Source: Polaromonas sp. 39-63-25
GTDB lineage: Bacteria; Pseudomonadota; Gammaproteobacteria; Burkholderiales; Burkholderiaceae_C
Direction: 5' to 3'
Assembly: GCF_002278925.1 (NCBI RefSeq)
Contig: NZ_NCJH01000001.1
Span: 248,001-312,000, forward strand
Length of the DNA: 64,000 bases
Shown piece by piece: positions 1 through 64,000 of this stretch. Each line of letters starts with the position of its first letter. Position 1 is the first letter of the stretch. A program made the translations under genes and the position numbers. The notes beneath the pieces were generated by a model that worked only from the letters and a program-made list of their open reading frames with translations, did no database searches and was not told the DNA's origin.

Positions 1-139
1 CCGCGTCGTCGCCATCGGGCGTATCGTCATCGGGCAGGTCCGGTTTGCCTTCGGCCTTGCGCTTGAGCTTTTCTTCTTTCTTCTTCTTTTTGGCCAGCTC
101 TTTCTGACGTTTTTCGTAGGAATAATTGGGAGTTGCCAC
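1..139 (-). CDS. small lysine-rich conserved protein, 3' part outside window
   Basis: The reading frame begins with GTG at 139-137 and stays open to base 1, so the C-terminus is missing. The visible 46 residues start MATPNYSYEKRQKELAKKKK, continue with a lysine/glutamate-rich basic stretch and turn strongly acidic (DLPDDDTPDGDD). A GAAGAAAG stretch lies about 6 bases upstream and could act as ribosome binding site. Small proteins beginning with this MATPNYSYEKRQ sequence are common in betaproteobacteria, but I know no function. It lies 25 bases downstream of metC on the same strand and may be co-transcribed with it. Confidence 0.7.
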   Translation of the reverse strand, partial: MATPNYSYEKRQKELAKKKKKEEKLKRKAEGKPDLPDDDTPDGDDA

Positions 140-164
140 AGCGTGCTTTCTTCAGGAATATGTC

Positions 165-1352
165 CTAACTGTACTGCATCGCCGCCAGCGCGTTCGCCAG
201 GTCGGCCTGCAGGTCGGCCACCGCCTCCAGCCCGACCGAAAACCGCACCAGGCCGCCCTGAAAGGGCCAGGGCGTGGTGCGTATCGCCGGCACGTCGTAA
301 GGCGCGCACAGGCTCATGGGACCAGCCCAGCTGTAGCCGAGCCTGAACAGCTGCAGGCTGTCGCAGAAGCGGTCCACCTCGGCTTGCGGATAGCCGGCCT
401 TGAACACGATGCTCAGCAGGCAGGCAGCGGCCGTGCAGTCGCGTTGCCAGGTCGCATGGCCGGGCGAGCCGGCCAGCGCCGGGTGCAGCACGGCCTCGAT
501 CTGAGGTTGCTGCTGCAGCCAGACCGCCAGCGCGCGCGTGGCGCTGTCCTGCGCGGCGTAACGCAGGGCCATGCTGCCCAGCCCGCGCAGCACCAGTTCG
601 GCGTCGTTGCCGGCCACACCGTAACCGACGCGCATATGGCAGAAATGCACCAGGTGATGCAGCGTCTCGTTGCGCGTGACGACCGAGCCCATCAGCACGT
701 CGGCGCCGCCGCTGGGGTACTTGGTCAGGGCCTGGATGGAGATGTCGGCGCCCAGTTCAAAGGCGTTGAAGGCGATGCCCGCCCCCCATGTGTTGTCCAG
801 CGCCGTCACGATACCTTGCGGATGCACATCGCCGTGCGCCTTGACGGCCGCCACCAGCGCCGGCAGGTCCGGAAACTCCAGCGTGATCGAGCCCGGTGCC
901 TCGAGCCAAACCAGGCGCGTTGAGCCACTCAGTTTGGCGGCCAGGTCGGCGGGCTGCATGGGATCGTAATAACGGAAGCGGACGCCCCAGCCGGCCAGCT
1001 CATGCTGCGCAAAGGTCTTGTTGGGACCGTAGGCGTTGTCGGGAATCAGCACCTCGTCGCCGGCCCTCAGCAGCGCCATGTCGACCAGCGCCACCGCCGC
1101 GAGGCCGCTGGGCACCAAGGTGCAGAACTGCCCGCCTTCGAGCGTGGCAATACGTTCCTCGAGCGTGAAGGTGGTCGGTGTGCCGTGCAGGCCGTAGGTG
1201 TAGCCGGTCTTGTGTTTCCAGTCGCGCTGGCGCAAGGCCGCCACATTCGGAAAGATGACCGTCGAGGCCTTGTGCACGGCGGGGTTGACGGCCTCGAAAC
1301 CGGCGGGCGGTTTGTAGGGGTGGTGGATCAGCTGGGTGGAAATATCGCTCAT
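165..1352 (-). CDS. metC: cystathionine beta-lyase
   Basis: PLP-dependent enzyme of trans-sulphuration that splits cystathionine to homocysteine, pyruvate and ammonia in methionine synthesis; cytoplasmic. The protein has 395 residues, the usual length. It shows the Cys/Met metabolism PLP fold: YTYGLHGTPTTFTLEERIA near residue 51, the cofactor region ALDNTWGAG near 184, and the Schiff-base lysine in QALTKYPSGG (Lys211). The ATG at 1352 is supported by the family N-terminus MSDISTQLIHH. It is downstream of the phosphoribosyltransferase gene, separated by a family B repeat. Cystathionine gamma-synthase-type activity cannot be excluded from sequence alone. Confidence 0.92.
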   Translation of the reverse strand: MSDISTQLIHHPYKPPAGFEAVNPAVHKASTVIFPNVAALRQRDWKHKTGYTYGLHGTPTTFTLEERIATLEGGQFCTLVPSGLAAVALVDMALLRAGDEVLIPDNAYGPNKTFAQHELAGWGVRFRYYDPMQPADLAAKLSGSTRLVWLEAPGSITLEFPDLPALVAAVKAHGDVHPQGIVTALDNTWGAGIAFNAFELGADISIQALTKYPSGGADVLMGSVVTRNETLHHLVHFCHMRVGYGVAGNDAELVLRGLGSMALRYAAQDSATRALAVWLQQQPQIEAVLHPALAGSPGHATWQRDCTAAACLLSIVFKAGYPQAEVDRFCDSLQLFRLGYSWAGPMSLCAPYDVPAIRTTPWPFQGGLVRFSVGLEAVADLQADLANALAAMQYS

Positions 1353-1435
1353 CTGCCAATGTTAACGGCAGGCGATGGTGGGCAATGCGGCTGAGCGCCC
1401 TCCCATTCAAGCAGGGGCCGCGGATCTGGCTCTGC

Positions 1436-1500
1436 CAGTCCGCAGGCGCAGCGCCCCCTCGGGGGGCAGAGAGCGACACGCAGTGCGCGAACGTGGGGGC
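1436..1500 (-). repeat. family B intergenic repeat, copy 1
   Basis: Read on the minus strand it begins GCCCCCACGTTCGCGCACTG one base after the stop codon of the phosphoribosyltransferase gene. It contains the self-complementary core GCCCCCCGAGGGGG. Copies at 10351-10417 and 27615-27690 share the leading GCCCCCACG and the same core. All three have the same orientation relative to the gene that ends beside them. The core could form a strong hairpin, but no T-run follows. Confidence 0.8.
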
Positions 1501-1501
1501 T

Positions 1502-2026
1502 CTAGATCTTCCATTTTTCCATCAGCTGCGCGGGCCGCAAGGCATCGTAGCCCTCGAAGGGCTGGTGAATCCATGGGTTGGTCGGCAGGAACTCGACCGA
1601 ATAATCCGGCTGGAAGGCGGACACGCCCTTGGTCCAGATCACCGCGCTGCGCAGTTCGCTGATCGGTTTGTAGTTGTTGCGCAGCTGGTGAATGACGGCG
1701 TTGAGCGTGTGGCCAGTGTCGGCCAGGTCATCGACCAGCAGCACCTTACCGGCGATCTCGCCCTTGGGGGTGGTGATGAAACGTGCGATATCGAGGTTGC
1801 CCTGCACCGTGCCGGAGTCGGCGCGGTAGGAGCTGGTGGACATGATGGCCAGTGGCTTGTCGAAAATGCGCGAGAGGATGTCGCCGGGCCGCATGCCGCC
1901 GCGCGCCAGGCACAGAATGGTGTCGAACTGCCAGTCGGACTGGTGGATCTTGATCGCCAGTTTTTCAATCAGGTTGTGGTACTCGTCATAACTGACATAA
2001 AGGTGCTTGCCGTCTTCGGTCAACAT
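1502..2026 (-). CDS. purine-type phosphoribosyltransferase (xanthine/hypoxanthine family)
   Basis: Predicted cytoplasmic type I phosphoribosyltransferase that would join a purine base to PRPP for salvage. The 174 residues carry the PRPP-binding signature VLLVDDLADTGHTL (residues about 95-108) and an upstream LARGGMRPGD segment typical of the Gpt/Hpt group. It sits 84 bases downstream of purA, which fits a purine role, although substrate choice cannot be read from the sequence. A family A repeat fills the leader directly upstream of the ATG. Confidence 0.85.
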   Translation of the reverse strand: MLTEDGKHLYVSYDEYHNLIEKLAIKIHQSDWQFDTILCLARGGMRPGDILSRIFDKPLAIMSTSSYRADSGTVQGNLDIARFITTPKGEIAGKVLLVDDLADTGHTLNAVIHQLRNNYKPISELRSAVIWTKGVSAFQPDYSVEFLPTNPWIHQPFEGYDALRPAQLMEKWKI

Positions 2027-2030
2027 GAAA

Positions 2031-2086
2031 ATGCTCCTGATTCAATAGCTGGTTGCGCCCGCCCCGACTGGGCTGGAGCACGATTT
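2031..2086 (+). repeat. family A dispersed palindromic repeat (purA to phosphoribosyltransferase gap)
   Basis: Begins ATGCTCCTGATTCAATAGCT and continues with GTTGCGCCC, GACTGGGCTGGAGCACG and ATTT. It has the family layout: a TGCT...AGC arm pair, a GCGC block, then GGGCTNGAG and a T-rich end. It occupies nearly all of the space between purA (stop at 2111) and the gene starting at 2026, so it is probably transcribed in that leader. Confidence 0.75.
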
Positions 2087-2110
2087 AACTGAAAACCCTG
2101 CAAAAAACGG

Positions 2111-3478
<1,368 letters not shown>

Positions 3479-3497
3479 TTATGCGGACGGCGCGGCT

Positions 3498-4712
3498 TCA
3501 GGCCGGCTTGTTGCCCAGCGGCTGGACCTGCCACTGGCCGGCCACGCTGGCCAGTTCGCGGTCACAGTCAAATTCATCAACTTCGTGCTCATGGCCGGGC
3601 AACACGCAGGCCACGGTTTCACCGCCGGCGCGCAGTGCGGCAATCGCGCTGCGCAGCCCGGCTTCTTCGCCCCAGGGGGCGCGGATGGCGGGACGCAAGG
3701 GTTTGGGTGACAGCACGCTGACCAGTTCTTTCAGGTCCAGGCTGAACCCGGCGGCCGGACGGTTGCGCCCGAACACAGCGCCGACCTCGTCATACCGGCC
3801 GCCGCGCACCAGCTCGGCGCCCTGGGCGCCGCCCTGCTGGCCGTGGCCATAAATCGCAAAACGGGTGCCGCTGTAGTAGGCATAACCGCGCAGGTCAGCC
3901 AGGTCAAAACCGATGCTGACATTGCTCGCCAGGCTGCTGACATGGGTGGCGAGCCACTTCAAATTCTGCAGCGCCTTGAGCGCTTCGGGCAAGGCCTTGA
4001 ACGCTTTTTCGGCCTCAAGCAATACCTTCTCGTCGCCATAAAACTGCAGCAGGGCGAGCAGTCCCTGGCGTGCCGCGGCGGGCAACTCGCCGTTGAGGCT
4101 GGCGGTCAGGCTGGCCAGCTCACTGGCGTCCTTGCTCGCCAGCGCGGCATGAATGCGTGCCAGCATGGCGGCACTGACTTTGGCCCCTGCCAGCAGGCTG
4201 CTCACGATACGCACATCGGCCATATCCACCGACAGCTTCGTGACGCCGGCGGCACTCAAGCCTTCCAGCGCCAGCAGCTGGGCTTCGAGGTCGGCTTCCA
4301 GCCCGGCATGGCCGTAGATTTCAGCGCCGAACTGCAGCGGCTCGCGTGTGGCGTGCGGGCGGTCGGCGCGGGTGTGCAGCACCGGGCCGCAGTAACACAG
4401 GCGGGCCACGCCCTGGCGATTGAGCAGGTGGGCGTCGATGCGGGCGACCTGAGGCGTGGTGTCGGCACGCAGGCCCAAGGTGCGGCCCGAGAGCTGGTCC
4501 ACCAGCTTGAAGGTCTGCAGGTCCAGCGCCTCACCGGTGCCGGTCAGCAGGGATTCGAGATGTTCGAGCAGCGGCGGCATGACCAGCTCGTAGCCGTAGC
4601 TGCGCGCCGTGTCGAGAAACAGGCGACGCAGCTCTTCGATGTGACGCGCCTCGGAGGGCAGGACATCGGCAATTTGATCCGGCAATTGCCATGATGACGA
4701 CCAGGCGGGCAT
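3498..4712 (-). CDS. hisZ: ATP phosphoribosyltransferase regulatory subunit
   Basis: Catalytically inactive relative of histidyl-tRNA synthetase that activates the short form of HisG at the first step of histidine synthesis. The ATG at 4712 gives [20 protein letters not shown], matching the family start, so an upstream in-frame Met at 4784 was not used. The predicted length is 404 residues. Class II synthetase-like motifs are visible ([33 protein letters not shown]), and no anticodon-binding domain follows. The true hisS of this genome is at 12336-13646, so this paralogue is free for the regulatory role. It precedes purA. Confidence 0.92.
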
Positions 4713-4839
4713 GTATTTATCGTGGGCTGTTAAAAACAGGATTTTACCGGGCTTGGGGCCTGTTTTCGGCCCGCGTCGGCACACAGATGCCCGGCGGGCT
4801 CAAATACAGGCGCCAGACCGCCGTGTCAGCGGCTGCTGG

Positions 4840-5028
4840 TCAGAGCAGAAAGGCCATCCACGCCAGGCCTGCAACGATGCTGCCCAGCCCGAAAAAGCGG
4901 ATCTGCCCGTCCGTGAGTTGGAGGATCTTCTCGAACATGCCGCGCCAGCCGCGCGGCGAGAAAAACGGCAGCAGCCCCTCGATCACCAGCATCAACGCCA
5001 GTGCCTGCCAGATCGTGCTGCCGTCCAA
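4840..5028 (-). CDS. YjeT-like small membrane protein (DUF2065)
   Basis: A 62-residue protein with two hydrophobic segments (about residues 8-24 and 45-61) around the basic stretch SPRGWRGMFEKI. This is the DUF2065/YjeT pattern. The start is TTG at 5028-5026, nine bases after the hflC stop; I see no better ATG. It lies in the hflX-hflK-hflC-yjeT-hisZ-purA series, the standard context of this family. The function is not established; its position next to HflC only suggests membrane quality control. Confidence 0.8.
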   Translation of the reverse strand: MDGSTIWQALALMLVIEGLLPFFSPRGWRGMFEKILQLTDGQIRFFGLGSIVAGLAWMAFLL

Positions 5029-5037
5029 GAGGGACCG

Positions 5038-5940
5038 TTATTTTTTGCCGGCCGGGGCCGTGCCGCTGCCGGAGCTGCGCATGGCCTTGAAGAAGTCGGA
5101 CGAAGGATCGATCACCATCACGTCGCCCTTTTTGTCGAAGCTGGCCTTGTAGGCGTCCAGACTGCGATAGAACTGGGCAAACTGCGGGTCACGGCCAAAG
5201 GCGTCGCTGTAAGCCGCGGCGGCCTGCGCATCGCCCTCACCCTTGATTTTCTGCGCTTCGCGGTAGGCATTGGCGATGGTGACCTCGCGCTGCCGGTCGG
5301 CGTCCGCGCGGATTTTCTCGCCCTCGGCAGCACCGGTGGAGCGCAACTCATTGGCGACCCGCTTGCGCTCGGCCTCCATGCGGCGGTACACCGATTCGGT
5401 GATGGCTTCCACATAGTCGACACGCGTGATGCGCACGTCGATCACGTCAACGCCCCAGGGCTTGGCGCCGCGCACGACTTCCAGCACCTCGGCTTTCACG
5501 TCGGCCATCAGGGCTTCGCGTTTGAGCGACAGCAGGTCCTTGACGGTGCGCTTGTTGATGGCTTCCTGGAAAGCATTGCGCACGACCCGGTTCAGCTGGT
5601 TGGCACCGGCACGCTCGTCCAGGCCCACATTACGGATGTACTCCGAGGGCTGGATGATGCGCCATTTGACAAACCAGTCGATCACCACGCGCTGCTTCTC
5701 GGCAGTCAGCATCGGCTCGGCATCGGTGCTGTCCAGGGTCAGCAGCCGCCTGTCGATGTACGACACGTTCTGGAAAGGCGGCGGCAACTTGAAGTTCAGG
5801 CCGGGCTCCAGGATGACTTCCTTGATCTGGCCCAGCGCGTACACCACGCCGAACTGCCGTTGGTCGACCACAAACAGCATGGAACTGAGCAATGCCAGCG
5901 CCACCAGCATCGAAGAAGCAATAAATCCAACTCTATTCAC
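5038..5940 (-). CDS. hflC: HflC, SPFH/band-7 modulator of FtsH
   Basis: One half of the HflK-HflC complex, a large periplasmic assembly that surrounds and modulates the FtsH protease. The 300-residue protein has one N-terminal membrane anchor (about residues 7-25) followed by an SPFH domain (VVDQRQFGVVYALGQIKEV onward). A long alanine/glutamate/arginine-rich helical region covers about 180-260. The C-terminus is short and Ser/Gly/Lys-rich. It starts nine bases after the hflK stop, so the two subunits are probably co-translated. Confidence 0.95.
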   Translation of the reverse strand: MNRVGFIASSMLVALALLSSMLFVVDQRQFGVVYALGQIKEVILEPGLNFKLPPPFQNVSYIDRRLLTLDSTDAEPMLTAEKQRVVIDWFVKWRIIQPSEYIRNVGLDERAGANQLNRVVRNAFQEAINKRTVKDLLSLKREALMADVKAEVLEVVRGAKPWGVDVIDVRITRVDYVEAITESVYRRMEAERKRVANELRSTGAAEGEKIRADADRQREVTIANAYREAQKIKGEGDAQAAAAYSDAFGRDPQFAQFYRSLDAYKASFDKKGDVMVIDPSSDFFKAMRSSGSGTAPAGKK

Positions 5941-5949
5941 GGCAGTTCC

Positions 5950-7365
5950 TTAGCGTGTTTCGCGGTCGCGGGTGCGTGAGGTGTCACGGGCCCGCGTATC
6001 GAGGGTCGAAGTGGACGGAGCGACCGGGGGCAAAGCCGCCGAGCCGGCCGGCTCCACGGTGGCGGTCTTGGCTGCCGTGGTGGCCTGCATCAGCTTGTCG
6101 AGCGGCAGATACAGCAGGTTCGAGCCCTGGCGTGACTCCACCAGCACCTTGGTCACATTGCTGTAGACCTGTTGCATGGCGTCGGTGTACATGCGGTCGC
6201 GTGTCACCTGGGGCGCCTTCTGGTACTCCGCCAGCACCGAGCGGAAGCGCTGCGCATCACCCTGGGCCTGTGCCACCACCCTGGCCTTGTAGGCCTCCGA
6301 CTCTTCCTTGAGGCGCGATGCCGAACCGACCGCGCGCGGAATCACGTCGTTGGCATAGGCCTCGGCTTCGTTTTTCGCGCGTTCGCGCTCCTGCCCGGCC
6401 TTGAGCACGTCGTCGAACGAGGCCTGCACCTGCTCGGGCGGACGCACACCGCTTTGCTGCAAGTTGATGCCAACCACTTCAACCCCGACCTTGTAGCGGT
6501 CCAGGATGGTCTGCATCAGGGTGCGCACGCGCGGCGCGATCTGGTCGCGTTCCTCGGCCAGCGCAGAGTCCATTTTCATCTTGCCGACCACTTCGCGCAC
6601 CGCGGTTTCAGCCGCCTGCACCACCGTGGCAGCTGGATCACGCGTCTCGAAAAGATAGGCACGCGCGTCGTTCAGGCGGTACTGGACCGCAAACTTGATC
6701 TCGACAATGTTCTCGTCTTCCGTGAGCATGGCCGACTCACGCAGGCCGGTGGCCTTGATGATGGTATCTCGACCCACGTCAACGGAGCGGATCTGGGTCA
6801 CCACGACGACTTCATGGCGCTGCACAGGGTAAGGCAGGCGCCAGTTGAAGCCGGCGCCCACGGTCGAGTTGTACTTGCCGAACTGGGTGATGACAGCCTG
6901 CTGGCCCTCCTGCACGATGAAAAAGCCGGTACCCAGCCAGATCAGCACAGCCACGCCGGCAATCAGGCCGACACCGATACCCGCACTTTTCATGTCGGGC
7001 TGGAACCCGCCGGGGCCGCCCCCGCCTCCGCCGCCCAGTCCACCGGTACCGCGGCCGCGTTGCCCGGCATTTTTGGCGCCGCCAAAAAGACCGCCGAGCT
7101 TGCGGTTGAAGTCACGCCACAATTCATCGAGGTCGGGCGGGCCCTGGTTGGGGCCCTGACCCTGGCCCTGCGGACGGTTTGGCGCCGGCGGCCGCACAGG
7201 CGGCACGTCATCGCGGCCGGCCTCCGGCTTGGACTCGTCGGGCGGGGCCTTGTTGTCGTCGTCGCGGCCCCAGCGCGGATCATTCAAATTGAACATTCCT
7301 CGGGCGCGTTGCCGCAGCCTTGCCGGCAGGGTCGTCAGCGTCTGTAACACAGGGTTCAGGTTCAT
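5950..7365 (-). CDS. hflK: HflK, SPFH/band-7 modulator of FtsH
   Basis: Partner of HflC. The 471-residue protein has a long cytoplasmic N-terminal region rich in Pro, Gly, Asp and Gln, with a glycine run near residues 110-122. A membrane anchor follows (GIGVGLIAGVAVLIWLGTGF, about 132-152), then the SPFH domain (VQEGQQAVITQFGKY onward) and a coiled helical region with EAEAYANDVIPRA. The acidic Pro/Gly-rich head is typical of HflK and distinguishes it from HflC. hflX lies 42 bases upstream in the same direction. Confidence 0.95.
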   Translation of the reverse strand: MNLNPVLQTLTTLPARLRQRARGMFNLNDPRWGRDDDNKAPPDESKPEAGRDDVPPVRPPAPNRPQGQGQGPNQGPPDLDELWRDFNRKLGGLFGGAKNAGQRGRGTGGLGGGGGGGPGGFQPDMKSAGIGVGLIAGVAVLIWLGTGFFIVQEGQQAVITQFGKYNSTVGAGFNWRLPYPVQRHEVVVVTQIRSVDVGRDTIIKATGLRESAMLTEDENIVEIKFAVQYRLNDARAYLFETRDPAATVVQAAETAVREVVGKMKMDSALAEERDQIAPRVRTLMQTILDRYKVGVEVVGINLQQSGVRPPEQVQASFDDVLKAGQERERAKNEAEAYANDVIPRAVGSASRLKEESEAYKARVVAQAQGDAQRFRSVLAEYQKAPQVTRDRMYTDAMQQVYSNVTKVLVESRQGSNLLYLPLDKLMQATTAAKTATVEPAGSAALPPVAPSTSTLDTRARDTSRTRDRETR

Positions 7366-7407
7366 GAAATCGAGCTCACTTTTTTATGATTCCCACATTG
7401 TGCCTAA

Positions 7408-8589
7408 TCAGGCCACGGCCTCATCGATTGGGGGGATATCTTCGACGGGCGCCTGCGACGCATGCCGGGCCAGCAACTCGCGCAACAGGGGTACACCCTC
7501 GCCCGTCTGTGCGCTGACAAAAACCCGGTCCACACGCCTGCCCGTGTCCGAAAAGGCGTCCTTGATCTCGAAACTGTCACTTAGCTGCAGTGGCCGGCGC
7601 GATTTTTCAAGGGCGTCGAGCTTGTTGAAGACCAGAATCTGCGGCACGTCGGCCGCGCCGATCTCGGCCAGCACGCGTTGCACCTGCTCGATCTGCTCGA
7701 GATGGTCCGGATTTGCGCCATCGACCACGTGCAGCAGCAAATCGGCGTCAGCGGCCTCCTGCAGGGTGGCGGCAAACGCATCGACCAGGCCGTGCGGCAG
7801 GTCACGGATGAAGCCGACCGTGTCCGACAGCGACACCGATCGGGCAGCGTCGCCAAGGTACAGCTGCCGTGTTGTGGTGTCCAGCGTCGCAAACAACTGG
7901 TCGGCCGCGTAGGCGCGCGCCTTGACGAGGGCATTGAACAGCGTCGACTTGCCGGCATTGGTGTAGCCGACCAGGGAAATCGTGAAGGAGTTGCGCCGCT
8001 CACGCTGGCGCCGCTGGGTCTGGCGCTGCTTCTTGACCTTGGTCAGGCGCTCCTTGGTGCGCTTGATGGACTCGCCGATCATGCGTTTGTCGAGCTCGAT
8101 CTGCTTCTCGCCCGGACCGCCGCGCACGCCGGCGCCGCCGGTCTGACGCTCCAGGTGCGACCAGCGCCGTACCAGACGCGTCGACAGGTACTGCAGGCGC
8201 GCCAGCTCGACCTGCAGCTTGCCTTCGTGGCTGCGCGCGCGCTGGGCAAAAATCTCGAGAATCAGCAAGGTGCGGTCATTGACCGGCAGGCCAAGCACCC
8301 GTTCCAGATTGCGCTGCTGGGCCGGGCTCAGGGACTGGTCAAACAGGATTTCGCTGGCGCCCGTTTCCAGCGCGAGCATCTTGATCTCGTCGGCCTTGCC
8401 GCTGCCAATGAACAGCGCTGCATCCGGCGCCCGGCGCTTGCAGACCACACGGGCAACCGGCTGCAGGCCGGCCGTCTGGGCCAGCAGGCCCAGCTCTTCC
8501 AGGCCGGCATCAAAATTGGGGAGGCCCAGATCAACCCCGACCAGAATGGCCAGAGGCGCTGCCGCCGGGGAGAGGTCCTGGGAACTCAG
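7408..8589 (-). CDS. hflX: ribosome-associated GTPase HflX, apparent CTG start
   Basis: GTPase that splits stalled or stress-arrested 70S ribosomes. The frame stays open upstream of the first conventional start (GTG at 8448) and encodes the normal HflX N-terminus, including [20 protein letters not shown]. The best start is CTG at 8589-8587, giving [14 protein letters not shown] and 393 residues; it overlaps the hfq stop codon as CTGA. The G1 motif GYTNAGKST is at about 208-216, with [10 protein letters not shown] and NKLD downstream and the glycine-rich [13 protein letters not shown] linker before the G domain. Starting at 8448 would remove 47 conserved residues, so I prefer CTG. Confidence 0.9.
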
Positions 8590-8837
8590 CTGGCTGGGCT
8601 TTCTTGGGATTCTGCTGCAGCAAAATTGACTGCACGACCAGGAACAATGGTCGAAATGGCGTGTTTGTAGACCATCTGGGTGACGGTGTTGCGCAGCAGG
8701 ACCACATACTGATCGAAAGATTCGATCTGACCCTGAAGCTTGATGCCGTTGACGAGGTAAATCGACACCGGCACATGCTCGCGGCGCAAAGTATTGAGGA
8801 AAGGGTCCTGCAAAAGCTGACCTTTGTTGTTGCTCAC
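8586..8837 (-). CDS. hfq: RNA chaperone Hfq
   Basis: Hexameric Sm-like protein that matches small RNAs to mRNAs. The GTG at 8837-8835 gives 83 residues starting [20 protein letters not shown], the canonical start; the upstream in-frame ATG at 8873 would add 12 non-family residues. Both Sm motifs are present: [20 protein letters not shown] and the [10 protein letters not shown] segment. The C-terminal tail is short, as usual in betaproteobacteria. The stop codon overlaps the proposed hflX start, the usual hfq-hflX coupling. Confidence 0.97.
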
Positions 8838-8905
8838 GATATTTTCCGTGTTCAAGAGTTGGTAGGACTTCACCTTACCACAGCCAAACGGCGGCGGCTG
8901 TCATC

Positions 8906-10249
8906 CTAAGGCGAATCTTTGCCCGCGAAGGGGTTGCTGGACGACTTCATCTGGATGCGCAGCGGCGTGCCCACCAGATCGAACTCCTTGCGGAAGCGCC
9001 CTTCCAGAAAGCGCTTGTAGGCGTCGGTGACGTGTTCCAGCGAATTGCCGTGAACAATGATGATGGGCGGGTTCATGCCGCCCTGGTGCGCGTAACGCAG
9101 CTTGGGTCGGAACATGCCGGCCCGTTGCGGGCTCTGGAACTGCACCGCCTCGAGCAGCAGGCGGGTCAGCACTGGCGTCGACATCTTGCGGTTGGCCGAA
9201 GCATGGGCCTGGACAATCGATTTCCAGACCGGGCCCAGACCCTGGCGCTTGATCGCTGAAATATTGTGGATGGTGGCGAACTTCAGGAAGGACAGCCGCG
9301 TTTCGATGGAGCGCTGCAGGATTTCCTTCTGATAGGCGTCCACCGCATCCCACTTGTTGACGGCCAGCACCACCGCGCGCCCGCTTTCCAGGATGTAGCC
9401 GGCAATGTGGGCGTCCTGGTCGGTCACGCCCTGGGTCGCATCCAGCAGCAGCAACACCACATTGGCGCTTTCGATGGCCTGCAGGGTCTTGACCACCGAG
9501 AACTTTTCAATCGCCTCGAACACCTTGCCCTTGCGGCGCAGACCGGCGGTGTCGATCAGCTCGAATTTCTGCCCGCCGCGCTCGAAGGGCACGGAAATGG
9601 CGTCGCGCGTGGTGCCGGGCTGGTCAAACGCCACCAGGCGCTCCTCGCCCAGCCAGGTGTTGATCAGCGTTGATTTGCCCACATTGGGGCGGCCCGCCAC
9701 CGCCAGCTTGATCACCGTCGGGTCGCCAGGCTCGCCCTCCTCGTCCGGATCCGGCAGGTTCAGCGGCTTCAGCGCCATCTCGACCAGGGTGCGCATGCCC
9801 TGACCGTGCGAGGCGGACACCGGCAGGACCTCACCCAGCCCAAGCTCGAAAAACTCGGACAGGTGCACGCCCTCCGTCATGCCTTCGGCCTTGTTGGCGG
9901 TCAACACGGTCGGCTTGCCCAGTTTGCGCAGGTATTTGGCGATCTCGTGGTCCTGGGCATTGACCCCGGCGCGCGCATCGACCACAAACACCACGACGTC
10001 GGCTTCAGCCACCGCCTGCCGGGTCTGCTTGGCCATTTCCTTGTAGATGCCATCGACGGCCTTGGGCTCGAAGCCGCCGGTGTCGATGACGATGAACTCC
10101 TGCGCGCCCAGATGGCCATTGCCGTAGTGGCGGTCCCGCGTCAGGCCGGCATAGTCGGCCACGATCGCATCACGCGACTTGGTCAGGCGGTTAAAAATCG
10201 TCGATTTGCCCACATTGGGGCGACCGACCAGGGCAATAACAGGTTTCAC
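8906..10249 (-). CDS. der: ribosome-biogenesis GTPase Der (EngA)
   Basis: Tandem-G-domain GTPase needed for 50S assembly. The GTG at 10249 gives [17 protein letters not shown], the family start, and 447 residues. The first P-loop GRPNVGKST is at residues 9-17 and the second [10 protein letters not shown] near 185. Each domain has its own DTAG/DTGG and NKxD motifs (TANKAEG, AVNKWD). The C-terminal KH-like domain ends with [10 protein letters not shown] see only a weak ribosome binding site. It lies downstream of bamB, with a family B repeat between them. Confidence 0.96.
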
Positions 10250-10350
10250 AAGAGAGCATTCAGGGCGGAGAAACAAGCCTCCTGGGAGGGCAACGAAGTG
10301 ACAAGCGTAGAGGCCACCTCTCTACCAGCCGGGGCCGCGGAACCGGCTTC

Positions 10351-10417
10351 TCCGGGCCGCAGGCGCAGCGCCCCCTCGGGGGGCAGCGACGACACGTCAG
10401 TGCGGAGCGTGGGGGCC
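10351..10417 (-). repeat. family B intergenic repeat, copy 2
   Basis: Read on the minus strand it begins GCCCCCACGCTCCGCACTGA a few bases after the bamB stop codon (10425-10423) and contains GCCCCCCGAGGGGGCGC. It shares its start, hairpin core and GGGGGCGCTGCGCCTGCGG end with the copy at 1436-1500. It lies in the 173-base gap between bamB and der. Confidence 0.8.
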
Positions 10418-10422
10418 ACCAT

Positions 10423-11577
10423 CTACTCGGGCGCGAAGCCGAAAACAGCGCCTGAACGCGTGACCGCAATCAGGATATTGCCGGCCAGCACCGGTGAGGC
10501 CGCCACCGGCGAGCCGTCGGTCACGAGGCGGTTCAGCGGCGAGCCGTCCGCACGGGACAACAGGTGTACAAACCCTGCGGCGTCGCCGATGGCGATGGAG
10601 CGGCCCACGACCAGCGGCGCGCTCAGGCTGCGGTAACGCAGGCTGTCCGAACTCCAGGCCCTTTCCCCGTCGCTACGGCGCCAGGCCAGAACCTTGCCGT
10701 CGGCTTCGGTGCCAAACACCAGGCTGTCGTCGCCATCGATGCCCTGCGCGCCATTGGCGGGCTTGGTCCACAGCAGGACGCCGCGCTGGGCATCGACACA
10801 GCCGACGCTGGCCTGGAAAGCCCGGGCGCAGACCGTGTTGCCGGTGCGGCTCACGGTGCCCACCAAGTCCACCAGGCGCTCCACATCATTGATGCCGCGC
10901 GGCGAGGCAATCGGGGCCTCCCAGCGGATGCTGCCGTTGAGCGGATTGAGTCCTGTCAGGCGGCCGGCCAGGCCCACCACCAGTGTGTCGCCGACGGCGA
11001 GCATGACACCCGACTGGCGCAGCACCAGCGGTTCGCTGGGGCGCTGCTGGGACCAGAGCTTGCGCCCGGTCTGACCGTCAAAGGCATTGACCGACCGGTC
11101 GGCCGCGAGCACAAACACCCGGCCGCCGGCCACAAACGGTGCGGTGAAGGCCTGGGCCGCCAGTTTCTGGCGCCAGATTTCCTTGCCGCCCGACACGGCC
11201 ACCACTTCGTTGGTCCGCGTGACCACAGCGGCCACCTTGCCGTCGCTGCCCACGCCGGCTGCGATCGGCGCGCCGACATTCGTGCGCCAGAAGTCGCGGC
11301 CACTGCGTGCGTCCAGCGCCACCACGGTGCCGTCGGTGCTCGCCGCCACCACGGTATCGCCCGAGACGTTCACCTGGAGCGGGAAAGAAACCTCGCCGAT
11401 ACGGGCGGTCCAGACCTGTTTGGCCGGTACCAGCGCCACCACCGGCTGCAGTTCAGCCGGCTGCGGCTTCTTGACGGAGCTGCTGAACATCGAGCAGCCT
11501 GCCAAGGATGCTACCAAAAAGATAGCTGCAGGCGCTTTCAGCGTATGGGCCAGAGGCCGAAAAGACTTGAAAATCAC
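10423..11577 (-). CDS. bamB: BAM complex lipoprotein BamB
   Basis: Outer-membrane lipoprotein of the beta-barrel assembly machine. The 384 residues begin with a lipoprotein signal ending in LAGC (lipidated Cys28), then a PQQ-like eight-bladed propeller with repeated segments such as VVALDARSGRDFWRTNVG and VNAFDGQTGRKLWSQ. The start is GTG and overlaps the upstream yfgM-like stop by four bases (GTGA). Unusually, residues about 5-23 of the signal peptide are encoded by a family A dispersed repeat (11509-11565). yfgM-bamB-der is the standard order. Confidence 0.95.
   Translation of the reverse strand: MIFKSFRPLAHTLKAPAAIFLVASLAGCSMFSSSVKKPQPAELQPVVALVPAKQVWTARIGEVSFPLQVNVSGDTVVAASTDGTVVALDARSGRDFWRTNVGAPIAAGVGSDGKVAAVVTRTNEVVAVSGGKEIWRQKLAAQAFTAPFVAGGRVFVLAADRSVNAFDGQTGRKLWSQQRPSEPLVLRQSGVMLAVGDTLVVGLAGRLTGLNPLNGSIRWEAPIASPRGINDVERLVDLVGTVSRTGNTVCARAFQASVGCVDAQRGVLLWTKPANGAQGIDGDDSLVFGTEADGKVLAWRRSDGERAWSSDSLRYRSLSAPLVVGRSIAIGDAAGFVHLLSRADGSPLNRLVTDGSPVAASPVLAGNILIAVTRSGAVFGFAPE
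11509..11565 (+). repeat. family A repeat inside the bamB signal-peptide coding region
   Basis: The sequence TGCTACCAAAAAGATAGCTG, then CAGGCGC and ATGGGCCAGAGGCC, followed by GAAAAG, matches the family layout and closely resembles the intergenic copy at 54629-54683 (ATAGCT, GCGC, TTGGGCTAGAGGCC). It lies entirely within bamB, and on the minus strand it is read in frame as the hydrophobic signal peptide. Confidence 0.7.
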
Positions 11578-12284
11578 TGCTTGACCTCCGGTGCGGACGC
11601 GGGAGAAACTGCAGCGGCGGCTGCAGCAGGGGCCAATGCCGCCGACGGGTTCAACCCGAGCGCATTGAGTTTGACTTCGACCAGGCGCCGGTACTCGGTG
11701 CGCTCATCCATGCCTTTCCAGGCTTTTTCGTATTCGGCCCGGGCTTCGTTTTTCTTGCCCTGTGCGGCGAGAATGTCGCCGCGGCGATCCGCCGCCAGCG
11801 CAACAAAGTCCTTGGGGAAGGCACCGGTGAGCTGCTGCAGGGCCTCGTCGTAGGCTTTGGCTTCCAGCAGCAAACCCGCCAGACGCAGCTTGGCAATCGC
11901 CTGGTAACCTTCATCGGCGCTTTTGCCGGCCACCCAGCTCAGGGAAACCTTGGCGGCATCGATGTTGCCCTTGTCGTAATAGGTCCTGGCCGCCAGCAGG
12001 CCGGCCTGCTGGGCAAAGGCCGTCCCGGCAAAACGCTCCTTCATGTCGGCCATCGCGCGGTCCAGCCGGCTGGTGTCTCCCGACTGGGCGGCACGTTCGA
12101 CCTCGTCGTACATCACGGCCGCCTTGGCGGCCTGATCGCGCTGCCAGTAGTTGTAGCCGTTCCAGGCTGCAAAAGCGCCAAAAATGACAATCAAGCCCCA
12201 GGTAATCAGGTCACCGTATTGCTTCCAGAAGTGTTTCAGCTCGTCGAGCTGCTCCTGTTCTTCCAAATCGAGATGTTTTGCCAT
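11574..12284 (-). CDS. YfgM-like membrane-anchored TPR protein
   Basis: The 236-residue protein has a short cytoplasmic N-terminus (MAKHLDLEEQEQLDELKHFW), one membrane segment (about residues 28-46) and a periplasmic TPR domain (about 60-205). This is the layout of YfgM, an ancillary SecYEG and chaperone-network subunit. The C-terminus is an Ala/Pro-rich tail. It lies between hisS and bamB and overlaps bamB by four bases. The exact role in this organism is inferred from the family. Confidence 0.88.
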   Translation of the reverse strand: MAKHLDLEEQEQLDELKHFWKQYGDLITWGLIVIFGAFAAWNGYNYWQRDQAAKAAVMYDEVERAAQSGDTSRLDRAMADMKERFAGTAFAQQAGLLAARTYYDKGNIDAAKVSLSWVAGKSADEGYQAIAKLRLAGLLLEAKAYDEALQQLTGAFPKDFVALAADRRGDILAAQGKKNEARAEYEKAWKGMDERTEYRRLVEVKLNALGLNPSAALAPAAAAAAVSPASAPEVKQ

Positions 12285-12335
12285 AGAGCTCTGCTGGTTC
12301 CGCCAAATGAATTGTGTTGATTGTAGGGGTCGCTG

Positions 12336-13646
12336 TCAGACGCCAGCGTGCAGGCTGTGCGCCCACGGGGCCACGGTCTCCAGCGGCTGCAGGGTTTGTG
12401 CCTGGGCGGCCTCGACCTTTTCGCCGCGCAGGGGCTTGACGGCCACGCTGCCCTGCGCGAGTTCAGCCTCGCCAAAGATCAGGGCGAACCGGGCGCCGCT
12501 GGCGTCGGCCTTCTTGAACTGGGATTTCATGCTGCCCATGCCGTCTGCGGAGGCGCCGGAGGCCGCATGCATCTGCACGCTGACGCCCAGGGTACGCAAG
12601 GCCTGCAGGGTTTTCAGCACCACCGGCAAAGCCGATGCATCGGGAACAATCGCATAAGCATCCGGCACCGGCAGATCCGCCGCCCCGCCCTGCTCCCTGA
12701 TCAGCTCGAGCACCCGCTCCACGCCCAGCGCCCAGCCTACGGCGGGCGCGGCCTTGCCGCCGATCTGCTCGATCAGGTAGTCGTAACGGCCGCCGCCGCA
12801 GATCGTGCCCTGCGAGCCCAGGCTCTCGGTGATGAACTCGAACACCGTCAGGTTGTAGTAGTCCATGCCGCGCACCAGCCGCGGGTTGATGCGGTAGGCG
12901 ATGCCGTTGGCCTCGAGAATGGCCTTGACGCTGCTGAAATGCGCCAGCGATGCTTCGCCCAGAAAATCGATCAGCCGCGGCGCGGCCTCCACCAGGGCCT
13001 GCATTGTCGGGTTTTTGGTGTCCAGGATGCGCAGCGGGTTGCTGTGCAGCCGGCGTTTGGCTTCTTCGTCAAGCTGGTCCGCGTTGGCCTCGAAATAGCT
13101 GATCAGCGCCCCGCGGTGCAACTTGCGTTCTTCGGGCTGCCCCAGGCTGTTGAGTTCCAGCCGCACGTCCTTCAGGCCCAGTTCTTTCCACAAGGCATCG
13201 GCCAGCAGGATCAGCTCGGCGTCGACTTCGGCGCCGGGAAAGCCCAGCGCTTCGGCACCGATCTGGTGAAACTGCCGGTAGCGGCCCCGCTGCGGACGCT
13301 CGTGCCGGAACATCGGGCCCATGTAGTACAGGCGCTTGCCGCCGTCGTACAGCATGCTGTGCTCGGCCACGGCCCGCACCACACCGGCGGTGTTTTCGGG
13401 CCGAAGTGTCAAGGCTTCGCCGTTGAGCCTGTCCTCAAACGAGTACATCTCTTTTTCGACAATGTCGGTCACTTCGCCGAGGCCACGCACAAACAGCGCC
13501 GTCGGCTCGACGATAGGCGTGCGGATGTTGCGGTAGGCATAACGCGCCATCAGCGAGCGCACCTTGCCCTCCAGCCATTCCCAGCGCGCCGAATCGGGCG
13601 GCAATATGTCGTTCATGCCTTTGACGGCAGTCAGTTTTTCAGCCAT
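12336..13646 (-). CDS. hisS: histidyl-tRNA synthetase
   Basis: Charges tRNA-His. The 436-residue protein begins [20 protein letters not shown]. It carries class II motif 2 ([20 protein letters not shown]), the histidine-specific segments [15 protein letters not shown] and [15 protein letters not shown], and a C-terminal anticodon-binding domain (about 335-425). It starts nine bases after the ispG stop, as in many betaproteobacteria. A second HisRS-like gene (3498-4712) is hisZ. Confidence 0.97.
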
Positions 13647-13655
13647 GGATATCCG

Positions 13656-14930
13656 TCAGGCGACCTGGGCAACGACTGGCGTGCCAAAGCGCTTTTCAAT
13701 GTAGTTTTCGACAATGGTCCGGAATTCCTGCGCGATCCGGTCGCCGCGCAAGGTCACACTTTTTTCGCCATCTATGTAGACCGGCGCGGCCGGTGCTTCA
13801 CCCGAGCCCGGCAGGCTGATGCCGATGTCGGCGTGTTTGCTTTCACCCGGCCCGTTGACGATGCAACCCATCACCGCGACCTTGAGTTTCTCGACGCCGG
13901 GGTAGCGGGCCCGCCAGACCGGCATCTGGGCGCGCAGGAAATCGTCGATTTCCTTGGTCAGTTCCTGGAACGTGGTGCTGGTGGTTCGGCCGCAGCCGGG
14001 ACAGGCAGTGACGCTGGGCACAAAGCTGCGCAGGCCCAGCGCCTGCAGGATTTCGGAGGCAATCAGCACCTCTTGCGTGCGCGCTTCGCCGGGCTGCGGC
14101 GTGAGCGAGACACGGACGGTGTCGCCGATGCCTTCCTGCAGCAGGATCGACAATGCCGCGGCAGACGCCACCGTGCCCTTGGTGCCCATGCCGGCCTCGG
14201 TCAGGCCGAGGTGCAGCGCATAACGCGAGCGCCTTGAAAGTTCACGGTAGACCGAGATCAGGTCCTGCACGCCGCTGACCTTGCAGGACAGGATGATCTG
14301 GTTTCTGTCCATCCCCATCTGCTCGGCGAGTTCGGCCGAACCGACGGCCGAGGTGATCAATGCCTCGTACATCACCTGTTTCGCGTCCCAGGGCTGGTCG
14401 CGGCGGCTGTTTTCGTCCATCAAGCCAGCCAGCAGTTCCTGGTCCAGGCTGCCCCAATTGACACCGATGCGCACCGGCTTGTTCCAGCGGACCGCCGCTT
14501 CTATCATCTGCCCGAACTGACGGTCGTGTTTATCGCCCTTGCCCACATTGCCGGGGTTGATGCGGTATTTGGACAGCGCCTCGGCACAGGCCGGGTAGTC
14601 GGTCAGCAGGCGGTGACCGTTGTAATGGAAGTCGCCGATCAAGGGCACGTCGATGCCCATGCGGTCGAGCTGTTCGCGAATGTACGGCACCTGCGCCGCA
14701 GCCTCCGGCGTGTTGACGGTGATGCGGACCATTTCTGATCCGGCAATCGCCAGCTCCTTGACCTGGATGGCCGTGCCGATCGCGTCCACCGTGTCGGTGT
14801 TGGTCATGGACTGCACACGCACGGGCGCATCGCCGCCCACCGTGACCACACGCGAGCCCCAGACCACACGCGCCTGGGACGACACGCGCGCCTTGGGCGC
14901 GGCCGACTCCACGGGAAAACATGCTGTCAC
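13656..14930 (-). CDS. ispG: 4-hydroxy-3-methylbut-2-enyl diphosphate synthase (flavodoxin-dependent)
   Basis: Iron-sulphur enzyme of the non-mevalonate isoprenoid pathway that converts MEcPP to HMBPP. The 424 residues contain the N-terminal TIM-barrel region ([11 protein letters not shown]) and the cluster ligands in TACPGCGRT (Cys310, Cys313) and [10 protein letters not shown] (Cys356). The GTG start at 14930 shares its first base with the TAG stop of the rodZ-like gene, so translation is probably coupled. Confidence 0.97.
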
Positions 14931-15913
14931 TACTTCACCTCAAAACGTGCAACGTTGTCTTTGCTCACAGCACCCAGGTCAAAGGCCTTGCCCCGCACCT
15001 CGACCTGCGTCGCATCGACCCGGCCCACCACAGCCGCCAGCGGCAGGACGCCTGATGCCCCGGCTTCTTCACCGGCAGCCAGGGTACGACGCAGAACGAC
15101 CGTACCCCTGGCATCGGTGACTTCGACCCATGACTCCCCTTTGGCCTTGAACACGATGATGCCGGCCGCTGCGGGCGACACGGCCACCGACACAGCCGTG
15201 GGCGGCGGCGCGACAGCGGAAGGCTGCGGTGCCAGCACAGGGGCGGCCGGCGCCATGCCTGCAGTGGTAGCGGGCTGGTCCGCACTGTCGGTCACGGGGG
15301 GCTTGTCCACTTCGAGCAACTCGGTCCTGGCCATGGCCACCCCAGACAGCGCGCCCGACGGGGCCGCAGGTGTGTCGGCAACGGCGGGCGACGGTGTCGC
15401 CGGCTGGGTGGCGGTGCCGGGCTGCTGGACGGCGGGCAGGAAGATCAGGACCAGGGCACCCAGCAACAGCAGCAAGCCCGCCAGAACGGCAGGCCTGGAA
15501 ATCTGCGCCAGCAGGGAGGGACCGGGTCCATCACCCGGGGAACGAAACGGGGTGTTGATGGGCGCACTCTGCTGCCCGAGACTGGGCTTGCCGGTTTGCG
15601 GCAACAGCGCCAGCACCTGACCCGCATCGATCTTGAGGGTGCGGCAGACGCTTGCCGCAAGCGCGCGGACAAACACGGCATCCGGCAGCAGGTCCAGCCT
15701 GTCGGCCTCCAGCGCTTCGAGTTTTTTGACCGGCACCTTCAAGGCCACAGCCAGAGCCGCGATATGCAGGCCTGCCGCCTCGCGTGCCTGCCGGATCAGG
15801 GAGCCGGCACTGACCGCGGGCCCGGCATCTGCCTGGCCCTGCAGGACGTGGGGCGGCGAGTCTTGCTGGGCCATCGCAGCACTACCCGGCAGCTGGCCGT
15901 CGGCGTCAGTCAT
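14930..15913 (-). CDS. RodZ-like helix-turn-helix membrane protein
   Basis: The 327-residue protein has an N-terminal xre-type HTH ([20 protein letters not shown], about residues 38-100), one membrane helix (about 139-161) and a long Pro/Ala/Thr linker. A C-terminal DUF4115 domain carries [20 protein letters not shown]. This is the architecture of RodZ, which links the MreB cytoskeleton to cell-shape control. It lies between pilF and ispG, the usual RodZ position. Its start overlaps the pilF end by eight bases. Confidence 0.88.
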
Positions 15914-16718
15914 TGAAGGCTCCTCTTTCGTAAGCTGCGGCCTCGCGTGACTGGCCGAAGCGTTTTTTAAGCTGATCGGCCAGCTGCAGCATCGCTTCGC
16001 GATTGCCCAGGCTGCGCTCCACCTTGATGCCTAGCCACAGGGTTTCAGCTCTGGCCAGATCGCTGTTATTCACGCGACGAATGTAAAACTGCGCACGCGG
16101 CAGATCGCCGCGCTGGAAAAGCGCACTTGACAGGTGGTAGCCGGTAATAGGGTTGCCTGCATCCAGCTCATACGACTGCAACAGGCTGCGCTCACCTTCA
16201 GCCGCTTGGCCTGCACTGATCTGGCAAATGCCTTGTGTCATCAGTGTTTTGGCCTGGCCGCCGTACTGAGGCATGGCGATAGCGCGCCCGAACAGCGCGA
16301 TCGATTCGCTGTAACGTTTTTGCTGGCACAGCAGCCAGCCATAGTTGTGCAGCACATCGCCGTCCCGTGGATTGAGCGCCATGGCCCGCCGGAAACTGTC
16401 CTCGGCGAGCGCGTTGTCATTCATGCGCATGTAGACCAGGCCGCGCAGATTGTAGGCATCGGCATAGGTCGGGTCGGTCACCAGCGCCTGCTTGAGTTCG
16501 TCGAGGGCGACGTTGGTCTGCCCCTGCTGAAAATAGTTGGCGGCGAGCTCCAGGCGGATGCGCGCGCGTTTGCGCACGTCCGGCTCGTCCGACTCCGTCA
16601 TGATTTCCCCGCGCCCGCTCGCGGCGCCCGGGGCGGAGCCCGGTTTGCCGGCACAGCCGGCGAGCAGCACGGCCGCCCAGCAGACAGACATCAACAGGAC
16701 ATTGCGGACACGCTTCAT
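15906..16718 (-). CDS. pilF: type IV pilus pilotin lipoprotein PilF/PilW
   Basis: TPR lipoprotein that helps place and assemble the PilQ secretin in the outer membrane. The 270 residues begin with a lipoprotein signal ending LLAGC (Cys22). Consecutive TPR units follow, including [20 protein letters not shown] and [20 protein letters not shown]. It overlaps rlmN by four bases upstream and the rodZ-like gene by eight downstream; rlmN-pilF-rodZ-ispG is a widely conserved order. Confidence 0.93.
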
Positions 16719-17860
16719 ATACCGACCTCTCTGGAGACTATCTTGATGCCCTTGAGCATACCTTGCCTCTGCGTGGCCATGCGCTGCTGGACACCGGTGC
16801 GGTCCTGCACATCGCCGGCGAGCTGGCCGCAGGCAGCGTCGATATCGTCGCCCCGGGTTTTTCGCACGGTGGTCACGATGCCGGCATCCATCAGGATTTT
16901 GGCGAAAGCCAGCACCTGCGGCATGTCGGAGCGTTTCAGGCCGGAGGCCGGAAACGGATTGAAAGGGATCAGGTTGAACTTGCAGGCCAGCCCTTGCAGC
17001 GAATGCCTGCGCATCAGTTCCACCAGCATGCGCGCATGTTCCGGCTGGTCATTGACGCCATCGAGCATGCAATATTCAAAGGTGATGAAGTCCCTGGGTG
17101 CCGCGGCCTGGTAACGCGTGCAGGCCTCGAGCAGTTCAGAGATCGGGTATTTTTTGTTCAGCGGCACCAAGTTGCTGCGCAGTTCGTCTTCCGGCGCATG
17201 CAGCGACACCGCCAGCGCGACCGGGCAATCCTGCGCCAGGCGGTCCATCATGGGAACCACACCCGAGGTCGAGACGGTCACGCGCCGGCGCGACAGACCA
17301 TAGGCATGGTCGTCCAGCATCATGCGCAGGGCCGGCAGCAGCTGCGCGTAATTTTGCAGCGGCTCGCCCATGCCCATCATCACCACATTGGAAATGACGC
17401 GCTCGGTTTTGCCAAGGTGTTTGCGCAGAAAGTGTTCGGCATACCAGAGCTGGCCGATGATCTCGGCTGTCGTCAGGTTGCGGCTGAAGCCTTGGTGTCC
17501 GGTGGAGCAAAACCGGCAGCCGACAGCGCAGCCGGCCTGCGACGAAATGCAAAGCGTTCCGCGGTCGGCCTCGGGGATAAAAACGGTTTCAATGACATCG
17601 CCGGCACCGACGTCGAACAGCCACTTGATGGTGCCGTCAGCCGAATCATGCCGGGATACCGGGTTGAGGCCCTGGATATGGGCCGCACCGGCGAGTTTTT
17701 CGCGCAGGGACTTGGCCAGATCGGTCATCTGGTCGAAATCGGTCGCGCCTTTCTGGTGAATCCAGCGAAAAAGCTGCGTAGCCCGGAAACGTTTTTCTCC
17801 GAGCTGCCCGCAAAAGGCGGCCAGACCTTCCAGATCGTAATCAAGCAGGTTGGCCGTCAT
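16715..17860 (-). CDS. rlmN: dual-specificity 23S rRNA/tRNA adenine-C2 methyltransferase
   Basis: Radical SAM enzyme that makes m2A2503 in 23S rRNA and m2A37 in some tRNAs. The 381-residue protein has the radical SAM cluster motif CAVGCRFC (Cys111, Cys115, Cys118), [10 protein letters not shown] further on, and a conserved C-terminal Cys (AACGQLAG) at the position of the methyl-carrying cysteine. It begins 18 bases after the ndk stop and overlaps pilF by four bases. Confidence 0.96.
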
Positions 17861-17878
17861 TGCATGGAAATCCGCGCT

Positions 17879-18304
17879 TCAGCGCGAATAGATGTTCATG
17901 CCCGCGAAGAAGAAGCTGATCTCCACCTGGGCGGTTTCGACGGCGTCGGAGCCATGCACGGCATTGGCATCGATGCTGTCGGCGAAATCGGCGCGAATGG
18001 TACCGGCGGCGGCTTTCTTCGGATCCGTCGCACCCATCAGGTCGCGGTGTTTCAGGATCGCGTTTTCGCCTTCCAGGGCGGAAATCATGACGGGGCCGGA
18101 AATCATGAACTCAACCAGGTCCTTGAAGAAAGGACGCTCTTTATGCACGGCATAAAAGGCTTCGGCTTCGCCGCGCGACAGGTGCGCCATCCGGGCAGCA
18201 ACCACTTTCAGGCCGGCAGCCTCAAAGCGTGCATAAATTTGACCAATGACATTTTTTGCCACTGCATCAGGTTTGATGATGGAGAGAGTGCGTTCGATCG
18301 CCAT
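17879..18304 (-). CDS. ndk: nucleoside diphosphate kinase
   Basis: Balances nucleoside triphosphate pools by a ping-pong phosphohistidine mechanism. The 141 residues include [18 protein letters not shown] at the start, [18 protein letters not shown], and the active-site histidine in NAVHGSDA. An AAGGAAATCTC ribosome binding site precedes the ATG. The 112-base gap to rluB upstream (18305-18416) is AT-rich around 18325-18362 and probably holds the ndk promoter. Confidence 0.97.
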
Positions 18305-18416
18305 GAGATTTCCTTAACCTTGATTTTCTGGGATTTATTCAAATCGAATAAAGCCTCTGATTTTAACCCGCGGGCAATGGCCCTTGAGCAAAAGTGCGTG
18401 TGAATACGCCGGTGAG

Positions 18417-20126
18417 TTAACGGTTTCCGCCGCGGTTGCCGCCCCCGCTGCGATTTCCGCCGCGGTTTCCACCCCCGCCACCGCCACCGCCACCGCCACC
18501 TCCTCCTCCGCGCCGCGGGCCTGAAGGACCGCCACCGCCCGTGCCGCTGCCACCGCGACGCTGGCCCTGGCTCGGCGCCTGCCGCTGGCGGGTAAATGTT
18601 TCAGCGCCGATATAACCAAATGAGGTTTTCATCGGGTCGGGCTGTGCCCCGCCGGGGCCCTTGTCGCCGCGGTCGCCGCGATCACCGCCCCGGTCGTCGC
18701 GGCGCTTCGGCCCCTGTCCGCCGGTATTGCCCCCGAATTTTCCGGACGGACCGGACCGGGGACCGGCGCCGGGGTTGCCCCCATTGCCGCGTCCACCCTT
18801 GGCGCCGCGACGACGGTTGGGGTCGCGTGGCGCTTCGTTGCGATTCAGGGGGGGCTGGAGGTCCAGCGGATCATGGCCGGCCTCATCGCCATGATCGTCT
18901 GGCTCGGCGGTCCGGCTTTTTTCCGGCATGGCCTGCGCATCCGGTGCCCGGGGGGTGCCGTTGTCGGGGCGTCCCCGTCCGCCGCGTGAGCGGTCATTGC
19001 GGCGCGGCCCGCGCCCTGGACGGCCCTCGCCGGAGCCGGCTTCCCCGGCTGCCCCGGCTTCTCCCGCGTTCCTGTTGACTCCACGCGGATCGGCGCGCGC
19101 TTCCGAACGCCCAACAGCGCTGGTCAATGCGTCAATGTCGCGCTCGTCGAGTTCGACAAAGGCGCCGCGCTTGAGGCCGCGCGGCAGCACCACGGCGCCG
19201 TAACGGATGCGGATCAGGCGGCTGACGGCGTGACCCACCGCTTCGAACATGCGGCGCACCTCGCGGTTGCGACCCTCTGAAATCGTCACGCGGTACCAGC
19301 AGTTGGCGCCCTCGCCTCCGCCGGCTTCAATCGTGCTGAACTGGGCCAGGCCGTCGTCGAGTTGCACGCCATCGAGCAGGCGTTTTTTCTCTTCGTTGTT
19401 CAGCGCACCCAGCACACGCACGGCGTACTCGCGCTCCAGGCCAAAACGGGGATGCATGAGTTTGTTGGCAAGTTCGCCGGAGCTGGTCAGCAGCAAAAGC
19501 CCCTCGGTGTTCAGGTCGAGCCGGCCTACCGATTGCCATTTGCCCTGGAACAGCTTGGGCAGACGGCGAAACACCGTGGGCCGGTTTTGCGGGTCATCAT
19601 GCGACACCACCTCGCCGGAGGGCTTGTGGTAGGCGATGACCCGCGGCGGCGGCGGGTCGATGCGCACCCGGATCGGCTTGCCATTGACCTTGACCGTGTC
19701 GCCAAACTGGATGCGCTGGCCAATGTGGGCCGGTTCTCCATTGACGGAAATCCGGCCCTCCAGAATCAGCTGCTCCATTTCCAGCCGGGAACCGAGCCCC
19801 GCCTGCGCCAGCACCTTGTGCAGCTTGGGCGTTTCAGGCTGGGGCAGCAGCACGCGCTTGGGAAGCTCGAGCGCCACGTCCTCCTCTTCGTCGGCATCGA
19901 ACTGGCCGGTCACCACGTCTTCAAAACGCGCCAGCGCCGGCGTCACCTGAGCCGCACGCTCGGGCCGGCCCGGCGCCGCGTTCGCCACATCGTCGGCAGG
20001 CGCCGTCTCGACCGCTATCAAATCAGGAGCTCCCTGCGCAAGTGAATCGGGGGCTGGCGGCACAATGGGCTCATCAACCTGGGGGGTGGGAGCGGTGGCC
20101 GGAGCCGGATTGTCTTTTTGATTCAT
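18417..20126 (-). CDS. rluB: 23S rRNA pseudouridine synthase RluB with long disordered ends
   Basis: Modifies U2605 in 23S rRNA. The 569 residues are about twice the catalytic core. An acidic Pro/Ala-rich head (1-95) precedes an S4 RNA-binding domain (about 100-155, [20 protein letters not shown]). The RsuA-type catalytic domain follows ([13 protein letters not shown], catalytic Asp204). After about residue 345 the tail is rich in Gly, Arg, Asp and Asn, ending in a glycine run and RGGNR repeats. Residues 21-40 of the head are encoded by a family A repeat (20013-20077). The tail is probably an RNA-binding disordered extension. scpB lies 10 bases upstream. Confidence 0.93.
20013..20077 (+). repeat. 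family A repeat inside the rluB N-terminal coding region
   Basis: The sequence CGCTATCAAATCAGGAGCTC, followed by CCTGCGCAAGTGAATCGG and GGGCTGGCGGCACAATG, follows the family layout (GCTAT...AGCT hairpin, GCGC block, GGGCTGGCGGC). On the minus strand it is read in frame as residues about 21-40 of RluB, ahead of the S4 domain. Confidence 0.65.
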
Positions 20127-20136
20127 GCGTTTGCGT

Positions 20137-20850
20137 TCAGGCGTTGGGATCGGTGGCCGTGAGGCTGGTTAACGGAGCGTCCTGGGAATGGCCGGCATCC
20201 GCCGCATCGGAAAGTTCTGCGACCAGCAAGCCGGTCCCGGGATCGTCCGGCAAGCGGGCATCCTCGGGAGCCGCCTCGTCGCCTGTCACAGCCGCCGGCA
20301 TGCCAAACTCGATCTGATCGAGCATGGACGCCTGCGCCGCCGTGGTGTCCATGACCGGCAGCTGGTCCAGCGACTCCAGCCCCAGGTCGTCGAGAAACTG
20401 CCGCGTCGTGGCGTACAGCCCCGGCCGCCCGACGGTTTCGCGGTGGCCGATGACCTCGACCCAGCCCCGGTCCTCGAGCTGCTTGAGAATCATGCTGTTG
20501 ATGGTCACGCCCCGGATGTCTTCCATGTCACCGCGGGTGACCGGCTGACGGTAGGCGATGATCGCCAGCGTCTCCAGCGTGGCGCGCGTGTAGCGCGGCG
20601 GCTTTTCAGGGTGCAGGCGATCAAGGTACTCGCGCATCTGCGGCCGGCTCTGGAAACGCCAGCCGGTCGCGACATGCACCAGCTCCACCCCCCGCCCGGA
20701 CCAGTCGTTTTGCAGATCCTCCAGCAGGAGCTTGAGGGTGTCGGCGGTCAGTGCCCCGTTGAACAAAACACCCATTTCACGCAAAGGCAGCGGCTGCTGC
20801 GCGCAAATAAGTGCCGTTTCGAGGACGCGCTTGGCATCCGTCGTATTCAT
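20137..20850 (-). CDS. scpB: segregation and condensation protein B
   Basis: Winged-helix subunit of the SMC-ScpAB chromosome condensin. The 237 residues include [20 protein letters not shown], the winged-helix segment [20 protein letters not shown] and the conserved [20 protein letters not shown]. An acidic tail follows residue about 190. It lies directly upstream of rluB, the common scpB-rluB pairing. No scpA gene is in this window. Confidence 0.94.
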
Positions 20851-20954
20851 GGTCTTGGTTCCGAAATGATTCGAGATAAAGGCGCCTGGCGGCGCAGTTC
20901 ACATTCATGCGCAACCACAACATCGGGGCGCGCCATGCGGCGGGTAGCAGAAAA

Positions 20955-21989
20955 CTACTGGATTTGATTGTATCCCAGCCCCAGCTGGCCAAGCGCCGCG
21001 GCCAGATCCGCCGGCAGCGGCGCCCTGAACTCAAGGGCTTGGCCGGTCACCGGGTGAGTGAAAGCCAGGCGGCAGGCATGCAGGGCCTGTCGCGCCATGC
21101 CCGCGGCAGGTTTGCCGCCATAAACCTCGTCCGCCACCAGCGGATGGCCGATGGAGGCCATGTGCACCCTGATCTGGTGCGTCCGGCCGGTCTGCAGCCG
21201 GCAGCGCACCAGGCAAAACGGCCCTTCGTTTTGCAGCAGGTAAAAGCCGGTCGAGGCGGTTTTGCCGGCCGTTTTTTCCAGGTCCACCACCGCCATGCGC
21301 AGGCGATTGCGCGGATCGCGGCCTATCGGCGCCTCCACCTGGCGCGACTTCGGTCCTTCCCACGCGCCGTGCGCCAGCGCGATGTATTCCCGGCTGACAC
21401 TTCGTTCGGCAATCATGACCACCAGCTGGTCCATGACCTGGCGCCTGCGCGCCACCACCATGAGGCCGCTGGTGTCCTTGTCCAGCCGGTGCACAATGCC
21501 CGCGCGCGGCAGCAGGCTGGCCTGGGGGTCGCGCGCCAGCAGCCCGTTGAGCAGCGTGCCGCTCCAGTTGCCGGGCGCCGGATGCACCACCAGGCCGGCC
21601 GGCTTGTTGAGGACCAGCAGATGCTCGTCCTCAAAGAGAACCTCCAGCGCCATCACCTCCGGCTTGAAGGCCTGGCTTTGCGGTGTGGGTTTGAGTTCGA
21701 TCTTGAGGTTGTCGCCGGCCTTGACCCTGGCCGAGACCTTGGTCACCGTGACGCCATTGAGCTGCACCGCGGCAGCCTCTATCAGTTGCTGCAGATAGCT
21801 GCGGGAGAACTCGGGCACAATGCCAGCCAGTGCCCGGTCCAGACGCGCGCCGTGGCTCTCCACGGGAACACTGACCTCGCGCAACTCGGCATCGGCGGCC
21901 GTCTCGCCCTCCCCCAGAATGTCCTCCACCAGCGTGCCCGCCGCAGTGGCGCTCGATATAATCAGTTTGCTTTGTACAGAATCAGTCAT
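20955..21989 (-). CDS. rluD: 23S rRNA pseudouridine synthase RluD
   Basis: Makes pseudouridines 1911, 1915 and 1917 in helix 69 of 23S rRNA. The ATG at 21989 gives 344 residues starting MTDSVQSKLIISSATAAG; an in-frame Met 34 codons upstream would run into bamD and was rejected. An S4 domain (about 45-105) precedes the RluA-family catalytic motif HRLDKDTSGL. It is divergent from bamD with only 17 bases between start codons. The 104 bases after its stop (20851-20954) contain nothing I can name. Confidence 0.95.
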   Translation of the reverse strand: MTDSVQSKLIISSATAAGTLVEDILGEGETAADAELREVSVPVESHGARLDRALAGIVPEFSRSYLQQLIEAAAVQLNGVTVTKVSARVKAGDNLKIELKPTPQSQAFKPEVMALEVLFEDEHLLVLNKPAGLVVHPAPGNWSGTLLNGLLARDPQASLLPRAGIVHRLDKDTSGLMVVARRRQVMDQLVVMIAERSVSREYIALAHGAWEGPKSRQVEAPIGRDPRNRLRMAVVDLEKTAGKTASTGFYLLQNEGPFCLVRCRLQTGRTHQIRVHMASIGHPLVADEVYGGKPAAGMARQALHACRLAFTHPVTGQALEFRAPLPADLAAALGQLGLGYNQIQ

Positions 21990-22006
21990 TAACAGGATCA
22001 ATTGCG

Positions 22007-22828
22007 ATGTTTTCCACCAAATTATCGGTTGTTCCAGCCACACGCCCCGTGGCAGCGGCCATGCTTGTCTGTGCATTCGTCCTTTCGGCATGTTCCTCCA
22101 CCGTGAAGGACCCCACGGCCAACTGGAGCCCGAACAAGATTTACACGGAAGCCCGGGACGAAGCGAATTCCGGTGCCTACGACAAGGCCGTCCCGCTGTT
22201 TGAAAAGCTCGAAGGCCGCGCGGCCGGCACGCCGCTGGCGCAGCAGGCCCAGCTGGAAAAGGCCTATGCCCAGTTCAAGGGTGGCGAGCAGGCACAGGCC
22301 CTGGCGACGCTGGACCGCTTCATGAAGCTGCACCCGGCCAGCCCGGCGATCGACTATGCCCTGTACCTCAAGGGCCTGGTCAACTTCAATGAGAACCTGG
22401 GCCTGTTCAGCTTCCTGTACAAGCAGGACCTGTCCGAGCGGGACCAGAAGGCCGCCAAAGAGTCCTTCGAGTCCTTCAAGGAGCTGGTCAACCGCTTTCC
22501 CGAATCCAAGTATTCGGCCGACGCGCGCCTGCGCATGAACTACATCGTCAACTCCTTGGCCCAGTACGAAGTCCATGTGGCCCGCTACTACTACACCCGT
22601 GGCGCCTATATCTCCGCCATCAACCGTGCGCAGACTGCGATCGCGGACTACCGCGATGTGCCGGTGCTCGAAGAAGCCCTGTTCATCCTGTACAAGTCTT
22701 ATGACGCCCTCAACATGACCCAGTTGCGCGACGACACCAAACGCGTGATGGAAAGAAGCTTTCCCCAGAGCGAATACCTGTCCAAGGGCTTCAAGTCGGT
22801 GGATGGGCCCTGGTACAAGTTCTGGTAA
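22007..22828 (+). CDS. bamD: BAM complex lipoprotein BamD
   Basis: Essential TPR lipoprotein of the outer-membrane beta-barrel assembly machine. The 273 residues have a signal peptide with lipobox LSAC and five TPR-like helical pairs, including WSPNKIYTEARDEANSGAYD and YSADARLRMNYIVNSLAQYE. An AGGA ribosome binding site precedes the ATG. bamD back to back with rluD is the normal Gram-negative arrangement. Its last 38 bases overlap the 3' end of the convergent dinG gene. Confidence 0.96.
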   Translation: MFSTKLSVVPATRPVAAAMLVCAFVLSACSSTVKDPTANWSPNKIYTEARDEANSGAYDKAVPLFEKLEGRAAGTPLAQQAQLEKAYAQFKGGEQAQALATLDRFMKLHPASPAIDYALYLKGLVNFNENLGLFSFLYKQDLSERDQKAAKESFESFKELVNRFPESKYSADARLRMNYIVNSLAQYEVHVARYYYTRGAYISAINRAQTAIADYRDVPVLEEALFILYKSYDALNMTQLRDDTKRVMERSFPQSEYLSKGFKSVDGPWYKFW

Positions 22829-24797
22829 GCAGATCCAGCCGCTCGTTCAACTCCTCTTCCGAGGCCAGGCGCTGCATGGGCGGCAGCGCACGCAGCAGCC
22901 GCTTGCCGTAACCCATGGAAGCCAGGCGGCTGTCGCAGACCACCAGCACGCCCTGATCGGTCTCGCGGCGAATCAACCGCCCCGCGCCCTGCTTCAGCGC
23001 CACCGCGGCTTCCGGCAGGAAATAGTCGTTGAAAGCGCTTTTGCCTTCAGACTCCAGTAGCCGCGATCTGGCCTCCACCATCGGATCGTTGGGCGGCGGA
23101 AACGGCAGCTTGTCGATGATCACGAGCTGCAGCGCATCCCCCGGCACATCGATGCCTTCCCAGAAAGAGGCGGACGCCACCAGCACGCAGCCACGCCCGC
23201 CATGGCTGTCGGCCTGGCGGAAACGCTCAATCAGGGTCCGCTTGGGCATGGCCCCCTGCACCAGTACCTCGATCTCGGTCGAATTCTCAAAGCTCGCCTG
23301 CAAGGCATCGCCAATGGCGCGCAAGGCGCGCAAGGTCGTTGTCAGCACCATGGTGCGGCCGCCCAGCCGGCGTGCCCAGTCCGCCGCGGAGGACGCCACA
23401 GCAGCCGTGTGGGTGGGCTCGCCAGGCTTGGGGAAGTTTCGCGGAATGTAAAACGCCGCCTGGCGCGCATAGTCGAAAGGGCTGCCCACCTGCAGCGTCG
23501 TGGCGCCGGTCAAGCCGCAGGGCTGCGTGAACCAGCTCAATTGCGCATCGTCGCCCAAGGTCGCCGAGGTAAAGATCCAGGTTTTGGCAGCCGCCTTGTC
23601 GTCGGTGAACACCCTGGCCTGGATAGCCTGGGCGATGTCCAGCGGAGACTCCACCAGCCGCAGTTGGGTGCCCACATCCAGCCAGCGGACACCGCCGGGC
23701 TCGGGCGCAAGACCAAAAGCGCGGGCGCGCGCTTCCAGTTCGGCAGCGCGCTCGTGCAGGCGCACGAAGTCCGGTGCGATCTCACTGACCGTGTTCAGGG
23801 CCTCACAGGCGCCAGCCAGCGCGGTGCTGACGGCCGCCAGCGCCTCTCCCCATTCGACGGGGGCCAGGCCTTCGGGCGCAGCATCGGTCCAGCGCAGCTT
23901 GCTGCCCGGGTAGGCCTTGCCCACACACAGGCGCAGGTCACGCGCGGCATGTTCGGTCGCGCCGGCCAGTGCCTGCCAGTCCAGCAGGCCGCGCGCCAGC
24001 TGCAGCCCGGTGCCCAGCATGTCGCGCGCAAAATCGAGCAGTTGCCCGGTCGACAGGTTTTTTCCCAGAAACTGCACACCGGTTTCATTGAGCTGGTGCG
24101 CCTCGTCAAAAATCGCAATGCGCACTGTAGGCAGCAGTTCGGCTACGCCCGATTCGCGCACCGCCAGATCCGCAAAAAACAGGTGGTGGTTGATCACCAC
24201 GACGTCGGCCGCGAGCGCTTCACGGCGTGCATGGTTGACGTGGCAGGCACGAAAACGCGGGCACTGGACCCCGAGGCAGTTTTCGCGGGTCGAGGTCACC
24301 CAGGGGATCACCGGCGAGCGTTCGTCCAGCCCTGGGAGTTCAGCCAGATCGCCGGTATCGGTTCCGCGCGCCCACTCCTCCACCTTGGCCAGCGCGCGAA
24401 GCGAGCTGCGCTCCGGAAAGTTCGCGTCATGGCGGGCCATCTCCATCCGGTGCAGGCAGAGGTAACTGCCGCGCCCCTTGAGCAAGGCGGTGCTGACCGG
24501 CACGCCCAAGGCCTTGACCAGTGCCGGCAGGTCACGCCCGAACAGCTGGTCCTGCAAGGCCTTGGTGGCGGTGGACAGCAGCACCCGCTCGCCGCTGAGC
24601 AGGGCCGGCACCAGGTAAGAGAACGTTTTTCCGACACCGGTGCTGGCCTCCACCACCAGCGGATAGGCGCCTTCGATGGCGCGCGCCACGGCCAGGGCCA
24701 TGTCGGTCTGGCCGCTGCGCGGGACAAAATGCTCGGCCGCGCGCGCCAGCACACCTTCGGGGGCAAAAGCCTCCAGGACTTGCGATTCCAGGTTCAT
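22791..24797 (-). CDS. dinG: DinG/YoaA-type iron-sulphur DNA helicase
   Basis: XPD-like superfamily 2 helicase. The ATG at 24797 gives 668 residues from MNLESQVLEAFAPEGV; the longer open frame upstream is a shadow. Walker A is EASTGVGKTFSYL and Walker B/DEAH is FDEAHQLNE. The cluster-ligand region has YLCLHR and CLGVQCPRFRACHV, giving four candidate iron-sulphur cysteines. Motif VI is QGAGRLIRRETDQGVLV. It overlaps the stop codon of the upstream DUF465 gene (TGATG). DinG and YoaA are hard to tell apart from sequence alone. Confidence 0.9.
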   Translation of the reverse strand: MNLESQVLEAFAPEGVLARAAEHFVPRSGQTDMALAVARAIEGAYPLVVEASTGVGKTFSYLVPALLSGERVLLSTATKALQDQLFGRDLPALVKALGVPVSTALLKGRGSYLCLHRMEMARHDANFPERSSLRALAKVEEWARGTDTGDLAELPGLDERSPVIPWVTSTRENCLGVQCPRFRACHVNHARREALAADVVVINHHLFFADLAVRESGVAELLPTVRIAIFDEAHQLNETGVQFLGKNLSTGQLLDFARDMLGTGLQLARGLLDWQALAGATEHAARDLRLCVGKAYPGSKLRWTDAAPEGLAPVEWGEALAAVSTALAGACEALNTVSEIAPDFVRLHERAAELEARARAFGLAPEPGGVRWLDVGTQLRLVESPLDIAQAIQARVFTDDKAAAKTWIFTSATLGDDAQLSWFTQPCGLTGATTLQVGSPFDYARQAAFYIPRNFPKPGEPTHTAAVASSAADWARRLGGRTMVLTTTLRALRAIGDALQASFENSTEIEVLVQGAMPKRTLIERFRQADSHGGRGCVLVASASFWEGIDVPGDALQLVIIDKLPFPPPNDPMVEARSRLLESEGKSAFNDYFLPEAAVALKQGAGRLIRRETDQGVLVVCDSRLASMGYGKRLLRALPPMQRLASEEELNERLDLLTRTCTRAHPPT

Positions 24798-25027
24798 CAG
24801 GCGGGTTCGGGAGGGTCGAGGGCCAGCTCGAGCTGGGAGATCAGGTCGCGCAAGAGCAGGCGGCGTTTTTTCAGGCGCCTGAGCATCAACTCGTCGATCG
24901 GCACGGCATGTGCGGTGAGGTCCACCAGGGCATTGAGATCCGCATGTTCGATCTTGAGGTCTATGAGGCGACGCTCCGGGGAGTGCAGGTTGAAGTCCAA
25001 GTTTTTTGATCCGGGGGGCAGCTTCAT
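24797..25027 (-). CDS. YdcH-like DUF465 protein
   Basis: A 76-residue, mostly helical, highly charged protein. The sequence HAVPIDELMLRRLKKRRLLL followed by RDLISQLE matches the DUF465/YdcH signature (D-x-E-L-x-x-L-K-K-x-R-L-x-L-K/R-D). Its TGA stop overlaps the dinG ATG, suggesting translational coupling. The function is unknown. It is divergent from the PP2C gene, with 57 bases between start codons. Confidence 0.8.
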   Translation of the reverse strand: MKLPPGSKNLDFNLHSPERRLIDLKIEHADLNALVDLTAHAVPIDELMLRRLKKRRLLLRDLISQLELALDPPEPA

Positions 25028-25084
25028 CTGATAATACGTTGATTACGGAGATAAATCGAGTCCACATGACTCGGCCATTTCAAT

Positions 25085-25843
25085 ATGTCCAAAGGTTATC
25101 GAATCACGGCGTCAACCGGTATCCATAAGGGAGACCGCGACTACCAGCAGGACCAGGTGGCCCTGCTCAGCCATCCGCGCATCGCGGGCTGCATGCTCGG
25201 CATCGTGGCCGACGGCATGGGCGGTCGAAGCGGCGGACGCAAGGCGTCCGACCAGGTCATGATGACCGCTAAACAGCTGTTCGAGCGTTATGCCCCCGAC
25301 ACCGACGATGCGGTGGCCATGCTCAAACAGCTGGTGGAAGAGGCCCACACCGTGATCAAACTCACCGCCATTTCCGCCGAACAGGAGCCGCACAGCACGC
25401 TGGCTGCGTTCCTGATCAACCCGGGTGGAGACTGCCACTGGGTGCATGCCGGCGACTCGCGCATCTACCATTTCCGGGGCGCCAAGCTGGTCAAGCGGAC
25501 CACCGACCACTCGTATGTCCAGACACTGGTGGACAAAGGGGAACTCACCGAGGAAGAGGCCAACGTGCATCCGCAGTCCAACATCCTGATGGGCTGCTTG
25601 GGCACCGAAGAGGTGCCGCCGATCAGCCAGCACTACATCCCCCAACTCGGCCCGGGCGACTCATTGATCGCCTGCAGCGACGGTGTCTGGCACTATTTCA
25701 GTCCCAGTGAAATGGGCTCGGCCTTGTCCATGCTGTCGCCGCGCGAGGCGACCGAATTCCTGATTCAGAAGGCGCGGTCGCGGGCCCATGGCGGCGGCGA
25801 CAACCTGTCGATGGTCATCGTCAAGCTCGAGGCCCTGGCCTGA
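25085..25843 (+). CDS. PP2C-type serine/threonine protein phosphatase
   Basis: A 252-residue metal-dependent phosphatase with all core PPM motifs: RDYQQDQ, GIVADGMGGRSGG, WVHAGDSRIYHF, LIACSDGVWHYF and GGGDNLSMVIVK. The aspartates that hold the two catalytic metals are in place. There is no membrane segment or extra domain, so it is a cytoplasmic single-domain enzyme. No kinase gene or forkhead-associated protein lies nearby, and its substrate is unknown. Confidence 0.92.
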   Translation: MSKGYRITASTGIHKGDRDYQQDQVALLSHPRIAGCMLGIVADGMGGRSGGRKASDQVMMTAKQLFERYAPDTDDAVAMLKQLVEEAHTVIKLTAISAEQEPHSTLAAFLINPGGDCHWVHAGDSRIYHFRGAKLVKRTTDHSYVQTLVDKGELTEEEANVHPQSNILMGCLGTEEVPPISQHYIPQLGPGDSLIACSDGVWHYFSPSEMGSALSMLSPREATEFLIQKARSRAHGGGDNLSMVIVKLEALA

Positions 25844-25856
25844 CCCTGACTTAAGC

Positions 25857-26501
25857 TCAGTCAGGTGCAGGCAATGACTTGGCCGCCGGCTTGGTCTGCT
25901 CGCGCAGCCTCTGCTCGCGGGTCGCTTTTCTCTCCTGCGCTTCCTGCTGCTTGTCTTTGTAAATCTGGGCCTCTTTGGCACTGGCGGCCTGCTTGTCGGC
26001 GCGCGCCTTGGCCCTCTCCTTGGAGCCTTGGTCCTTGCCTGCAGCCTCTGCCGCATTGACTGCTTCGTTCTGCTTCAAATCGAAACGTTCGCTGGCCTTC
26101 TGGCGCGTACGCTCTTCCCGGGCCTTGGTGTCTTCCAGCGCCGTGGCGCGGCGCTCGGCGGCTTGCCGCTCGGCCTCGGGCGATGATTTTTCCTCGGTCT
26201 GGCGAATCTGCTCGGCCGCCTTTTGCCGGCGCTCCTGCTCGTTGAGGGCAACTTCCCTGAATTTCAGGTCAGCCATCGCCTCGCGGCGCCGGGGTTTGAT
26301 GGCATTGAGGCAGCTGTTGACAAAAAACTTCTTGTAACAGGCGTCTTCTTCCGCATCAAATGCCGCCTCCAGGGTGGCGCGCTCGGCGTTGATGCGCTGC
26401 CGTTCGCGATTGGTGGCGGCCGACAGCAGTTCATCCTGGGTTTGAGCGCTTGAGGCGAAACCCAGTGTGGAAAGCAGCAGGAAAAGAAATAGTTTCTTCA
26501 T
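25857..26501 (-). CDS. exported charged coiled-coil protein of unknown function
   Basis: The 214-residue protein starts with a Sec signal peptide (cleavage probably after FASSA). Almost all of the rest is helical and dominated by Glu, Arg, Lys, Ala and Gln. It has two cysteines (ACYKKFFVNSCL) that could form one disulphide in the periplasm. It overlaps the zapE stop by four bases, so it is probably in the same transcript. It converges on the PP2C gene with a 13-base gap. I cannot assign a function. Confidence 0.8.
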   Translation of the reverse strand: MKKLFLFLLLSTLGFASSAQTQDELLSAATNRERQRINAERATLEAAFDAEEDACYKKFFVNSCLNAIKPRRREAMADLKFREVALNEQERRQKAAEQIRQTEEKSSPEAERQAAERRATALEDTKAREERTRQKASERFDLKQNEAVNAAEAAGKDQGSKERAKARADKQAASAKEAQIYKDKQQEAQERKATREQRLREQTKPAAKSLPAPD

Positions 26502-27610
26502 GTCAGGGTGGTATCCACATTTCGGCGCTCCAGCGCCAGAAACTCGGCAGACTGCATTTCATTGAGCCTTGAGACTGTCCGGGGAAATTCGTGGGCCAGA
26601 GGGCCTTCTGTATATAACGCTTCAGGAGCGACTTCTGCCGACATGATGAGTTTGACACGCCGATCGTAAAGAACATCAACCAGCCAGGTAAAGCGACGCG
26701 CTTCGGACGCCATGCGTACCGGCATGTGCGGTACGTCGCTGAGCAGCACCGTGTGAAACTGGGTGGCGATTTCCAGGTAGTCATTTTGTGAACGCGGCCC
26801 GCCGCACAGGGTTTTGAAATCGAACCAGACGACGCCGCCTGCCTTGCGTCTGGCGTGGATTTTCCGTGATTCGATGTGCAGCACCGGCGATTCGTCGTGA
26901 GACTCCGCCAACCGCTGAAAAGTTTCCTCCATCTCCGCGTCGGCCCGCGGCCCCAGCGGCGTGTGGTAGAGCCTGACCTGCTCGAGCGTGCGCCGGCGGT
27001 AGTCGGTCCCGTTGTCCACGCTGATCACTTCGAGGTGCTGCTTGAGCAGCGCAATCGCAGGAAAAATGCGGTCACGGTGCAGGCCGTTCGGGTACAGGTC
27101 GTCGGGATGAAAATTGGAGGTGGTGACAAAACCCACGCCGTTGTCAAACAGCGCCGCCAGCAGGCGGTGCAGAATCATCGCATCGGTGATGTCGGCGACG
27201 TGAAACTCGTCAAAGCAGATGAGGCGGTAACGTTTGGCAATACGTTTGCCCAGTTCGTCGAGCGGATTGACCGTGCCCTGGAGGTCGCGCAGTTCACGGT
27301 GGACTTCGCGCATGAACTCGTGAAAATGCAGGCGCGTCTTGCGCTTGAGCGGAACCGCGTTGTAAAAACAGTCCATCAGGAAGCTTTTGCCGCGCCCCAC
27401 CCCGCCGTGCATGTAAACCCCGCGCGGAATATCGGGCCGGTTGATCAGCTTCTTGAGCGGATTGGAACGCTTCTCCTTGAACGCCGCCCACTCGGTGGCG
27501 CAACGCTCCAGCGCGTCCACCGCCCGCAACTGGGCGGGGTCACTGGTGTAACCCCGCGTCTTCAGTTCAGACTCGTAATCCGAACGCACCGACCCTCGCG
27601 GGACGACCAT
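26498..27610 (-). CDS. zapE: cell-division ATPase ZapE (AFG1 family)
   Basis: AFG1-like ATPase associated with the Z-ring in late or stressed division. The 370-residue form starts at ATG 27610 (MVVPRGSVRSDYESEL). A longer frame to 27667 would translate the family B repeat and was rejected. Walker A is GGVGRGKSFLMD, and Walker B with the family signature is ICFDEFHVADITDAM. A GTG five codons further in (SVRSDYESEL) is another possible start. Downstream of lpdA, separated by the repeat. Confidence 0.9.
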   Translation of the reverse strand: MVVPRGSVRSDYESELKTRGYTSDPAQLRAVDALERCATEWAAFKEKRSNPLKKLINRPDIPRGVYMHGGVGRGKSFLMDCFYNAVPLKRKTRLHFHEFMREVHRELRDLQGTVNPLDELGKRIAKRYRLICFDEFHVADITDAMILHRLLAALFDNGVGFVTTSNFHPDDLYPNGLHRDRIFPAIALLKQHLEVISVDNGTDYRRRTLEQVRLYHTPLGPRADAEMEETFQRLAESHDESPVLHIESRKIHARRKAGGVVWFDFKTLCGGPRSQNDYLEIATQFHTVLLSDVPHMPVRMASEARRFTWLVDVLYDRRVKLIMSAEVAPEALYTEGPLAHEFPRTVSRLNEMQSAEFLALERRNVDTTLT

Positions 27611-27614
27611 CAGC

Positions 27615-27690
27615 CGCCGCCGGGCCGCCCCAAGGCGGCTGGGCCCCCTTGGGGGGCAGGGACCCACACGAAGTGGGGGAACGTGGGGGC
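27615..27690 (-). repeat. family B intergenic repeat, copy 3
   Basis: On the minus strand it starts GCCCCCACGTTCCCCCACTT eight bases after the lpdA stop codon, and contains GCCCCCCAAGGGGGCCC and GCCTTGGGGCGGCCCGGC. It is slightly longer than the other copies and has a second inverted pair (CCGCCTTGGGGCGG). It ends five bases before the proposed zapE start, so the zapE ribosome binding site would lie in or beside it. Confidence 0.8.
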
Positions 27691-27698
27691 AAACATCG

Positions 27699-29126
27699 TC
27701 AGAAATTCAGCGTCCGCTTGTCGACGGCCAGCGCCGCCTCCTTGGTGGCCTCGCTGAGCGACGGATGGGCATGGCAAATCCGGGCGATGTCCTCGGAACT
27801 GGCCCTGAACTCCATGGCCACCACACATTCGGCGATCAACTCACTGGCCATCGGACCAACAATGTGCACGCCCAGAATTTCGTCGGTGGCAGCGTCCGCC
27901 AGCATTTTCACCATGCCGGTGGTATCGCCCAAGGCGCGTGCGCGGCCGTTGGCCATGAAGGGGAAGGTGCCGGCCTTGTAGGCCCGGCCCGCGGCCTTGA
28001 GCTGCTCTTCGGTCTGCCCCACCCACGCGATCTCGGGGTTGGTGTAAATCACCCAGGGAATGGTGTTGAAGTTGACATGGCCGTGCTGGCCGGCGATGCG
28101 CTCGGCCACCGCCACGCCCTCTTCTTCCGCCTTGTGCGCGAGCATGGGGCCGCGCACCACATCACCAACAGCCCAAACGTTGGGCAGGTTGGTTTTGCAT
28201 TCCTCGTCGACCACGATGGCGCCACGCTCGTCGAGCTTCAGGCCCACGGTTTCCGGCGCCAGACCGATGGTGTTGGCAGTCCGGCCGATCGAGACAATCA
28301 GCTTGTCGACATCGAGCGTCTGGGCCTCGCCCTTGGCATTGGTCCAGGCGACGGATACGCCTTTTTTGCCGGACTTGATCTCGCCAACCTTGACGCCAAG
28401 CTCGATTTTCAGGCCTTGCTTGACAAAGGCCTTGTGCGCTTCCTTGGCAATTTGCTGGTCCACCGCACCGAGGAAAGTTGGCAGGCCTTCCAGAATGGTC
28501 ACATCGGCACCGAGGCGCCGCCAGACCGAGCCCATTTCCAGACCGATCACGCCGGAGCCGATGAGGCCCAGCTTTTTGGGCACCGCGCCGATGCGCAGGG
28601 CGCCGTCGTTGGACAGAATATTTTCTTCATCAAAAGGTGCGCCGGGCAAGGCGCGGGCGTTCGATCCCGTGGCCACGATGACGTGTTTGCCGGAGAGGGT
28701 TTCCTCGGCGGCTCCAGCCACCTTGATGTCATAAAGACCGTCCTTCGCCGCGACGAAAGAGCCCCGGCCATGGAAGAAGGTGACCTTGTTCTTCTTGAAC
28801 AGGTAGACGATGCCGTCGTTGTTCTGCTTGACGACCGTGTCCTTGCGCGCCACCATCTTCGCGACGTCCAGGCCCAGGCCCTTGACCTCGATGCCATGGT
28901 CGGCAAAGTGGTGAGCGGCATGGTCGTAGTGTTCGGACGATTGCAGCAAGGCCTTGGACGGAATGCAGCCGATGTTGGTGCAGGTGCCACCCAGGGCCGG
29001 TCCACCCTTGGCGTTTTTCCACTCGTCGATACAGGCCACGTTGAAACCCAGCTGGGCGGCGCGGATGGCGGCAATGTAGCCGCCGGGACCGCCACCAATG
29101 ACGATCACGTCGAATTGTTTGGACAT
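27699..29126 (-). CDS. lpdA: dihydrolipoyl dehydrogenase (E3 of 2-oxoglutarate dehydrogenase)
   Basis: FAD enzyme that reoxidises the lipoyl groups of the complex and passes electrons to NAD+. The ATG at 29126, with a GAGGAG site upstream, gives 475 residues starting MSKQFDVIVIGGGPGGYIAA. The redox disulphide is in GTCTNIGCIPSKALL, the second dinucleotide fold is LIGSGVIGLEMG, and the C-terminal catalytic His-Glu pair is in CHAHPSLSE. It begins 10 bases after the odhB stop, forming odhA-odhB-lpdA. Confidence 0.95.
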   Translation of the reverse strand: MSKQFDVIVIGGGPGGYIAAIRAAQLGFNVACIDEWKNAKGGPALGGTCTNIGCIPSKALLQSSEHYDHAAHHFADHGIEVKGLGLDVAKMVARKDTVVKQNNDGIVYLFKKNKVTFFHGRGSFVAAKDGLYDIKVAGAAEETLSGKHVIVATGSNARALPGAPFDEENILSNDGALRIGAVPKKLGLIGSGVIGLEMGSVWRRLGADVTILEGLPTFLGAVDQQIAKEAHKAFVKQGLKIELGVKVGEIKSGKKGVSVAWTNAKGEAQTLDVDKLIVSIGRTANTIGLAPETVGLKLDERGAIVVDEECKTNLPNVWAVGDVVRGPMLAHKAEEEGVAVAERIAGQHGHVNFNTIPWVIYTNPEIAWVGQTEEQLKAAGRAYKAGTFPFMANGRARALGDTTGMVKMLADAATDEILGVHIVGPMASELIAECVVAMEFRASSEDIARICHAHPSLSEATKEAALAVDKRTLNF

Positions 29127-29136
29127 GTATGGCTCC

Positions 29137-30408
29137 TCAGATGTCAAACAACAGACGTGCCGGATCTTCCAGCGCTTCCTTCATCGCCACCAGACCGAGC
29201 ACGGCTTCACGGCCGTCGATGATGCGGTGGTCGTAGCTCATGGCGAGGTAGTTCATCGGACGGATCACGATCTGACCGTTCTCCACAACTGCGCGGTCCT
29301 TGGTGGCATGCACGCCCAGGATAGCCGACTGCGGCGGGTTGATGATAGGCGTCGACAACATGGATCCGAAGGTGCCACCGTTGGAAATCGAGAACGTGCC
29401 GCCGGTCATTTCTTCAATGCCCAGCTTGCCGTCCTGCGCTTTTTTCCCGAACTCGGCAATTTTCTTTTCGATGTCGGCAAAACTCATCTGGTCGGCATTG
29501 CGCAGGATGGGCACCACCAGGCCGCGCGGCGAACCAACGGCGATGCCGATGTCGAAGTAGCCGTGGTAGACGATGTCATTGCCGTCGACCGACGCATTGA
29601 TCACCGGGAATTTCTTCAGCGCATGCACGGCGGCTTTCACAAAGAAACTCATGAAGCCGATCTTGACGCCGTGTTCCTTGGTGAACTGGTCCTGGAACTT
29701 CTTGCGCATCTCCATGACGGGCGCCATGTTGACCTCGTTGAAGGTTGTCAGGATGGCATTGGTCGATTGCGATTGCAGCAGACGCTCGGCGATGCGGGCA
29801 CGCAGGCGGCTCATGGGCACGCGCTGCTCGGGGCGGTCACCCAGGCCGCTGGCCTTGGCAGGTACCGCCACTTGAGGCAAGGAAGTGGTTGGAGCGCCCG
29901 TCGGTATTGCGCTGGCAGCTACTGATTTAGGAGCAGACGGGGCGCCGCCGGCCACCGCACCCAGCACGTCGCCCTTGGTGACACGGCCGTCCTTGCCGGT
30001 CCCGGGAACCGAGCCGGAGGCCAGCTGGTTGTCGGCCATCAGCTTGGCCGCTGCGGGCATGGGTACACCGGCCATGCTGCCCCCAGCTGCGGCGGGCGCG
30101 GCTGCCGGGGTGGCTGCGACGGCGGCCGCAGGCGCTGCTGCGGCAGGTGCAGCAGCAGAGGCCTTGCCTTCGGTGTCGATCCGGGCAATCAGTTGTTCGG
30201 CCGTGACCGTGCCGCCGTCGGCGACCAGGATCTCGGACAGGACACCGGCGGCAGGCGCGGGCACTTCCAGCACCACCTTGTCGGTTTCGATCTCGATCAG
30301 GATTTCGTCGATGGCGATGGAATCGCCAACTTTTTTCTTCCACTGCAGCATGGTGGCTTCCGCCACGGATTCGGACAACTGCGGGACCTTGACTTCTACG
30401 ATAGCCAT
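29137..30408 (-). CDS. odhB: dihydrolipoyllysine succinyltransferase (E2)
   Basis: Core enzyme of 2-oxoglutarate dehydrogenase, transferring the succinyl group to CoA. The ATG at 30408 gives 423 residues from [21 protein letters not shown] lipoyl domain (ETDKVVLE, lipoyl Lys44) is followed by an Ala/Pro linker and a peripheral subunit-binding domain (about 115-152). After a second linker the catalytic domain carries [12 protein letters not shown] near the C-terminus. The second linker, residues about 158-177, is encoded by a family A repeat. It is also called sucB. Confidence 0.96.
29878..29935 (-). repeat. family A repeat inside the odhB interdomain linker
   Basis: Read on the minus strand: TGCTCCTAAATCAGTAGCTG, then CCAGCGC, GACGGGCGCTCCAACCACTT. 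It follows the family layout of hairpin arms, GCGC block, GGGCNNNANCCACTT end, comparable to the copy at 48842-48898. It is more diverged than other copies. It encodes a flexible stretch between the subunit-binding and catalytic domains of OdhB. Confidence 0.55.
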
Positions 30409-30472
30409 TTGAATTCTTTCGGGTTGTGGGTTCGATGGGGTGCGCCGGCCGGCGCAGCCCTTTTCCATTTGT

Positions 30473-33352
30473 TTATTTGGTCAGGACAAAGCCCTTGAGC
30501 TTGCCGAAGGCGCCGTCGACCAGCGCTTTTTGCTGTTCCTGGTGCAGGTGCGAATAACCCACGGCCGGGGATGCCGAGGCCGCACGGCCCGAATAACCAA
30601 GCTTCTGGCCTTCGGCCATGTTTTCGTGGATGTAATGCTGCACGAAGAACCAGGCGCCCTGGTTCTGCGGCTCGTCCTGGCACCAGACGATGTCGGTGAC
30701 ATTCGGGTACTTCTTCAGCTCGGCCGCGAAGGCCTTGTGCGGGAAGGGGTAGAGCTGCTCCACACGCAGGAGGGCGACGTCGTCGACACCCTTTTCTTCG
30801 CGCTTCTTGGCCAGGTCGTAGTAGACCTTGCCCGAACAGGCGACCACACGCTTGACCTTGTCGGCCTTGAGCCCGCCGCTGTCGGGGATCACCGTCTGAA
30901 AACCGCCCTTGGTGAACTCGGACAGCGGCGAGGTGGCGTCCTTGTTGCGCAGCAGCGACTTGGGCGTCATGATGACCAGCGGCTTGCGCAGGTTGCGCAC
31001 CATCTGGCGGCGCAACACGTGGAAGATCTGGCTGGCCGTGGTCGGCTGGACCACCTGCATGTTGGTGTCGGCCGACAGCTGCATGAAACGCTCCAGGCGC
31101 GCCGAGCTGTGCTCCGGCCCCTGGCCTTCATAGCCGTGCGGCAGCATCAGCGTGATGCCGTTGACACGGCCCCACTTGACCTCGCCCGAGGCGATGAACT
31201 GGTCAATCACGACCTGTGCGCCATTGGCGAAGTCGCCGAACTGGGCTTCCCAGATCACCAGCGTGTTCGGATCGTTGGAGGCATAGCCGTATTCGAACGC
31301 CAGCACCGCCTCCTCCGACAGGATGGAGTCGATGACCACAAACGGGGCCTGGTTCTCGGCCACGTTCTGCAGCGGCACATAGGTGCCGGTGTCCCATTTC
31401 TCGCGGCTCTGGTCGTGGATCACCGAATGGCGGTGGGTGAAGGTGCCGCGTCCGCAGTCCTCACCGGACAGGCGCACCGGGTAGCCGCTGGCCACCAGCG
31501 AGGCCAGCGCCATGTGTTCGCCCATGCCCCAGTCCACCGGAATGTCACCGCGGCCCATGGCTGCGCGGTCGTCGTACACCTTCTTGACGAGCTGGTGGGC
31601 GGTGACCGTCGTCGGTATGGTGCTGATCTTTTCGGACAGGCGTTTCCACTCGGCCATCGGAATGGCGGTGTCGCCGGCGTCGGTCCACTTCTTGCCCAGG
31701 TAGGGGCTCCAGTCCACCGCGTACTTGCTCTTGAAGTTGGTGATGACCGGGTCGAAGGTGCTTTTACCGGCGTCCAGCGCGGCGCGCACGGCCTTGACCA
31801 TGTCGTCACCCAACGCCTCGCCCATGCCCTGGGCCGCCAGCTTGTCGGCGTACAGCTTGCGGGTACCGGGGTGTTGCGCAATTTTCTTGTACATCAGCGG
31901 CTGGGTGAGCGCCGGCGTGTCCTGCTCGTTGTGGCCGAGCTTGCGGAAACAGATGATGTCCACCACGACGTCCTTCTGGAACTCCATGCGGAACTCGAGC
32001 GCGAGCTGGGTCGCCAGCACCACGGCTTCCGGATCGTCGCCGTTGACATGGAGCACGGGCGCCTCGATCATCTTGACGACGTCGGTGCAATACAGCGTGG
32101 AGCGGCTGTCGCGCGGGTCGCTGGTGGTGAATCCGATCTGGTTGTTGATCACGATGTGCACCGTGCCGCCGGTGGAGTAACCCCGGGTCTCGGCCAGGGC
32201 CAGGGTTTCCATGACCACGCCCTGCCCTGCGAACGCAGCATCGCCGTGCACCAGCACCGGCAACACCTGCAGGCCCTTGGGGTCGGCGCGGCGGTCCATG
32301 CGGGCGCGCACCGAGCCTTCGACCACCGGGTTGACGATTTCGAGGTGCGAGGGATTGAACGCCAGGCTCAGATGCACCGGCCCGCCGGGGGTGGTGACGT
32401 CGGAGCTGAAACCCTGGTGGTATTTGACGTCGCCGCTCGGAAGGTCTTCAGGGGCGGTGTGCTCGAACTCGGCAAACAGGTCGGCCGGCACCTTGCCCAG
32501 CGAGTTGACCAGCACGTTCAGGCGGCCGCGGTGGGCCATGCCGATCACGATTTCCTGCACGCCGATGCTGCCGCCGCGCTGGATCAGCTCGTCCATGCTG
32601 GCGATGAAGCTCTCGCCGCCTTCGAGCGAGAAGCGTTTTTGCCCGACATATTTGGTGTGGAGGAAGCGCTCCAGGCCTTCCGCCGCCGAGAGGCGGTCCA
32701 GGATGTGGCGCTTTTTTTCCGGCGTGAAGTTGGGCTTGCTGCGGATGGCTTCGAGTTTTTGCTGCCACCAGCGCTTCTGGTTCTGGTCCGTCATGTACAT
32801 GTACTCGGCACCGATGGTGCCGCAGTAGGTCTCGCGCAGCGCATTGAGCAGCTCGCGCAGGCTCATGGTTTCCTTGCCGAAGAAGGTGTTGCTGGTGTTG
32901 AACACCGCTTCCTGGTCGGCATCGGCGAACCCGTAGAAAGACGGGTCGAGCTCGGGAATGTTGTCGCGCTCGGTGCGTTTGAGGGGGTCCAGGTCGGCCC
33001 AGCGGGCACCGACGTTGCGGTAGGCGGCAATCAGCTGCTGGACGGCGGTGCGTTTGCGTCCCCACTCGGAGTCGGCGGTGGAAGCACCCACCACACGGGT
33101 CACGCCCTGCTTGGCACGTTCGGCGAAAGCGTTGACAACCGGCAGGTGCGGCACGTCCCTGGCGTTGCTGCCGTCAACGGCGGGCACATTTTGCAGGGCG
33201 TCGAAATACTCGCGCCAGTTGTCGGGCACGCTGCCGGGGTTGGCAAGGTAGTTTTCGTACATCTCTTCGACATAGGGCGCATTGCCGCCGAAGAGATAGG
33301 TGTTGCCTTGATAGGCCGAATAGACGGACGACGCCGCCGGGCTTGAACTCAT
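30473..33352 (-). CDS. odhA: 2-oxoglutarate dehydrogenase E1 component
   Basis: Thiamine-diphosphate enzyme of the TCA cycle that decarboxylates 2-oxoglutarate. The 959-residue length and the N-terminal E2-binding segment ([20 protein letters not shown]) are typical. Further landmarks are [17 protein letters not shown], the thiamine region with [14 protein letters not shown] and [11 protein letters not shown], and [19 protein letters not shown] near the C-terminus. odhB starts 64 bases after its stop. It is also called sucA. Confidence 0.97.
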
Positions 33353-33720
33353 TACGCTGACCTCCGTTTCCCTTGGGGAAACATTAGCTGGCCACAGCAG
33401 GATGTGGCTGGTTGATTAACCTTCCGCAACACGGCTTGACCGATTAGCGGATGCGACTGTGGCAAGGAAGGGCCTTCAGAAACACACTTGATTGTGCCAC
33501 CGAATGCCGAAATGACGAAACCAGGGCCCCCCACCGGGCGCCCGGTTTTGTCATGCATCTGTCAGTTGACGGCTGGACCCAACGCCAGGCGTCCCAAACC
33601 ACGCCGGCAGACCGAAACATCGGCAGGCGTGGAGAAAGTCACTGTAATAAATGCTGCTTTTGTGTTACCGCGTGATATAAAACCTTCGGCGTCCAATGGT
33701 TTTTCCTGGGTCCGTTGCCT
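33353..33720. other. divergent intergenic region between odhA and the Slam-like gene
   Basis: These 368 bases must hold the odhA and Slam-like promoters. I see a small stem-loop (GCCACA/TGTGGC at about 33392-33410), a strong hairpin at 33512-33554, and a further arm pair CCACGCC/GGCGTGG (about 33599-33634). No convincing gene is present. I could not match the fold to a riboswitch I know. Confidence 0.5.
33512..33554. repeat. long imperfect hairpin upstream of the Slam-like gene
   Basis: ATGACGAAACC at 33512-33522 pairs with GGTTTTGTCAT at 33544-33554; the single difference becomes a G-U pair in RNA. The inside contains the 14-base palindrome ACCGGGCGCCCGGT (33533-33546). No T-run follows on either strand, so it is not an obvious intrinsic terminator. 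Confidence 0.65.
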
Positions 33721-35049
33721 ATGTCATTCAAACGCTTCATTTTTCTGCTGTCTGTTGCCTGGTTTTCCGCAACGCTTGCCGGCGCGGCGCATGCCGAAGC
33801 CGACGTACTGGTTCGTGAATCGCTGGCGCTGGTGGAAAAGGGCAAGGCGCAACAGGCGTTTGACCAGCTCGCCGCTGTGGAGGAAAAACGCGCGGGCGAC
33901 CCTGACTTTGACACCGTCCTGGGCATTGCCGCCAATGACACCGGCCAGTTCACGCGTGCCGTGTTTGCGCTTGAACGGGTGCTGACGGTCCAGCCGGGCA
34001 ACTCGCGCGCCCGCGCCGAACTGGGCCGCGCCCTGTTTGCGCTGGGCGACAACCAGGCCGCGCGGCAAGTGCTGCAAGAAACAAAACGGGACGCCATCCC
34101 TGCCGAGGTGGCCCGCAAGATCGACGAATTCCTGCAGGCCATCGACCGCAATGAAGAGGCCGCCAGGTCTTCTGTCAGGGCCTATGTCGAAACCGTCGCA
34201 GGCATCGACAGCAATATCAACAGCGGTCCTGGCAATGCCAACGTCGCCGTGCCATCGCTCGGGGGACTGATACTGACCCTGGGCCCGACCAGTGTCAAAT
34301 TGAAGGACGATTTTTACAGCCTGGGCGCCGGCGTCTCCGGACGTTTCGTGATCGACCCGCGCCTGTCGCTGATTGCCAGCGCTTCCGGCAACTACCGCTT
34401 CAACAACGACTACAACGATTTCGACACCCGCCAGTTTGACGTGAGCGGCGGGGCCAGCTACCGGGTCGGCAAGGACGAGTTCACCGCGGCAGTCCAGATC
34501 GGGACCTATACCGCCGACAACACCACCGTGCGCGACCAGCGCGGCTTGGTGGGCGAATGGACCCACCGGCCGGACGCCGCCAGCCAGTGGACCACCTACC
34601 TGCAGCTGTCCACCCTGCGTTACCCCGGCCAGAATCTGCGGGATGCCAACCGCCATGTGCTGGGCACGTCCTACGCGAGGGCGTTTCGGGGCGGGCTGGT
34701 GGTTTTTGGCGGCTTGTACGCCGGCACCGAAAACGAGCGGGCATCCGGCGTGCCGCATCTCGGACACCGGCTCGCAGGCCTGCGCGCCGGTCTGCAGCAG
34801 TCCATCAACGCGGACGTGGACCTGTTCGCCAACGCCGGGTATGAAACGCGCCACCACGGCGGCGCCGACCCGTATTTCCTGGTGAACCGCCGTGACCGGC
34901 AGACCAACCTGAATCTGGGCCTGACCTGGGTTCCTGTCGTGAGCTGGCGCGTGACACCGCAGCTGTCGCTGCTGAGGACAAACTCCAACATCTCCATTTC
35001 AGATTTCAGCAAGCGCGTGCTGTCCGTGACCGTGCGCAAGGATTTCTAG
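33721..35049 (+). CDS. Slam-like TPR and outer-membrane beta-barrel protein (DUF560 type)
   Basis: Predicted outer-membrane transporter, 442 residues. The ATG at 33721 is preferred over an in-frame TTG two codons earlier. A Sec signal peptide (cleavage near HAEAD, residue 24) is followed by a periplasmic TPR-like region (about 25-140, AFALERVLTVQPGNSRARAE) and a barrel region from about 155 (YVETVAGIDSNINSG). Many alternating beta strands end in KRVLSVTVRKDF, with terminal Phe as in outer-membrane barrels. The NSNISISDFSKR segment before the end resembles the DUF560 C-terminus. Slam proteins export or flip surface proteins. The adjacent FecR-domain gene, 69 bases downstream, is the likely cargo. 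Family placement is by recognition only. Confidence 0.75.
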   Translation: MSFKRFIFLLSVAWFSATLAGAAHAEADVLVRESLALVEKGKAQQAFDQLAAVEEKRAGDPDFDTVLGIAANDTGQFTRAVFALERVLTVQPGNSRARAELGRALFALGDNQAARQVLQETKRDAIPAEVARKIDEFLQAIDRNEEAARSSVRAYVETVAGIDSNINSGPGNANVAVPSLGGLILTLGPTSVKLKDDFYSLGAGVSGRFVIDPRLSLIASASGNYRFNNDYNDFDTRQFDVSGGASYRVGKDEFTAAVQIGTYTADNTTVRDQRGLVGEWTHRPDAASQWTTYLQLSTLRYPGQNLRDANRHVLGTSYARAFRGGLVVFGGLYAGTENERASGVPHLGHRLAGLRAGLQQSINADVDLFANAGYETRHHGGADPYFLVNRRDRQTNLNLGLTWVPVVSWRVTPQLSLLRTNSNISISDFSKRVLSVTVRKDF

Positions 35050-35118
35050 GCAGACGCACCCGCCGTTGCCGTTTCCCCCCCCCGCTCCGCCATCCAACGA
35101 TCCGCCAGGGCCCACATC

Positions 35119-36495
35119 ATGAAACCACACTTCCCGCTGAAAAATGCCGCCCTGCTGACGGCACTGGTGAGCGCCTGGCCGCTGCAGGTACATGCGCTGG
35201 CCGGGATCGCCCAATTCACTGCCGGTGAAGTCAACGTCCGGCAGGCGGATGGCAAGACCATCGCCCTGGCCAAGGGCGGCAGCATCGACAGCGGTCACGC
35301 CATCGTCACTGGTGGCAACGGCCGGGCCCAGGTCCGGTTCACCGATGGTGGCCTGGTTTCACTGCAGCCCAACACCGAGTTCAAGATTGCCAACTATGTG
35401 GACCAGAACAACCCCAAGGAAGACCGCTTCCTCGTTGACCTGCTGCGCGGCAGCATGCGCGCCATCACCGGCCTGATCGGCAAACGCAACCGGGACAACT
35501 ACCGGCTCACCACCACCACCGCCACCATCGGCATCCGCGGCTCGGGCTTCAAGGTCGGCTACAACCCGGATGGCTCGCTCGGCATCACCAGCGAGCTGGA
35601 CAAAATTGAAGTCTGCAACCAGAGCGGCTGCATAGGCCTGGTGGCAGGAGAGTCGTTGAAGGTTCTCGACAATGTGACGCCACCGGTGCGTACCAGCGAA
35701 CAGCCCAAGGTCGAGACGCCCGTTACCACGAAGGATCCTGTCGTTGTGGGCGACAAGGTGGACCAGGCGGGCAAGATAAAAGTTGTGACCGAAAAAGTGG
35801 AAGCAGCAACCACCACAACCACCACCAAAACAACTACCACCACAACGACGTCTCCTGTCGAGCGCACCTTCACGGACATCCAGGTCGCGGCAGTCGGCGT
35901 CAACAGCGGCTCGGCATACACCCTGACGACCAGCACCGGAGCCACGACCGTTTTCAGCGACAACAAACTGCTCAAGCTGCAGGACACCGGGGCCAACACG
36001 CCGAAGTGGTCGGAAGCCGGCACAGCGCAGCCGGTGACCAGTTTCAAGTCTGTCGGCAATGTGAGTGACGCCAACTTCATCGGCTGGGGAATGTGGACCA
36101 CCGGTCAGAAAGAAGATCCGAGCGTCCTCTCGCTGGACAACGTGCACTACGTCGCAGGACGGCCCACGTCACAGACAGAACTTTCCGCACTGTCCTACAG
36201 CGGCGTTGCCAACTACACGCTGGCGGGCAACACGGCCCCCACGCAAAACGGTATTGCCGGCACGCTCAACAGCGCGACCTTCTCGGTCAATTTCCAGACG
36301 GGCTATACCATCTCGGTGGCCATCAACACCTCGTTCGGCAACTTCACGGACTCGGCATCCGGCAGCACGCCGTCCTTCAATGGCACCTATATCAAGGGCA
36401 TGTTCGTCGGCACCAATGCCGCGTATGCGGGCCTGACCTACGCCAAGAACCCCGGGGCCGGCTTGATCACCGGCGCGGTGGTTTTCAAGAAGTAG
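35119..36495 (+). CDS. secreted FecR-domain protein with TbpB-like C-terminal barrel, candidate Slam cargo
   Basis: Predicted exported protein of 458 residues. A Sec signal peptide ends near VHA (residue 26) and has no lipobox cysteine, so it is probably not lipidated. The FecR domain covers about 33-185 (SIDSGHAIVTGGNGRAQVRF, TTATIGIRGSGFKV). A charged region leads to a poly-Thr linker (231-245). The C-terminal 200 residues are beta-rich, and the end (GMFVGTNAAYAGLTYA, then ITGAVVFKK) resembles the last strands of TbpB-type eight-stranded barrels, the handle recognised by Slam. There is no anti-sigma or TonB context, so classical iron-dicitrate signalling is unlikely. The barrel assignment is an inference. 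Confidence 0.7.
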   Translation: MKPHFPLKNAALLTALVSAWPLQVHALAGIAQFTAGEVNVRQADGKTIALAKGGSIDSGHAIVTGGNGRAQVRFTDGGLVSLQPNTEFKIANYVDQNNPKEDRFLVDLLRGSMRAITGLIGKRNRDNYRLTTTTATIGIRGSGFKVGYNPDGSLGITSELDKIEVCNQSGCIGLVAGESLKVLDNVTPPVRTSEQPKVETPVTTKDPVVVGDKVDQAGKIKVVTEKVEAATTTTTTKTTTTTTTSPVERTFTDIQVAAVGVNSGSAYTLTTSTGATTVFSDNKLLKLQDTGANTPKWSEAGTAQPVTSFKSVGNVSDANFIGWGMWTTGQKEDPSVLSLDNVHYVAGRPTSQTELSALSYSGVANYTLAGNTAPTQNGIAGTLNSATFSVNFQTGYTISVAINTSFGNFTDSASGSTPSFNGTYIKGMFVGTNAAYAGLTYAKNPGAGLITGAVVFKK

Positions 36496-36514
36496 CCTGA
36501 CTCCGGTCGCTGGC

Positions 36515-36538
36515 GACCGCGACTGCGACTGCGACTGC
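36515..36538 (+). repeat. short GACTGC hexanucleotide tandem repeat
   Basis: Four six-base units (GACCGC once, then GACTGC three times) lie 20 bases after the FecR-protein stop codon. Just upstream is a perfect small hairpin GGTCGC-TG-GCGACC (36505-36518). It is non-coding and could vary by slippage. Confidence 0.7.
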
Positions 36539-36585
36539 GTGACTCCACCTGCTCCACCCGCGCGAGGCCGCTGAAACAGTTGGAA

Positions 36586-36641
36586 TGCTATATTTTTTAT
36601 AGCTTATGGCGCACGCGCCAGAAGGGCAAGCACTACTTTTT
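36586..36641 (+). repeat. family A dispersed palindromic repeat between the FecR gene and prpE
   Basis: Starts TGCTATATTTTTTATAGCTT, a near-perfect hairpin, followed by ATGGCGCACGCGCC, AGAAGGGCAAGCACT and a T-run. It lies between two convergent genes (FecR protein plus, prpE minus) and could contribute to termination on both sides. Confidence 0.75.
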
Positions 36642-36664
36642 CATCAAAAAGCCAGCCCGGGCGT

Positions 36665-38578
<1,914 letters not shown>

Positions 38579-38607
38579 GCGCTGTCTCCAGTTTTTGGTT
38601 TCACGAT

Positions 38608-39585
38608 TCAGATTTTGACCACGATGCGGCCGCGGACCTTGCCCGCCATCAAGTCGGCGGCTTTTTCCGCAGCCCGGCTCAGCGGCACTTCTTCCACAAT
38701 GGCTTCGAGTTTCGCCGGGTCCAGGTCCGTCGCCAGCCTGTCCCAAGCCTGCTGGCGGCGCGCCAAGGGGGCCATCACGCTGTCGATGCCGGCCAGCGTC
38801 ACGCCACGCAGGATGAAAGGCAGCACCGTGGCCGGAAAATCCGCGCCCTGGGCCAGCCCGCAGGCCGCCACCACGCCGCCGTAACGCGTTTGCGCGCAGG
38901 CATTGGCCAGCGTGTGCGAGCCTACTGCGTCCACCACCGCGGCCCAGCGTTCCTTTTGCAACGGCTTGCCCGGTGCGGCCAGCTCGGCCCGGTCCATCAC
39001 GGTGCCCGCGCCCAGCTGTTTCAGATAACTTTCCTCACTGGCCTTGCCCGTGGCCGCCACCACGTGGTAACCGAGCTTGCCCAGCAGCGCCACCGTCACG
39101 CTGCCCACGCCGCCGGTGGCACCCGTGACCAGCACCTCGCCGTCGCCGGGCTTCAGGCCATGCTTTTCCAGCGCCAGCACACACAGCATGGCCGTGTAAC
39201 CCGCCGTGCCAATGGCCATCGCCTGCCGCGTGGTGAAGGCGGCCGGCAACCTGACCAGCCAGTCGCCCTGCAGGCGCGCCCGCTCGGCCAACAAGCCCCA
39301 GCGCGTCTCGCCCAGGCCCCAGCCGTTGTGGATGAAGGGGTCGCCGGCTTTCCAGTCCGGGTGGCTGGATTCGAGCACCGTGCCCGCACCGTCAATACCC
39401 GCCACCATGGGCCAGTTGCGCACCACCGGGCCCGTGTTGGTGATGGCCAGCCCATCCTTGTAGTTCAGGGTCGAATACTCGACCTCCACCAGCACATCGC
39501 CGGTGGGCAGTTCGGCCTCATCAAGGGAAACAAGCGCGGCAGAAAAGCCGGCGTCGGACTTGTTGAGTTGCAGGGCTTTGAACAC
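38608..39585 (-). CDS. acuI: acrylyl-CoA reductase (NADPH), AcuI/YhdH family
   Basis: Zinc-free medium-chain reductase expected to reduce acryloyl-CoA to propionyl-CoA. The 325 residues start MFKALQLNKSDAGFSAALVS from a GTG codon. The NADPH-binding motif is TGATGGVGSVTVALL, and the family segments STLNYKDGLAITNTGPVVR and GIDGAGTV are present. No zinc-binding cysteines are seen. It lies directly upstream of prpE on the same strand, so the pair could convert acrylate through acryloyl-CoA to propionyl-CoA. Confidence 0.88.
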   Translation of the reverse strand: MFKALQLNKSDAGFSAALVSLDEAELPTGDVLVEVEYSTLNYKDGLAITNTGPVVRNWPMVAGIDGAGTVLESSHPDWKAGDPFIHNGWGLGETRWGLLAERARLQGDWLVRLPAAFTTRQAMAIGTAGYTAMLCVLALEKHGLKPGDGEVLVTGATGGVGSVTVALLGKLGYHVVAATGKASEESYLKQLGAGTVMDRAELAAPGKPLQKERWAAVVDAVGSHTLANACAQTRYGGVVAACGLAQGADFPATVLPFILRGVTLAGIDSVMAPLARRQQAWDRLATDLDPAKLEAIVEEVPLSRAAEKAADLMAGKVRGRIVVKI

Positions 39586-39827
39586 GGCTGTCTCCGGTTA
39601 TTTCCAAACTGAATTCATAATTATTTATAACAGACTTGCACGGGGCTGACAGGGTCTTTCAGGACAGCCCGATGACGCCGTTGGTATGCTGGAAGCGGCC
39701 AGCTCCGATAAAAAGCGAGCCCACGGCCGTGGCGGGAACAGCAACTGGGACACTCGCCGTCGGAAAAAGTGGGAAGACCCAGCCGCGGAGCCCACACCCC
39801 GGGGGCGGGCAGGGCTCCTCGACGACG

Positions 39828-40322
39828 TTAGAACTCCAGCGTGCCGGCGATCGCCTTGATGCCGGCCTGAGCGCATACCTCATCAACTTCGCCGCCAGGG
39901 GCGCCGGAAACACCGATGGCGCCATAAATGGAGCCGCCGCCCTCGATCAGAAGACCACCGCCCACCGCAAGCATGCGTGACACGCCGCGAATGCCGCTCA
40001 TGGGCTTGCCGGCCTCGGTCTGCGCCGCGAGCGCCAGGGTGGACGTGCGAAAACTGACGGCCGTCCACGCCTTGTTGGTGGCAACGTCCACGGTGTGCGG
40101 ACCCGCGAAACGGTCACGCAGAAAGACCTGGGTCAGGCCGGCACGGTCAACCACGGCAACGCCGACCTGGTAGCCCTGCGTGCGGCAAGCCTCCATCGCC
40201 GCCCTGGCTGCTGTCAGCGCCGTTTCCGGCGTGAGCGACTTGGTCTGAAACGTTGCCTGTTGTGCAAAGGCGAGGCCGGCCAACCCGAAGAGTACAGGGG
40301 CCAGAAAGGTTGAAGTACGCAT
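39828..40322 (-). CDS. exported GlcG/HbpS-family protein
   Basis: The ATG at 40322 with an AGGAG site gives 164 residues. A Sec signal peptide (MRTSTFLAPVLFGLAGLAFA) is followed by the GlcG/HbpS alpha-beta domain with ALTAARAAMEACRTQGYQVG, VVDRAGLTQVFLRDRFAG and VGGGLLIEGGGSIYGAIGVS. Family members include the haem-binding HbpS and glycolate-locus GlcG; ligand and role here are unknown. The 242 bases downstream (39586-39827) hold no gene, only a GC-rich arm pair around 39799-39817. Confidence 0.85.
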   Translation of the reverse strand: MRTSTFLAPVLFGLAGLAFAQQATFQTKSLTPETALTAARAAMEACRTQGYQVGVAVVDRAGLTQVFLRDRFAGPHTVDVATNKAWTAVSFRTSTLALAAQTEAGKPMSGIRGVSRMLAVGGGLLIEGGGSIYGAIGVSGAPGGEVDEVCAQAGIKAIAGTLEF

Positions 40323-40507
40323 GGATGTATCTCCTGCAGATGGCTGGGTTGACGAATAGACGGGACTTCCATAGGCCTGGCGAGCCGCGCGGGAGAGTTC
40401 CAGCTTTTCATCCCCCACGCAGGAAGGACAAGTCCACCGCCATCTTAGCGGTCGGAGCCGATTTGGCCAAAGCCGCTTCACCAGCTCCGCCACCGGGAGT
40501 CAGCGTG

Positions 40508-40795
40508 TCACTTGTGCGCGATGGGCTTGTCCGTGAAGAGATAGTCCTTCATCTCACTGGAAAACTTCGGATCCTTCCTGCGGATCCACTCAAGCACCAT
40601 GGCCGCGTGTTCCTTTTCCTCGTCACGGTTGTGCTGCAGGATGGCCTTGAGGTCGGGGTCCTTGCAGGCATCGGCGCGCTGGTTGTACCAGTCCACCGCT
40701 TCCAGCTCTTCCATGAGCGAGACGATGGCGCGATGCATGTCCCGCGTTTCGTCGGACAGTTCGTTGACGGGTTCGTGGTAACCAACACTGGACAT
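40508..40795 (-). CDS. encapsulated-ferritin-like (EncFtn) diiron protein without a targeting tail
   Basis: A 95-residue helical protein from ATG 40795 (AGGAG site upstream). The segments SLMEELEAVDWYNQRAD (residues 26-42) and HNRDEEKEHAAMVLEW (55-70) match EncFtn, whose half-ferroxidase sites form between subunits. Candidate ligands are Glu30, Glu60 and His63, with Glu29, Glu32, Trp36 and Tyr37 at the neighbouring conserved positions. The protein ends at TDKPIAHK, so the C-terminal encapsulin-targeting peptide of cargo EncFtn is missing, and no shell gene is nearby. It is probably a free iron-oxidising or iron-buffering protein. Confidence 0.82.
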   Translation of the reverse strand: MSSVGYHEPVNELSDETRDMHRAIVSLMEELEAVDWYNQRADACKDPDLKAILQHNRDEEKEHAAMVLEWIRRKDPKFSSEMKDYLFTDKPIAHK

Positions 40796-40897
40796 GGCGT
40801 TTTCTCCTGTTGCCAAGACTTCTTATAGCAGACCCCGGCCGGCGGACGGTGATCAGGGGTCGGGCCCGGCAGCTTCGCCGGGCGAGTCCGGCGCGCC

Positions 40898-41521
40898 CTA
40901 CTTCACCAGCGCCAGCATGTCCCTGAACGCCGGATGCTCCGCGGTGCGCAGCCACTCGAAGGCCACCATCTCGGTCGTCACCAGTTCGGCACCGGCGCCG
41001 GCCAGGCGGTCGAAGGCGGCGTCGCGGTTGCGTTCAGTGCGCGAGCTGCAGGCGTCGGTGACGACCCAGACCTCGAACTCTTCTTCGAGCAGGCCCAGTG
41101 CGGTCTGCAGCAGGCACACATGCGCCTCGCAGCCGGCCATCACGATGACGCCCCGCCCTTCTTCTTCCGCTGGCGCGGCTTTCTGCAGATGTTTGGGCAG
41201 GCTGCGGGCGTTGCCTCCAGCGGGGGCCTTGCGCGCGGGCGGCCGCAACCACTCGGCCAGGCCGTCGTCCACGGCACTGAAATGCATCTTGTCCAGCGTC
41301 CGGCCGCCGGCCGCCGCGATGGCGGCAGCGACCCCGGGCACGTTGGGCCCCAGCTTGTCGGGCGTCTGCGCCGTGCCCCACACCGGCACGGCCATCAGCC
41401 TGGCCATGCCGGCCAGGCGCAGCGCATTGGCAAGGACAAGCTCACCTTCAAAAATGGCGGGCATCAGACGAACCTGGTAGTCCACCAGCACGAGTTGGGA
41501 GTCATCGGCATCAAGCAACAT
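40898..41521 (-). CDS. isochorismatase-family cysteine hydrolase
   Basis: The 207-residue cytoplasmic protein has the isochorismatase fold. Catalytic Asp is in QLVLVDYQ (Asp14) and the nucleophile is in VIVMAGCEAHVCLLQT. The catalytic lysine is probably in TLDKMHFSA. A Pro/Ala/Lys-rich insertion (about 93-121, APAGGNARSLPKHLQKAAP) separates strands where most members have a short loop. The AGGAA site and ATG at 41521 fit. The substrate cannot be predicted. Confidence 0.85.
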   Translation of the reverse strand: MLLDADDSQLVLVDYQVRLMPAIFEGELVLANALRLAGMARLMAVPVWGTAQTPDKLGPNVPGVAAAIAAAGGRTLDKMHFSAVDDGLAEWLRPPARKAPAGGNARSLPKHLQKAAPAEEEGRGVIVMAGCEAHVCLLQTALGLLEEEFEVWVVTDACSSRTERNRDAAFDRLAGAGAELVTTEMVAFEWLRTAEHPAFRDMLALVK

Positions 41522-41608
41522 GGTTATTCCTGAAGGTTTTGTTCAAAGAGGGCTTTCCGACAAATGCGGCAAGAGCAGCAGGGTCTCTTCGCCGCAAGCC
41601 AGGCAATG

Positions 41609-42076
41609 TCAGGGCGTCGGCGGTTGTTGCGGCAGTTCCGCAAACTTGAGCAGGCGCGTCGCCAGCAGGGTCTCGGCCAGGAAACACAGCAGTGCGAACA
41701 GGAAGCAGGCCACGCCCGAGAGAAAACACACGGTGGCGATCTTGAGCGTGGGCAGGTCGCTGGTCTCGCCGAGAAAGAGCAGCACAATGGTCAGGCCGAT
41801 CAGGATGGCGCAAAACGTCAGCAGGGCCAGGCAGCCGTTGACCAGCCAGCCGCGGTGCCGCAGCTCGCCGAGTTCGGCGTACATCCTGGTGGCCCGGGTC
41901 TCCTCGACCCCACCCGCTTCCAGCCGGTTTTCCAGAAAACGCGCACGGTCGATGATGCGGGCGAGGCGGCCGGCCACGGCGGCGATCATGCCGGAAACGG
42001 CCGTGAGCAGGAACACGGGGGCCACAGCGAGCTGTATGCCGTGGGTGACCGTCGCAAGGTCGGGGGCAAAATTCAT
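41609..42076 (-). CDS. DUF2721 membrane protein
   Basis: The 155-residue form starts at ATG 42076, which has a GGAG ribosome binding site; an ATG six codons upstream lacks one. It has three hydrophobic segments (about residues 12-35, 76-102 and 108-138). Between the first and second is a charged cytoplasmic helix with RLARIIDRARFLENRL, typical of DUF2721. The function is unknown. The 287 bases upstream (42077-42363), shared with the divergent gene at 42364, show nothing beyond room for two promoters. Confidence 0.82.
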   Translation of the reverse strand: MNFAPDLATVTHGIQLAVAPVFLLTAVSGMIAAVAGRLARIIDRARFLENRLEAGGVEETRATRMYAELGELRHRGWLVNGCLALLTFCAILIGLTIVLLFLGETSDLPTLKIATVCFLSGVACFLFALLCFLAETLLATRLLKFAELPQQPPTP

Positions 42077-42363
42077 CCAGGGCTCCGTCAGCATCAGGGG
42101 GACGCCCGTATTCTGTCATGCAAAACGCCGCCGGCAGCCCGCGCGATAGCAGCCTTCCTACGCAACAGTCGTCACTGTCCGACAGCACGCCCCGGCAGCG
42201 TCCATCACACTGACAGCCATACCGCTGCAAAATGCCTCGCCAAGCCAAGGAAATCTGCATGTTGCCCCACGGCAGGACAACATGTCCCCGAAGCCACGTT
42301 CAGGACCAGCCGCCGCCGGTGCTAGCATCATCACGTACCCCTTTCGACCCTGATTGAAGACGC

Positions 42364-43086
42364 ATGAAACTCCCCGACACCCTTACCGAGAGCGTTACCG
42401 AGAGCGCTTCCACCCCAGCTCCAGCTCCGGCCCTCCTGCGGGAAGAGGCTGCCCGCTACGCCCTGCTGCGCCGCATCGCGCCGGCCATCCGCCACCACAT
42501 GGCCGGCACACTGCAACCCATCGGCATGATTGCCGCCATTCTCGACCGGCGGCTGCAGGCAGAGACACCCGACCTGGCGGTGCTGCGCGACAACAGCAAG
42601 TCGATCAGCACGCTGTCGCGCTCGGCATCCACTGCCAGCATGAACCTGATCACCTGGGTCGTCCCCAAGGAAAACGGCAGCATCGCGCTGGAGGCCGGCA
42701 TCGAGGAAGCGCTGGGCATGCTGGCGACCGACCTGGCTTTTCGCGGCTTCACGGTGACCAACCAGGTCAATGCGCCCGAGGTGACCACCTCTGTGTTTGC
42801 GCTGCGCACCGTGTTCACCGCCTGCCTGATTGCGCTGACCGACGCGGCGCAGGCCCCCGCCAGCGTGGTGCTCAGCAGCGAACCCGCCGGTGACCAGACC
42901 CGGGTCTGCATCATGGTCACCCGCACCGAGGGCATGGCGGCGCCGGACGAGGGCCGCGGCTACCGCGCCTTGGGCTGGGACGATGTGCAGGCGCTGGCGG
43001 ACGCCGAGCAGGTCAGCATCCGCTACAGCGCGGCACACGCCGACATGCTGTTCAACAGGATTGAACAGGCGCTGGTGACCGGCTGA
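42364..43086 (+). CDS. orphan histidine-kinase-like protein lacking a clear ATPase domain
   Basis: A 240-residue soluble protein. Residues about 25-100 resemble a DHp dimerisation helix pair, with RIAPAIRHHMAGTLQPIGMI containing two adjacent histidines where kinases carry H-box residues. The second half has an alternating beta/alpha pattern like a degenerate HATPase domain, but I see no N-, G1- or G2-box glycines. The N-terminus has a 12-base tandem duplication (TESVTESA). It may be a histidine phosphotransfer or dimerisation partner. I do not recognise a family. Confidence 0.65.
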   Translation: MKLPDTLTESVTESASTPAPAPALLREEAARYALLRRIAPAIRHHMAGTLQPIGMIAAILDRRLQAETPDLAVLRDNSKSISTLSRSASTASMNLITWVVPKENGSIALEAGIEEALGMLATDLAFRGFTVTNQVNAPEVTTSVFALRTVFTACLIALTDAAQAPASVVLSSEPAGDQTRVCIMVTRTEGMAAPDEGRGYRALGWDDVQALADAEQVSIRYSAAHADMLFNRIEQALVTG

Positions 43087-43099
43087 AGCAGGCGTCGCA

Positions 43100-43155
43100 T
43101 GCTCTGCTTTTGGTAGCGGCCGGCGCCCATCAAATAAGGGCTGGCGGCCATTTTC
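43100..43155 (+). repeat. family A dispersed palindromic repeat
   Basis: TGCTCTGCTTTTGGTAGCGG, then CCGGCGCCC, AATAAGGGCTGGCGGCC and ATTTT. It fits the family layout; the first arm pair is weak. It lies 13 bases after the stop of the kinase-like gene, in the 243-base gap before the DMT transporter. The rest of that gap shows only upstream in-frame codons I do not believe are translated. Confidence 0.65.
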
Positions 43156-43329
43156 ACCATTAACCCCTGAAAGAAAGGCTGGCCGGCATGCCCGTCCGGC
43201 CACATGGACGCGCGTCTTGACGCTCGCAATGGTTATGCTTGGAGGGACAGAACCTGGTACGCACGGCCAGCCTTCATCGTCACCAAGTCCTGCTCCAGCC
43301 TTCCCGTCCCCACCCTGCTCCCTGCCTTC

Positions 43330-44217
43330 ATGAACAAAAGCGGCATTCTTCTTCACATCGCCGGCCTGTGGCTGCTCTCGGCCCTCGACGCTTCCGGAAA
43401 ATGGCTGGTCATGGCCGGCGTGTCGGTGCTGATGGTGGCCTGGATGCGTTACGCCGTGCATACCGTGCTGATGACGGCCGTGGTGCTGCCCTCGCGCGGC
43501 CGGGCCATCTTCCGGACCAAGTCGTTGCCGCGCCAGCTGGTGCGCGGCCTCCTGATGATCACTACCACCGTGTTGTTTTTCTCGGTGCTGGGCCGCCTGC
43601 CACTGGCCGAGGCCACCGCCATCAACTTCATGGCGCCCCTGTTCCTGATGATGATGGCACCGTGGCTGCTGCACGAGGCGCACCGGCTGCACCGCTGGCT
43701 GGGCGTGCTGGCCGGTTTCGCCGGCATGCTGATCGTGGTGCGGCCCGGTTCGCAGTTGGACCCGATCGGTGTGGCGCTGGGCCTAGCCACGGCCCTGGCC
43801 TTTGCGTTTTTCCAGATCGCCACCCGTCGCGTGGCCCACGACGATCCGCTGACAACCAACTATTACGGCGGCCTGTTCGGCACCATCACCCTGACACTGG
43901 CCCTGCCCTGGTTCTGGACCACGCCCGACCTGTCGCCGTGGCAGTGGCTGCTGCTGGTGTCCACCGGCCTCACAGGCTTTCTCGGGCACTGGCTGCAGAT
44001 CGCCGCCTTCCGCCACAGCCCGGCCACCCTGCTGGCGCCCTTCAGCTACCTGCAAATCGTGGCCGCTGCCACGCTGGGCTGGCTGGTGTTTGGTCAGGTG
44101 CCGGGCCGGACCACCGCGCTGGGCATCACGCTGATCTGCCTGGCCGGCCTGGGCGTGGCGCTGACCGAAGCACGCATGGCCTGGGTCCGTTCACGCGCGC
44201 TGCGCGAGGACCGCTGA
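43330..44217 (+). CDS. DMT-family transporter (EamA type)
   Basis: A 295-residue inner-membrane protein from ATG 43330 with about ten hydrophobic segments in two homologous EamA halves (about residues 5-140 and 150-285). Typical sequences are ALDASGKWLVMAGVSVLMVA in the first half and HSPATLLAPFSYLQIVAAA in the second. An in-frame ATG 42 codons upstream gives an unlikely charged leader. It ends four bases from the convergent Lrp-type regulator, the common pairing of an exporter and an amino-acid-responsive regulator. The substrate is unknown. Confidence 0.87.
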   Translation: MNKSGILLHIAGLWLLSALDASGKWLVMAGVSVLMVAWMRYAVHTVLMTAVVLPSRGRAIFRTKSLPRQLVRGLLMITTTVLFFSVLGRLPLAEATAINFMAPLFLMMMAPWLLHEAHRLHRWLGVLAGFAGMLIVVRPGSQLDPIGVALGLATALAFAFFQIATRRVAHDDPLTTNYYGGLFGTITLTLALPWFWTTPDLSPWQWLLLVSTGLTGFLGHWLQIAAFRHSPATLLAPFSYLQIVAAATLGWLVFGQVPGRTTALGITLICLAGLGVALTEARMAWVRSRALREDR

Positions 44218-44221
44218 CACC

Positions 44222-44680
44222 TCAGGCCTGAAACAGCGGCAGGTCGGCTTTTTTCAGCGTGCGCAGCACGAAGCTGGACTTGCTGTGGCGTATGCCCTTG
44301 ATCTTGTAGAGACGCTCGCGCAGCAGGCGCTCGTAGTCGCGCGTGCCGCTGACGGCGATGCGCAGCAGGTAGTCGTAGTCGCCCGAAACCAGGTAGGCCT
44401 CGATCACCTCGGGGATTTTCGCCAGCGTTTCGCCGAATTTTTCCAGCGTGTTGTCCGAGTGGCTGTCCAGCGTGACCTGCACCAGCACCGTGTCGCTGAG
44501 GTCCAGCGCCGCGGCGTTGATGCGCACGGTGTAACCCTCGATGACGCCGGACTCCTCCATCTTCCTGATGCGGGTCCAGCACGGCGTGTGGCTCAGGCCC
44601 ACCGCCTGGCCGATCTCCTGCAGGCTGGCACGGGCATTGGCCTGCAGCACCTGCAATATTTTCCGGTCTGTTTTATCCAT
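44222..44680 (-). CDS. Lrp/AsnC-family transcriptional regulator
   Basis: A 152-residue regulator. The N-terminal winged HTH (MDKTDRKILQVLQANARASL, recognition region VGLSHTPCWTRIRKME) is followed by a ligand-binding RAM domain (about 70-145) with VSGDYDYLLRIAV. Such proteins respond to amino acids and often control a neighbouring exporter; the DMT transporter converges on it. The 225 bases upstream to 44905 contain no gene and must carry its promoter. Confidence 0.92.
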   Translation of the reverse strand: MDKTDRKILQVLQANARASLQEIGQAVGLSHTPCWTRIRKMEESGVIEGYTVRINAAALDLSDTVLVQVTLDSHSDNTLEKFGETLAKIPEVIEAYLVSGDYDYLLRIAVSGTRDYERLLRERLYKIKGIRHSKSSFVLRTLKKADLPLFQA

Positions 44681-44905
44681 ACAGCAATATTTCCTTCGTT
44701 TTTCGATCTATAAAGGAATTATTACTTAATCATCGGTGAATCAGAAGAAATACAGAAGCACTTTCTGCGGCGCCTGGCCGATACTTCTTTCTGGCAAGCA
44801 CATTTACCGGTGTGTGTTGCAAGGCAGGCGCAGCAAGGGGTTACCGCCCGTTGTTGCGCCTGGGCATGTCTGCCGCTGCCGCAGGCCGTCTTACCGGACT
44901 GGCAC

Positions 44906-46183
44906 TCAGGCAAACTTGCGCAGCGCATCCAGCGCCAGCCCGGCGCCAATGCTGCCGAACAGATCGCCCTCGACGCGGCGTGCCTGCGGCAGCAGGGCCG
45001 CGATACGCGAGCGCAGCAGCGGCACGCTGCTCGAACCACCGGTAAAAAACACCGTGTCCACCGCACCGGCCGGCACGCCGGCATCACGCAGCAGACCGCT
45101 CACGCTGCGCTCCACCGTGCCGACCAGCTCGCCGATGGCGGTGTCGAAATCCGCGCGCTGCAACACCAGTGTTTCACCGGGGGCGATGCGGCCCAGGTCC
45201 ATGGACGTTCGGGGCGCGTCCGACAGCGCGATCTTGGCTTCCTCCACCTGCATCGCCAGCCAGTGCCCGGCGCGTTCGCTCACCAGGTTTTGCAGGCGCG
45301 CGAGTTTGCCCTTCTCCTGCGCCTCGCGGTGCAGCTCGCCGATCTGCGACCCCGCCTGCCGGGTGTAGGCGAAGTTGATGGTGTGCCAGGTCGCCAGGTT
45401 GAAGTAGATGGACGACGGCATCAGCAGGCCATTCCGGAGCCGGCTGCCCAGGCCCAGCATGGGCATCACGCTGGTCAGGCTCAGGACCTTGTCGAAGTCG
45501 GTACCGCCTATGTGCACGCCGCTGCTGGCCAGGATGTCGTCACGCCGATCGGCCCGGCCCGCGCGTTCGGGCGCCAGGCGCACCAGCGCAAAGTCCGAGG
45601 TGCCGCCGCCGATGTCCACCACCAGCACCAGCTCTTCGCGCGTGACCTGCGACTCGTAGTCAAAGGCCGCGGCAATCGGTTCGTACTGGAAGGCAATGTC
45701 GCGCAGACCCACGGCGCGCGCGATCTCGGCCAGCGTGTTTTCGGCCTGCCGGTCGGCCGCGGCGTCGCCGTCGACAAAAAAAACCGGCCGCCCGAGAACG
45801 GCGCGGGTGAAGTCACGGCCCGCCGCGTGTTCTGCGCGGCGCTTGAGTTCGCCGATGAACTGCGCCAGCAGCGCACGAAACGGCAGTGCGCGACCGGCCA
45901 CCTCGGTCTGCTCGTCGATCAGCGAGGTGCCGAGCAGGCTTTTGAGCGAACGCATCAGTCGCCCTTCATCACCCGCCAGGTAATCGGCCAGCGCGGCGCG
46001 GCCGTAACTGATGTGCCCGTCTTCGGCGTGAAAAAACACGACCGATGGCAGGGTGGCCTTGCCGTCCTCCAGCGGCAGCAGGATCACCTGCCCCGGGCCA
46101 GCACCGCCGCAGCCCGCGGTGGAGTTGGAGGTTCCGAAGTCGATACCGCAGGCATCGATCAATGCAGGAAAAGCGCCCGCCAT
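44906..46183 (-). CDS. short Hsp70-family ATPase (YegD-like)
   Basis: The 425 residues consist of an actin-like ATPase only: phosphate-1 loop GIDFGTSNST (13-22), phosphate-2 VDIGGGTSDFAL, and adenosine motif FFTGGSSSVPLL. There is no DnaK substrate-binding domain or EEVD tail. This matches YegD-like proteins. An insertion with Arg/Asp-rich sequence follows phosphate-2. Its ATG overlaps the TGA of the upstream gene (46183-46701), so the two are probably made together. Confidence 0.88.
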   Translation of the reverse strand: MAGAFPALIDACGIDFGTSNSTAGCGGAGPGQVILLPLEDGKATLPSVVFFHAEDGHISYGRAALADYLAGDEGRLMRSLKSLLGTSLIDEQTEVAGRALPFRALLAQFIGELKRRAEHAAGRDFTRAVLGRPVFFVDGDAAADRQAENTLAEIARAVGLRDIAFQYEPIAAAFDYESQVTREELVLVVDIGGGTSDFALVRLAPERAGRADRRDDILASSGVHIGGTDFDKVLSLTSVMPMLGLGSRLRNGLLMPSSIYFNLATWHTINFAYTRQAGSQIGELHREAQEKGKLARLQNLVSERAGHWLAMQVEEAKIALSDAPRTSMDLGRIAPGETLVLQRADFDTAIGELVGTVERSVSGLLRDAGVPAGAVDTVFFTGGSSSVPLLRSRIAALLPQARRVEGDLFGSIGAGLALDALRKFA

Positions 46184-46701
46184 CAGGGCTTGAGGAAGCC
46201 GCCGTCGGCCCAGGCCGTGGCGCTGGCGCGGCTCAGTTTGAAGGCCGGCGACACACGCACCTGTGCGAGTTGTTCGCCTGCCTCGTCATGCGCGCTCAGC
46301 ATGGCAGACGGGTTGTCTTCATCGGGCACGATGTCCAGTGACACGGTGATACGCGCATCGCGCGAGTCCACTTCCAGGCTCTGGTGCAGGGTGGCATGCA
46401 GCTGCTGCTCATGGCGGCGCACAAACTCCGACGCGGTCTTGACCAGGGTGCTGAAGGCCGGGCCGTCGAGCGGCTTGGGGTTTTTCTTGTCGCGCCCCAT
46501 GGTCCAGGGGCCCACCAGCGCGGGCTCGGGTTCGCCATCCTTGATCATGGCCACCGCCCAGCCGTCGTCGTCTTCGTTCTTGAGCACGCGGGCGGTCCAG
46601 CCGTCGCCGCACCACAGGCGCGGCTGCTGGACAGGGGTGTCGGGATCGGGAAGATGGTCGGAGGAAGAAGGGTCGGACGGGAAGCTGGCGGTATCGGTCA
46701 C
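46183..46701 (-). CDS. conserved hypothetical protein coupled to the short Hsp70
   Basis: A 172-residue soluble protein from a GTG start. The first 28 residues are Ser/Pro/Asp-rich and probably disordered. The folded part begins RLWCGDGWTARVLKNEDDDG and looks like a mixed alpha-beta domain with a long charged helix (VKTASEFVRRHEQQLHATLH). Its stop overlaps the start of the Hsp70-like gene. It may be a partner or cofactor, but this is only from position. I do not recognise the family. Confidence 0.75.
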   Translation of the reverse strand: MTDTASFPSDPSSSDHLPDPDTPVQQPRLWCGDGWTARVLKNEDDDGWAVAMIKDGEPEPALVGPWTMGRDKKNPKPLDGPAFSTLVKTASEFVRRHEQQLHATLHQSLEVDSRDARITVSLDIVPDEDNPSAMLSAHDEAGEQLAQVRVSPAFKLSRASATAWADGGFLKP

Positions 46702-46907
46702 AGGGGGTCGTTTCAGTCAAAAAAAAAGCGCTGCGGTGCGCTGTCTGCAGGCGTCCATTTTACCGCCTGCATCCCGCAGCCCGACCCCGCGCCGGTCGGC
46801 TGTTCTGCCTTGCAGAATACGCTCCCCGCGTAAACCTTGATGACACGCCGACAGCGGGCCGCTACGCTTGAAACTTCAGATGTTCTGCAACCTCCGGAGA
46901 CTTATCA

Positions 46908-47879
46908 ATGACCAACCGCCGCGCGTTTATTGCCAGCACCACAGCGGCCGTGGCCGGTGTGGCCCTGCCCACCCTGGCCCGTGCGCAGGCCTATCCCTCG
47001 CGCCCCATCAAATACATCTGCCCCTGGCCGGCAGGCGGCTCCACCGACGCCGTCATCCGTTCGCTGGCCGAAAGCGCCGGCAAGACCCTGGGCCAGACCA
47101 TCATTGTCGAAAACAAGCCGGGCGCCGGTGGCATGCTGGGCGCCATCGAGATGCTGGGCGCCAAACCCGACGGCTACACGCTGACGCAGATACCGCACGG
47201 CGTTTTCCGCATTCCGCACATGCAGAAAGTCGCTTACGACCCGCTCAAGGATTTCACCTGGATCGCCTGCCTGACCGGCTACACCTTTGGCCTGGTCGTG
47301 CCCGCCGACTCACCGATCAAAAGCATCAAGGACCTGGTGGCCTACGCCAAGGCCAACCCCGAAAAATTCACCTACGGCTCGACCGGCACCGGCACCAGTC
47401 CGCACCTGGCGGTCGAGGAGTTTGCGCAGCGCGCAGGCATCAAGCTCACCCATGTGCCGTTCAAGGGCAACGCCGACAACATGCAGGCCATCCTCGGCGG
47501 CCACGTGATGGGTGCGAGCGACGCCACCGGCTGGGGCCCGCACGTGGAGTCGGGCAAGCTTCGCCTGCTCGCCACCTACGGCAGCAAACGTACCAAGCGC
47601 TGGCCCAACGTGCCCACGCTGACCGAACTCGGCTACGACACCGTGTCGGACTCGCCCTTCGGTGTGTGCGGCCCCAAGGGCATGGACCCGGCCATCGTGG
47701 CGACGCTGCACGAAGCCTTCCGGAAAACGTTGAACGACCCGGCCGTGCTGGCCACCTTCGACAAATACGACCAGTCGGTGATCTACATGAACACCGCGCA
47801 ATACACCAAGTTCGCCCGCGAAACCTTTGTCGCTGAAAAAGCGACGATAGAGCGGCTGGGCATGAGCTTCAAGGGCTGA
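46908..47879 (+). CDS. Bug/TctC-family periplasmic substrate-binding protein
   Basis: A 323-residue exported receptor of the tripartite tricarboxylate transporter type. The signal peptide contains NRRAF, compatible with Tat export, and is cleaved near ARA. Typical Bug segments are YPSRPIKYICPWPAGGSTD, VENKPGAGGMLGA and ATYGSKRTKRWPNVPTLTE. Many Comamonadaceae carry dozens of orphan Bug genes; no transporter membrane subunit is adjacent. A GGAGA site precedes the ATG. The 206-base gap before it shows no gene. Confidence 0.92.
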   Translation: MTNRRAFIASTTAAVAGVALPTLARAQAYPSRPIKYICPWPAGGSTDAVIRSLAESAGKTLGQTIIVENKPGAGGMLGAIEMLGAKPDGYTLTQIPHGVFRIPHMQKVAYDPLKDFTWIACLTGYTFGLVVPADSPIKSIKDLVAYAKANPEKFTYGSTGTGTSPHLAVEEFAQRAGIKLTHVPFKGNADNMQAILGGHVMGASDATGWGPHVESGKLRLLATYGSKRTKRWPNVPTLTELGYDTVSDSPFGVCGPKGMDPAIVATLHEAFRKTLNDPAVLATFDKYDQSVIYMNTAQYTKFARETFVAEKATIERLGMSFKG

Positions 47880-48227
47880 CCCCGGCCGGCCCGCCGGCGC
47901 TTAATTGGCAGGCAAACTGTCGCAAGCCACGACTGGCAAGCCTTTCGTGGCTTTTTTGCGTGCTTATCCACAGATTCGTGCACAGGATGGGTGGGCAACC
48001 TGGGTACCGCATTGGCGGGAGCACCCGGCGCAGGGCATGCCTGCGGGTAAAAATACCGCCCTTGGAGAAAGCCACCTCACCTCAAGATTTATGGCTTTAT
48101 GTTCACTTTGTTTCAATTTGCCCTGCATCGAGCATGAACCCCTTGTCCACAGAAGGCTTGCAACGGCGAGCCCCTGCCCAGGGCCGGCCTGCGTTATGCT
48201 GACCATCTCCCTTTTTCCGGTGCCGAC
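47880..48227. other. 348-base intergenic region after the Bug receptor gene
   Basis: It holds an intrinsic terminator (47924-47957), a perfect DnaA-box-like TTATCCACA at 47964-47972, and a one-mismatch box TTGTCCACA at 48143-48151. The remainder has no convincing reading frame; the promoter of the DsbC-like lipoprotein must lie near its end. Confidence 0.6.
47924..47957 (+). terminator. intrinsic terminator of the Bug receptor gene
   Basis: A perfect nine-base stem, AAGCCACGA (47924-47932) with TCGTGGCTT (47945-47953), closes a 12-base loop. It is followed by a run of T bases to 47957. It lies 45 bases after the stop codon of the Bug receptor gene. Confidence 0.85.
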
Positions 48228-48824
48228 ATGACCTTCCAACCTTTCCAGATCCTCCCGGCCATGCTTGTGACTGCCACGCTGCTGTTGACCGCCTGCCAAG
48301 ACACGCCCGCGCCCGACGCAAAGGCCAAAGCCGGCACCACCGCTGTGTCCACCGCCGTCGTGGCCGCCGAGGCCAAGGGCTTCAGCGTCGGCTCCACCAT
48401 GAGCACCCGCACGGTTTATGTTTTTTTTGATCCCCAGTGCCCGCATTGCAACGCGTTGTGGGTGGCCGCCAAACCGCTGAAGTCGCAGGCGAAATTTGTC
48501 TGGATTCCCGTGGGCATCCTCAATGCGTCCAGCACGGCCCAGGGCGCAACCTTGCTGGCCGCGAAAGATCCGGCTGCCGCCATGGATGAACACGAAGCGT
48601 CCATGCAAGCCAAAGGCGGCGGCATCAGTGCCGGCAGCGACATCGCGGCGCAGAAAGAGATCGTGGCGAAAAACACCGCACTGCTGACCCGCCTCGGTTT
48701 TGGCTCGATCCCGACTATCATCGGCACCCACGCCCAAAGCGGCGCGCTGGTGACGCAGGAAGGCTCCATGCCGACCGCGGCCCTGGCCGCCCTGCTCGGG
48801 CTGCAGGTGCCGGCCGCGCAGTAG
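48228..48824 (+). CDS. DsbC/DsbG-like thioredoxin-fold lipoprotein
   Basis: A 198-residue predicted lipoprotein: lipobox LLTAC (Cys23), an Ala/Thr-rich linker, then a thioredoxin fold with active site FFDPQCPHCNALW (CPHC at 71-74). The cis-proline region GFGSIPTIIG is near 160. The N-terminal DsbC dimerisation domain is absent or reduced to about 20 residues (KGFSVGSTMSTRT). It probably acts as a membrane-tethered disulphide isomerase or reductase in the periplasm. It converges with serA across a family A repeat. Confidence 0.85.
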   Translation: MTFQPFQILPAMLVTATLLLTACQDTPAPDAKAKAGTTAVSTAVVAAEAKGFSVGSTMSTRTVYVFFDPQCPHCNALWVAAKPLKSQAKFVWIPVGILNASSTAQGATLLAAKDPAAAMDEHEASMQAKGGGISAGSDIAAQKEIVAKNTALLTRLGFGSIPTIIGTHAQSGALVTQEGSMPTAALAALLGLQVPAAQ

Positions 48825-48841
48825 GCAAGCTTTTTTATAAC

Positions 48842-48898
48842 AAAAAGTGGCTCCAGCCCAATAACGACGGGCGCAAGCAGCTCTCTTATTGATAGCTT
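48842..48898 (-). repeat. family A dispersed palindromic repeat between convergent genes
   Basis: On the minus strand: AAGCTATCAATAAGAGAGCT, then GCTTGCGCCCG, TTATTGGGCTGGAGCCACTT and TTT. This is one of the cleanest copies. It lies between the DsbC-like gene and serA, whose 3' ends face each other. Confidence 0.8.
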
Positions 48899-48912
48899 CT
48901 CGACCGCTGCGC

Positions 48913-50142
48913 CTAAAACAGAACGCGGCTACGGATGGTGCCCGGCACCCCGGCCAGTTTGACCAGCGCCATGTCCGAAGAAGCGGCGTCGATGTCGATC
49001 ACCACATAACCGATGGCTTCGTTGGTCTGCAGGTACTGCGACGCGATGTTGATGTTGTTGTCCGAAAACACGCGGTTGATCTCGGCCAGCACACCCGGCA
49101 CGTTGCGGTGGATGTGCAGCAGCCGGTGTTTGCCGGGATGCGCCGGCAGCGCCACCTCGGGGAAGTTGACCGAAGAGGTCGAGGTGCCGTTGTCGCTGTA
49201 CTTGACCAGTTTTTCCGCCACTTCGACGCCGATGTTTTCCTGGGCCTCCATGGTGGAGCCGCCGACGTGCGGCGTCAGGATCACGTTGTCCAGGCCGCGC
49301 AGCGGCGACTCGAACACGTCCTTGTTGCTCTTCGGCTCGACGGGAAACACGTCGATCGCCGCACCGAGCAGTTTTTTCTGGCGCAGGGCTTGGGCCAGCG
49401 GCTCGATCTCGACCACGGTGCCGCGCGAGGCATTGATCAGCACGCTGCCGTGCTTCATCGCGGCAATCTCGGCCGCACCGATCATCCACTGCGTGGCCTG
49501 GGTCTCGGGCACATGCAGGCTGACCACGTCGGACTGCGCCAGCAGATCCGTGAGCTTGCCGGCCTGGCGCGCATTGCCCAGCGGCAGCTTGGTGACCACG
49601 TCGAAAAACACCACCTGCATGCCCAGCGCCTCGGCCAGCACCGACAGCTGCGTGCCGATGGATCCGTAACCGATGATGCCCAGCGTCTTGCCGCGGATCT
49701 CGAAAGCGTTCTCGGCCGACTTGAGCCAGCCGCCGCGGTGGGCGACGGCGCTTTTCTCGGGCACACCGCGCAGCAGCAGGATGGCCTCGGCCAGCACCAG
49801 CTCGGCCACCGAACGGGTGTTGGAAAACGGCGCGTTGAACACCGCAATGCCGCGCTCGCGCGCCGCATTCAGGTCAACCTGGTTGGTGCCTATGCAAAAG
49901 CAGCCGACCGCCGCCAGTTTGATTGCATGGGCAAACACGTCGGCAGTCAGCTGGGTGCGCGAACGGATGCCGACAAAATGCGCGTCGGCGATCTTGCGCT
50001 TGAGCTCGTCGCCTTCCAGGGCCCCCGTGAGGCTTTCGATCTGCGTGTAACCCGCCGCCTGCAGCACCGCCACGGCCGAGGGATGGATGCCCTCCAGCAG
50101 GAGAAACTTGATCTTTTTCTTGTCGGTCGAGGTTTTGCTCAT
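48913..50142 (-). CDS. serA: D-3-phosphoglycerate dehydrogenase
   Basis: First enzyme of serine synthesis. The ATG at 50142 gives 409 residues starting MSKTSTDKKKIKFLLLEGIH. The NAD-binding motif is GIIGYGSIGTQ, and the catalytic Arg and His lie in INASRGTVV and LTPHVGGST. A C-terminal ACT domain (HRNVPGVLAEINRVFSDNNI) should bind serine for feedback inhibition. The frame stays open far upstream, through the neighbouring transporter gene, but that part is a shadow. Confidence 0.95.
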   Translation of the reverse strand: MSKTSTDKKKIKFLLLEGIHPSAVAVLQAAGYTQIESLTGALEGDELKRKIADAHFVGIRSRTQLTADVFAHAIKLAAVGCFCIGTNQVDLNAARERGIAVFNAPFSNTRSVAELVLAEAILLLRGVPEKSAVAHRGGWLKSAENAFEIRGKTLGIIGYGSIGTQLSVLAEALGMQVVFFDVVTKLPLGNARQAGKLTDLLAQSDVVSLHVPETQATQWMIGAAEIAAMKHGSVLINASRGTVVEIEPLAQALRQKKLLGAAIDVFPVEPKSNKDVFESPLRGLDNVILTPHVGGSTMEAQENIGVEVAEKLVKYSDNGTSTSSVNFPEVALPAHPGKHRLLHIHRNVPGVLAEINRVFSDNNINIASQYLQTNEAIGYVVIDIDAASSDMALVKLAGVPGTIRSRVLF

Positions 50143-50258
50143 GGCGCTCAGGCGGGTTGTGGAGCACCGAAGTATGAACCAAGGCCTGCGTGCGAGTCGC
50201 CCGGGGCGCTTTTGCCCGCACCGCAAAAAGGTTGTCGCAACCGCGCGGTCGCGGTTTG

Positions 50259-51203
50259 TCAGTCCACCGGTGCGGGCGCCTCGCGCGCCAGCGCCTGCCG
50301 CCGGCTGGTGAACTGTGCCAGCGCCACACCCACCAGTGTCAGCGCGGCACCGGCCAGCTTGATGCTCGTGTACTGCTCGCCGGCAAACAGCCAGGCCACC
50401 AGGCCGGCGACCGGCGGCATCAAATACATCAGCGGCGCGGTGCGGGCCACGCCGCGCACCGCGTTGACCCAGCCCCAGACCAGCCAGCCCAGAAAGGCCG
50501 ACACCGTGACCGACCAGACCAGGCTGGCCCACACCGCCAGCGAGGCGTCGCCCCACGGCGCCGACAGGCCGGCCGGCAGCGACAGCAACAACACCGGCAC
50601 GCTGCCGAGCAGGGTTGCATAGGCCATGGTCACGACGCCGCCATGGCGCTCGATCAGCGGTTTGGCGGCCACCGTGTACCAGGAGAAAAAACTCGCCGCG
50701 ACAAGCAGGAACAGATCGCCGCCGGTGGCACGCCAGTTGCCGCCCAGCAGTTTGTCGGACAGGAAAATCAGCACGCCGGCAAACGCCACGGCCACGCCGA
50801 CGATCTGCGCCTTGTGCAGTTTCTCCACCCCCATGAAACGCAGGATCAGCAGCGTGAAGATGGGGCCGCAGGCCAGGATCAGCGAACTCGAAAACGCCGT
50901 GGACCAGTGGATGCCGTAAGTCACCATGCCCACGTGCAGGAAATGCCCGGCAAAACCCAGGCGCGCGAGCTGCCAGAATTCGCGGCGCGTGATGCGCGGG
51001 AAACGCGTGCCGAACCGCCAGGCCAGCAAGGCCAGTGCACACAGCGGCATGATGAGGTAGCGGGCAAACAGGAAGCCGCCGGGGCCGACCACGTTGAAGA
51101 CAAACTTCTGCAGCGAAAAGTTGATGCCCCAGATCACCACCAGCACCAGCGCAGCGGCCAGGGCGATGGACGCACGGCGGAGTTTTTTCTGTTCGGGGGT
51201 CAT
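50259..51203 (-). CDS. DMT-family transporter (EamA type)
   Basis: A 314-residue inner-membrane protein with about ten hydrophobic segments in two EamA repeats (about residues 12-150 and 160-295). Landmarks are WGINFSLQKFVFNVVGPGGF and ARTAPLMYLMPPVAGLVAWL. It is clearly different from the DMT protein at 43330. It is 116 bases upstream of serA and could be in the same transcript. An amino-acid or metabolite exporter is likely, with unknown substrate. Confidence 0.87.
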   Translation of the reverse strand: MTPEQKKLRRASIALAAALVLVVIWGINFSLQKFVFNVVGPGGFLFARYLIMPLCALALLAWRFGTRFPRITRREFWQLARLGFAGHFLHVGMVTYGIHWSTAFSSSLILACGPIFTLLILRFMGVEKLHKAQIVGVAVAFAGVLIFLSDKLLGGNWRATGGDLFLLVAASFFSWYTVAAKPLIERHGGVVTMAYATLLGSVPVLLLSLPAGLSAPWGDASLAVWASLVWSVTVSAFLGWLVWGWVNAVRGVARTAPLMYLMPPVAGLVAWLFAGEQYTSIKLAGAALTLVGVALAQFTSRRQALAREAPAPVD

Positions 51204-51237
51204 CGCGCCGTGTTCCGTGAAAGTTTGGGGTCAAACA

Positions 51238-51287
51238 GGCCTGTAGCCCAATGGATGCGGGCGCAAGCAGCTATCAATTTGGAAGCA
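51238..51287 (-). repeat. family A dispersed palindromic repeat
   Basis: On the minus strand: TGCTTCCAAATTGATAGCTG, then CTTGCGCCCGCATCCATTGG and GCTACAGGCC. It lies between the hybrid kinase gene and the downstream DMT gene, where it may reduce read-through. Confidence 0.75.
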
Positions 51288-51341
51288 CACCAGCTTCCGG
51301 CCAAAGCTGCAGGGCCGCCGCCCCGGCGCCGGACGGGGGCT

Positions 51342-53588
51342 TCAGAAGTTGCTGCCGACCAGCGCCTCCAGCCGGGCCGGATCTACCGGCTTGGTGAAAT
51401 GGTGGTCAAAGCCCGCCTCCTGCGCCTTGCGTTTGTCTTCGGCCTGGCCCCAGCCGGTCAGGGCGACGATGACCGGGGCAGGCGCCTGGCGGAGCGCGCG
51501 AATCCTGCGGCAGGCTTCGTAGCCGTCCATGCGCGGCATGCCGATGTCCAGAAAAATGATGTCTGGCCTGAAGGTCGCGGCCGCCTCGATGGCCTCGGCG
51601 CCGTCATGGGCGGTGCGCACCTCGTGCCCCAACATGCCCAGCAGGCTCGCCAGCGTCACTGCAGCATCGACATTGTCGTCGGTGACCAGAATGCGGCGCG
51701 GCTCGAAAACGCCTGCGGGGTGCCGGACCGGCGCCAGCGCCGCAGCTTGGGCCGTGCCTGACTCTGCCGCGGCCGGCGTGGCTGCGGTGTCGGCCATGGG
51801 CAGCCAGACGATGAAGCGGCTGCCGGGGCCTTCACTGCGGCTTTCGGCCCGAATGCTGCCGCCGTGCATCTCGACAATCTTGCGCACCAGCGTCAGGCCG
51901 ATGCCCAGCCCGCCCTGGGCCTGCGGCGTGGCCGGGCTGGGCTCGCCCTGAACGAACATGTCAAAAATGCGCGTGCTCAGGTGCTCAGGCACCCCGATGC
52001 CGTTGTCCTCGATGCTGACCGTCACGCCCTGCGCGTCGGCGCTTACGTGCAACTCCACGGCGCCGCCTTCGGGCGTGTATTTGGCGGCGTTGTTGAGCAG
52101 GTTGGTGAAGGCCTGCGACAGGCGCACCAGGTCGGCCGTCAGCACAATCGGCTGGTCCGGCATGGTGACGGTGAACACGTGCTGCCGCTCGAGGAGGACC
52201 GGCCGGCTGGTCTCCGCCGCACTGCTGATGGCGTCCGCGAGCCGGATCGGCTCGAGGTGCAGCCCCAGCTTGCCGCGGCTGATGCGGCTGACATCGAGCA
52301 GGTCGTCGACCAGGCGTGTCAGGTGCGCGATCTGGCGCTCCATGATGGCCCGGGTGCGCTCCAGGACAGCCACGTCGTCCGCTCCCAGCCGCAGGATTTC
52401 CGCGCTGGCGCGCAGCGGTGCCAAGGGGTTGCGCAACTCATGGGCCAGCATGGCGAGGAACTCGTCCTTCATGCGGCTCATCTGTTCGGCCTCGCTGCGC
52501 GCGGCGCGCTCGTTGTCGAGCAGCTTCTCGCGTTCCTGCGCGGCCTGCCTGGCCACTTCATACAGCCGGGCGTTGTCGATGGACACGCCGGCCTGCGCCG
52601 CAATGCCAGTCACCAGCCTTTCGGCACGTTCGTCGAAAACACCGGCATCCGGATGGCCGAAAAACAGGCCCCCTATCACCTCCGCAGAACCCGACGCCAC
52701 AGGCACGGCCAGGTAACTGCGGATCGGCACCGTCCCCGGCTGGGCCGCGGCCTCATAGCGCGCGTCCTTCGTCAGATCGTCGAGATGGACCAGCGGCGCG
52801 CCGCTGAGCGTGAGGTCGAACAGTGCACCGGCCTGCGGCAGGCCGCAGCTGTCGAAGTCCTGCTCGGCGATGCCGGCCACCGTTCGCAGAAAAGGGCTGT
52901 CGCCGCTCCGGGCCGCGGTGTTGTAGAAAAAGACACCTACTTTGGCGCCGCTGATCTCCGTGGCCGCGTCAATGACCGCCTGTGCCAGCATGCGCACGTC
53001 GAGCTTGGCCGTCAGGATGGTGCCGGTCTTGTTGAGCAGTTCCAGCACCCGGGCCTTCTTGCGCAGGGCATCCTCGCTGCGCCGCTGTTCCGTGATGTCG
53101 CGGAAAACCCAGACCCGCCCGACATGCTGGCCTTCCACGATCTGGATCTTGGAAGAACGTTCGTAGACCCGGCCATCGCGCAGCTGGAGCAGGTCAAAAC
53201 TTTCCGCCGGCGAGTGGCGGTAGATCTCATGGACCCGGTCCAGATAGTGCTGCGCATCGTCGACCTGCCGGCTCGCCACGGCCAGCAGCCGTTCGTGGTC
53301 GCGAAACGCCATGAGTTCATCGGACAGCCCCCACATCCGGACGTACAGCTGGTTGAAGCCCGTGACGTGGGCGTTGTCATCGGTGACCAGGATGCCGTCG
53401 CGGCTGGCCTCCAGGGTGGCCCGAACCATGGACAGCGACAGCGCCAGCTCCGTCGTTTTCTGCTCCAGCCCGTCCCTGGCGGCCACCAGCACACCTTCGG
53501 CCTGCTGGCGCGCCCGCAGAATGCTCTGCGCGTTCTGCAGGGCAACCGAGCGCAGCAGGCGGTCTTCGTCGTCGGAGGCCTGCATCAT
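51342..53588 (-). CDS. hybrid sensor histidine kinase with PAS, GAF and receiver domains
   Basis: A 748-residue cytoplasmic hybrid kinase with no membrane segment. An N-terminal coiled region (1-55) is followed by PAS (about 55-170), GAF (about 185-345), HisKA with AMLAHELRNPLA (His383), HATPase (N-box LLNNAAKYTPE, G-boxes DNGIGV and GGLGIGL), a Pro/Ala linker and a REC domain. Receiver residues are Asp637/Asp638, phospho-acceptor Asp681 (FLDIGMP), Thr711 and Lys733. An AAGGA site precedes two adjacent ATGs. The ligand is unknown. It is divergent from the Mrr-like gene across 265 bases in which I see no other feature. Confidence 0.92.
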   Translation of the reverse strand: MMQASDDEDRLLRSVALQNAQSILRARQQAEGVLVAARDGLEQKTTELALSLSMVRATLEASRDGILVTDDNAHVTGFNQLYVRMWGLSDELMAFRDHERLLAVASRQVDDAQHYLDRVHEIYRHSPAESFDLLQLRDGRVYERSSKIQIVEGQHVGRVWVFRDITEQRRSEDALRKKARVLELLNKTGTILTAKLDVRMLAQAVIDAATEISGAKVGVFFYNTAARSGDSPFLRTVAGIAEQDFDSCGLPQAGALFDLTLSGAPLVHLDDLTKDARYEAAAQPGTVPIRSYLAVPVASGSAEVIGGLFFGHPDAGVFDERAERLVTGIAAQAGVSIDNARLYEVARQAAQEREKLLDNERAARSEAEQMSRMKDEFLAMLAHELRNPLAPLRASAEILRLGADDVAVLERTRAIMERQIAHLTRLVDDLLDVSRISRGKLGLHLEPIRLADAISSAAETSRPVLLERQHVFTVTMPDQPIVLTADLVRLSQAFTNLLNNAAKYTPEGGAVELHVSADAQGVTVSIEDNGIGVPEHLSTRIFDMFVQGEPSPATPQAQGGLGIGLTLVRKIVEMHGGSIRAESRSEGPGSRFIVWLPMADTAATPAAAESGTAQAAALAPVRHPAGVFEPRRILVTDDNVDAAVTLASLLGMLGHEVRTAHDGAEAIEAAATFRPDIIFLDIGMPRMDGYEACRRIRALRQAPAPVIVALTGWGQAEDKRKAQEAGFDHHFTKPVDPARLEALVGSNF

Positions 53589-53853
53589 CGTCCTTCTTCA
53601 GGCATCTCTACCCCGGGCCGGATTGGTGACAGCACGCCGGCGAACACACGTGGGTCCGGTTTGAGGCGCAAGCGCCGTGAATGACTGCCAATCGGCGGGG
53701 TCGGAATATGCATGGTGCTTTACTATAAGGAAATCTGCCCGGTGCCGATGTAGGCAAAACGCGGATTTTGAGGGTAAAGCCGGCTTTGCACACCGTCGCA
53801 GCGTCGCCAGCCTGACGCCCCCGATATACACCCCCTCACCCGAAAGGAAGACC

Positions 53854-54456
53854 TTGAAATTCAAAATGGCTGAAAAGTCGCTTTTTGCCATCCTGCTGCG
53901 CTCGCCATGGTGGATCAGCTTTGCCATCGCCGTCGCCTTCGGGCTGGCCTCCAAGGCCCTGCTGCCCGCGCAGTATTTTGTCTTTGGCGCCCTCGGCGGC
54001 CTGCCCTTTGCCGTGATCGGCGTGATCGCCGCCTGGAAGCAGTTCAGCGCACCCAGCACCGCCCATGTCGAGGGCACGCTGGCGCAGCTGGAGGCCATGA
54101 CCTGGCGCGATTTCTCGGCCGCCGTCGAGCAGGCCTTTGTCCGCGAGGGATACGCGGTGCGGCGCCTCGACGGCGCGGTGGCGGATTTCGTCCTGGTCAA
54201 GGCCGGCCACACCACGCTGGTCGGCTGCAAGCGCTGGAAAGCCGCCCACCTGGGCATCGAGCCTTTCCAGGGTCTGCAGGCCGCGCTGGGCGCCCATCAG
54301 GCCGACAGCGCCCTGTGCATCGCCACCGGACAGGTGACGGAGAAGGCGCGCCAGTTTGCGGCCGAGCACCAGATCCGCGTTTTGCAGGGCACCGAACTGG
54401 CCCAGCTGCTCAAGCCGGTGCTGGCGAAAACCGCTAGTACTGCAGCACGGAAGTAG
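53854..54456 (+). CDS. membrane-anchored Mrr-like restriction-endonuclease-fold protein
   Basis: About 200 residues from TTG 53854 (AAAGGAAG upstream); ATG 53866 is the alternative. Two hydrophobic N-terminal segments (about 13-30 and 37-58) precede an Mrr_cat-like domain (AMTWRDFSAAVEQAFVREGY onward). The catalytic-like stretch is VADFVLVKAGHTTLVGCKRW: an Asp and the Lys of the motif are present, but the usual Glu/Gln before CK is Gly. The C-terminal TIRVLQGTEL-like region is typical. The last codons (ASTAARK and stop) come from the MITE-like element at 54434. No methylase is nearby, so a defence role is uncertain. Confidence 0.75.
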   Translation: MKFKMAEKSLFAILLRSPWWISFAIAVAFGLASKALLPAQYFVFGALGGLPFAVIGVIAAWKQFSAPSTAHVEGTLAQLEAMTWRDFSAAVEQAFVREGYAVRRLDGAVADFVLVKAGHTTLVGCKRWKAAHLGIEPFQGLQAALGAHQADSALCIATGQVTEKARQFAAEHQIRVLQGTELAQLLKPVLAKTASTAARK

Positions 54457-54600
54457 CGAAACAAGATGAAAGTGATGACTTCGTGCCCAGGGCAAGGCGC
54501 AAACCGCAGCGAAGGCTGTGCGCCTTCGCAAGGATTGCAACGCCGCCATGGGTGCGAAGGCGCGCTTTCATGTGTCGATATTTTCGGGTTGCAGTACTAG
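54434..54600. mobile_element. MITE-like element with about 36-38 bp terminal inverted repeats
   Basis: A 167-base element. Its left end begins CTAGTACTGCAGCACGGAAG and its right end, read inverted, begins CTAGTACTGCAACCCGAAAA. The similarity continues through about 36 bases to ATGAAAG on both arms. An internal GC-rich part has further inverted segments (GCGAAGGC/GCCTTCGC). It has no coding capacity. It overlaps the last 23 bases of the Mrr-like gene. CTAG at both ends could be part of the inverted repeats or a target duplication. Confidence 0.75.
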
Positions 54601-54628
54601 AGCCTGAGCCCGGATTTGCTCCTGTTTC

Positions 54629-54683
54629 GCTCCTGTTTTTATAGCTACCTGCGCAGGTGCTTATTGGGCTAGAGGCCTTTTTC
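54629..54683 (+). repeat. family A dispersed palindromic repeat
   Basis: GCTCCTGTTTTTATAGCTAC, then CTGCGCAGGTGC, TTATTGGGCTAGAGGCC and TTTTT. It lies between the MITE-like element and the 3' end of the MFS gene. The terminal T-run gives it some terminator character for plus-strand transcription. Confidence 0.75.
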
Positions 54684-54708
54684 GCTATAAGACCCCAGCC
54701 AGCCGGGT

Positions 54709-55956
54709 TCAGCGCTGCCGCACGGCCTTCATCACCGGGTAGGCGCTGGCCATCCACAGGTACATCAGCGCGCCGGCCAGCAAGGCCGCCGCGGCGATTT
54801 CCAGCGACAGCGTGAAACCCTCGCCCAGGCTGCGGCTGTGCCGAAGCAACACGGCGACCAGCGGCGGGCCGGCGATCTGGCCGATGCCGTACATGGCGGT
54901 CAGCAGGCCCATGTAACTGGCAGCCGCGGCCGGCCGCAGCCGCCGCACCTCCTGCATGGCAAAAAAGGTGATGGCGGTGAACGGAATGCCCAGCAGCAGG
55001 CTGCCGATGGCGAAACCGGCGAGGTTGGGGCTGAACACGCTGGCCGCGATGCCCAGCGCCTGCACCGTGTAGGCGCCGGCCAGCAGGTAGCGGAAGTCGC
55101 CGGTGGCCGGAATGCGGGTGGCCAGCAAGGCGCCGGTCACCACGCCGAGGCCGAAGATGGGCCAGAAAAAATCGATCCAGACCGAGCCCGGCATGGCTTC
55201 GCGCGCGATCACCGGCAAAAAAGTTGCGGTGATGATGTAGCCAAAACCGGCCAGCCCGTAAGCCAGGGCCAGCAGCAGCATCTGCCTCCTGCCGGCCGGC
55301 GCATGGCTGGTGGCTGGCGTGCTGGGCACTGCGTTGGCCGCACTGCCGCCCTGCCCTTGCCCCCGCTCCTGGAAAGTGCGCCACACGGCGGCCGTCAACA
55401 CCGCGGCGAGTACGCCGAAAATCAGCCAGCCGGTAGCAGCCTTCCACTGCAGCGCGACCATGGCGCTGGCAAACAACCCGCTCAGGGCGATGCCCGCGCC
55501 CGGGCCGGCGTACATGATGCCGCCCAATGCCGGCGCATCCAGCCGGGCCAGCTGCGCCAGGCACCAGCCCGAGGTGTAGACAAACACCAGCGCACTGGCC
55601 ACACCGGCCGCAAAACGCAGCAGCGGCCAGACGGCCGGCAGGTGCAGGGCCATGCCCAGCGTCAGCAGCGTGGTGGCGACCAGGCCCGCACGCACCCAGC
55701 TCGAGGCGGCGACGGCCGGCAGGAAACGCAGGTGTTTCCAGATCCAGGGCTGGAAGGTGCACAGCAACGCGCCGACAAGGTAACCGAGGTAATTGGCGCT
55801 GGCCAGCCAGCTGGCCGACGGCAGGTCGATCACGCCGTCGCTGAGCATCATGGGCAGCAGCGGCGTGAAAGCAAACCGGCCTATGCCCATGGCCGCGGCC
55901 AGCGACAACATGCCGGCGATGGCAATCGCCCAGCGACTCACGGGCGCCCGGCTCAA
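54709..55956 (-). CDS. YbfB/YjiJ-family MFS transporter
   Basis: A 415-residue inner-membrane protein with about twelve hydrophobic segments. The N-terminal GIGRFAFTPLLPMM and ASANYLGYLVGALL are characteristic of the YbfB/YjiJ branch. A soluble Gly/Ala/Ser/Pro loop (about 200-225) separates the halves. It overlaps the upstream lipoprotein gene by four bases. The substrate is unknown; the operon link to the MCE cluster may be only positional. Confidence 0.88.
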   Translation of the reverse strand: MSRAPVSRWAIAIAGMLSLAAAMGIGRFAFTPLLPMMLSDGVIDLPSASWLASANYLGYLVGALLCTFQPWIWKHLRFLPAVAASSWVRAGLVATTLLTLGMALHLPAVWPLLRFAAGVASALVFVYTSGWCLAQLARLDAPALGGIMYAGPGAGIALSGLFASAMVALQWKAATGWLIFGVLAAVLTAAVWRTFQERGQGQGGSAANAVPSTPATSHAPAGRRQMLLLALAYGLAGFGYIITATFLPVIAREAMPGSVWIDFFWPIFGLGVVTGALLATRIPATGDFRYLLAGAYTVQALGIAASVFSPNLAGFAIGSLLLGIPFTAITFFAMQEVRRLRPAAAASYMGLLTAMYGIGQIAGPPLVAVLLRHSRSLGEGFTLSLEIAAAALLAGALMYLWMASAYPVMKAVRQR

Positions 55957-56624
55957 GGCTTGCTGCCTGCGGCCGGGTTTTGCGTCAGCGCAATGCGGCG
56001 GCGCAGGCGCGCGGCCGCCTCCGAATCACTGCCCTTTTCCGCGAGCTGCAGCTGCACGCCCAGCCAGGCCAGCAGCGGCCTGCGCCAGCCCTGGCCGGAA
56101 GCCGTGTCCACCGCCTGCTGCAGCACCGCCGGACTGGCACGGCCGGCGCGAAACATCACGCCGGCGGCGACCAGTTGCGACAGCGGGTCGCTCATGGCTT
56201 TCAGCGCTGCCGCATCGGCACCGGCGGCGGCCGCGGCACGTTGCGGTGCAGGCAACAAGGCCACGTCCTGCGGCTGCAGCCGGCCGGCGAGGTAGTCGGC
56301 ATAGGCGCGTTCGGCGGCCGGTGCGTCCGGTCGCAAAACCTCAAACCCGGCACAGGGTTCCAGCACCAGGCTGGCCACGCGGCTGGCACAACGCAGCAGC
56401 TCGGCCCGCGCCATCAGGTCGCTGCGGCCGGTGCTGGAGAGTTCGCTGCGCACGCGCGCGAACTCCTGCGCCTCGACGCGCGAATTGCCTTCGAGGTAGG
56501 CGGCAACCGCGCGTTCCATCGCGGTCTTGGCCTCCATCTGCCAGTCGGGGGCCTTGGGTCCGCTGCTGCAGGCCGCCAGCAGCGAGAGGGCCAGCACGGA
56601 CAGGACAAGTGAAAAGAGTCTCAT
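55953..56624 (-). CDS. lipoprotein of unknown function in the MCE cluster
   Basis: The ATG at 56624 gives 223 residues with a lipoprotein signal (MRLFSLVLSVLALSLLAAC, Cys19). The mature part is mostly helical and rich in Ala, Arg, Leu and Glu. It overlaps the upstream MCE gene by four bases and the downstream MFS gene by four. Lipoproteins in MCE clusters often bridge to the outer membrane, but the sequence does not resemble the PqiC type. Its role is inferred from context only. Confidence 0.75.
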   Translation of the reverse strand: MRLFSLVLSVLALSLLAACSSGPKAPDWQMEAKTAMERAVAAYLEGNSRVEAQEFARVRSELSSTGRSDLMARAELLRCASRVASLVLEPCAGFEVLRPDAPAAERAYADYLAGRLQPQDVALLPAPQRAAAAAGADAAALKAMSDPLSQLVAAGVMFRAGRASPAVLQQAVDTASGQGWRRPLLAWLGVQLQLAEKGSDSEAAARLRRRIALTQNPAAGSKP

Positions 56625-57625
56625 GGCAGCTTGATCTCCGTGTCGCGGGCAAACGGCCACTTGCGGTTGATCTCGTTGATCAGGCCATCCACCTTGCGCA
56701 AGCTGGACTCGACCTCCCCGCGCAGCGCCCCCAGGTCGTCGGTGGCGGCCCGGGCGTTGGCGCCCACGGCCTGGGCTTCGACGAGCACCGCGTCGACTTT
56801 TTTCAGGCTGGTGCGCGCTTCGCCGAGCAGGGTGTTGAGCTGCACCACCGTGGCCCGCGCTTCGGGCATCACGCCCTTGGCGCCGAACACCTGGGTGTCG
56901 GTCTTGGCCGCCAGGCTGTCAAGTTTGGTCAGCAAGGCGTTGGTGCGGTCCAGCGTGGCAATCAGCTTTTTAGCCTCGGCGTCGTTGCCCAGCAACACGC
57001 TCAATGCGCCGCCCGGGCCGTTGAGCCTGTCCGTCAGTTTCTGGACGTTGGCGAGGCTGGCACCTATCGCGCCGCCACTGCTCGTCAGGCTGTTGAGGTT
57101 TTCAATCAGGTCCTTGGCGGCGGCCACCAGCTTGGGCACTTCGGCGCCGGCGTCGCCGCGCAGCACTTCGCGCACCGCGCCGTCCGGCAGCAGCGGGTCC
57201 TTGAGCATGCCGGTGTAGGCGCGGATGTTGGTGCTGCCCACCAGCCCGCGCACCAGGGTGAACACACTGGACGTGCGCAGCCAATGCGCGTCCTTGGTCG
57301 GCACATCCACGATGATGCGGGCCTTGCCGTCTTCAGCCAGCTCGATGCGGCGCACGCGGCCAATCGGAAAACCCGAAAACGTCATGTCCATGCCGACCAC
57401 CACGCCTTCGGAGTCGTCGGACAACAACACCAGTTTCTGGGTGCTCTCAAAGGCGCCGCGCGCATACAACACGTAAAGCGCCGAGCCCACCACCAGCGCC
57501 GCCATGAAGACCAGCAGCATCAACGCCTTGAACTCGAGGTTGGCAACCGGCGGCATGGCCACGCTGCTGCCGGGCGGCGGCTCCGGCGGCGCAGGCGGGG
57601 ATGGGGGTGGCAGGGGTTCGCTCAT
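56621..57625 (-). CDS. MlaD/MCE-domain periplasmic lipid-binding subunit
   Basis: A 334-residue protein. A Pro-rich cytoplasmic head (1-25) and one membrane anchor (about 33-53) precede one MCE domain (about 62-140, VVVGMDMTFSGFPIGRVRRI). A long helical tail with hydrophobic heptads ends NRKWPFARDTEIKLP. This is the layout of MCE subunits that move phospholipid or sterol across the periplasm. It is 46 bases downstream of the permease gene. Confidence 0.88.
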   Translation of the reverse strand: MSEPLPPPSPPAPPEPPPGSSVAMPPVANLEFKALMLLVFMAALVVGSALYVLYARGAFESTQKLVLLSDDSEGVVVGMDMTFSGFPIGRVRRIELAEDGKARIIVDVPTKDAHWLRTSSVFTLVRGLVGSTNIRAYTGMLKDPLLPDGAVREVLRGDAGAEVPKLVAAAKDLIENLNSLTSSGGAIGASLANVQKLTDRLNGPGGALSVLLGNDAEAKKLIATLDRTNALLTKLDSLAAKTDTQVFGAKGVMPEARATVVQLNTLLGEARTSLKKVDAVLVEAQAVGANARAATDDLGALRGEVESSLRKVDGLINEINRKWPFARDTEIKLP

Positions 57626-57671
57626 GACTTGAAAGGAATGGAGGATCCGGACGGAATGTTGGGGATGTTGG

Positions 57672-58475
57672 TTAGTAGTAGTTGCCCACGAGAGACACCA
57701 CCTCGATGATCAGGATGACTGCAAACATGCGCACCAGCATGCGCAGTTCGGCACTGGCGCGAAAACGCAGCTCGGCCGTGTCGTACAGGGCCGACGCCAT
57801 CGGAATCAGCGACACGGCCAGGCTGAAAAACAGGGTTTTCAGCACGAAGATCAGGGTCACGTCGGGGTTGAACACCTGGCCGAAAAGCCGGGTGTACACC
57901 GCCACGCCCGATAGCGTGAAACCGTAACTGGCCAGGTAGGCCATCACCAGCGCCACCACGCAGCTCAGCGCGGCCAGCGTGATGGTGGCAAAAATGCCGG
58001 CCGTCACACGTGGCAGCACCTCCTGACGAACCGGGTCCAGGCCGCGCTGCTGCATGGCCTGTAGCTCCCCACGCTGGCGCAGCAGCGACAGCTCCACCCC
58101 GCTCGCAATCGCACAGCGCAGGGCCACGAACATGGCGGCCGTCAGCGGAATCAGTTCCAGCACCAGCACGCGAATGACGACCTGCAAGGCGTACTGCGAC
58201 AGGCCGTAACTGAGCGCGGTGACGATGACGATGCGCGTGATGACCACGGTGATCAACGCACACATCAGCGTGAAACCCAGCAGATTGGGCGCGGTGTTGA
58301 GATAGATGTGGCGCGCCAGCGACCGGCGGTTGTCGCGGGCGTAACTCGACGGCGACAGGGCCAGCACCAGGATCAGCGCGCCGAGATGGATCAGGCGCCA
58401 CCAGCCCACCAGCCAGTTCCGCGCCCTGTGGTTCAGTTCTGCCATCGTGCCGCGCCGACCAGCCAAGGGAGTCAT
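57672..58475 (-). CDS. MlaE-family ABC permease
   Basis: A 267-residue inner-membrane permease; ATG 58475 was chosen and ATG 58445 is also possible, since neither has a good ribosome binding site. The MlaE core is clear: VLELIPLTAAMFVALRCAIA, the coupling-helix region ELQAMQQRGLDPVREV-like (here with an extra Gln), and five to six hydrophobic segments. It should pair with the MCE subunit downstream. No ATPase gene is found between or beside these genes. Confidence 0.85.
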   Translation of the reverse strand: MTPLAGRRGTMAELNHRARNWLVGWWRLIHLGALILVLALSPSSYARDNRRSLARHIYLNTAPNLLGFTLMCALITVVITRIVIVTALSYGLSQYALQVVIRVLVLELIPLTAAMFVALRCAIASGVELSLLRQRGELQAMQQRGLDPVRQEVLPRVTAGIFATITLAALSCVVALVMAYLASYGFTLSGVAVYTRLFGQVFNPDVTLIFVLKTLFFSLAVSLIPMASALYDTAELRFRASAELRMLVRMFAVILIIEVVSLVGNYY

Positions 58476-58503
58476 TGGGCCATGATACTGCGCACTGCGT
58501 ACA

Positions 58504-58932
58504 TCAGGCGAGCGGCCCCGCTTCGAGCGGGAGCGATCCGTTGGGAATGCCTGCGGACAGGTTGAGCGCCTGCGCGCAGCGCGCCACCTCGTCGCGCTCC
58601 CCCTGCCACAAGGCGCTGAGGTAGGCCCGGTAGGCCGGGTGCCAGTCGCCGGCTTCTTCCAGCCTGTCCAGCGCACCGCCGGCGGAGATCAGGCTCTGCA
58701 GATGCGCCGCCACCTCGGTGGCCAGGGTGCAGGCGGTGTTGATGACCCGATCGGCATCTTCGTCCTGGGGCGTCAACGCGGTGATCCCGAACAGGGAAAA
58801 GACCTGTGCCAGCATGGCCTCGGAAGCGGCGTCGAAAACCTCCTCGCCGGTGGCCGGGTCCAGCGTTCTTTCGGCGGGAAAGGCGGCCTGCCCGGCGGCC
58901 GCCAGCAGTTGCTCGCGAAACAGTGCACTCAT
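58504..58932 (-). CDS. hypothetical helical protein
   Basis: A 142-residue acidic, soluble, mostly helical protein, 28 bases upstream of the permease gene on the same strand. It starts MSALFREQLLAAAGQAAFPA and includes ACTLATEVAAHLQSLISAGG. There is no signal peptide or membrane segment. I do not recognise a family. Its proximity suggests co-transcription with the MCE cluster. Confidence 0.7.
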   Translation of the reverse strand: MSALFREQLLAAAGQAAFPAERTLDPATGEEVFDAASEAMLAQVFSLFGITALTPQDEDADRVINTACTLATEVAAHLQSLISAGGALDRLEEAGDWHPAYRAYLSALWQGERDEVARCAQALNLSAGIPNGSLPLEAGPLA

Positions 58933-58989
58933 GCGTGTGGTCTTCCATGTCCGTGATTCGCAGCCGGAACGGCGGCGATGGCCGAAAGT

Positions 58990-59505
58990 TTAGGGCATGC
59001 GGGGCGTGACTGCTGGTGCCCCGACCGGTGGGCCCAGCAAGGCACGGCAGTAAGCCAGGAAGTCATCCATCTCGCTGGCCTTGTCGAAGACTGCGTCGGC
59101 CCGCAGGGCCAGGCATTTGCGGCGCACCTCCTGGCTCAACTGGCTGCTCAACACCACCACCCGCTGGTCCTCCCGGCGTGTGATGCACCAGTTGAGCGCC
59201 CCGACGCCGCTGCCCTGCCGCAGGTACAGGTCGACCACCGCAAGATCCCAGGCGCTGTCATGGGACGAGAGCCAGTTGGTTGCGGAGACTTCGTTGTCGG
59301 CATAAAACAGCACCTCCACCCCGGGTATCTCCTGGAGCGCGTCAACCAGCAGGTTTCGCAGGGCCATCTCGTCCTCGATCACGAAGACTCTGAGGGACCG
59401 CGATGCGCCCTTGTCGCCGGCATCGTCCACCCCGGTCACGCGGGACACCGGTGTACTGGCGCGCGGCAGTAGGGTGATGTGCTGGACATGAGCAATTGTG
59501 ACCAT
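58990..59505 (-). CDS. stand-alone response-regulator receiver protein
   Basis: The ATG at 59505, with GAGG just upstream, gives 171 residues. After a 37-residue head comes one receiver domain: acidic pair Glu44/Asp45 (FVIEDEMALR), phospho-acceptor Asp92 (AVVDLYLRQGSG), switch Ser in VVVLSSQ, and Lys142 (FDKASE). No output domain follows, so it is a CheY/Spo0F-like single-domain regulator or a scaffold partner. No kinase is adjacent; the hybrid kinase at 51342 is the nearest. Confidence 0.88.
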   Translation of the reverse strand: MVTIAHVQHITLLPRASTPVSRVTGVDDAGDKGASRSLRVFVIEDEMALRNLLVDALQEIPGVEVLFYADNEVSATNWLSSHDSAWDLAVVDLYLRQGSGVGALNWCITRREDQRVVVLSSQLSQEVRRKCLALRADAVFDKASEMDDFLAYCRALLGPPVGAPAVTPRMP

Positions 59506-59591
59506 CAGGCCTCGATCCATGCTGAAAAAATCAGTGTAAGTTGGCGTCGAGCGGCTGCAATTGATCCAGCACAAGACTGTCCGGCAGGGTC

Positions 59592-59906
59592 CTAGCCAGC
59601 CGGGGACACCCGGACGTCGATGTAGATATCTTCCAGCGCACCGGTGTAACCCTCGAAAGCGAGCAGCCGCGCTGCAGCTTCCGCACGCTCCCAGCGCACG
59701 ATGGCCTGCTTTTCTTCCAGTGAGAGATCCGTCTCCGTCGCCTCGTCCTCGCGGGTCTTGGCCTGCACCCAGGCGCGGCGCGCCTGCGCCACCTGCTCCG
59801 GACTGCCGAGCTGATGGACCAGGGCTCGGTCATACCGCTGCTCGATGAGGCGGCATTGTTCCTCGGGAAATTCCGTGTTGTCCACCAACCGTATGAGGTA
59901 ACTCAT
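59592..59906 (-). CDS. small conserved-looking hypothetical protein
   Basis: The ATG at 59906, with GAGG nine bases upstream, gives 104 residues beginning MSYLIRLVDNTEFPEEQCRL. It is charged and soluble: a short beta start, a long helix rich in Arg, Glu and Ala, and a C-terminal DIYIDVRV strand. The frame extends 33 codons upstream, but this part looks untranslated. I cannot assign a function. Confidence 0.65.
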   Translation of the reverse strand: MSYLIRLVDNTEFPEEQCRLIEQRYDRALVHQLGSPEQVAQARRAWVQAKTREDEATETDLSLEEKQAIVRWERAEAAARLLAFEGYTGALEDIYIDVRVSPAG

Positions 59907-60025
59907 CGCATCCTCGTTTCCCGGGAAGCTGCAGGGACGTTCATTCATCACGGCAGGCCCGTTGCCGCCGTTTGCACAACACCCAGTGTTTGAATTTAAA
60001 TGCATTGTCCAGGGCGTGCACTGAT

Positions 60026-60049
60026 ACCCCTGTCAACTCTGACAGGGGT
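60026..60049. promoter_or_regulatory. perfect 10-bp inverted repeat
   Basis: ACCCCTGTCA and TGACAGGGGT are separated by four bases (ACTC). No T-run follows, so an operator or an RNA hairpin is more likely than a terminator. It lies 120 bases upstream of the start at 59906 and in the 369-base gap before psd ends. The rest of that gap holds a family A repeat and no gene. Confidence 0.6.
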
Positions 60050-60189
60050 GGCGGGTAAACACGGAGAGTTTCCGCAGGCTACAGAACGACCGGGTTTTCA
60101 GCAGGTGCCGCGCTTCGTGCGCGGTCCTGGCCTGGCCACCGATCAGCCGGGGCGTGGCCAAACTAACCGGAAAGCCTGCGCTTTGAAGT

Positions 60190-60245
60190 AAAAATGGTCT
60201 CCAGCCCTCATGGGATGGGCGCAAACAGCTATGCTATTCATAGCA
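60190..60245 (-). repeat. family A dispersed palindromic repeat
   Basis: On the minus strand: TGCTATGAATAGCATAGCTG, then TTTGCGCCCATCCCATGAGG and GCTGGAGACCATTTTT. It lies 30 bases beyond the psd stop codon and may take part in psd transcript termination. Confidence 0.8.
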
Positions 60246-60275
60246 ATGAAGTGACGCTGCGGCGCAGCGTCAGCG

Positions 60276-61130
60276 TCAGGGCGCCGGGCAGTTCGCCATC
60301 AGCTCCCCGAGCCTCACCGCTGCGCCCGGTGCCCAGTCCGGGTTGAAGTGGCACGGTCCCTTGGGAAACAGCATCACCACGGTGGAGCCGAGTAAAAAGC
60401 GGCCCATTTCGTCACCTTGCGCGAGTTCCACCGGTGCTTGCCCGTCGTAGCGCCACTCACGGACCTCTTTCGTCCGGGGCGGGTTGACCACGCCATGCCA
60501 GACCGTGGCCATGCTGCCGACAATGGTGGCGCCCACCAGCACCAGCACAAACGGCCCGCGCGCCGACTCGAAAACGCAGACCACGCGTTCGTTGCGCGCA
60601 AACAGCCCGGGCACGCCGCGCGCCGTGGCCGGGTTGACCGAAAACAGCTCACCCGGTACGTAAATCATGCGCTGCAGGCGCCCGCCCGTGGGCATGTGGA
60701 TGCGGTGGTAGTCCTTGGGGCTGAGGTAAATCGTGGCGAAACTGCCGCCTTCGAACTGCGCGGCCAGCGCGCGGTCGCCGCCGACCAGGGCGGTGGTCGA
60801 GTAGTGATGCCCCTTGGCCTGGAAAATCCGGTCGCCCTCGATCGCGCCGAACTGGCTGATTGCACCGTCCACCGGACAGATCAGGTCGGCAGCGGCCAGC
60901 GGCCGTACGCCCGGCTTGAGCGCACGCGTGAAAAATTCGTTGAAGGTCGGGTAGCTGCCGATGTCGGGGTTGGCGGCCTCGCCCATGTTCACGCCGTATT
61001 TGCCGACAAACCAGCGGATGATGCGTGTCGTGACCGCCCCGCCCCGCATGGAGGCAATGTGGCTGCCGAATTCCGTCAGTGCCTGCTTGGGCAGGAGGTA
61101 TTGCAAAAATACTTCAAATCGTTCGGACAC
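60276..61130 (-). CDS. psd: phosphatidylserine decarboxylase proenzyme
   Basis: Membrane-associated enzyme that makes phosphatidylethanolamine. The 284-residue proenzyme starts from GTG. The self-cleavage motif is LGST (residues 247-250); cutting between Gly248 and Ser249 would create the pyruvoyl group on the short alpha chain. Conserved PVDGAISQFG and KDYHRIHMP segments (catalytic Asp and His) are present. Confidence 0.95.
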   Translation of the reverse strand: MSERFEVFLQYLLPKQALTEFGSHIASMRGGAVTTRIIRWFVGKYGVNMGEAANPDIGSYPTFNEFFTRALKPGVRPLAAADLICPVDGAISQFGAIEGDRIFQAKGHHYSTTALVGGDRALAAQFEGGSFATIYLSPKDYHRIHMPTGGRLQRMIYVPGELFSVNPATARGVPGLFARNERVVCVFESARGPFVLVLVGATIVGSMATVWHGVVNPPRTKEVREWRYDGQAPVELAQGDEMGRFLLGSTVVMLFPKGPCHFNPDWAPGAAVRLGELMANCPAP

Positions 61131-61183
61131 GCGGGCTCACTGTGGTCTGGAGAAGCGCCCATTCTATAGAGGCAGGCCCTGCA

Positions 61184-62329
61184 TCAGCCCGGTTGCAGCC
61201 GCAGCAGGCGGCCGCGCGGGCTGTCGGTCAGCACATAAAGCAGGCCGTCCGGGCCCTGCCGCACATCGCGAATGCGTTCACCGCCGCCCTCGAGCAGCTT
61301 GTGTTCGCGCACGACCCGGCCCTTGAAGGGCGCGCTCAATTCGATGCGGTTGAGGTAGCCGAACTTCAGCGACCCGACAAACAGGTTGCCCTGCCAGGCC
61401 GGGCCGTAACGCCCGCTCGTCAGAAACACCATGCCCGACGGCGCAATCGACGGCACCCAGTAATGCAGCGGCTGCTCCATGCCGGCCCTGGCAGTGATGC
61501 CCTCGCCCGTCTTGCCGCCGCCGTAGTTTTCGCCGTAGGTGATGACCGGCCAGCCATAGTTGCGGCCGGGCTGCGGCAGGTTGATTTCATCGCCGCCCTG
61601 CGGGCCGTGCTCGTGGGTCCAGTAGCTGCCGTCGGGCGCCAGGGTTGCGCCCTGCATGTTGCGGTGGCCATAACTCCAGATTTCCGGCAAGGCACCCGTC
61701 CGCCCGACAAAGGGGTTGTCTTTCGGAACGCTGCCGTCCTTGTTGATGCGGACCACCTTGCCGTGGTGGTTGTCGAGTTTTTGCGCGTCCTGCATGCGCG
61801 AATAGCGGTCGCCCAGGGTCAGGAACAAGGTGCCGTCGGGCTTGCCGTCCTGGTGGGCTTCGACGATGCGGCAGCCAAAATGCGCGCTGCTGGAAAGCTT
61901 CGGTTTCTGGCTGAAAAGCACCTGCACGTCTTCGAGCCGGCTGTTGTCAGCGGCCAGGGTGGCACGGGCCAGCGCCGTGCTGTTGCCGCCGCCCGAGGCG
62001 GCCGGCTCGGAAAAGCAGATGTAGATCCTGCGGTTGGCAGCAAAACCGGCATCCGTGATGACATCGAGCAGCCCACCCTGTCCGCCGGCGTCGATGGCGG
62101 GCAGACCAGCCACGGGCGGCCCGAGCCTGCCATCGGCCTCCACCACACGCAGGCGGCCTGGCCTTTCCGTGACCAGGAAGCGGCCCTGCGGCAAAAATGC
62201 GAGGGCCCAGGGGTTTTGAAGGCCCGTGGCGACGGCCTCCGGTCGCACGGTCTGCGCCTGCGCCCCTGCACCGGAAAATGCTACTAAAACAGTAGCACAA
62301 AAGGCAAGAGAGATAAGGGGTAGGTGCAT
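61184..62329 (-). CDS. PQQ-dependent sugar (aldose) dehydrogenase, exported
   Basis: A 381-residue periplasmic six-bladed propeller of the soluble glucose dehydrogenase/YliI (Asd) family. A signal peptide ends near AQAQ. Family segments are LQNPWALAFLPQGRFLVTER, YGHRNMQGATLAPDGSYWTH and EHGPQGGDEINLPQPGRNYG, with the C-terminal IRDVRQGPDGLLYVLTD. PQQ must be supplied by other genes, since none of the pqq operon is here. Part of the signal peptide is encoded by a small hairpin that resembles one arm pair of family A. Confidence 0.9.
   Translation of the reverse strand: MHLPLISLAFCATVLVAFSGAGAQAQTVRPEAVATGLQNPWALAFLPQGRFLVTERPGRLRVVEADGRLGPPVAGLPAIDAGGQGGLLDVITDAGFAANRRIYICFSEPAASGGGNSTALARATLAADNSRLEDVQVLFSQKPKLSSSAHFGCRIVEAHQDGKPDGTLFLTLGDRYSRMQDAQKLDNHHGKVVRINKDGSVPKDNPFVGRTGALPEIWSYGHRNMQGATLAPDGSYWTHEHGPQGGDEINLPQPGRNYGWPVITYGENYGGGKTGEGITARAGMEQPLHYWVPSIAPSGMVFLTSGRYGPAWQGNLFVGSLKFGYLNRIELSAPFKGRVVREHKLLEGGGERIRDVRQGPDGLLYVLTDSPRGRLLRLQPG
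62276..62297. repeat. hairpin in the sugar-dehydrogenase signal peptide, possible partial family A copy
   Basis: TGCTACTAAAACAGTAGCA is almost perfectly self-complementary and resembles the first arm pair of family A. The GCGC and GGGCT blocks of the family are not visible beside it, so this may be a remnant or an unrelated hairpin. Confidence 0.35.
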
Positions 62330-62528
62330 ATTTCACTCCTTGATTCGGGCAAAAGATCCGCGCGACGGATAGTGCCGGGCCTTGCGGCAATATGCCACTA
62401 TCGCCTTGCCTGTACACGCCTGCGGGTTTCCCCGAACAAGGAGCGACTTTTCAGTTCTCAAAAGCGCTCATTGTCGTAAATCGTTACAAATCAATGGCTT
62501 ACCGTCGCAATCTAGAAAAAACTTTAGC

Positions 62529-62557
62529 TTGACGTAGGACTTGTCCTTCAGTACTCT
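62529..62557 (+). promoter_or_regulatory. putative sigma-70 promoter of the NlpC/P60 gene
   Basis: TTGACG (62529-62534) and TACTCT (62552-62557) are separated by 17 bases. The ATG of the hydrolase begins only eight bases after the -10 box, and there is no Shine-Dalgarno sequence, so transcription would begin at or next to the start codon. The 235 bases between this gene and the sugar dehydrogenase (62330-62564) show no other feature. Confidence 0.45.
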
Positions 62558-62564
62558 AGCGCCC

Positions 62565-63113
62565 ATGCGTACCCCCCTGCTCCTCACCTGCCTTCTGCTA
62601 GCTGCCACCGCGCAGGCGGCACCCGGCCATTCCGGTGACGACATGGACAAATTCCTCGCTGACAAGGGCCTGCTCAACCGGATCGACCAGGTGCGGCAGT
62701 CGGTCAGCCACAAGGCCTCCGAACTGGTGGTCAACGCCATGGGATTCCTGGGCGTGCCTTACCGGCGCGGCGGCAACACGGCCGAGTCCGGGGTGGATTG
62801 CAGCGGTTTTGTGAAAGCCATCTACGAGCAGACCGTGGGCCTGGTCTTGCCACGGCGCGCCGAGCAGCAGGCTGCCGCCACACAGAACATCGACAAAAAT
62901 GAGCTGCAACCCGGCGACCTGGTGTTTTTCAACACCATGAAGCGGGCATTCAGCCATGTCGGCATTTATGTCGGCGAAGGCAAATTCATCCATGCGCCCA
63001 AGCCCGGTGCCCAGGTGCGGGTTGAAAGCCTGAGCGTCGCTTACTGGGCCCGCCGCTTCGACGGTGCGCGCCGCGTCCAGGGCACCGCCCAGGCCAACGC
63101 GTCCGGCGAATAA
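62565..63113 (+). CDS. NlpC/P60 (C40) cell-wall hydrolase
   Basis: A 182-residue exported peptidoglycan peptidase. The ATG at 62565 gives a clean signal peptide (MRTPLLLTCLLLAATAQA); an earlier in-frame TTG does not. The catalytic triad is Cys79 (GVDCSGFV), His131 (AFSHVGIYVG) and His143 (FIHAPKPG). Family members cut the D-Glu to diaminopimelate bond of peptide stems. There is no separate wall-binding domain. Confidence 0.9.
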   Translation: MRTPLLLTCLLLAATAQAAPGHSGDDMDKFLADKGLLNRIDQVRQSVSHKASELVVNAMGFLGVPYRRGGNTAESGVDCSGFVKAIYEQTVGLVLPRRAEQQAAATQNIDKNELQPGDLVFFNTMKRAFSHVGIYVGEGKFIHAPKPGAQVRVESLSVAYWARRFDGARRVQGTAQANASGE

Positions 63114-63212
63114 GCGGCCGGCCGGCCACGTCCGGCTTCTCGCTCTTCTTCGCCCTTCTCTTCTTCTCTTTCCCGTCTTTCTTCCTGCCTGCCCTGCTTC
63201 GGCAGACCGGCC

Positions 63213-63329
63213 TCAATCGGCCTTGACGCCGGCCCCCCGGATCACCTTCGCCCATTGGGTCGTTTCCAGCGCAATAAACGCATCGGACCCCTCTTCATTC
63301 CGGGCCACAGTCCATGCAGCGGCCACCGG
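63213..63329 (-). pseudogene. 3' remnant of a Bug-family receptor gene
   Basis: The minus-strand frame ends ALETTQWAKVIRGAGVKAD and stop, which is the typical C-terminus of Bug/TctC receptors (E-x-x-x-W-x-K-V-I-R-x-A-G-V/I-K-x-D/E). The preceding ARNEEGSDAFI also fits. Upstream the frame loses similarity, and the rest of the roughly 970-base gene is missing. The remaining part of the 348-base gap (63114-63461) holds a pyrimidine-rich tract at about 63137-63192 and the region just ahead of the next gene. Confidence 0.65.
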
Positions 63330-63461
63330 GTTTGCCCCGAAAAAGGACGCGGCTGAGCCCGGGCTGACACCTGCACGACGCTCGCTGCTGCGCAAGGCAG
63401 AATGCGGCGCAAGATGGCCCCATCCGGTATCCTTCCAAAGCCACCACGTTCAGGAGCTTCC

Positions 63462-64000
63462 ATGACTATCCAGCGGTCCCGTTCGGGCCTTCTCGCTGCC
63501 CTCGCCGGGCTTGGCGCCCTGCTGCTGACATCCGGGCTGGCGTTTGGCTGTATCACCGATCGCCCCGCACGCGCCCAGATCCTGGTCAACATGGACCCCT
63601 GGAAGCGACAGGCCGTCGATACCGACACCCCCGTGGAACACACGCTGCATGCGGGAGACCTCGTGACCGTGCTGCTGCCGGCCAAGGCAGTCGTCACCGC
63701 CATCGAGGCCCCGGGCGTCGCTGAACCCGCCCTGGTGGCACTTGAAGAAACGCGTTACCTCGCCCTGTCTGACCAGGGCGGCGGCGTCGCTTTTCCCGAT
63801 GTGCGGGTTGCCAAACTCACGCTGCCCAGCGGACCCGGCACCGGCATCCGCCGCTTCGGCGCAGCCCACGCGGGCCGTGTGTATCTGCGCGTCAGCCACG
63901 CCGGGCGCATCCAGTGGGTCCGTCTGGACATCACCACGGCTGTCGAGGTCCCGCGGGGTAAAGTGGTCATGGGAAATGAGGCCACCGCCGTCGCCAGACA
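63462..64000 (+). CDS. exported hypothetical protein, 3' end outside window
   Basis: The frame starts at ATG 63462 with a CAGGAG site and is open to the window end (179 codons visible). A signal peptide (RSGLLAALAGLGALLLTSGL, cleavage near AFG) is followed by a beta-rich region with LVNMDPWKRQAVDTDTPVEH and RVYLRVSHAGRIQWVRLDI. It is probably periplasmic or secreted. I do not recognise a family. Confidence 0.75.
   Translation, partial: MTIQRSRSGLLAALAGLGALLLTSGLAFGCITDRPARAQILVNMDPWKRQAVDTDTPVEHTLHAGDLVTVLLPAKAVVTAIEAPGVAEPALVALEETRYLALSDQGGGVAFPDVRVAKLTLPSGPGTGIRRFGAAHAGRVYLRVSHAGRIQWVRLDITTAVEVPRGKVVMGNEATAVAR

Follow-up and report, generated by a model that had tools for sequence, protein, structure and literature searches.

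A TPR and DUF560-type outer-membrane protein gene adjoining a FecR and barrel protein gene in Polaromonas sp. 39-63-25: a predicted variant of the type 11 secretion pair

The gene pair and its products

The window analyzed in this work, i.e., a whole stretch of 64,000 nucleotides of the Polaromonas sp. 39-63-25 genome, contains two consecutive genes, which, like all their features described below, are located on the + strand. Gene 1 (33721..35049, with the ATG at 33721 and the stop at 35049) encodes a predicted 442-aa TPR and DUF560/SlipAM outer-membrane protein, a homologue of the type 11 secretion system (T11SS)/Slam proteins, and gene 2 (35119..36495) encodes a 458-aa FecR-handle-barrel protein, which is a predicted T11SS cargo according to Pfam, model and structure matches. 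They are separated by a spacer of 69 bases (35050..35118), as given in the preliminary description of this DNA, without a terminator-like site on the + strand. Within positions 33300-36720, no promoter-like sites were found on the + strand, and the terminator-like sites occurred at the chance level (4 found, 3.8 expected).

The genes flanking the pair on both sides lie on the opposite strand; those before it we take to be 2-oxoglutarate dehydrogenase-like genes and the one after it a CoA-ligase-like gene, and the other ORFs of the 29000-41000 region are presumably metabolic. Relatives of the same flanking genes also border the pair in loci L003-L006. Neither a TonB receptor nor a sigma factor was noted among the neighbor ORFs read (29000-41000), and in the whole genome of the strain (4.83 Mb) one SlipAM and one FecR match were obtained at E ≤ 0.001, these being the two adjacent genes, which agrees with the earlier placement of this FecR domain outside any TonB or anti-sigma context. 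A close-relative search with gene 2 revealed gene 1 upstream of the cargo gene in 11 of 11 Polaromonas loci; in locus L011, a second cargo gene is situated between gene 1 and the relative of gene 2, giving two tandem cargo genes. As the sole SlipAM and the sole FecR match are adjacent and the genes are paired in all 11 Polaromonas loci, chance does not explain the pair.

The N-terminus of the gene 1 protein is signal-like and is followed by a TPR region (residues ~28-147; 33802..34161), which matches TPR_19 (E 1.3e-9), was modelled as helices (residues 31-140, pLDDT 74-90 per ten-residue block) and presumably faces the periplasm. The outer-membrane beta-barrel region (residues ~151-442; 34171..35046) was indicated by strands modelled with low confidence and by the Pfam SlipAM/DUF560 match (E 7.2e-10, 39.3 bits, cut-off 22), which spans residues 222-442 and positions 68-288 only of the PF04575 profile. 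This confirmed the TPR plus DUF560-like architecture noticed before, the DUF560 match being above the cut-off; the Slam-specific TPR_Slam model matched with E 0.008, i.e., below its cut-off, and the searches of the PDB with the gene 1 sequence gave mostly TPR matches.

The weak, low-confidence model of the barrel has 12 strands and leaves the final ~40 residues without resolved structure (T11SS translocon barrels have about 14 strands), and its best Foldseek match among the 50 PDB structures listed was BcsC, followed by EstA, CymA, and other barrels. This match, together with the limited span of the PF04575 match, could favor a reading in which gene 1 encodes another TPR outer-membrane barrel (e.g., for polysaccharide export) with FecR as its periplasmic partner, the likeness to DUF560 and TbpB existing only at the level of the fold. 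We consider such a reading highly improbable. As a Slam structure is absent among the 50 PDB structures listed, BcsC as the top match is weak evidence, whereas the profile-profile comparison of the barrels of 95 FecR-linked gene 1 homologues with 26 classic Slam-type barrels gave a whole-barrel match (E 6e-45, 283 columns, 12% identity in the profile alignment), and the 51 gene 1 homologues of weaker Pfam score alone still gave E 3.6e-42. Moreover, the barrel of gene 2 matches Slam cargo both by sequence and by fold, as described below. Judging from these similarities, gene 1 encodes a DUF560 translocon homologue, which may transport its cargo across the outer membrane.

The gene 2 protein begins with an apparent Sec signal peptide without a lipobox cysteine (residues ~1-27; 35119..35199, assigned by eye). 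Its cysteines occur at residues 166 and 171 only, so it has no lipobox and is, by sequence, a non-lipoprotein, as was stated previously. The FecR region (residues ~28-182; 35200..35664) includes the PF04773 match (residues 62-152, E 7e-11, 42.9 bits, cut-off 24), and no anti-sigma domain was detected in gene 2 by Pfam. Then follow a low-complexity linker (residues 183-248; 35665..35862) with a poly-Thr tract (~35809-35850), a handle/pedestal-like beta region (residues 249-318; 35863..36072), distinguished on the basis of the model and the TbpB and HpuA alignments, and a C-terminal TbpB/fHbp-type beta-barrel (residues 319-458; 36073..36492), which probably serves for targeting to the T11SS and for display. 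The FecR domain, the poly-Thr linker, and the C-terminal strings (ITGAVVFKK) mentioned in the preliminary description were all found in the protein.

In the structure model, residues ~246-458 form the handle and the barrel (mostly pLDDT 70-96), and the FecR portion is mostly below pLDDT 50. All 50 PDB structures listed by Foldseek for the C-terminal fold, and all 50 listed by VIA-align, are Slam cargo, a status that for part of them is our assumption; the TbpB and HpuA alignments of VIA-align often begin at gene 2 residues 236-253. The gene 2 sequence gave a single weak match in the PDB (5ix9 at E 0.13), and the 53-member barrel profile matched eight PDB sequences at E ≤ 1, all of them Slam cargo. 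The barrel segment has no Pfam match at E ≤ 0.01, TbpB_B_D included, so domain searches would miss this barrel, and TbpB_B_D detects one of the 53 barrels of the profile set. The TbpB-type barrel proposed for the C-terminus was thus recovered by the fold and by the family profile, both matching Slam cargo, but not by the Pfam TbpB_B_D model, and its assignment to the TbpB/lipoprotein-C type (eight-strand class) is based on the fold match and not on a strand count.

FecR domains beside divergent DUF560 proteins

For the comparative analysis, PF04575 was sought in 200 genomes of the family, 399 of the order, 369 of the class, and 398 of the phylum (the sets overlap), and it was present in 23, 93, 35, and 69 of them, respectively. 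The 145 DUF560 hits examined comprised 24 of the 25 listed for the family, 101 of 134 for the order (hand count), and 20 of 45 for the class, leaving out the window's own hit, the G020 repeat, most of the Neisseriaceae-like paralogues, and numerous hits that were either partial or among the weakest. Those with PF04575 E of 1e-20 to 1e-3 were termed divergent (n = 117), those with E < 1e-20 were termed classic Slam (n = 28), and FecR was regarded as directly downstream when its domain started within 700 bases on the same strand.

It was revealed that FecR directly follows 98 of the 117 divergent hits (88 of 104 genomes), as opposed to none of the 28 classic ones, for one of which (L078) a FecR ORF lies upstream. 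The remaining 19 divergent hits lack a FecR within this 700-base limit; for two of these, less than 600 bases of sequence are available downstream. Together with the 11 Polaromonas loci, these counts document the co-occurrence of the two genes; the view that a FecR-bearing case is unusual found no support, as FecR-bearing pairs recur in many related bacteria and the pair of the window is not a local oddity. Outside the class, 8 of 20 DUF560 hits hand-picked from the phylum set have FecR in a nearby same-strand ORF (6 downstream; upstream in L206 and L207), the FecR matches in L220 and L221 being weak (E ~4e-4 and 5e-4). Two further genomes (G198 and G141) encode both a FecR protein and a homologue of gene 1, yet gave no PF04575 match at E ≤ 0.001, and the Pfam counts may therefore be low. 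On the gene 1 tree (FastTree), which has several long branches, the FecR label needs 9 changes compared with 33.4 in shuffles, which shows that the linkage is clustered but does not form one clade; its origin in a single event was rejected.

The neighbor scans were performed with ORFs picked by length and trimmed to 330 aa (73 of 81 neighbors in set A6 and 81 of 92 in set A7). No TonB receptor was found among the neighbor families listed (25 per side, of 75 and 72), and CHASE2 domains were present in 4 of the 73 neighbor ORFs scanned downstream and in 6 of the 81 scanned upstream. The latter might speak for a signaling pair, in which gene 1 would be a surface sensor and FecR would relay its state in the periplasm, as with FecA, barrels having been added in some lineages. 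The consulted part of PMC5498481 states that in E. coli the FecR domain interacts with the periplasmic portion of FecA, and that of PMC11233812 describes a gene cluster of Lysobacter in which Slam and a TbpB-like protein occur together with a TonB transporter, a FecR regulator, and a sigma factor; furthermore, some FecR proteins have no detected barrel. On the other hand, gene 2 shows no anti-sigma domain, no sigma factor was seen beside it, no CHASE2 gene was evident among the window neighbors read, and a cargo-type barrel was detected in the same ORF for 67 of the 98 linked FecR ORFs (none was detected in 31), which makes a signaling function improbable.

A TPR-GT41 glycosyltransferase-like gene was observed downstream of the cargo gene, on the same strand, in 24 loci, namely 7 of the 11 from Polaromonas and 17 of the 82 other pairs that had room for it, the gap being shorter than 40 bases in 8 of these 17 non-Polaromonas cases. 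The gene of L046 served as the reference; it alone was tested with Pfam along its full length (GT41, E 1.2e-34). Within the family, GT41 genes are widespread (123 of 200 genomes), and the own genome of the window gave no GT41 match at E ≤ 0.001; as it has no GT41 match, glycosylation of the window linker by such an enzyme cannot hold, and the poly-Thr linker of gene 2 was rejected as a target of a neighboring GT41. For the species with a GT41-like neighbor, glycosylation of the cargo is a guess.

Modularity and co-variation of the domains

Both the FecR model and the barrel model started from Polaromonas seeds and were iterated on one and the same set of loci. The barrel alignment (A3) includes 52 of 67 listed barrels and that of the window, and the FecR alignment (A4) includes 56 of 93 FecR domains and that of the window, all 57 of which are matched by PF04773. 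There was no match of the barrel model in 20 control FecR loci; it matched ORFs in 8 of the 28 classic Slam loci, which is expected because the barrel is TbpB-type, and one of these ORFs, that of L150, is matched by Pfam TbpB_B_D (E 1.6e-13).

Of the 68 proteins in which a barrel was detected besides FecR, 52 have one, 8 have two, 4 have three, and 4 have four barrels. The distance from FecR to the first barrel ranges from 63 to 936 residues (median 148.5, by model boundaries; in the window, from residue 149 to 264) and takes in part of the handle as well as the conserved stretch that follows the FecR match. Linked FecR ORFs of four loci in which no barrel was detected (L083, L085, L108, and L122) end barrel-like by eye, and others of these ORFs have only a Pro- or Thr-rich tail. 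In L126, L135, and L101, FecR constitutes its own gene (146-155 aa), flanked by gene 1 and by the gene of a separate protein of 973, 964, and at least 1343 aa, respectively, in which three barrels were detected, the last ending at the locus edge. The gene order is the same in L121, where the third ORF is cut and no barrel was detected in it, and in L158 the protein encoded after gene 1 has a barrel but no FecR. Identity within Polaromonas (13 proteins) amounted to 91.5% for FecR, 48.4% for the handle, and 56.4% for the cargo barrel, and for gene 1 (12 proteins) to 88.8% for TPR and 78.8% for the membrane barrel.

In the preliminary description, FecR was the passenger, and known Slam cargo were noted to be mostly iron or haem capture proteins; an iron or haem role of the present cargo found no support in this analysis. 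The position of FecR as the most conserved part, its linkage to most of the divergent hits, and its occurrence with zero, one, or several barrels, and even as its own gene, fit a docking module better, and FecR is probably a constant module of this kind rather than a passenger.

Co-variation was analyzed in 63 pairs (only those with a detected barrel) by partial rank correlations of distances, which link FecR with TPR and the cargo barrel with the membrane barrel. After rate matching, the correlation of FecR with TPR was 0.43-0.48, as compared with 0.09-0.17 for FecR and the membrane barrel, and that of the cargo barrel with the membrane barrel was 0.29-0.39, as compared with 0.07-0.14 for the cargo barrel and TPR (63 pairs in each case). 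The within-protein pairs, i.e., TPR and the membrane barrel (0.21-0.31) as well as FecR and the cargo barrel (0.16-0.23), remained below FecR and TPR. The FecR-TPR contrast excludes zero at all 3 rate targets, and the cargo-barrel contrast at 2 of 3, touching zero at the highest one; co-variation arising from rate alone was by this result largely rejected. Since it is the membrane-barrel end of gene 1 that adjoins FecR, gene order would predict the opposite co-variation. This pattern, correlational in its nature, supports a putative docking of FecR on the TPR region.

The same data bear on the possibility that gene 2 is a plain soluble T11SS cargo, released whole like hemophilin or HrpC, with FecR acting as an extracellular effector, e.g., a binding domain. 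Gene 2 indeed has no lipid anchor, DUF560 proteins are reported to secrete soluble, non-lipidated cargo (PMC8406197, consulted part), and FecR sits N-terminally, where known cargo hold their effector domains (PMC12282271, consulted part). Effector domains would, however, be expected to vary, whereas FecR is the most conserved part of the protein, co-varies more with TPR than with the membrane barrel, and also occurs where no barrel was detected or in a gene of its own; we therefore regard a soluble cargo as unlikely, though it is the strongest of the three alternatives weighed here.

Known systems and the proposed mechanism

Similarly to Slam1/Slam2 and NilB/HrpB (DUF560), gene 1 has an N-terminal TPR and a barrel homologous along its length, and the adjacent gene encodes a protein with a TbpB-type C-terminal barrel; the differences are the remote sequence and a cargo with FecR and without a lipobox. 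Unlike TbpB, fHbp, NHBA (which we take to be a T11SS cargo), HpuA, and hemophilin, gene 2 has an N-terminal FecR and a long linker, and its relatives bear up to four detected barrels. Gene 2 shares PF04773 with the FecR/FpvR anti-sigma regulators, which possess a cytoplasmic anti-sigma part and a membrane helix and whose genes sit beside those of an ECF sigma factor and a TonB receptor, whereas gene 2 has an apparent signal peptide and neither of the two genes among its neighbors read. The paired FecR domains also resemble the retention modules of LapA (a type 1 secreted RTX adhesin with a LapG site) and MpAFP, in that 51 of 57 match NCBIfam retention_LapA, with scores, where shown, under its cut-off, and that 5ix9, a chain of MpAFP, is matched at E 4.4e-5. 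As 17 of 20 control FecR domains located elsewhere than beside gene 1 also match retention_LapA, and the control profile matches 5ix9 more strongly (E 1e-7), this likeness is general to FecR domains, and LapA-like retention specific to the paired ones was rejected.

The Lysobacter cluster mentioned above resembles the pair in having a FecR-family gene near Slam and a TbpB-like cargo, so FecR near Slam is already in print, in a regulator role; according to the consulted part of that source (PMC11233812), FecR is there a regulator beside a sigma factor, while here it is part of the cargo protein, and no sigma factor or TonB transporter was seen near the window pair. No FecR-bearing Slam cargo was found in a full-text literature search, the scope of which is thin on subscription journals, and FecR is absent from the main text of the two main T11SS papers (PMC12282271 and PMC8406197). 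What appears to be new here, by these searches, is FecR as part of a predicted Slam-type cargo protein, a variant of type 11 secretion.

We propose that gene 1 and gene 2 constitute a dedicated type 11 secretion pair with docking through FecR and delivery of the barrel to the surface, a reading to which we assign a probability of about 0.7. Points that speak against it are the 31 linked FecR ORFs in which no barrel was detected, the barrel protein lacking FecR in L158, the 19 divergent hits with no FecR adjacent, and the low confidence of the models of gene 1 and of the FecR part. Both proteins would be exported by Sec, that of gene 2 staying non-lipidated. Its FecR domain would dock in the periplasm on the TPR arm of the gene 1 protein, as suggested by the co-variation, and the C-terminal handle-barrel would engage the gene 1 membrane barrel and pass through it to the cell surface; the transport, its direction, and the final location are predicted by homology to Slam cargo. 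FecR would thus be the constant docking/adaptor module and the handle-barrel the variable surface part. For classic Slam1, the general chaperone Skp is the holdase (PMC9090332, consulted part), and relative to it docking by FecR would add a dedicated module.

A further and more tentative proposal, which we find possible yet doubtful, is that FecR remains in the periplasm, clamped to TPR, with the long linker threaded through the pore of gene 1 and one or several barrels shown outside. The exporter would then double as a protein anchor replacing the lipid, and this arrangement may be the default T11SS of environmental Beta- and Gammaproteobacteria.

The DUF560 network comprises ten clusters, nine of which, mainly from water and soil bacteria, are without a characterised protein (PMC8406197, consulted part), and the 2025 cargo survey covered clusters 1 and 3, known barrel domains being rare beside cluster 3 (PMC12282271, consulted part). 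For DUF560 proteins that are divergent by Pfam E-value, the FecR-linked pair offers a concrete example of a cargo, a recipe of domains, and a predicted FecR-TPR interface, by which their exports become directly testable, and this in a harmless bacterium. If FecR is indeed an anchor, this would be a new way of holding proteins on the Gram-negative surface.

Alternative arrangements of the FecR partner

Among the loci carrying homologues of the TPR-DUF560 gene, L101, L121, L126, and L135 share an order in which this gene is followed by FecR as a separate gene and then by a gene for a large low-complexity protein, and three cargo barrels of the TbpB/fHbp type were found by profile in the latter protein at each of L101, L126, and L135. 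At L126, the gene upstream of this split arrangement encodes a CHASE2-cyclase (Pfam).

FecR proteins adjoining the TPR-DUF560 homologues at L053, L057, L059, L063, and L064 have Pro-rich tails, and no barrel was found in them. At L109, a FecR ORF (5655-6746) adjoins the DUF560 match on the opposite strand.

An artefactual frame in L062

The open frame of 24372 aa at L062 (G109:C185) was rejected as an artefact, since the sequence fetched ahead of the FecR-cargo fragment, which lies at the contig end behind an N run, consists of N (5001 of 6119 bases of the fetched contig part).

A glycosyltransferase-like gene beside the cargo

A TPR-GT41 (OGT/SPINDLY-like) glycosyltransferase-like gene is localized downstream of the FecR cargo at 24 loci, e.g., L082 (6683-8776), L088 (6697-8868), L131 (6523-8655), L045 (6167-8338), L046 (7453-9714), and L007-L013; GT41 had zero matches in the genome to which the window belongs. 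Based on this location, we would guess that such loci form a putative export operon that includes cargo glycosylation.
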